Source of the DNA: a virus
Reading direction: 5' to 3' (one strand)
Virus record (IMG/VR): IMGVR_UViG_3300042987_001811
Coordinates: 1-23,908 of that record
DNA: 23,908 bases
In this document: one piece after another, positions 1 to 23,908 of the stretch
How positions within the stretch are numbered: the stretch's first letter is position 1
Layout: every line of letters starts with the position of its first letter
Notes under the pieces: generated by a model
The model's input: the letters and a program-made list of their open reading frames with translations, nothing else
Database searches by the model: none
What the model was told of the DNA's origin: nothing
Position numbers and translations under genes: made by a program

Positions 1-54
1 ACTGGCAAGGAAAGGAGCAGATGCAACAGCAACTGCGAAAGCGGATTTAAACAT
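1..54 (-). CDS. 5' end of a gene with a signal-peptide-like N-terminus (partial)
   Basis: Only the first 18 codons lie in the window; the gene continues past the left edge. The visible peptide has a lysine at position 3 followed by a run of small hydrophobic residues (AFAVAVASAPFLAS), which looks like the start of a Sec signal peptide. A GAGGT ribosome binding site stands about 6 bases before the ATG. A T4-type late promoter lies about 115 bases upstream, so the product is probably made late in infection and may be a virion or exported surface protein. The family cannot be told from 18 residues. Confidence 0.7.
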   Translation of the reverse strand, partial: MFKSAFAVAVASAPFLAS

Positions 55-100
55 AATAGTACCTCTATAATTTTCTCGCAGAGTTTACCTGCGGATGTAA

Positions 101-118
101 GGAGTTTCGACTAACTCC
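101..118 (-). other. Leader hairpin between late promoter and partial gene
   Basis: A perfect 6-bp inverted repeat (GGAGTT, 6-base loop, AACTCC) lies in the untranslated leader of the left-edge gene. CTCGC at 75-79 and GCGAG at 137-141 could pair around it as an outer stem. No T-run follows on the minus strand, so a terminator is unlikely. It may stabilise or tune the late transcript. The stem is short, so chance is possible. Confidence 0.35.
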
Positions 119-166
119 GTTTATTCACGTAACGTAGCGAGTATTTGAGGCATTGTCACGTCAATG

Positions 167-174
167 TATTTATA
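167..174 (-). promoter_or_regulatory. T4-type late promoter TATAAATA
   Basis: The minus strand reads TATAAATA exactly, the T4 late promoter consensus recognised by the gp55 sigma factor with the gp33/gp45 system in T4-like phages. It lies 22 bases past the stop codon of the GT25 gene and points into the left-edge gene. Its place in a true intergenic gap makes it more credible than a chance match in AT-rich DNA. Transcription would start about 10-12 bases downstream, giving a leader of roughly 100 bases. Confidence 0.7.
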
Positions 175-196
175 TTAACACTGGTATGAACTTGTG

Positions 197-1006
197 TCAA
201 GTGCCTTGTTGGTTTACCGAACTTTCTGTTATCCGACCCAAATATGGATCATAATTCATATATTCTCGTATATCAATAGAAGCACCTGTTTGTTGCCAAA
301 AATTAGATAAAGCATCATAATTTCCTTTATGGAAGGCATTAATATGTTCTGGGTGTATAGAAGAACCCAACTCAATTCTATAAAGAACAAGTGGAATTGA
401 GTAAGTATTGCCTGAATTATAAATTAAATCGTCTGCAACTGGACGTGGTTTTACTCCATTATCTAATTTATATTTTTCTCCACGAACATGAAACTTCAAA
501 AGTTTTTCAGCATGATGGCGATTGATTAAATAACAAGCAGTGGAAAAATCATTTACAAATCTCTTATGAAGTTTCACATGAATATCGCCAGTACAAATAA
601 TAGCAATTTGAACTACATCCCAATCATAAGGAATTTGTGAATAAAAATCTTGCCAAGTAAAGTTCCAATATTTGACTAAATCCAAATTACAATCATCTTC
701 CATAATGATTGCATATGGACTATCTGATGTTTCATACCAGTGTTTGATTGCTTTAAGATGTGACGTAATGCATCCAATCTCACCAGAGGTCATCATTTCT
801 GGGTATCTGCCAGTAATAATATTACCTAAATCATCCTCTCTGCCATCATAAGCAGAGATGCGAGTATAATTTTCAATTTCCCAATACTTAAATTGATTTT
901 CCATATATTCTTTTCTCTCTGGTTGTCCGTCGAGATTAAGATAATAAATTGGTCCTATTCCTTTAAGTTTATAAATTGATTTGTTTTTATCTACAAGTTC
1001 ATTCAT
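197..1006 (-). CDS. GT25-family glycosyltransferase (LPS type)
   Basis: A 269-residue protein with the features of glycosyltransferase family 25, a family that includes LPS galactosyltransferases and collagen glycosyltransferases. The N-terminal strand IYYLNLDGQPER is at residues 20-31, the conserved GEIGCITSHLKA segment at 75-86, and the IMEDD acidic motif, expected to bind metal and the nucleotide sugar, at 101-105. The enzyme is expected to add a hexose to a lipo-oligosaccharide or protein-linked acceptor; the exact donor cannot be read from sequence. Its ATG overlaps the stop of the dehydrogenase gene as ATGA (1003-1006). It is the last gene of the long glycan operon. Confidence 0.85.
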   Translation of the reverse strand: MNELVDKNKSIYKLKGIGPIYYLNLDGQPERKEYMENQFKYWEIENYTRISAYDGREDDLGNIITGRYPEMMTSGEIGCITSHLKAIKHWYETSDSPYAIIMEDDCNLDLVKYWNFTWQDFYSQIPYDWDVVQIAIICTGDIHVKLHKRFVNDFSTACYLINRHHAEKLLKFHVRGEKYKLDNGVKPRPVADDLIYNSGNTYSIPLVLYRIELGSSIHPEHINAFHKGNYDALSNFWQQTGASIDIREYMNYDPYLGRITESSVNQQGT

Positions 1007-2115
1007 AAATTAATCCAAAATACCTCTTCGCATGGCACGCCAAATATAATTCTATCATCACATTGAGATTTTACATAGTCCTCAACAACATAAACTTTGT
1101 ATCCCTGATCTAATAGATCTAAACACAAACGATATTGTTGACTTTCTGTGAGAATATCAGTTCCTTCTTTATAAGAAATATAACCAAAACAGAATGGAAG
1201 ATTGTTTTCGTTTTTCTTAATGAAATACTCAGTCAAAAATCTTGCATGTTCATTATTAAATTCGTCTGTGGTTGCTCCCAGATTATATTCCAATCCAAGT
1301 TTTTTCGCATAAGCAGCGAAAGAACGATTGTCTCTTGGTAAGCACGGACCACCAAATCCATATCCATAATTTAAATACTTTGATCCAACACGAGTATCTG
1401 CACCAATTGCTTTCAGAACCGTTCCAATTTCAGATTCAAGTCCAGCAAGTGTCATCACTTCACCAACCATATTAGCATAACTGATTTTGGTTGTGAGGAA
1501 ACAATTAACTGCAAGTTTTACAAGTTCGGCAGCAGTCGTACTCATTGTATAAACATGAGGTTCTGTTACTTGAATTTTTGAATATATTTCTTTAATCGCA
1601 TCTAGGTGTTGTCCCTCTCCACCAATCAAAACCATATCAGCATGACGCAAATCTTTAATGATTGAACCTTGCGCGATAAACTCTGGGTTATAATACACAT
1701 CTACACCATAAGGATTCAGTTGTGTCTGGAACAATTCACAGTCACCAGGATTGGTCGTGCATCCAACAACAAAACTCTTATTATTCAGCGGAAACTCACA
1801 GGACTGAATATCAGTAACGACTTGCCAAACTGCGCTTACATCATAACTTCCGTCAGGCAGTGAGGGAGTTGGAACAAGTGTATAGATGATGTCTGCATAC
1901 TTAATCACCTCTATATTATCAAGTACCGCAGTGAAATTTTTTGCATCATCCAAAAGGTCTGCAACTTCTGGTTCGTTAGTTTTAATCATACGATTGTTGA
2001 GACCGATGATATAATCATCACGAACATCAGATACAACGACATCATATCCTGCTTGTTCTAACAGAAGAGCAAAGCAAATGCCAAGTCTTCCTGCGCCAAT
2101 AACTCCAATCTTCAT
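1003..2115 (-). CDS. UDP-glucose/GDP-mannose 6-dehydrogenase family
   Basis: A 370-residue NAD-dependent dehydrogenase that should oxidise C6 of a nucleotide sugar to a uronic acid, for example UDP-glucose to UDP-glucuronate. The Rossmann motif GAGRLG is at residues 7-12, the family lysine at about 200, and the catalytic cysteine C258 lies in GFGGPCLPRD. The C-terminal domain has the usual GYISYKEGTDILTES-type segment. The ATG at 2115 overlaps the upstream stop as ATGA; a TTG ten codons earlier is in frame but less likely. The protein is slightly shorter than many Ugd enzymes. It consumes NAD, which may relate to the NAD synthetase gene two genes upstream. Confidence 0.88.
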   Translation of the reverse strand: MKIGVIGAGRLGICFALLLEQAGYDVVVSDVRDDYIIGLNNRMIKTNEPEVADLLDDAKNFTAVLDNIEVIKYADIIYTLVPTPSLPDGSYDVSAVWQVVTDIQSCEFPLNNKSFVVGCTTNPGDCELFQTQLNPYGVDVYYNPEFIAQGSIIKDLRHADMVLIGGEGQHLDAIKEIYSKIQVTEPHVYTMSTTAAELVKLAVNCFLTTKISYANMVGEVMTLAGLESEIGTVLKAIGADTRVGSKYLNYGYGFGGPCLPRDNRSFAAYAKKLGLEYNLGATTDEFNNEHARFLTEYFIKKNENNLPFCFGYISYKEGTDILTESQQYRLCLDLLDQGYKVYVVEDYVKSQCDDRIIFGVPCEEVFWINL

Positions 2116-2885
2116 TTTAGTTTCGCGGTAATCAGTAAGTGCCAACCCAAGTTTTTCTCCAGGGTTCTAAACATTTCTGGTGGCATTTCGGCAAACCAAG
2201 GTTGCTTTACATACTCACCTCTCTTGTATTCATCAATCTGATAGGGGAAGATATGGTCCTGGTCGATAGACAGAACTTCATATCTATCCAACAATTCTAC
2301 CACATCTTCTTTGGTATAGGTATTCGCAATCGGACATCCATACTGGGCTTCTGGTTGATCCAGTCCAGCATCAATCATATAGTTTTTCCAAGAGTTCTTT
2401 GCATACAGCATAATCTTAAGAACACTGTTCTCATTCATATACTTTTTGATTTCAGAAACAATCTTTTCTGGATGCGGACTATGATGAATGACACCAAAAG
2501 AGTAAATCAAATCATAGGTTTCTACAGGAACAAATGAAGAAAGTTGCTCTGCATTGCCCAAATAAAATCTTCCAGGTTGATTATAAACATCAAACCTCTT
2601 CTCAGCCAAATTTAAACTTTCTTCTGACAGTTCCACACCAGTATAATCTGCACCATATGCTGCAAAGTTAATACCTACCGTTGCAAGACCGCAACCAACC
2701 TCTAGAACTTTTTTTCCTTGCCACTCTGAAAAGTTACTGAAAGAAACAATGTGTGGTTCTGCTTTAAATTTTTTAGCAGATACTTCATCAAAGTATTCCA
2801 GGGTTCCAACTTCTTTGCTGGAGTGGCGAATATTACAAGGTCTGTCGTTCCAAAACTTTTTTACGTCTTCGATTGTTGCCGTCAT
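2112..2885 (-). CDS. Class I SAM-dependent methyltransferase
   Basis: A 257-residue protein with a methyltransferase type 11 core: the glycine-rich SAM-binding motif LEVGCGLAT at residues 61-69, an acidic residue ending the second strand (GVELS), and GVIHHSPHP at 131-139, typical of this group. The N-terminus (KKFWNDRPCN) resembles methyltransferases in polysaccharide clusters. The acceptor is unknown; a sugar hydroxyl is the natural guess here. The ATG overlaps the NAD synthetase stop as ATGA (2882-2885). Confidence 0.85.
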   Translation of the reverse strand: MTATIEDVKKFWNDRPCNIRHSSKEVGTLEYFDEVSAKKFKAEPHIVSFSNFSEWQGKKVLEVGCGLATVGINFAAYGADYTGVELSEESLNLAEKRFDVYNQPGRFYLGNAEQLSSFVPVETYDLIYSFGVIHHSPHPEKIVSEIKKYMNENSVLKIMLYAKNSWKNYMIDAGLDQPEAQYGCPIANTYTKEDVVELLDRYEVLSIDQDHIFPYQIDEYKRGEYVKQPWFAEMPPEMFRTLEKNLGWHLLITAKLK

Positions 2886-3643
2886 AGTTTAAATGTAGGA
2901 ATAGGGAGCATTTTATGTTTGTTTTGGGTATTAAATTTCTCTAAAACTGCAACTGCAGGTCCAGTTCCAAGTTCCATTGCTTCTTCCAGTTCAGCGTATG
3001 AAACACCAATCTGGTCTTCATCTGTTCTGCCGTCTTCCCAGAGACCATCTGTTGGAGGTGCATTGATGATACGTTCATCTACACCAAGATGTTTTCCAAG
3101 TTCCCATACTTCAGTTTTATACAGATCTGCGATAGGAGCAATATCAACTCCACCGTCACCGTATTTAGTATAGAAACCAACACCATAATCCTCAACTTTA
3201 TTACCAGTTCCAACCACAATACCATTCACAGAACCAGCAATCTGATAGAGTGTTACCATCCGAAGACGCGACTTGGTATTTGCATTTGCAAGATTATTGT
3301 TGGTATATTTGGTGTCATCAGTCCACCAAGAAAGACTATGAACAAACTTATCATAGACACCGGACAGTTCTACACGAATACGGGTAACGTTTGGATACTT
3401 TGCTTCCAGTGCTTTCGTATAATCATCAGAAAGTTTATCATTATCGTGTGAAGAATGCAGTGGCATTGAGAGTACATATGTTGGTAGACCTGTTTCTGCA
3501 CATAAGGTTGACACAACCCCAGAATCAATACCACCAGAAACTCCAACTACAAATGCTTTGATGTTGGAGTTCTCCAAGACATAATCACTCAACCACTTGA
3601 CAATTTGACTTTTGAGTTTTTCGTAATCTGAAATGCGATTCAT
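2882..3643 (-). CDS. nadE: NH3-dependent NAD+ synthetase (NadE)
   Basis: A 253-residue N-type ATP pyrophosphatase that matches ammonia-dependent NAD synthetase, which amidates nicotinic acid adenine dinucleotide to NAD. The PP-loop SGGIDS is at residues 36-41, the NTKSRLRM segment at about 122-129, GTGNK at 145-149, and the diagnostic TKYGDGGVDIAP run at about 159-170. There is no glutaminase domain, so ammonia rather than glutamine is the likely nitrogen source. The ATG at 3643 gives an ATGA overlap with the upstream gene. An NAD-making enzyme in a glycan operon is unusual. The operon encodes several NAD(P)-dependent enzymes, which suggests cofactor supply; a neofunctionalised amidating enzyme acting on a sugar acid cannot be excluded. 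Confidence 0.85.
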   Translation of the reverse strand: MNRISDYEKLKSQIVKWLSDYVLENSNIKAFVVGVSGGIDSGVVSTLCAETGLPTYVLSMPLHSSHDNDKLSDDYTKALEAKYPNVTRIRVELSGVYDKFVHSLSWWTDDTKYTNNNLANANTKSRLRMVTLYQIAGSVNGIVVGTGNKVEDYGVGFYTKYGDGGVDIAPIADLYKTEVWELGKHLGVDERIINAPPTDGLWEDGRTDEDQIGVSYAELEEAMELGTGPAVAVLEKFNTQNKHKMLPIPTFKL

Positions 3644-4497
3644 AAAACAATCCAATCGGGACAATAAAGGTCTTTGGTATCTTTGTTGGCATATGCAGGA
3701 CCAAACCACATACGAGGAGAAATCACTTTTTTATTTGGGTTGGCGATTAACCAAGCTCCCCACCAACTCATAGAACTATTAGCAATAATAGCATGAGAAC
3801 ACAGAGACATCAAGCATAGATCAGAATATGGAAGATAGGAACCATCATCATATTTGTCTTGTGGTTCTGAAATAAAAAATCTATCTGCAGCAAAAAATTC
3901 CTGCTCCTTTACCCAATCACAACTGTCCGAAAATACAATCACTGGTTGGTTATCATCAAACTCTTCCAGTGCTTTCTCATAATATTCAATCGTTTGCACT
4001 GGGTGTTGATCAGAGCAATTTACATATGCCCATTTAAATCCACGAGGATCAACTAAGTTAGGATCCCCCCGCCTAACGTGAAGCATGATTGGTTCTTGAT
4101 TTTTAAACTCAGAAATAAATTCTTTGCAAGGTTCTAAGTGCTCATCATGAAAAACAAAGTCCTCACGGATTATATTAGAAATATGTTTGAAATATTTTTC
4201 GGACTGAAAAAATCCGTGCAAACTTACATTATCTGGGCAGTTCTCAAAAAGTTCCTCATCAAAATGAAAAAATCTTTCTTGAACATATTGATAATCATCA
4301 ATGAACTTTAAGTTTTCTTCTTTTATGGAGTTTAACTTAAAGCATTGATGAAGACTATAATTTTCTATACCAGTTCTATGAAAGGGAGGAATACACCAAT
4401 TATAGTTGTGCTTTGCTGCAATTCCACGAAGAGCAGCATATTCAAACATTTGATTTCCAAGTCTCCCCAGATTTCCGATTTGATTAAATGCTAACAT
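3640..4497 (-). CDS. GT11-family fucosyltransferase
   Basis: A 285-residue protein with the hallmarks of glycosyltransferase family 11 (alpha-1,2-fucosyltransferases using GDP-L-fucose). GRLGNQMF at residues 11-18 is the N-terminal motif, HVRRGD at 140-145 is the GDP-sugar-binding motif, and NSSMSWWGAWL at 240-250 is the C-terminal motif. It is clearly related to the GT11 encoded at 6046-6852, so duplication followed by divergence is likely. The start overlaps the upstream gene by 14 bases. The operon also encodes GDP-L-fucose synthase, so donor and transferase are supplied together. Confidence 0.92.
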   Translation of the reverse strand: MLAFNQIGNLGRLGNQMFEYAALRGIAAKHNYNWCIPPFHRTGIENYSLHQCFKLNSIKEENLKFIDDYQYVQERFFHFDEELFENCPDNVSLHGFFQSEKYFKHISNIIREDFVFHDEHLEPCKEFISEFKNQEPIMLHVRRGDPNLVDPRGFKWAYVNCSDQHPVQTIEYYEKALEEFDDNQPVIVFSDSCDWVKEQEFFAADRFFISEPQDKYDDGSYLPYSDLCLMSLCSHAIIANSSMSWWGAWLIANPNKKVISPRMWFGPAYANKDTKDLYCPDWIVL

Positions 4498-5299
4498 ATT
4501 TTTTTAGATAGTCTTGTTTTGAATAATACTCAAGTAACTGTTGTTTGTTCATCGTCTGGATTTTTTCCCATTCCTCCATGTTAGAAGTCATATGAGGATT
4601 ACTAAACCAAGAGTTTTCCCCCCTTGAATGTTCAAGATGATAAACATAGTTTTCTATTCTACCAACATTATAGTCCAAAGTTGTAAATCTGTAAAATCTT
4701 TCTTTATCCTCTGGAGCATATGCTTTAAAGTTTTCATTCTCCATTCCACCATCAATGTAGACTTGACGATTGAAAAACTGAACCCATCCAAAATCTGAAG
4801 TATGTAAATTAGAGTGTTGATCAAGATATGAAAAATCACTAGTCTGCAGAAAATGAGATACTATTTTATCGGTTGCTCTCACTTGTTTTTGATACATTCC
4901 TTGTCCGTATGGATAGATGACATCATGAGTATGATGTAGAATTGATTGATATGCCTCATAATATGAATTTAAAGGAAGTAGTACATCACAATCATAATTA
5001 ACTACAATTTCTGTGTCTGCAGCAACGATCATTTCATTCAGAACTTTCTGGCGATGAAATAATGGATCATTACTTTGTTCAAAGATATGATGAACATCTA
5101 CATCCACATCAACAATATCTTTCAGAATTGGTAAAGCATCTCTTTCAAAAACTGATTGGGCATCAACCTCTTTAATGATGATTTTTGTATCAAAGTTTTC
5201 TAAAAGAAATGCAGTTGTAGTAATGACGTTCCTCAATCTATCAGAGGATTCAATACGAATTGGAATAATGAAAGTTGCTTTTGTCAGATCAATTCTCAT
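4484..5299 (-). CDS. GT-A fold glycosyltransferase
   Basis: A 271-residue protein resembling GT2-like and galactosyltransferase C-domain enzymes. It starts with a beta strand (ATFIIPIRI), carries a DXD-like motif YDCDV at residues 102-106, and has a later acceptor-side segment with GMENENFKAYAPEDKE, as in GT7-type C-domains. The ATG at 5299, with an AGGA about 9 bases upstream, is preferred over an in-frame GTG at 5317. It overlaps the upstream gene by 11 bases. Donor and acceptor are unknown. Confidence 0.75.
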   Translation of the reverse strand: MRIDLTKATFIIPIRIESSDRLRNVITTTAFLLENFDTKIIIKEVDAQSVFERDALPILKDIVDVDVDVHHIFEQSNDPLFHRQKVLNEMIVAADTEIVVNYDCDVLLPLNSYYEAYQSILHHTHDVIYPYGQGMYQKQVRATDKIVSHFLQTSDFSYLDQHSNLHTSDFGWVQFFNRQVYIDGGMENENFKAYAPEDKERFYRFTTLDYNVGRIENYVYHLEHSRGENSWFSNPHMTSNMEEWEKIQTMNKQQLLEYYSKQDYLKKYVSI

Positions 5300-6053
5300 C
5301 TGGATATTTCCTACCACTCATACAAAATTCTTTATGTTTTTTTGTAATATAATCCAATTCTGATTGATTTACTAACCATCCACCCTCAGGGTGTTCAATA
5401 AAAGCATCGTATTGAATTCCACCAGCACTCATTCTTATTTCATGTTCTCTATTTGCAATCAAAATATCCCCAATAAAATGAGGCATACCATATTCAAATC
5501 TCATTCTATGATATAGTTCTGTATCAATTAAAAGTTTAATATTTTCATCCATATCAAGTTCATAACTATTAAGGACTGATAAACAGGATGGACTTCCAAG
5601 AAGATTTCTTCCTTCCAACATCATATCACACCATCTAGGTACACAATCTCTATGGGTTTCCATTCCATCAGTAGTGTGACTAAATCCATGGAACAACCAC
5701 TTACAGTTTGTTTCATCAAATGCATTTTTGATTTTTTCTAATGCTTGATTATGTACAAAGATATCATCCTGATAAATTAGTTTTAAAATTCTACCTTCAG
5801 CATTCTGCAATGCACAATTTGTATTTGATGATTGATAACCTCTATCGTTTTCATTACGAATATAAACAATCTCAAAATTGTGGTGTGTGGTCTGGCAAAA
5901 ATTAAATATTTTATCATCAACACTGTGATCGGAAATCACAACATCAAAATCTTGAAACGTTTGTTTTTCAATACTATCAAAGAGTTCAGAAAGAAACTGA
6001 ACTCCATTTCCTTTGTATTCATACGTTGGAATACAGATTGAAATTTCAGGCAT
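5289..6053 (-). CDS. GT2-family glycosyltransferase
   Basis: A 254-residue inverting GT-A glycosyltransferase of family 2. The protein opens with ISICIPTYEY, then the SDHS segment at residues 41-44 (where most GT2 proteins have SDDGS), and the metal-binding QDD at 95-97 within LIYQDD. No membrane segments are seen, so it should act on the cytoplasmic side on a lipid- or protein-linked acceptor. It overlaps the GT11 gene upstream by 8 bases. The sugar transferred cannot be predicted. Confidence 0.85.
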   Translation of the reverse strand: MPEISICIPTYEYKGNGVQFLSELFDSIEKQTFQDFDVVISDHSVDDKIFNFCQTTHHNFEIVYIRNENDRGYQSSNTNCALQNAEGRILKLIYQDDIFVHNQALEKIKNAFDETNCKWLFHGFSHTTDGMETHRDCVPRWCDMMLEGRNLLGSPSCLSVLNSYELDMDENIKLLIDTELYHRMRFEYGMPHFIGDILIANREHEIRMSAGGIQYDAFIEHPEGGWLVNQSELDYITKKHKEFCMSGRKYPDEN

Positions 6054-6852
6054 CTAATCTCTCCCATTCTTCGGGTATTAGATCACTGTCATCCAGACTT
6101 GCTTGTGGTCCAAACCAAGATGCAGGTGCAATTACCTTTTTACTATCTGCCAACCAAGCACCCCACCAACTAAAAGTGCTGGCAGCAATAATATGATACT
6201 GACACATTGACATCAAGCACATATCGTGAATGTTATCACTTGCTTCAGAGATTAAAAACCTATCATCTGAAAAGAGTTCTTGTGTTTTGCACCACTCTGG
6301 TTCATCAGAAAAAACAATTACAGGCAGATCGGCAGGAAGTTTTGCAAGTGCTTTGGTAAAGTAATCATCTGTCTGAAGATAGTGATACTTTTGTTTTACA
6401 ACTTGATCAGTCCTACGAACGTGCAAAGAGATTGCCTCTCCATCAGGAATAATTTGGTCATAGATTTCTTTACAAGTATTCCAGACATCATCACGCCAAA
6501 TGAAGTCTTTACGAATTTCAGTCTCAATATGTTTGAAATATTTTTCTGATTGAAGATATCCATAAAGATTTACATTATCCTCACAGTTCTGGAACAGGTT
6601 TTCATCAAAATTAAAACTTGCTTCTTCACGATATGGTGCAGGAAACAAGTTTACTTCTTTAACTGATGACAATTGAAATGCCATAAAGAGTTTGTGTTGG
6701 TTCTCTTCATCATTAAACTCTTCGTCATTTACTGGACCTGGAGGAATACAGAAATCAAATCCACGATTTGCAGCAATTCCTTTTGTTGATGCATATTGAA
6801 ACATCTGGTTTCCCAGACGACCATTTTTACCGAGATGATTATGTCCGATCAT
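6046..6852 (-). CDS. GT11-family fucosyltransferase (second copy)
   Basis: A 268-residue GT11 enzyme with GRLGNQMF at residues 11-18, HVRRTD at 144-149 and ASTFSWWGAWL at about 224-234, ending the domain with a segment that includes ASWFGP. It shares the layout and many residues of the GT11 at 3640-4497 (for example QSEKYFKHI in both), but its arginine motif ends in TD rather than GD. The pair probably adds fucose, or a GDP-L-fucose analogue, at two sites. The ATG overlaps the upstream stop as ATGA. Confidence 0.92.
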   Translation of the reverse strand: MIGHNHLGKNGRLGNQMFQYASTKGIAANRGFDFCIPPGPVNDEEFNDEENQHKLFMAFQLSSVKEVNLFPAPYREEASFNFDENLFQNCEDNVNLYGYLQSEKYFKHIETEIRKDFIWRDDVWNTCKEIYDQIIPDGEAISLHVRRTDQVVKQKYHYLQTDDYFTKALAKLPADLPVIVFSDEPEWCKTQELFSDDRFLISEASDNIHDMCLMSMCQYHIIAASTFSWWGAWLADSKKVIAPASWFGPQASLDDSDLIPEEWERLDA

Positions 6853-7523
6853 AGTTTTGTACCTTCAGGAAGAAAGAAATGAAATCCAAATGGGGTGATG
6901 CCTTGAGTTTCTGGGAGTGGTCGTTCGTGTGAAAATCTTGCTGCGACTTCTAGTGGAGCAATTTTACAACCAAGTGCTTCGTAAATGTGTCGGTTATGAA
7001 CACAGATGTTACCGTCTTCAGATGTAAAACCAACGTTCATGTGCTTGTAGAAGTCTCCCCAATTCACATCAAAGTGAATGTATGCATGTTTAGGAACGTC
7101 AAGTAACTTTTTACTACGGAAAGAAAATCCACCATTACCAACACGATGTTGCTTACCCCAAGGGTCAATGTAGGCATCAGGAGACTCAGACCAAGGAGCG
7201 CCAATGTAATCATAATTAAACCAGTCATCATCCCATTTATCTGGATTAATCACAAATCCATCAGGTTGTATCAACAAACAATAGTCAGTGTCAATGTGAT
7301 TAGTTAGATTATACAAACAGTAGTAATTATAGTCGTGAATAGACTTGATTTCGTAGCACTTAGAAAACTCAATACCTTCAGGAAGATTACCTGGATCTTC
7401 GTGAGTAATCAGTTTAACTGCACCAAAGTTAATACCTCTCATGCTATACTGAAGAACCTTAATAGCGTCTTGGACTTTATTAGATGAAATGCAAAATAAT
7501 GTTACGTTTGGTAGTTCAATCAT
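6849..7523 (-). CDS. DUF5672-type putative glycosyltransferase
   Basis: A 224-residue protein whose motifs match the DUF5672 group found in glycan clusters: QPDGFV at residues 86-91, YDYIGAPW at 104-111, VGNGGFSFRS at 128-137 and EDGNICVHNR at 169-178. The QPDG segment sits where GT-A enzymes keep their metal-binding aspartates, so a glycosyltransferase role is likely, though the family lacks a firm biochemical assignment as far as I know. Both junctions are ATGA overlaps with fucosyltransferase-fold genes. Confidence 0.8.
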   Translation of the reverse strand: MIELPNVTLFCISSNKVQDAIKVLQYSMRGINFGAVKLITHEDPGNLPEGIEFSKCYEIKSIHDYNYYCLYNLTNHIDTDYCLLIQPDGFVINPDKWDDDWFNYDYIGAPWSESPDAYIDPWGKQHRVGNGGFSFRSKKLLDVPKHAYIHFDVNWGDFYKHMNVGFTSEDGNICVHNRHIYEALGCKIAPLEVAARFSHERPLPETQGITPFGFHFFLPEGTKL

Positions 7524-8434
7524 AAATCATCTCCATAAATGTTAGATACTTTTTTATATTCTTCCCACTCTACTCTACATTCATCAGGAGTAAACAGTTT
7601 CCCCTGCCGATCCATATAATGCGAAACAAAACTGTAAATACTACTTCCAAGAGACCACCAACCTTGAGAGCGGTTATGATCGAACCAATATTTAGGAGCA
7701 ATGCAATACTCCAGTTTTTCACTTAACCATAAAGGAAAACAAGCAAAAGTGGATGCCCCTGTGATCATATGTTTGCAGTTTTTATGTGCAACAAAATCCC
7801 AAGCAATATTTTTATGATATGCAGGATATTCAGGCAACATCTGATTGGCTGCGGCAAGATCATCGGTAACAATACAAAACTCCATCTTTTGGTTATATTC
7901 AACCATTCGATCAACTGCTTTTATCCAATATGACCTTGGTAACCAACATCCAGCGTTTCCAATGTTATCTCCACCTCTAAAATAGATAACACAAATATTA
8001 TCACCATACGTTTCATAATGTTCAACCTCTGGTTTAATTTTTAACCATTTCCTGACCAAATCAAAGTCTTCATAAAAATAATCCTCGGATTGAAATATTC
8101 CATCAATCTTCGTATTATCTTTGATTTTAAAGAGGTTTTTATCTGTTAACTGAAGATTTGTACCAAGACGAACACTTGTATCATAAGCATGAATGTACTC
8201 TCTATAGTAATGCTCAATACCTTCAGGAAGAGAAATAGGAGGTCCACCCTCAGGGCTTTCTCCACTTACAACTTCCTTTCCCATATCAACATCCAAAATT
8301 TCATATCCCTTCCATCTTTCTGGATGGGCAATACCAAAATCATATCCCAAACGATGGGCAAGCATTCTTGTAGTTACATAGGCAAAGAGTTGATTACCAA
8401 ACCCCTGTCCATTATACAATTCAGTGACTATCAT
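7520..8434 (-). CDS. Fucosyltransferase-fold (GT11-like) glycosyltransferase
   Basis: A 304-residue protein related to GT11 but more diverged. It keeps the N-terminal GQGFGNQLF at residues 9-17, a YFRGGD motif at 151-156 replacing HxRRxD, and GASTF at 226-230 followed by FPLWLSE in place of SWWGAWL. The mid-protein segment IFQSEDYF parallels QSEKYF of the two GT11 proteins. It probably uses a GDP-sugar donor; the second arginine of the motif is replaced by glycine, so donor binding or specificity may differ. ATGA overlaps occur on both sides. Confidence 0.78.
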   Translation of the reverse strand: MIVTELYNGQGFGNQLFAYVTTRMLAHRLGYDFGIAHPERWKGYEILDVDMGKEVVSGESPEGGPPISLPEGIEHYYREYIHAYDTSVRLGTNLQLTDKNLFKIKDNTKIDGIFQSEDYFYEDFDLVRKWLKIKPEVEHYETYGDNICVIYFRGGDNIGNAGCWLPRSYWIKAVDRMVEYNQKMEFCIVTDDLAAANQMLPEYPAYHKNIAWDFVAHKNCKHMITGASTFACFPLWLSEKLEYCIAPKYWFDHNRSQGWWSLGSSIYSFVSHYMDRQGKLFTPDECRVEWEEYKKVSNIYGDDL

Positions 8435-9177
8435 TTTAGAAATATATTGTATATTTGATTAGAGTATTCTTTTTTGATTGCAACTAAATTGCATCCTGAT
8501 CCATCAATCATATCTTTCTTAATAATTGAATATATTTCATCGGTTAAAAAGGTGAGCATTTGGTCATTATATTGATAGTAAGGATGCTCAACTGCTACTT
8601 TTTGTAGATATAAATTAAACTCACCTTTAAGATATCCAACAAGATCATCAGCATCAATATCTCTATCAATCATTGTTGAGGCAAATTCAAATTGAATAAC
8701 CTTGGTAGAATTTTTGATTATATTTGGTCCTCCAAGAAAAATATCCATTTCCATACCTTCAGTGTCAATCTTTAAAAAATCAATTTTTTCTACAGAATTT
8801 TCTTTACAATAGTTATCCAACTTTCTAACCGAAAAAGAAATTCCAATATCTTGAGATTGGCAATGATGCTTTCTAAAAACAAAAGATTGTGTATTTGGAT
8901 AATATGACATTTCACCTTCTTCAGATCCCAATCCAATTGCGTTTAAATATATTGAATTTTCAATACCATCAATTGGGTCTAAAAGTTCTAGTTTATCATA
9001 GCATTTTCGTATAAAATTAGGATCAGGATCAAATAAATGGAACTCTCTAGATTTATCAAGAGAGTTTTCAATATAATCAATATCTTCCCTACACCCAATA
9101 TCAAAAACGACATCAAAATATTCTTTTATACCGTTAAAAAAATTTATTTCAATGTTGGGTAAATTTGGATTTAACAT
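8431..9177 (-). CDS. FkbM-family methyltransferase
   Basis: A 248-residue SAM-dependent methyltransferase of the FkbM type. Motif I is VVFDIGC at residues 23-29, HLFDPDP at 47-53 follows the second strand, LDNYCKEN is at 120-127, and the family signature IDFLKIDTEGMEMDIFLG is at about 132-149. FkbM enzymes methylate hydroxyl groups of polyketides and sugars, so a glycan O-methyl role fits. The ATG at 9177 is chosen, leaving 2 bases after the upstream stop; a TTG at 9183 would give a 4-base overlap like the neighbours and remains possible. Confidence 0.88.
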   Translation of the reverse strand: MLNPNLPNIEINFFNGIKEYFDVVFDIGCREDIDYIENSLDKSREFHLFDPDPNFIRKCYDKLELLDPIDGIENSIYLNAIGLGSEEGEMSYYPNTQSFVFRKHHCQSQDIGISFSVRKLDNYCKENSVEKIDFLKIDTEGMEMDIFLGGPNIIKNSTKVIQFEFASTMIDRDIDADDLVGYLKGEFNLYLQKVAVEHPYYQYNDQMLTFLTDEIYSIIKKDMIDGSGCNLVAIKKEYSNQIYNIFLK

Positions 9178-9179
9178 TA

Positions 9180-10112
9180 TCAAGACAAACTATTCTTTAC
9201 TACTTTATCAAAAAAATATGGTAATGTCAACTCATTTAAATTTATTGTTTGTGCTTGATGAAACAAATAATCACTTTGTTTCAGTAACTGTTCAGTCACT
9301 TCAGCGTAATTATTAACAAATAAAATTGGCAAATCTTTGTAAAGTTCTTCCAAATATGGATGACGTTTCATTACAGGAACTCGTCGCATATAAAGAACTT
9401 CCCAGTTACGGTGACAATCAATTGCATTTCCTCTAGGGCAAATCACAAACTTAGATTGTGATAGATTATAGAGAAACACTGAGAATGACACTCGTTGTTC
9501 ATGAACCTCAGTCCAAGACTTATCGCGGAATAAATCCTTAATACCAACTCTCTCAATATGTGAACCTTCATTATGGCTGACATAAAGAAGGCCTGGTGGA
9601 TTTGTGGGTAAATTTTTCATTGCACTTGTAATATCTCCAATACGTCTATCATCTGGTGACATTCTCCTTTGAAGACCATACGGTGCAGGAATGACTTTAC
9701 CTCCATTTGCAACTGCATTGACTGCAGAAATACACAAGACATTATCGGGTATTGCATCAAAGATATATTCATCAATTGGTGTGTCTTCCAGATTGGTGAA
9801 GATAATGAACTTCATATCAGGGAAGTTTCCACAGAGACGCAACAAATCACTTTTAGCGTGAAGTGAATTGATATAGGGTCGGTCTGCTTCACTGACCTCT
9901 TTAATGTATCTTTTATATAAACGGATATTATCAATAAACAAAGTCATATAATTACGACTTTTCTTTATCTCAAATAACTTGGATACAAACTCTACATTTG
10001 TTAGGTTTGCATCTTTCATAAACGACGTGTAGATATTTCCCCACTGACCCGACTGATCGCCAAAAGAATAATCACAAAGTTCTGAAAGTGCTACTCCCTC
10101 AATCAATTTCAT
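9180..10112 (-). CDS. Exostosin-like (GT47-type) glycosyltransferase
   Basis: A 310-residue protein whose C-terminal third matches exostosin-like glycosyltransferases: CPRGNAIDCHRNWE at about residues 225-238, then a stretch reading VPVMKRHPYLEELY and LPILFVNNYAEV. This is the donor-binding half of a GT-B enzyme of the GT47 type. The N-terminal half is less recognisable. Family members use UDP- or GDP-sugars; the donor here is unknown. The ATG overlaps the GT17 stop as ATGA. Confidence 0.75.
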   Translation of the reverse strand: MKLIEGVALSELCDYSFGDQSGQWGNIYTSFMKDANLTNVEFVSKLFEIKKSRNYMTLFIDNIRLYKRYIKEVSEADRPYINSLHAKSDLLRLCGNFPDMKFIIFTNLEDTPIDEYIFDAIPDNVLCISAVNAVANGGKVIPAPYGLQRRMSPDDRRIGDITSAMKNLPTNPPGLLYVSHNEGSHIERVGIKDLFRDKSWTEVHEQRVSFSVFLYNLSQSKFVICPRGNAIDCHRNWEVLYMRRVPVMKRHPYLEELYKDLPILFVNNYAEVTEQLLKQSDYLFHQAQTINLNELTLPYFFDKVVKNSLS

Positions 10113-10963
10113 ACTTTAATATACGAAGAATACTTTTCTTGATTGTTAATAATATAATCTGGGTAACTATCATCAATTGGGACAACTACAAGAGGAGTAG
10201 AACGATTAAGAGGATCTAATCCATTTTCTATTTTATCTTGGATGTTATCTGTAATTGATGGAACGTTTAAATGATAATCTCCATAGGAAGAAATTTTTTG
10301 CTTAAACTTTTCAGCATCCCCAAAGAAACTCCAATGCCATCCTCCGTTTTCTATTTTGTATGCATTGGCATGATCACCTCTAAGTTTATCTACACTTGTT
10401 TCTTTAAGATATTTCCAAGTGCAAATTCTAGAACCCATCCAATTCTCCATATGAAGATAATTTAGTTTGTAATAAAACAAACGTTGATACACAAGATAGT
10501 GATTGTTTGGATCAAACCAATCTAGATCTTCCAAAACTTTTGGATTGATAATTTCATCAGCATCACTGGTAATGATAATATCATCATCCTGAACATCGGC
10601 ATCCAGGAGACCATAAACAGTACAGTTTCTTGCGTACATATCTCTTTGATACCTAATAGGTATTTCAATGTACGGGAGACCACAGTTTAAATCAATGTCA
10701 CTGTAGGCAGTATGATATGGTTTCTTTTCCAGATAATCAGTATAGTCATCTGGTATTGTTTCAGTTATACTATGAATGATTTTATGGTTAAACTCTTTAA
10801 ACCGATCTTTATTTTCTAAGTAATAAAGCGGTTTTTCTTTTCCACTAATGGTATATGGACATTCCGTGATTACAAAATAATCAACGACTTCATTTAGAAC
10901 ATTCAGTCTGATCTCTAAAAGTTCTAGTTCGTTAAAAAATCTAAAGCAATCAAATATCTTCAT
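10109..10963 (-). CDS. GT17-family glycosyltransferase
   Basis: A 284-residue protein matching glycosyltransferase family 17, best known for the animal enzyme that adds bisecting N-acetylglucosamine (MGAT3). It has KIFDCFRFFNELELLEIRL at the start, QRDMYARN at about residues 106-113, a DADE metal-binding motif at 134-137 after a DDDIIITS strand, and GGWHWSFFG at about 207. The first characterised members use UDP-GlcNAc, but bacterial and viral ones may differ. The ATG at 10963 is preferred over an in-frame TTG at 10978; it overlaps the upstream gene by 14 bases. Confidence 0.88.
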   Translation of the reverse strand: MKIFDCFRFFNELELLEIRLNVLNEVVDYFVITECPYTISGKEKPLYYLENKDRFKEFNHKIIHSITETIPDDYTDYLEKKPYHTAYSDIDLNCGLPYIEIPIRYQRDMYARNCTVYGLLDADVQDDDIIITSDADEIINPKVLEDLDWFDPNNHYLVYQRLFYYKLNYLHMENWMGSRICTWKYLKETSVDKLRGDHANAYKIENGGWHWSFFGDAEKFKQKISSYGDYHLNVPSITDNIQDKIENGLDPLNRSTPLVVVPIDDSYPDYIINNQEKYSSYIKV

Positions 10964-11633
10964 CTGTATTTTTCTCAATAATAATTAGTCCATTATTTTC
11001 TTCGGTTTCATAACAAATACTCCAGTTAGTATTTTCTCCCAAAAATTCATCAATTGCTTTACGAATACCACCATCACCATTCATAACATCGCGGTTTGGA
11101 TGGTTTACATCAAGTTTAGGGTATCCCTCTCCTTTCTGCCCAAAAGTAAAAGTGTCATGAAACGCAATATACTTTCTAACACTATGACTATGCAGTTCTA
11201 ATTCTTTTTTAAGTTGTGCATAGCAGTGCCACGTATCAATGAAGAGAAGATCAGTTTCTTCTATCTGGATTGTTAAAACGTCAGCACCAATATATTCACA
11301 GTTAACACCCTGCTCTTTTGCTTTCTCAAAAATATTAATAAGAGACTTTACTTCAGCAACCAAGTGTGGTTCTGGTAATGTATATTGATAATCATAGGAT
11401 ACAAACTTCTTTGGGTTTGCATACAAAAATGCACGAGTACTATTTCCACCTCTTGCACCCATTTCAGTTACGTGGTCACAATCTTTAGCATATTCATAAA
11501 GAACAGGCAAGTGCATATAAATGTCTGACATATATTCAGAACACGCCTGATCATAAAGATCTTTTATGGAAAATGGTTTTTCTTCTTTTTGTTTTCTATT
11601 TTTTGGTTTGTAAACAATTGCTTGAGGTTTCAT
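10950..11633 (-). CDS. Class I methyltransferase (Methyltransf_24 / CmcI-like)
   Basis: A 227-residue protein with a SAM-binding segment VTEMGARGGNST at residues 55-66, an acidic strand end (SYDYQ), and LLFIDTWHCYAQL at 129-141, then IAFHDTFTFG. This layout is typical of the methyltransferase 24 and cephalosporin-hydroxylase/rhamnosyl O-methyltransferase group, whose FID.WH..Y segment binds metal and acceptor. A glycan O-methyltransferase is likely. The N-terminal 20 residues are lysine-rich and may be disordered. The ATG overlaps the next methyltransferase's stop as ATGA. Confidence 0.78.
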   Translation of the reverse strand: MKPQAIVYKPKNRKQKEEKPFSIKDLYDQACSEYMSDIYMHLPVLYEYAKDCDHVTEMGARGGNSTRAFLYANPKKFVSYDYQYTLPEPHLVAEVKSLINIFEKAKEQGVNCEYIGADVLTIQIEETDLLFIDTWHCYAQLKKELELHSHSVRKYIAFHDTFTFGQKGEGYPKLDVNHPNRDVMNGDGGIRKAIDEFLGENTNWSICYETEENNGLIIIEKNTDEDI

Positions 11634-12385
11634 TTTCTTTCTCCAAACATAACTTTAGGTTCTGTCTCTATTCCGTGATCTGCATAAAATTCTATATCAT
11701 AGTCATCTGAAAGTAAATCAATCAGTTCTTTATGATGAATGTTTGTGGGTCCAAAGTCATTATACATCATATAAAATCTATTTGACTTCCTAACAAACTT
11801 TTCCAAATACTCCATCTGGGTTTCTCTTTCACACTCAGAAAAAGCATAGTTGCTGATTAACAGGTCAAAGTTTTCATCAACAGATGAAATTTCTTCCGAT
11901 CTATGTGACAGCGTAGGAAGATTAAAATGGCTCAAATATTTTCTAGAGAGAAGGTTAGGTTCTTCTAAATCAATAATCAAATAACTCTCAAACTTAATAA
12001 AAGAACTCAGGACTTTACACAGACCACCATATCCACCACCAATCTCAACAACTGATTTAATATCAGTCCCAAACCTATTCACAATGTCTGAACTATTTTT
12101 GATGTAACGTAAAGTTGTTGGAGAGATAATACCAACTTTAGGATACTCAAAAGTATAGGGAGATCCAAGTTTATCGTTTTCTTTAATCTCTTCTAATTTA
12201 TCTTCATAATCAATCTCAATTGCATCAAGATATTTCTGCCCCTCTTCAAAAGGTACGTGTTCTAAAACGTGACGATAACCACCGTCTCTCTTAAAAACAG
12301 AAAAGAAATTATCATCTACTGCTGCTCTTTTACAAGCAGACAAGTATGCATTTGTTGGTTGATCGTGTAATACCCAACTGTTCAT
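11630..12385 (-). CDS. Putative sugar O-methyltransferase
   Basis: A 251-residue protein with the SAM motif VVEIGGGYGG at residues 112-121, then LIIDLEEPN, and a helical N-terminal domain of about 100 residues. The combination resembles the putative sugar O-methyltransferases of O-antigen clusters (the NanM-like group). The SPTTLRYIKN segment before the Rossmann core is also typical. It lies between two other methyltransferase-like genes, with ATGA overlaps on both sides. Exact acceptor unknown. Confidence 0.8.
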   Translation of the reverse strand: MNSWVLHDQPTNAYLSACKRAAVDDNFFSVFKRDGGYRHVLEHVPFEEGQKYLDAIEIDYEDKLEEIKENDKLGSPYTFEYPKVGIISPTTLRYIKNSSDIVNRFGTDIKSVVEIGGGYGGLCKVLSSFIKFESYLIIDLEEPNLLSRKYLSHFNLPTLSHRSEEISSVDENFDLLISNYAFSECERETQMEYLEKFVRKSNRFYMMYNDFGPTNIHHKELIDLLSDDYDIEFYADHGIETEPKVMFGERK

Positions 12386-13032
12386 TTGTACATAACCTCC
12401 GATGCTTCTAAATTATCACACATAAATTGTTTCCAAATAGTTTCTGGAATAACTTTTGGATCAACATACCAGTCCTCAAATGGATTTCCCAAATTCTTCA
12501 CATTGGAGGCAACTAATTGATATCCGTGACCCGTAAGAATTTCCCTAGATTGATTAATTACTTCAATGTTTCCATAATAAGCATCTGTTTCAAATGTGAT
12601 AACAGAAAATCTATATGTATCAAAATCAACCTGTTTTAATGACTTTAATGTTTGCCAAGCAGGTTCTATATCAACCTGCAGATAATCCATATGTTTAGGG
12701 AATTTATTTTCCTCAAAAATTTTAGAGTAATCTGCGGTAGTGGCGTCTAAACAATAACACCGATTAACTCTCTTTGTGTTATAGTCTTTTGTTATTTCTT
12801 CATCAATCTCAAAAGAAACTCCTGTCCAACCAAAAGTCTTCTCAAGTATGTAGGTGTTATTAATATTGATAGGATCTGATCCACCAATTTCTACATAGGT
12901 TCCGTTTCTTTTACCATTCAACATAGTAAGAATGAACAAATCCTGAAATGCTTGAGAGTAATTCTTCTCAACTTCTTCAACACCATCAAACTTAAACTTG
13001 AGTTTTTCTATATCAGCACTGGTGTATGTCAT
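12382..13032 (-). CDS. FkbM-like methyltransferase-fold protein
   Basis: A 216-residue Rossmann protein with YVEIGGSDP at residues 46-54, VSFEIDEE after strand two, and DYLQVDIEP at 116-124 where FkbM enzymes have DFLKIDTEG. The opening (NYSQAFQDLFILTMLNG) is common in FkbM-like proteins of cyanobacteria and cyanophages. The changed catalytic-loop motif makes it a diverged member. The ATG at 13032 gives an ATGA overlap with the epimerase stop, better than a TTG at 13044. Confidence 0.75.
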   Translation of the reverse strand: MTYTSADIEKLKFKFDGVEEVEKNYSQAFQDLFILTMLNGKRNGTYVEIGGSDPININNTYILEKTFGWTGVSFEIDEEITKDYNTKRVNRCYCLDATTADYSKIFEENKFPKHMDYLQVDIEPAWQTLKSLKQVDFDTYRFSVITFETDAYYGNIEVINQSREILTGHGYQLVASNVKNLGNPFEDWYVDPKVIPETIWKQFMCDNLEASEVMYK

Positions 13033-14024
13033 TGATTTTCCCAATATTCATAAATGTCTTTAGTAACTTCATAATCCATATTTTTTACTTTACGATTTGG
13101 TTGCTTCATTGCCCAAACAAATACGTCTTCAATTAACTCTTCCAATTTCGTATTGTCCTGAAACTCAAGCAAAGTTTTAGCTTTTGTATGATCGCAATAT
13201 GCGTGTTTAACTTCGTGTCTTGCCTGCCCGTGCTCAATAGAGACATCATATCCATACTTCTTTCCAATTCTCTGGACAGTTTCAGCAACTTCATTCAAAG
13301 TAAAATATCTATCTGCACCAATATTAAATGTTTCACCATCAAACTCCGTAAGGAGTTTATCAAATGGTTCCATATAATATTTGATGTCAGAAAAAGCACG
13401 AGTCTGTTCGCCATCGCCATAAACAAGAATTGGTTGTCCATTCAAAGTTTTACGAATGAAAATACCAATTACGTTTCTATAACGATCCCAGATGTTTTGA
13501 TAGACACCCAAAACATTATGTGGACGAACAATATTATACCGAAGACCAAATTGCTTTTGGGCAAGTTTCAAATCACACTCAACGGCATACTTTGCCACAC
13601 CATAAGGATCAATTGGTTGAGGTTGTTTATCCTCTGTAAATGGTGGTTGCTGAGCGCCATAAACTGCCATACTTGATGTAAAAATCATTTTTGTATTATG
13701 AGTAATACATTCGTTAATCAAATTAGCAGAGCAAATAAGATTATTACGATAGTTATAATTACGAATAAATGGCGAAAGTCCCTCTGCAGCGTATGCAGCA
13801 AAGTGACAAAGAACATCTGGGTTATGTTCTTCAAACAGTTCCACTACTTTCTTTCTCTTTTCCAAGTTTAACTTTACAAAGGTAAACTTTTCTGCTTTCG
13901 GAATAAAAGCTTTGTGACCTCCAGAGAGATCATCAATGCCAATAACGTCGTGACCGTTTGCAATTAAATGTCTTGAATAATTTGATCCTAATAGACCAGC
14001 GCATCCTGTAACAAATATTTTCAT
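13029..14024 (-). CDS. NAD-dependent sugar epimerase/dehydratase (GalE-like)
   Basis: A 331-residue extended SDR protein. The NAD-binding GCAGLLG is at residues 7-13, the catalytic serine region TSSMAVYG at 116-123, and the YxxxK pair YGVAK at 141-145. GDGEQTRAFSDI later in the chain is typical of UDP-glucose 4-epimerases and relatives. It likely epimerises a UDP- or dTDP-hexose; the exact reaction cannot be set from motifs. ATGA overlaps occur on both sides, placing it between a fucosyltransferase-fold protein and a methyltransferase. Confidence 0.85.
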   Translation of the reverse strand: MKIFVTGCAGLLGSNYSRHLIANGHDVIGIDDLSGGHKAFIPKAEKFTFVKLNLEKRKKVVELFEEHNPDVLCHFAAYAAEGLSPFIRNYNYRNNLICSANLINECITHNTKMIFTSSMAVYGAQQPPFTEDKQPQPIDPYGVAKYAVECDLKLAQKQFGLRYNIVRPHNVLGVYQNIWDRYRNVIGIFIRKTLNGQPILVYGDGEQTRAFSDIKYYMEPFDKLLTEFDGETFNIGADRYFTLNEVAETVQRIGKKYGYDVSIEHGQARHEVKHAYCDHTKAKTLLEFQDNTKLEELIEDVFVWAMKQPNRKVKNMDYEVTKDIYEYWENQ

Positions 14025-14866
14025 TCAGGTAATTTATACTCCATCATAAACTTTCTTTGAGTTTCGTCATTTTTCCAACTACAAGGATATACTGGGATAT
14101 AATCCAAAAGTTCCATTTCGTTTACTATAACATCAGTATCAATCATCATATGATAATTTAGATGCTCTGTCAAGCACAAATTAGTTACAAAAAGATTTTT
14201 AATATTTCTGGAGCAAAGTGCTGCAGAAATTGCAAAAGTTCCTACACCAGAAGTGGCAAGATTTTTTGCACTCAATAATGTTGCATAATCCTCAGCAACA
14301 GATGCTGATTGAATTTTAACTTTATCTATGGAACTTAATTTTTCTAAGATTGGACTTTGATTAATTGTAGTCGTGTTGGAAGAAAACTCTGGTTCTGCAA
14401 CTACAATAATCTTGTCAAATTCATCAAGCAATCTTTCATAATAAATCCAAGGATTTTGAACATAATTAAATGGAACTTCATAGACGTGATCAAAAACATC
14501 CCCACCACGAATATGAATAACCAAAGTATTATCATCTAATGGTTCTTTATGTTCTACTTTTAAATGTGGACAGAGATGATCTCTACAAACTTGACGCATG
14601 TTTTTATACACATACTCTTTTGGAATACCAAGTTCATTGCCACCAGCAAATCCGAGTTCTGCGTGTGCTAATGGTTCCCAAGCATAAAACTTTCCAGATA
14701 CTAAATCACCATCATTACCAAAATTAATTAAAAATTTATCAACGATTGGGTGATCTAATCTTTGCTCAACAGTTGCATTATGATATTTTGCAAGCAGAAT
14801 AGAATTTGCAAACTGTTGAATATCATTACCAAGTCTATTACCTACGTGCGAGACAGAATATCTCAT
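14021..14866 (-). CDS. Fucosyltransferase-fold glycosyltransferase
   Basis: A 281-residue protein with GNRLGNDIQQF at residues 9-19 (an altered GxLGNQxF) and VIHIRGGDVF at 116-125, the GDP-sugar-binding motif of the alpha-1,2/alpha-1,6 and O-fucosyltransferase superfamily. A later TSGVGTFAISAAL segment matches the C-terminal donor site. It lacks the SWWGAWL block of true GT11, so it is a distant relative. A GGAGGAG ribosome binding site inside the end of the upstream gene precedes the ATG, one of the strongest in the operon. Confidence 0.72.
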   Translation of the reverse strand: MRYSVSHVGNRLGNDIQQFANSILLAKYHNATVEQRLDHPIVDKFLINFGNDGDLVSGKFYAWEPLAHAELGFAGGNELGIPKEYVYKNMRQVCRDHLCPHLKVEHKEPLDDNTLVIHIRGGDVFDHVYEVPFNYVQNPWIYYERLLDEFDKIIVVAEPEFSSNTTTINQSPILEKLSSIDKVKIQSASVAEDYATLLSAKNLATSGVGTFAISAALCSRNIKNLFVTNLCLTEHLNYHMMIDTDVIVNEMELLDYIPVYPCSWKNDETQRKFMMEYKLPE

Positions 14867-15714
14867 ACATACTCCTCCTTCATCACAGAAAATACTTTAG
14901 AAACTCCATCCTGAATATTTGTTTTAGGTTGCCACCATTTGGTTATAAAGGTGCTTGGTTTGTTTTTCTTGTCAAACTGAACAATGTCTTTTTCTTCTGC
15001 AGGAATAACTTTTACATCATACTTACCAATCAAATTAAATTGGCCAACAATAATTGATGCAATATCAATGATCTTGGTTGCATTGAAACTTGTTACGTGC
15101 AAATCATCCTCTGATCTGAATTCACTGTAGTTAAGCATAATTGTTTCCAATGCTTCACAACAATCTTCAGCATAAAGGAATTCACGTTCCTCTTGCCCAT
15201 CAGTTAGCATATCAATTACACCAGTCTCAAATCCTTTGCGGATAAAGTCTGTGATTGCGTGTGATTTCTCAGCATCATTCTCAATACCATAAACATTCCA
15301 GAACTTAACAATCAATCCCCCCAAAGACTTCGTATAAAGTTCTCCAACATTTTTAAGTACACCATAAGGAGAATAACTCATATTACTCATCTGGGATGAA
15401 GCAAATACAAATGGTTTTTTATACTCTTCCAACCATCTAAACACATTTACCATAATGCGAGCGTTGTTATTGATGAAATCAAACGTATGTTGATACTTTT
15501 TCAGATACCTTGATCCACCAACATCAAACGCAAGAAAAAATACAAAGTCTGAAATTCTAATATTATGTTGGAGTTTTGTATTTGGAATTTTGGTTAGATC
15601 TTCTTCTTCAGACCTTACAATATCAAACTCAATTACTTCATGACCTTTATTGCGTAAATATTCGGTCAAATGTGATCCTATCTGACCACTAGATCCAAGA
15701 ATAGTAATTTTCAT
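14863..15714 (-). CDS. NAD-dependent epimerase/dehydratase (extended SDR)
   Basis: A 283-residue extended SDR with GSSGQIG at residues 7-13, SSQMS at 106-110 and YGVLK at 117-121, the intact serine, tyrosine and lysine set. GGSRYLKKY follows the third strand, and EEREFLYAEDC resembles the REFLYVDD segment of nucleotide-sugar epimerases. It is shorter than GalE-type enzymes. It follows the HAD and GDPD-like genes and may act on the same precursor. Specificity unknown. Confidence 0.82.
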   Translation of the reverse strand: MKITILGSSGQIGSHLTEYLRNKGHEVIEFDIVRSEEEDLTKIPNTKLQHNIRISDFVFFLAFDVGGSRYLKKYQHTFDFINNNARIMVNVFRWLEEYKKPFVFASSQMSNMSYSPYGVLKNVGELYTKSLGGLIVKFWNVYGIENDAEKSHAITDFIRKGFETGVIDMLTDGQEEREFLYAEDCCEALETIMLNYSEFRSEDDLHVTSFNATKIIDIASIIVGQFNLIGKYDVKVIPAEEKDIVQFDKKNKPSTFITKWWQPKTNIQDGVSKVFSVMKEEYV

Positions 15715-16160
15715 TTTAATTTAAAAACGTAATCAGTACAGACTGCATATGGGATTATATATGATTTTTTTTGATTATAATTATCAATGTCGCCAATGTC
15801 AATTAGAGGAATAATAACATTTTCATTAATAGTCATAGAAAGGTCATGTAACCAAATTTTTCCTGTTGAGGTGTATGTAAAAGGATCGGAAGTATGACAA
15901 AAAGAATTATATGCCCAACATTCTTTTGCTGCTCCAATATTTTTACAATGTAACCACAAATAATTTCTACGTTTATCTAACCAATTATGATCTATCATAA
16001 ACTGCGGTTCATCGTGCCCCAACCAAAGTTCACCATTGATTGAACGAATATCAATTTCTACATGATACCCATTTCCAATAGCACAATCAATATAACTTGG
16101 TCGATTTTCTTTATCTGGAATCGATCCACGAATATTACCACGATGAGAAATAATAATCAC
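15711..16160 (-). CDS. Short glycerophosphodiester phosphodiesterase-like protein
   Basis: A 149-residue protein that retains the front half of the GDPD active site: HRG at residues 6-8, EN at 18-19, E35 and D37 in VEIDIR, and LGHDEPQ at 47-53. Typical GDPD enzymes are about 240 residues or more with a full TIM barrel, so this one is roughly half size but ends cleanly at a stop that overlaps the next start (ATGA). It starts with GTG at 16160 in a GTGA overlap; no ATG fits. It could cleave or transfer a glycerophosphate-type group on a glycan, or be a non-catalytic remnant. Function is inferred. Confidence 0.68.
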   Translation of the reverse strand: MIIISHRGNIRGSIPDKENRPSYIDCAIGNGYHVEIDIRSINGELWLGHDEPQFMIDHNWLDKRRNYLWLHCKNIGAAKECWAYNSFCHTSDPFTYTSTGKIWLHDLSMTINENVIIPLIDIGDIDNYNQKKSYIIPYAVCTDYVFKLK

Positions 16161-16468
16161 AATTCTTCAATCCTCAGAGACTTATCTTCAATAAACAGAT
16201 CATAAAATGGTTTATCTGCCCTCAATTCGTGGTACTTCGCTCCCCATTCAGCAAGTTGCTTTACAGTTAACTCAGTCCAATCAATTTGTTTTCTAGAACC
16301 GCGAGCAGTCCAATAAACTATTGTATGTCCTTCATCATACAGTTTATTAATTTTCTCTATATTTTCTGTAATTGGTTTTGCTTTGGTGTAGTCATGAGTA
16401 GTTCCAAAGTCAACAGAACTTTCCCTATTACAAATAGTTTCGTCAATATCAACATAGATAACTTTCAT
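16157..16468 (-). CDS. HAD-superfamily phosphatase (capsule/LPS type)
   Basis: A 103-residue HAD protein with the nucleophile motif DIDET at residues 7-11, motif II in WTARGS at 53-58, a candidate motif III lysine at 86 and acidic ED at 94-95. It has no cap domain. Small HAD phosphatases of this kind are common in capsule and LPS clusters, where they dephosphorylate small intermediates. It lies between a class II aldolase and the GDPD-like gene with 4-base overlaps, suggesting one pathway. Confidence 0.88.
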   Translation of the reverse strand: MKVIYVDIDETICNRESSVDFGTTHDYTKAKPITENIEKINKLYDEGHTIVYWTARGSRKQIDWTELTVKQLAEWGAKYHELRADKPFYDLFIEDKSLRIEEL

Positions 16469-17130
16469 TGATACATATTTCTCCTATAATTTTCATTTGG
16501 ACAAGTATCAACATCAGCAACTTCCTGTTTTGTAAGAAACTTCACTCCACCAAGAACTTTTGCTCCAATAAAAATATCAGCAGACTTTTCACACATGAGT
16601 GTTGAAGCAGCACAATCTTTTTTAGATGCAGATGCTGATATTATACCATGATTTTGTAATAAAATCAACTTAGGAAAGTATCCCTCGTAATCTACAAACT
16701 TAGAAACATACTTCTCTACTAACTTTAGAATTGCTTTCCCTGGTGGTGCATAAGGAACTACACAGGACTTTACACCATTTCTCACGATTTGGTCAGGAAA
16801 CCAACGATGTTCTGCAAAGTCATAAATTGCTTCTGAGCAGAGTATCTTAGTCGTGTGTGGAGGATGTGTGTGGGCAATAAAGTTAATATCAGGAAACGTC
16901 TTCATAATCCAAGCGTGAAAAGATGTTTCAATACTTGGTTTTTTATGAGACAGTTCTATTTGTGCTCCGTTGGTATTGCAAAGTGTCAAATCTTCTTCGG
17001 ATAATGTATGAAGACTTGTCCCACTTGCTTTGATTAGAAATGTATTCTCATCCACTCTTACGGAGACATTACCCTCACCACAGATAGTGTAGTCACTGAT
17101 TTCTCTTGCTAGTTCTAGTATTTCAGACAT
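16465..17130 (-). CDS. Class II aldolase/adducin-family protein
   Basis: A 221-residue zinc aldolase-like protein. GEGNVSVR at residues 18-25 binds phosphate in the family, E68 in KPSIETSFH is the usual catalytic acid, and the zinc ligands are H87 and H89 in AHTHP and H161 in QNHG. All key residues are present, so activity is likely. Relatives include fuculose-phosphate and ribulose-phosphate aldolases and epimerases. Within this operon it may make or convert a short phosphorylated sugar. It overlaps the GT61 gene by 8 bases. Confidence 0.87.
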   Translation of the reverse strand: MSEILELAREISDYTICGEGNVSVRVDENTFLIKASGTSLHTLSEEDLTLCNTNGAQIELSHKKPSIETSFHAWIMKTFPDINFIAHTHPPHTTKILCSEAIYDFAEHRWFPDQIVRNGVKSCVVPYAPPGKAILKLVEKYVSKFVDYEGYFPKLILLQNHGIISASASKKDCAASTLMCEKSADIFIGAKVLGGVKFLTKQEVADVDTCPNENYRRNMYQ

Positions 17131-18226
17131 TGTTAAGAAATATTTTTAATTTATTTAGATCCACCTTCCAAGGGGAGTTCAGACCACCAGAAATAGAAAG
17201 AGAACCTTCACTTTCTACACTTTCATCAATCTTTTCCACAAACTCAGTATCATTAAAATGATGAAGTTGAGTATGCATCATTGAATATTCAAAGCGTGTA
17301 TTGATATCAAAGAACAAAGGACTATTGATAGAAATAACTTTTGTCTCTGGTGGAGAGAAGATTACATTACACATCCCACCACCAATAGGACCAGCAACAT
17401 ACTTAGCAGAGTTGAAGAGACCTATCTTCTCTTTCATCGTCATATTTTCACAGAAGACTTCTTCATATCCATATGACTTAAAAAGTTCCGCAACTTCGTC
17501 TTCATTTACACAACGACGACGTTCAGTATAGTTGGTTCCAATATTATCAAGATTATTATGTAACCAAGTGCGACGAGAAATATAAATTTTCTCTGGTCCC
17601 TGATAGTCACTCTTCATACGATTGATAATATCAAATACACCAGAATGTGGTGGAGTATTTGAAAGACCATTATGTGTTAAAGAAGAACCAACTACAACAG
17701 AATTATATAAAGTTTCTGGATTTAAAAATACAACATCTTTTCTACGAATACCAAGAAGTTCTAGTGATTCCCACACAAAAGGATATAAGTCATCTTTACC
17801 TTCTGGTGGACTTACAAGAAGTTTAAGGTCTGGGTGTATTTCCTTCTCGTTGAAATATGAATACAAGTAAGGCAAAGTATCATAGATGAAATGATAATAG
17901 TTTGCCATATTGTAAACAAAGTAGAACACTGGAACCGAACAGAAGTTTTTAAATCTGAAAGGTTTATCAATTTCATATTCCATTGTTTCTTCATAAACAG
18001 TTCCCCTACCCAAAGACATAAACATTTCTTTGGTTGGAAGAATTAATTTATGAGTCTGATGGGAGTAAATGAGAGGTTGAGGATAATGCTTTGATAATCC
18101 AGTAAACTGACAGGAAAAAAAGTATGCTACTTCAATATCCCTACCATTTTCATCTTTTTCTTTTATAAGTCTTGTTCTTCCCGAATTCCAATATTCAATT
18201 GGTAAAATAGTCTTTTGAGTATTCAT
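17123..18226 (-). CDS. GT61-family glycosyltransferase
   Basis: A 367-residue protein of glycosyltransferase family 61 (former DUF563). YYHFIYDTLP at about residues 110-119, ISRRTW at 216-221, an ENMTMKEKIGLFNSAK stretch near 260, and GPIGGGMCNVIFSPP at about 279-293 are the family signature. Plant members transfer xylose or arabinose; bacterial ones act on capsules and LPS. The ATG at 18226 is preferred; an in-frame TTG at 18241 would lengthen it by five residues. It overlaps the nucleotidyltransferase gene by 32 bases. Confidence 0.85.
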   Translation of the reverse strand: MNTQKTILPIEYWNSGRTRLIKEKDENGRDIEVAYFFSCQFTGLSKHYPQPLIYSHQTHKLILPTKEMFMSLGRGTVYEETMEYEIDKPFRFKNFCSVPVFYFVYNMANYYHFIYDTLPYLYSYFNEKEIHPDLKLLVSPPEGKDDLYPFVWESLELLGIRRKDVVFLNPETLYNSVVVGSSLTHNGLSNTPPHSGVFDIINRMKSDYQGPEKIYISRRTWLHNNLDNIGTNYTERRRCVNEDEVAELFKSYGYEEVFCENMTMKEKIGLFNSAKYVAGPIGGGMCNVIFSPPETKVISINSPLFFDINTRFEYSMMHTQLHHFNDTEFVEKIDESVESEGSLSISGGLNSPWKVDLNKLKIFLNNV

Positions 18227-19748
18227 AAGGATGCCAATCAACTTTATTAAAAAATCTTTGCCAATACTGATATGTTTTTAAATCGTTAGGAGTTCCCCAA
18301 CAAATATAATTATCAATCTCAAAATTCTTCACTTTATATCCAAGAGATATTGCTTCATTGAGCATACTATCAACATAAAACTCACCATTGACTCTTATAT
18401 TATTCTTATACAATGATTCCAATGAGTCAGAAAATACTTTTTTATTTCTGAAAAACATTGTGCCTGTAATTGCAAATTCATTTACAGGATTTGTTCCATT
18501 AAATTTTTTAACATCAACGCTACTTACATTACCATCTTCATCACAATTAACCCAAGAATATGCGTTTGGTTGCAAATGACTTGTGTAATTATTACGATAA
18601 GTCCAAACTATAATATCATTTTCTTCATCATTCACCAAGTCTAAAAACTTATCGGCATCATAAAACACACCATTATCACAAGCGGATATAAGAATGGAAT
18701 TATCGGGATCAATTACGTTTACAATTCTTTCAGTGGTGCAAGCTTGCCCGTCAAGGACATCATCAATCCAAACAATATTATCTCCTGGTGCTTTATGTCC
18801 TTTAAGACAAGCATAGATAACTCCATCAGTCTTTGGTAAGCAACGAACTGCTTGCTCTACCATATTCTTACCATTAACTTGAATAAAAGGTTTTGGTTCG
18901 GTATATCCTTCCTTTGAAAAACGACTACCAGCACCTGCCATTGGAAGTGCAAGAGTGCAGTTTTCTAACTTAACTTGCTTCTGCCCTTTAAGTGCCTTAC
19001 GATAATAGTTAGACCAACTATTGTAAATATCAAGATCAAAAGGAGTTCCCCATTGAAGCATATGTGGAACTTCATAAACTAAATTCATCAACCCATCACG
19101 AATTAGAAGGTTATGCGCAAGACTTACATAATACTCACCGTTGATGTTTAAGTCCTCATCCATCAACTGTTTAAAATACTTTTTAACATATTTTCCTTTT
19201 CTAAAATAATAGGTTCCTGTAGAAGCAAACTCAGACATCTTATTGTCTGTAAAAGGTTGCTTTTCTCTAATCTCTATTATTTCATTGTTTTCATTGGATT
19301 TACAAAAAGCATAATTATCACTTCCCAACATATGCGGATGAAAACCAGTGTAACAAACAACACAACCTTCACATCCGGTTTCATTAATAAATTGCTCAAA
19401 GTCATTGTAATTCCAATGCATTGAAAAATCACAGTAATTAATTATGACTTGCTCTTCATCATCAATCAACCAGTTCTCTTCAGATACACTGTAGACTGGT
19501 CCCTTCTTATGTGAAGGAATAACAACAATCAAAGGTATCTTTGTAATTGATTGCAATACATCAACAATGTTTGTATTCTTATGGTGCTCTTCATTCAAAA
19601 TAAAAGCAAACTTTGTATCTTTTGGGTACAAGTTTACAATATGCTCAATGACAGGTTTACCATCAACCTCAATTAGGTACTTTGGAATTTGATAACCAAC
19701 AGCAGAAAATCTACTGCTCATTCCTGACATTGGAACTATAACTTTCAT
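18195..19748 (-). CDS. Tandem sugar nucleotidyltransferase (two NTP-transferase domains)
   Basis: A 517-residue protein made of two homologous nucleotidyltransferase domains. Domain 1 (about 1-250) has GMSSRF at 9-14 and PKYL at 22-25; domain 2 (about 262-517) has GAGSRF at 272-277 and EPKPF at 284-288. Both then carry matching blocks: EFASTGTYYFR against EFAITGTMFFR, INGEYYV against VNGEFYV, and QWGTPFDL against CWGTPNDL. Each domain should activate a phosphorylated sugar or polyol with an NTP. Two intact P-loops suggest two activities or one domain specialised for regulation. It joins the upstream gene by a TAATG overlap. Confidence 0.88.
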   Translation of the reverse strand: MKVIVPMSGMSSRFSAVGYQIPKYLIEVDGKPVIEHIVNLYPKDTKFAFILNEEHHKNTNIVDVLQSITKIPLIVVIPSHKKGPVYSVSEENWLIDDEEQVIINYCDFSMHWNYNDFEQFINETGCEGCVVCYTGFHPHMLGSDNYAFCKSNENNEIIEIREKQPFTDNKMSEFASTGTYYFRKGKYVKKYFKQLMDEDLNINGEYYVSLAHNLLIRDGLMNLVYEVPHMLQWGTPFDLDIYNSWSNYYRKALKGQKQVKLENCTLALPMAGAGSRFSKEGYTEPKPFIQVNGKNMVEQAVRCLPKTDGVIYACLKGHKAPGDNIVWIDDVLDGQACTTERIVNVIDPDNSILISACDNGVFYDADKFLDLVNDEENDIIVWTYRNNYTSHLQPNAYSWVNCDEDGNVSSVDVKKFNGTNPVNEFAITGTMFFRNKKVFSDSLESLYKNNIRVNGEFYVDSMLNEAISLGYKVKNFEIDNYICWGTPNDLKTYQYWQRFFNKVDWHPYEYSKDYFTN

Positions 19749-20440
19749 TAGTTTAATCTCAAACCTTTAGTCATTAGAAAATGCTTGTTAAAAGTCTCTA
19801 CGTTTCCAGCAATAATATCACCGTGCCTACACCTATAATCTCCTTCAATGTTGTAGAGATTTGGTGAGTATCCTTCTTGTTCTGCACAAACACCTAAAAT
19901 TCTTTCTGCACATTGATGCTCAAATACATCTTTAGTCTTCAGATATTTGGTCAAACCTTTTTTTTCAAAGTTCTTCAGAATAGAATTTTTTATAATCATC
20001 AATGGACCAAACACAGAAAAAATTTGCTGAGATGGACCTGGAACATCATACTCAGTTTGCAATAAAACACTTTCGCAAAATTGATATTGTTGTGTGTTAT
20101 GACCGATGACTTCATCAAAGTACATAAAAGATAGGATCTGGTCATCCGAATTTAAATACTGATTTAGAGACTTTTTAAGAATGAATGTATCTTGTACAAA
20201 AATATAATAGGGTTCTTCAGGATATCGTTTATAGGCTTCCCAAAGAGCACCTATTTGTCTATTATCATTTTCTTTAAAGATTTCTACATTCTTGTATTCA
20301 GAAAACCAATCAAAGTATGATCTGTCATCTGAAACGGAATCAGCAATTAAGATCTTTTCATCTGGATGAAAATGCACCATTGCATCCACACATTGTTTAA
20401 CAGGCGACTCCGGAATATATTTGCAGGAAAAGCAAAACAT
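19748..20440 (-). CDS. Putative glycosyltransferase-like protein
   Basis: A 230-residue protein not firmly assigned to a family. It has the outline of a GT-A nucleotide-binding domain: a strand ending in IADSVSDDR at residues 32-40, and IFVQDT at 80-85 in the place of a DXD-type motif. FGPLMIIKN and a C-terminal EGDYRCRHGDI segment may contribute to acceptor binding. It is separated from the GDP-mannose epimerase gene by one base, so it belongs to the operon. A glycosyltransferase role is likely but unproved. Confidence 0.6.
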   Translation of the reverse strand: MFCFSCKYIPESPVKQCVDAMVHFHPDEKILIADSVSDDRSYFDWFSEYKNVEIFKENDNRQIGALWEAYKRYPEEPYYIFVQDTFILKKSLNQYLNSDDQILSFMYFDEVIGHNTQQYQFCESVLLQTEYDVPGPSQQIFSVFGPLMIIKNSILKNFEKKGLTKYLKTKDVFEHQCAERILGVCAEQEGYSPNLYNIEGDYRCRHGDIIAGNVETFNKHFLMTKGLRLN

Positions 20441-20441
20441 A

Positions 20442-21485
20442 TTATTTCTCTAATTGTTCTTTAATCCAATGATATGTTATAGAAATTCCATCCTCAAGGG
20501 TCATAGAATAATCCCACTGAAGTTTTTGTCGGATAAGGTCATTATTAGAATTACGACCACGAACACCCAATGGACCATCAATATGTTTTTTAGTAATAGT
20601 TTTGCCAGCAGCTTTACCAGCAATATCTGCAAGTTGATTAATCGTAACCATCTCTTCAGAACCAATATTTACTGGTCCCATAAAGTCTGACTGGACGAGA
20701 CGATACGTTGCTTCAATACATTCATCAATATACAGGAAGGATCTTGTTTGTTCACCATCACCCCAGATTTCAATCTCACCTCCCTCATCAGGGAGTTCTG
20801 CTACTTTGCGACATATTGCTGCTGGGGACTTTTCTTTACCACCCCGCCAGGTTCCTTCTGGTCCGAAAATATTGTGGTAACGAGCAACCCTAACTGGAAT
20901 ATCATAATTGCGATTATATGAAAAATACAGTCTTTCTGAAAAAAGTTTTTCCCATCCATATTCACTGTCTGGTCCTGCGGGGTAAGCATCATCTTCTCTC
21001 AATCCAGTATTCTCTGCATCCATCTGAATATGCTCTGGATACATACACGCAGATGAAGAAAAGAAAATTTTTGTTTTGTTTGTATTTGTTCTTTTATTCA
21101 AATCTTTCATCGAACGAAGAACATTTAAATTAATTGATGCAGAGTTATTCATTACATCTGCATCATGATCTCCCGTAAAGATGTATCCAGCACCACCCAT
21201 ATCTGCAGCAAACTGATAGATCTCATCAAATGGTTCGATATGCATAGATGATATGAATTTATAAAAATTGTTACCGTAACCTCTAAACTGAACGACTTTT
21301 TTTACAAAAAGTTGATCAGTTAAATCGCCCAATATAAATTCATTTGCCTCCGTATTAGAGTGCTCTGGTTTTTTAATATCTACTCCACGCACCCAATACC
21401 CTTCTTTTTTTAGTCTTTTGACCATATGACTGCCAATAAAACCACCAGCACCAAGAACAAGTGCCGTTTTAATCTTTTGCGACAT
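20442..21485 (-). CDS. GDP-mannose 3,5-epimerase-like protein (GME)
   Basis: A 347-residue extended SDR closely resembling plant GDP-mannose 3,5-epimerase, which makes GDP-L-galactose from GDP-D-mannose. The NAD motif GAGGFIG is at residues 12-18; SSSACMYP at 143-150 includes C147, the family's catalytic cysteine; YGWEK at 176-180 holds Y176 and K180; and GTWRGGKEKSPAA at about 211-223 carries the lysine equivalent to plant K217. The C-terminus keeps PVNIGSEEMVTI and GVRGRNS. The ATG at 21485 is used here. A TTG at 21491 has AAGAGA 7 bases upstream and could be the true start. Confidence 0.87.
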   Translation of the reverse strand: MSQKIKTALVLGAGGFIGSHMVKRLKKEGYWVRGVDIKKPEHSNTEANEFILGDLTDQLFVKKVVQFRGYGNNFYKFISSMHIEPFDEIYQFAADMGGAGYIFTGDHDADVMNNSASINLNVLRSMKDLNKRTNTNKTKIFFSSSACMYPEHIQMDAENTGLREDDAYPAGPDSEYGWEKLFSERLYFSYNRNYDIPVRVARYHNIFGPEGTWRGGKEKSPAAICRKVAELPDEGGEIEIWGDGEQTRSFLYIDECIEATYRLVQSDFMGPVNIGSEEMVTINQLADIAGKAAGKTITKKHIDGPLGVRGRNSNNDLIRQKLQWDYSMTLEDGISITYHWIKEQLEK

Positions 21486-21511
21486 AAACAAACAATAATC
21501 TCTTAGTATAT

Positions 21512-21520
21512 ATTATAGCA
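21512..21520 (-). promoter_or_regulatory. Extended -10 sigma70-type promoter
   Basis: In the gap between the two sugar-nucleotide genes the minus strand reads TGCTATAAT, an extended -10 element. No good -35 hexamer is seen 17 bases upstream, which is usual for extended -10 promoters. It would give a leader of about 20 bases for the GDP-mannose epimerase gene and everything beyond. This is the largest gap inside the glycan operon, which adds weight. Confidence 0.5.
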
Positions 21521-21522
21521 CA

Positions 21523-22449
21523 TTAAAGCAAGTTTTCTTTATACCATTCATAAGTTTTAAAAATTCCATCATAAAGGTTGATCTTTGGTTCCCAACCAAG
21601 TGATTTCATTTTATCTACGTTTAAAACTTTACGCGGAGTGCCGTTAGGTTTTGTTGTATCCCATTCAATGCTTCCACTAAAACCAACAATATTGGAAATG
21701 ATATCAGCAAGTTTTTTAATCGTAATATCTTCACCAGTTCCAACATTAATGTGCTCTGCCTCATCATATTTCTGCATACAAACATAACACGCTTCTGCAA
21801 GATCATCAACGTGTAAAAATTCTCTCATTGCAGAACCATCACCCCAGAGAGAAATTGATTCATTTTTTTGAGTAGCATTATCAAACTTAGCAATCATTGC
21901 TGGAAGAACGTGCGATGTCTCCAAATCAAAGTTATCTTTCGGTCCATAAAGATTCGTGGGCATCAAAGCAATCGCATTAAATCCATATTGTTGTCGGTAT
22001 GCCTGACACATTTTAATTCCAGCAATCTTTGCAATCGCATAGGCATCATTCGTAGGTTCTAATGGTCCTACCAAAAGTTGATCTTCGGTAATAGGAAGTT
22101 TTGGGTATTTTGGATAGATACAAGAAGAACCAAGAAACAGAAACTTTTTAACTTGATACTTGTTAGAAAGATGAATTAAGTTTGTTTGAATTAACAAATT
22201 CTCACGAATAAAATCTCCACGATATTTGTCATTTGCTTGAATACCTCCCGCTCTTGCAGCTGCATTAAAAACGTATTCGGGTCTAACCAGATCAAAAAAA
22301 TTATCTACTTTATTTTGATCAGTCAAATCAACTTGATCTCTTCCACAAGTAATAATATTTTGATATCCTTTTTCAGTTAAATTTCTTATAATTGCAGATC
22401 CTACAAGTCCTTTATGTCCTGCAACAAAAATTTTAGATTGTTTATTCAT
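21523..22449 (-). CDS. fcl: GDP-L-fucose synthase
   Basis: A 308-residue extended SDR that converts GDP-4-keto-6-deoxy-mannose to GDP-L-fucose by epimerisation at C3 and C5 and NADPH reduction. GHKGLVG at residues 11-17 binds the cofactor. SSC at 108-110 supplies the serine and catalytic cysteine, YAIAK at 137-141 the tyrosine and lysine, and H180 in LETSH the acid; spacing agrees with the E. coli enzyme (S107, C109, Y136, K140, H179) shifted by one. No GDP-mannose 4,6-dehydratase is in the window, so its substrate must come from elsewhere in the phage or the host. It is the first gene of the glycan operon, 14 bases after the small upstream gene. Confidence 0.95.
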   Translation of the reverse strand: MNKQSKIFVAGHKGLVGSAIIRNLTEKGYQNIITCGRDQVDLTDQNKVDNFFDLVRPEYVFNAAARAGGIQANDKYRGDFIRENLLIQTNLIHLSNKYQVKKFLFLGSSCIYPKYPKLPITEDQLLVGPLEPTNDAYAIAKIAGIKMCQAYRQQYGFNAIALMPTNLYGPKDNFDLETSHVLPAMIAKFDNATQKNESISLWGDGSAMREFLHVDDLAEACYVCMQKYDEAEHINVGTGEDITIKKLADIISNIVGFSGSIEWDTTKPNGTPRKVLNVDKMKSLGWEPKINLYDGIFKTYEWYKENLL

Positions 22450-22463
22450 TTTATTTTAGTATA

Positions 22464-22703
22464 TTACCAGTCTTCAATATCATTAGGATCAATATAACAT
22501 GGTTGGTTAGTTAACCACTTTGCATATTCAATATCTTCCATTGCTAAGGAGCACTGCATAGAATTATCAAACAAATACATGTCATTCCATCTTTTAGTAT
22601 AAAAATCTTGCATTTGAAGGCGATAATCAGGTTTACCGTTTAATTCGATTATTCCCCGCTCAACAAAACGGAAACCTTCACGTTCCAAAAGAACTTTTGT
22701 CAT
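22464..22703 (-). CDS. Small hypothetical protein
   Basis: A 79-residue soluble protein with no motif I recognise. It is rich in acidic and aromatic residues and ends with an acidic stretch (PNDIEDW). The ATG overlaps the stop of the preceding gene as ATGA (22700-22703), which supports it as a real gene translated together with its neighbour. It lies between the accessory small-gene cluster and the glycan operon. Confidence 0.7.
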   Translation of the reverse strand: MTKVLLEREGFRFVERGIIELNGKPDYRLQMQDFYTKRWNDMYLFDNSMQCSLAMEDIEYAKWLTNQPCYIDPNDIEDW

Positions 22704-22915
22704 GCCACCTCAATAGACTCAAGATCACTATAAACATATTCCATAAGCATTTCATAGTCGTCCAAAGGATCACCAGAAAATACTACACCTTCGTTTTCAT
22801 AATAGCGACGAACTTTTTTATAAAGTTTTGGATTTTTTACATCAAGGTAAAATTCACCATTTGCTGCGCCACGAAGAGTTTGAATGTCTTTCTTAAATTT
22901 TGCTGTAAGAGTCAT
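22700..22915 (-). CDS. Small hypothetical protein, promoter-proximal
   Basis: A 71-residue protein: a basic N-terminal half (TLTAKFKKDIQTLRG) and an acidic C-terminal half (DPLDDYEMLMEYVYSDLE). It resembles small conserved proteins of cyanomyoviruses but I cannot name a function. The ATG at 22915 is chosen because a sigma70-type promoter ends just upstream; any longer reading would start inside or before that promoter. The ribosome binding site is weak (AAGG 15 bases away). Confidence 0.75.
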   Translation of the reverse strand: MTLTAKFKKDIQTLRGAANGEFYLDVKNPKLYKKVRRYYENEGVVFSGDPLDDYEMLMEYVYSDLESIEVA

Positions 22916-22937
22916 TGGTTTGATTGTTGACCTTAAT

Positions 22938-22966
22938 ATTATAGGAAGTCTGTGGTTGAAAGTCAA
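22938..22966 (-). promoter_or_regulatory. Sigma70-type promoter TTGACT-17-TATAAT
   Basis: On the minus strand TTGACT (22966-22961) and TATAAT (22943-22938) are 17 bases apart, five of six and six of six matches to the consensus with ideal spacing. It lies in the only true gap of the right-hand cluster, just before the 71-residue gene. Transcription would begin near 22931, giving a very short leader. Such a promoter is likely read by host polymerase early in infection and may feed the glycan operon. Confidence 0.85.
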
Positions 22967-22968
22967 GT

Positions 22969-22990
22969 AGGACAGTAGAAAAAGTGTCCT
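22969..22990. repeat. Inverted repeat next to the -35 box
   Basis: AGGACA (22969-22974) and TGTCCT (22985-22990) form a perfect 6-bp inverted repeat with a 10-base loop containing an A-run. It begins two bases upstream of the TTGACT box and covers most of the stop codon of the antitoxin-like gene. It could be an operator, or a weak attenuator after that gene; the following minus-strand bases lack a T-run, so a strong terminator is unlikely. Confidence 0.4.
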
Positions 22991-23219
22991 AAGATCCTTC
23001 TTCGTGATCTGTATGAAGACGTACAACTTCATCATCAACAACTTGATTTTGTTCGATGAAGCAATTTACAACTTCATTGTATGGGACAATAACGGCACTT
23101 TTGTTTCCGTGCCTTAGAATAAAAGATTCTCCGCTTTCCACCCTATTCATTAGCACATCAAAATTTTTTTGAAATTCTTCAACAGTAAACGATTGAAGTT
23201 GATTAATTTCTTGTGTCAT
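22989..23219 (-). CDS. Phd/YefM-family antitoxin-like protein
   Basis: A 76-residue protein with the Phd/YefM N-terminal DNA-binding fold: SFTVEEFQKNFDVLMNRVE at about residues 10-28, then a GESFILRHGN turn and AVIVPYNEVV. The last 20 residues are polar and acidic, as in the toxin-binding tail of these antitoxins. No RelE/YoeB- or Doc-like toxin gene is beside it. The ATG at 23219 overlaps the stop of the 39-residue microprotein as ATGA, with AAAGG immediately upstream. A consensus promoter and a TGTACA palindrome precede it, so autoregulation is likely. Confidence 0.82.
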   Translation of the reverse strand: MTQEINQLQSFTVEEFQKNFDVLMNRVESGESFILRHGNKSAVIVPYNEVVNCFIEQNQVVDDEVVRLHTDHEEGS

Positions 23220-23335
23220 TCCTTTTCTTTTGAATGTATGTACATAATACCAGCAAACGGAATGATTGTCAATCCACATCCACAAAGAAAAAGAAAAAAT
23301 TGATTGGCAGCAAGTTTTTCTACGATATGAAACAT
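23216..23335 (-). CDS. 39-residue single-span membrane microprotein
   Basis: A short open frame of 39 codons from ATG at 23335, with GGAG 5 bases upstream (TTGGAGATAATATG). It encodes a short polar start, a hydrophobic stretch of about 20 residues (FFLFLCGCGLTIIPFAGIMY) and a basic tail (IHSKEKE), i.e. a likely one-span inner-membrane protein. Its stop overlaps the antitoxin-like start as ATGA. A sigma70-type promoter for the next gene lies inside it, so the coding reading and the promoter share the same bases. Confidence 0.65.
   Translation of the reverse strand: MFHIVEKLAANQFFLFLCGCGLTIIPFAGIMYIHSKEKE
23237..23246. promoter_or_regulatory. TATGTACATA palindrome, putative operator
   Basis: A perfect 10-bp palindrome with a TGTACA core overlaps the -10 box of the antitoxin-like gene's promoter. 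YefM antitoxins of E. coli are known to bind operators with TGTACA cores, so this is a natural autoregulation site. A second full TGTACA is not seen beside it. The hexamer also occurs by chance elsewhere in this AT-rich window, so position is the main argument. Confidence 0.55.
23244..23272 (-). promoter_or_regulatory. Sigma70-type promoter TTGACA-17-TATTAT
   Basis: On the minus strand TTGACA (23272-23267, perfect) and TATTAT (23249-23244) are 17 bases apart. It would start transcription near 23237, about 18 bases before the antitoxin-like start codon. It lies inside the coding region of the 39-residue microprotein, giving the regulator its own transcript besides read-through. Confidence 0.8.
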
Positions 23336-23371
23336 ATTATCTCCAAGAAAAGTGTGTAATAGGTAATTCTT

Positions 23372-23461
23372 TCATTGTGGATATGCGTGTGTAAGTCCCC
23401 AGATTATTAATATTCCAATTAAACCAAAAATAGTCAGTGCTGTATATATGCGGTCATTCAT
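23372..23461 (-). CDS. 29-residue single-span membrane microprotein
   Basis: A 29-codon frame starting at ATG 23461 that overlaps the end of the 96-residue gene by 8 bases (ATGAATGA). It encodes MNDRIYTA, a hydrophobic span (LTIFGLIGILIIWGL) and a short tail ending in AYPQ. Size and design recall the small one-helix subunits of photosynthetic and respiratory complexes, but it matches none that I can recall (PetG, PetL, PetN, PsbT, PsbM and PsaM were considered). The tight overlap argues for a real gene. Confidence 0.6.
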   Translation of the reverse strand: MNDRIYTALTIFGLIGILIIWGLTHAYPQ

Positions 23462-23744
23462 CTTCTTCGTCCTCGTAGGTAGATGGTTCTTCAAAGAGTT
23501 CTTCCATTTTTTGTTTAAGAACTCTTTGTTGAAGTTCTTCTATATCTTCGTCTGTGAATCGTATCACAAGTAATGGGTCTCCTGCTTTAACGTCATTTAA
23601 CTCCGGATGTTTTACTTTTGGACTTTTTGAGTATCCCTGATGAGCATTCATAATCATCCAACCCTGAACAAACATTGATAAGGCAATTATCAAAAGAATA
23701 AACCAAGGAACCAAAAAAATTAGTTCAAAGTAATTTTGAGCCAT
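23454..23744 (-). CDS. Membrane-anchored hypothetical protein
   Basis: A 96-residue protein with one N-terminal transmembrane segment (about residues 7-30, LIFLVPWFILLIIALSMFVQ) and a cytoplasmic tail with a glutamate-rich predicted helix (DIEELQQRVLKQKMEELFEE) and an acidic end. It resembles a small protein conserved in cyanomyoviruses, function unknown. The gene overlaps the end of the upstream membrane protein gene by 25 bases and the downstream microprotein by 8, so it belongs to one transcription unit. Confidence 0.8.
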   Translation of the reverse strand: MAQNYFELIFLVPWFILLIIALSMFVQGWMIMNAHQGYSKSPKVKHPELNDVKAGDPLLVIRFTDEDIEELQQRVLKQKMEELFEEPSTYEDEEDE

Positions 23745-23908
23745 GGTAGTAAAGGTGGAATAACACCCACTAATCGGAGGAGTCCTTCAGCAAATAAAGC
23801 AAGAACCACCCAACCGACGCACATACTAATGATAGAAGCATTACGGTTGTGTCGTCGTATTGCTGCATCAATCATCTCCTGAACTTCTGAGCGTGTAATA
23901 AACTCTTC
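23720..23908 (-). CDS. Small membrane protein (partial, start beyond window)
   Basis: An open frame enters from the right edge and ends in TAA at 23722-23720, giving 62 visible residues. It begins with a helical, charged stretch (EVQEMIDAAIRRHNRN) and continues into one hydrophobic span (IISMCVGWVVLALFAEGLL), ending near PPLLPWLKITLN. The helix-then-membrane layout resembles small proteins I associate with T4-like cyanophages. Its end overlaps the next gene by 25 bases. Function unknown. Confidence 0.72.
   Translation of the reverse strand, partial: EEFITRSEVQEMIDAAIRRHNRNASIISMCVGWVVLALFAEGLLRLVGVIPPLLPWLKITLN

Follow-up and report, generated by a model that had tools for sequence, protein, structure and literature searches.

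In a cyanophage DNA fragment, the gene for a Phd-like orphan antitoxin is preceded by a putative sigma70-type promoter that lies within the coding sequence of a conserved small membrane peptide. On balance, we regard it as probable that this promoter drives phd directly in the fragment and a tRNA/phd unit in related phages, that the TGTACA palindrome overlapping its −10 hexamer is not an operator, and that the encoded protein is an orphan that neutralizes toxins.

Genomic context and orphan status of the Phd-like gene

The DNA that was analyzed, referred to here as the window, is a 23.9-kb cyanophage fragment of which the closest records are Synechococcus phages. A long gene series on the minus strand (197-22449) includes, as judged by eye, glycosyltransferases, methyltransferases and nucleotide-sugar enzymes, which suggests phage modification of surface glycans. 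Small ORFs are present on the same strand at 23372-23908, upstream of the transmembrane (TM) peptide; some are apparently membrane-spanning, and they include PHROG 1096, a DUF2973-like protein and a 29-aa peptide. The features discussed below are located as follows.

23216..23335, minus strand: unannotated 39-aa ORF with a single TM segment, a short form resembling PHROG 1184, MFHIVEKLAANQFFLFLCGCGLTIIPFAGIMYIHSKEKE, with GGAG upstream of its ATG
23267..23272, minus strand: −35 hexamer TTGACA, formed by Leu-Thr codons of the TM peptide
23244..23249, minus strand: −10 hexamer TATTAT, with TGG before it, within GGT-ATT-ATG (Gly-Ile-Met)
23237..23246, no strand assigned: palindrome TATGTACATA, formed by the end of the −10 hexamer and Met-Tyr-Ile codons, with the TGTACA core at 23239-23244
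22989..23219, minus strand: Phd-like orphan antitoxin gene, PHROG 375, 76 aa, ATG at 23219, stop codon at 22989-22991
22700..22915, minus strand: downstream neighbor PHROG 552, 71 aa
22464..22703, minus strand: downstream neighbor PHROG 481, 79 aa

The protein encoded by phd matched PHROG 375, described as Phd-like antitoxin, with an E-value of 8e-14, residues 7-75 aligning to positions 3-72 of the 74-position profile. The scores with Pfam PF02604 (26.8 bits, E-value 4.3e-6) and TIGR01552 (16.6 bits) stayed below the cut-offs of 29.8 (curated) and 20.8, respectively. Together with a Phd/YefM-type N-terminal fold described below, these matches uphold the initial annotation of the gene product as a Phd/YefM-like protein. 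Homologues were found by tblastn in 62 phage records, mostly of Kyanoviridae and S-TIM5-like cyanophages, and many of these records already carry the label Phd-like antitoxin. The window gene is of a known kind, an orphan antitoxin-like gene of cyanophages, and it resembles the PHROG 375 members of Kyanoviridae and S-TIM5-like phages in family, size and the lack of a toxin gene. The C-terminal motif RLHTDHEEGS is conserved across the PHROG 375 family. Most members show high conservation of its HTDHEEGS part, but S-TIM5-type proteins lack it; those at loci L023, L031 and L092 are shortened to about 54 aa and end without the conserved tail.

No match to ParE/RelE, PIN, YoeB or Fic toxins was found in the 23.9-kb record, and nine relatives whose records are annotated as complete phage genomes gave none to ParE/RelE, PIN or YoeB. 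The adjacent cognate toxin gene expected of a type II toxin-antitoxin system is lacking, as had been noted earlier, and the suggested check for a cognate toxin elsewhere returned none in the record or in those nine relatives. The two downstream neighbors were considered as hidden toxins and rejected. PHROG 552 occurs in 394 and PHROG 481 in 461 phage records, compared to 62 for phd, so they are not dedicated partners. When host antitoxins with the same tail were searched for, only two weak cellular relatives were obtained. Both are Phd genes beside PIN (VapC-type) genes, the latter recognized by eye from translations. A corresponding search of plasmids gave one marginal hit. Directly past the phd stop codon the window contains an inverted repeat, AGGACA...TGTCCT (22968-22990).

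A probable promoter embedded in a membrane-peptide gene

The hexamers TTGACA and TATTAT upstream of phd are separated by 17 nucleotides (23272-23244, minus strand) and give 11 of 12 consensus matches, with a TG ahead of the −10. The consensus promoter that had been described before the gene, with its −10 overlapped by the palindrome, is thus present. Three TTGACW-17-TATWAT elements occur in the window where 0.05 are expected, which is beyond chance. A second strong promoter, TTGACT-17-TATAAT, separates phd from the PHROG 552 gene (22938..22966, minus strand) and is matched by one at the corresponding position in locus L003; a third, near-consensus one, TTGACA-17-TATAAT (15774-15802, minus strand), is inside a coding region of the sugar-metabolism cluster.

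The initial annotation missed that promoter and palindrome are not intergenic but lie in frame within the 39-aa ORF, of which the stop codon overlaps the phd start as ATGA. Since this ORF has conserved homologues, the site is coding DNA. Homologous peptides are found in DSL-LC02, DSL-LC03, S-TIM5 and S-SRM01, and S-PM2 gave a weak match. Outside the promoter the homologues show a pN/pS of 0.28, which indicates purifying selection. The hydropathy of the peptide is 2.17, and no convincing match was found in PDB, Pfam or NCBIfam. The window peptide itself gave no match to the PHROG 1184 profile, but most related short forms matched with E-values between 2e-4 and 5e-7 and a long form with 8.5e-29. 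By way of these more distant members the peptide can probably be grouped with PHROG 1184. The alignment of short forms with PHROG 1184 has P..G....H in common, and this cyanophage small TM protein, which is located upstream of tRNA-Pro in some phages, shares the P-x-x-G-x-x-x-x-H core and a TM segment with the window peptide. Unlike the long PHROG 1184 proteins, the short form stops just past the motif, which is rewritten as GIMYIH by the embedded promoter. A role of the peptide as a photosynthesis/NDH subunit, raised by a gene labeled NdhP close to tRNA-Pro in S-SCSM2R, was dismissed because that gene is a different ORF.

A pattern scan for the peptide-embedded element yielded 102 viral contigs, most of them with such a TM peptide, and codon use was analyzed in 45 nonredundant loci (<90% identical). 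Because the scan pattern fixed the residues P..GIMYIH, the invariance of these residues is by construction and the informative part is codon choice only. Leucine was encoded by TTG in 40/44 cases (background 14%), threonine by ACA in 29/34 (26%) and glycine by GGT in 43/45 (42%), while the first Ile codon was ATA or ATT in 42/45. Synonymous differences per pair were 0.01 for TTG, 0.02 for ACA and 0.00 for GGT, as compared to 0.11-0.76 for other codons. Within TATWAT the Ile codon exchanged between ATT and ATA, with ATC nearly avoided. The mean match to TTGACA/TATAAT was 10.7/12, whereas random re-coding of the same peptides gave 8.07, with a maximum of 8.53. The codon biases were still seen with the 11 loci left by a 70% identity cut-off; p-values on the TM-peptide loci are optimistic due to the common ancestry of the loci. 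When the DNA motif was searched for with no constraint on the peptide, mostly unrelated strong promoters in other phages were recovered. These data place TTGACA-17-TATAAT under DNA-level constraint, which was the test for a sigma70 element. We interpret the sequence upstream of phd as a candidate early sigma70-type promoter for host RNA polymerase that overlaps a small membrane-protein gene. The embedding of a tRNA/phd promoter in a conserved membrane-peptide gene appears to be new.

Genes following the promoter in related phages

In 27 loci the first tRNA begins 19-34 nucleotides past the −10; 22 of these are tRNA-Pro(UGG) and 5 are tRNA-Ile(UAU). The phd gene often comes after the tRNA, and at many TM-peptide loci it is the next gene or one tRNA away. 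Promoter scores are 9-12 out of 12 at each of the 37 loci where a tRNA or phd lies within 1.2 kb, whereas three out of five loci without them score 7 (Fisher p = 0.0009). With a limit of 450 nucleotides the relation between promoter score and downstream content was not significant (p = 0.13), because in L088 and L113 phd and tRNA-Pro lie beyond that limit. In DSL-LC02 the peptide is retained while the promoter is gone, and no tRNA or phd follows.

The long forms of PHROG 1184 provide an independent comparison. Their motif, GMDLVH or a similar sequence, contains no promoter; where tRNA-Pro follows, one is found 69-81 nucleotides beyond the motif, at the ORF end. This ORF-end promoter scores 12/12 in L190, L193, L195, L196 and L217 and is near-perfect in L194 and L229; it is absent from most long forms that lack a tRNA. 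The contrast with the long forms and the loss of the promoter in tRNA-less loci indicate that the promoter goes with the tRNA and has been built into the same gene at two places. Counting against a tRNA/phd unit are L026 and L081, in which the promoter is present and neither tRNA nor phd was detected. In these and related loci a small ORF (MDSNSTGRKQS...), which possibly overlies a decayed tRNA, starts about 50 nucleotides downstream of the intact promoter. In L127, L087, L027 and L070 the TM-peptide copies have no downstream tRNA or phd; in the last three loci a gene further along resembles, by eye, a terminase large subunit, and the embedded promoter is degraded.

In contrast to the many PHROG 375 members that sit by tRNA-Pro, the window copy has no tRNA between promoter and phd. 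Here phd is the first gene after the promoter, with a leader of about 18 nucleotides.

Conservation of the TGTACA palindrome

The initial annotation held that the regulator and its site appear together. As a sequence the palindrome is weak when taken alone, since at least one copy was obtained in 7 of 100 shuffles. TGTACA itself is underrepresented, with 4 occurrences in the window compared to an expected 8.2, the next one being at 20193. The proposed search for the palindrome at other phage loci found TGTACA at 13/27 loci with phd and at 10/13 without phd nearby. Among the TGTACA records without a nearby phd, 24/25 lack phd over the whole contig, the largest of these contigs being 135, 118 and 98 kb. 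Conversely, 10 of the 15 phd homologues at loci L004-L018 (39-68% identity) have no TGTACA within 200 nucleotides upstream. In L005-L008 it is shifted by 3 nucleotides within the promoter, and L012 alone of this set has it in the unshifted place. In DSL-LC03 and S-SRM01, which retain the promoter, the core reads TGGTCA or TGCTTA, and S-SRM01 carries phd elsewhere in the genome, far from the TM peptide.

The Tyr codon at the center of TGTACA behaves as near-neutral, with TAC/TAT swaps in 0.48 of pairs while its neighbors are frozen. The second Ile codon is ATA in 39/45 loci with a synonymous rate of 0.14, which points to constraint beyond the −10. A DNA-level signal may therefore extend past the −10 into TGTAYATACA, perhaps at the transcript start. 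A YefM operator comprises a pair of TGTACA palindromes spaced 12 bp apart center to center (PMC7730913); here a single TGTACA is present.

Predicted fold and DNA-binding residues

An AlphaFold2 model built with 32 locus sequences had pLDDT values of 80-92 for residues 11-50 and low confidence for the C-terminal tail (pLDDT around 50). The top Foldseek matches of the model were P1 Phd, YefM and VapB46 (probability 1.00, E 0.005-0.04). The best PDB fold matches were 3hs2, 4zlx, 4zm2 and 2a6q, the top ones being P1 Phd DNA-binding domains, and the best PDB sequence match was 6jqy (VapB46, E = 0.0044). The predicted N-terminal fold is thus like that of P1 Phd and E. coli YefM. The window system differs from these two in that there is no toxin gene, the residues equivalent to R10 and R31 of YefM are replaced, the C-terminal tail is different and there is one palindrome instead of a pair. 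The likeness to Phd/VapB-type antitoxins that act with PIN (VapC) toxins, such as VapB46, is weak and restricted to the N-terminal domain; moreover, VapB-type systems pair with a PIN gene, and no PIN gene was found in the phages.

Both R10 and R31 of YefM are essential for DNA binding (PMC4803016). In the 32 aligned phage homologues the R10-equivalent position is always Gln or Glu, and the R31-equivalent position is never Arg. Since R36 of the window protein is only one position off the R31 equivalent, the loss of R31 is less clear than that of R10. The Phd-like family appears to have lost its operator-binding arginines, which is a new point. A YefM-type autorepressor should have these arginines and an operator conserved with the gene, and neither was found. 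TGTACA as a Phd operator was rejected on the combined evidence that it is not conserved, is independent of phd and occurs as one palindrome, and that R10 and R31 are replaced in 32/32 homologues. The earlier pairing of regulator and site does not hold; the palindrome is probably a by-product of the −10 hexamer and the Met-Tyr-Ile codons.

Discussion

According to the explanation that we favor, a sigma70-type promoter overlaps the 3′ portion of a PHROG 1184-family gene in frame. In relatives it would transcribe a tRNA and then phd as a later gene of the unit, and because the tRNA is absent in the window phage it would drive phd directly. The Phd-like protein would act by protein-protein contact: its conserved acidic C-terminal tail would neutralize a host toxin, and the protein would not be an autorepressor. 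Promoter conservation, coding overlap, the position of tRNA and phd, TGTACA non-conservation, orphan status and arginine loss come directly from sequence comparison, and from these we infer use in vivo, timing and neutralization. Of the roles that were initially suggested, neutralization of host toxins remains a live option and is most likely, whereas a repressor acting at the palindrome does not agree with the loss of R10/R31 and with TGTACA being unlinked to phd. Neutralization by means of the tail is argued against by the tail-less S-TIM5-type proteins and by the low pLDDT of the tail. Orphan antitoxin genes for YefM, TacA and MazE in S-CREM1, a tRNA-rich T4-like cyanophage, were proposed to counter host toxins (PMC9964418). 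They are orphans like the window phd, and their role is a proposal there too.

A dimer of the Phd-like protein could repress its own promoter by binding TGTACA over the −10, as YefM and P1 Phd do. The N-terminal fold with its matches to P1 Phd DNA-binding domains, the overlap of palindrome and −10, and the constraint that reaches the ATA codon would agree with this, as would the palindromic nature of both variants, TGTACA and TGTATATACA, and the TGTACA displaced by 3 nucleotides in L005-L008. Such autorepression is nevertheless improbable in view of a TGTACA that is unlinked to phd, occurs in records without it and is missing beside most homologues, the freely changing Tyr codon, the single palindrome where YefM has a pair, and the replaced operator-binding arginines. 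An action on host proteins other than toxins, for example mixed dimers with host Phd/YefM that alter toxin-antitoxin expression, is rather unlikely too, but less so. A dimerization domain that is kept while the DNA-binding arginines are lost is the expected make-up of a dominant-negative protein, and the S-TIM5-type members, at 54 aa, have little beyond this domain. However, dimerization alone leaves the conservation of HTDHEEGS in most members unexplained, and Prochlorococcus reportedly has no such systems (PMC5498466).

The promoter and the TM peptide have also been considered from other sides. An origin of TTGACA/TATWAT as a by-product of the TM-peptide residues, with no promoter function, would fit its in-frame position in a coding sequence under purifying selection. 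This is very unlikely considering that the re-coded peptides do not reach the observed score, that it is precisely the hexamer codons that avoid synonymous change, and that the promoter of the long forms is elsewhere yet still before tRNA-Pro. Least credible of all is a toxin-antitoxin pair formed by the TM peptide and the Phd-like protein. The two genes are adjacent with an ATGA overlap in the window and are at most one tRNA apart at many loci, but a tRNA usually lies between them, 24/25 records checked have the TM peptide but no phd, PHROG 1184 is found in 288 phage records and phd in 62, and in S-SRM01 the genes are far apart.

Neutralization of a host toxin by an orphan that does not regulate itself, which we prefer, can be extended more tentatively. 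One proposed role of phage tRNAs is to counteract tRNA-cleaving toxins of the host (PMC10264068), which makes a common promoter for tRNA and antitoxin suggestive. It is conceivable, though doubtful, that PHROG 375 is an antitoxin-derived counter-defense family that has given up DNA binding and autoregulation, is expressed from an early strong promoter shared with tRNAs, and disarms host toxins that attack translation, such as PIN-type RNases, while the tRNAs replace losses. If so, antidote and replacement would be encoded in one transcription unit. If the protein still neutralizes toxins, it would represent an antitoxin trimmed for counter-defense. Orphan antitoxins of phages are usually interpreted by analogy to toxin-antitoxin systems, operator included. 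This analogy fails here, since the palindrome appears to consist of promoter and codons and the DNA-binding residues seem to be gone. For a compact phage genome, the comparison suggests that a tRNA promoter can be accommodated within the gene for a membrane peptide, and that its location there differs between lineages, with two places in use.
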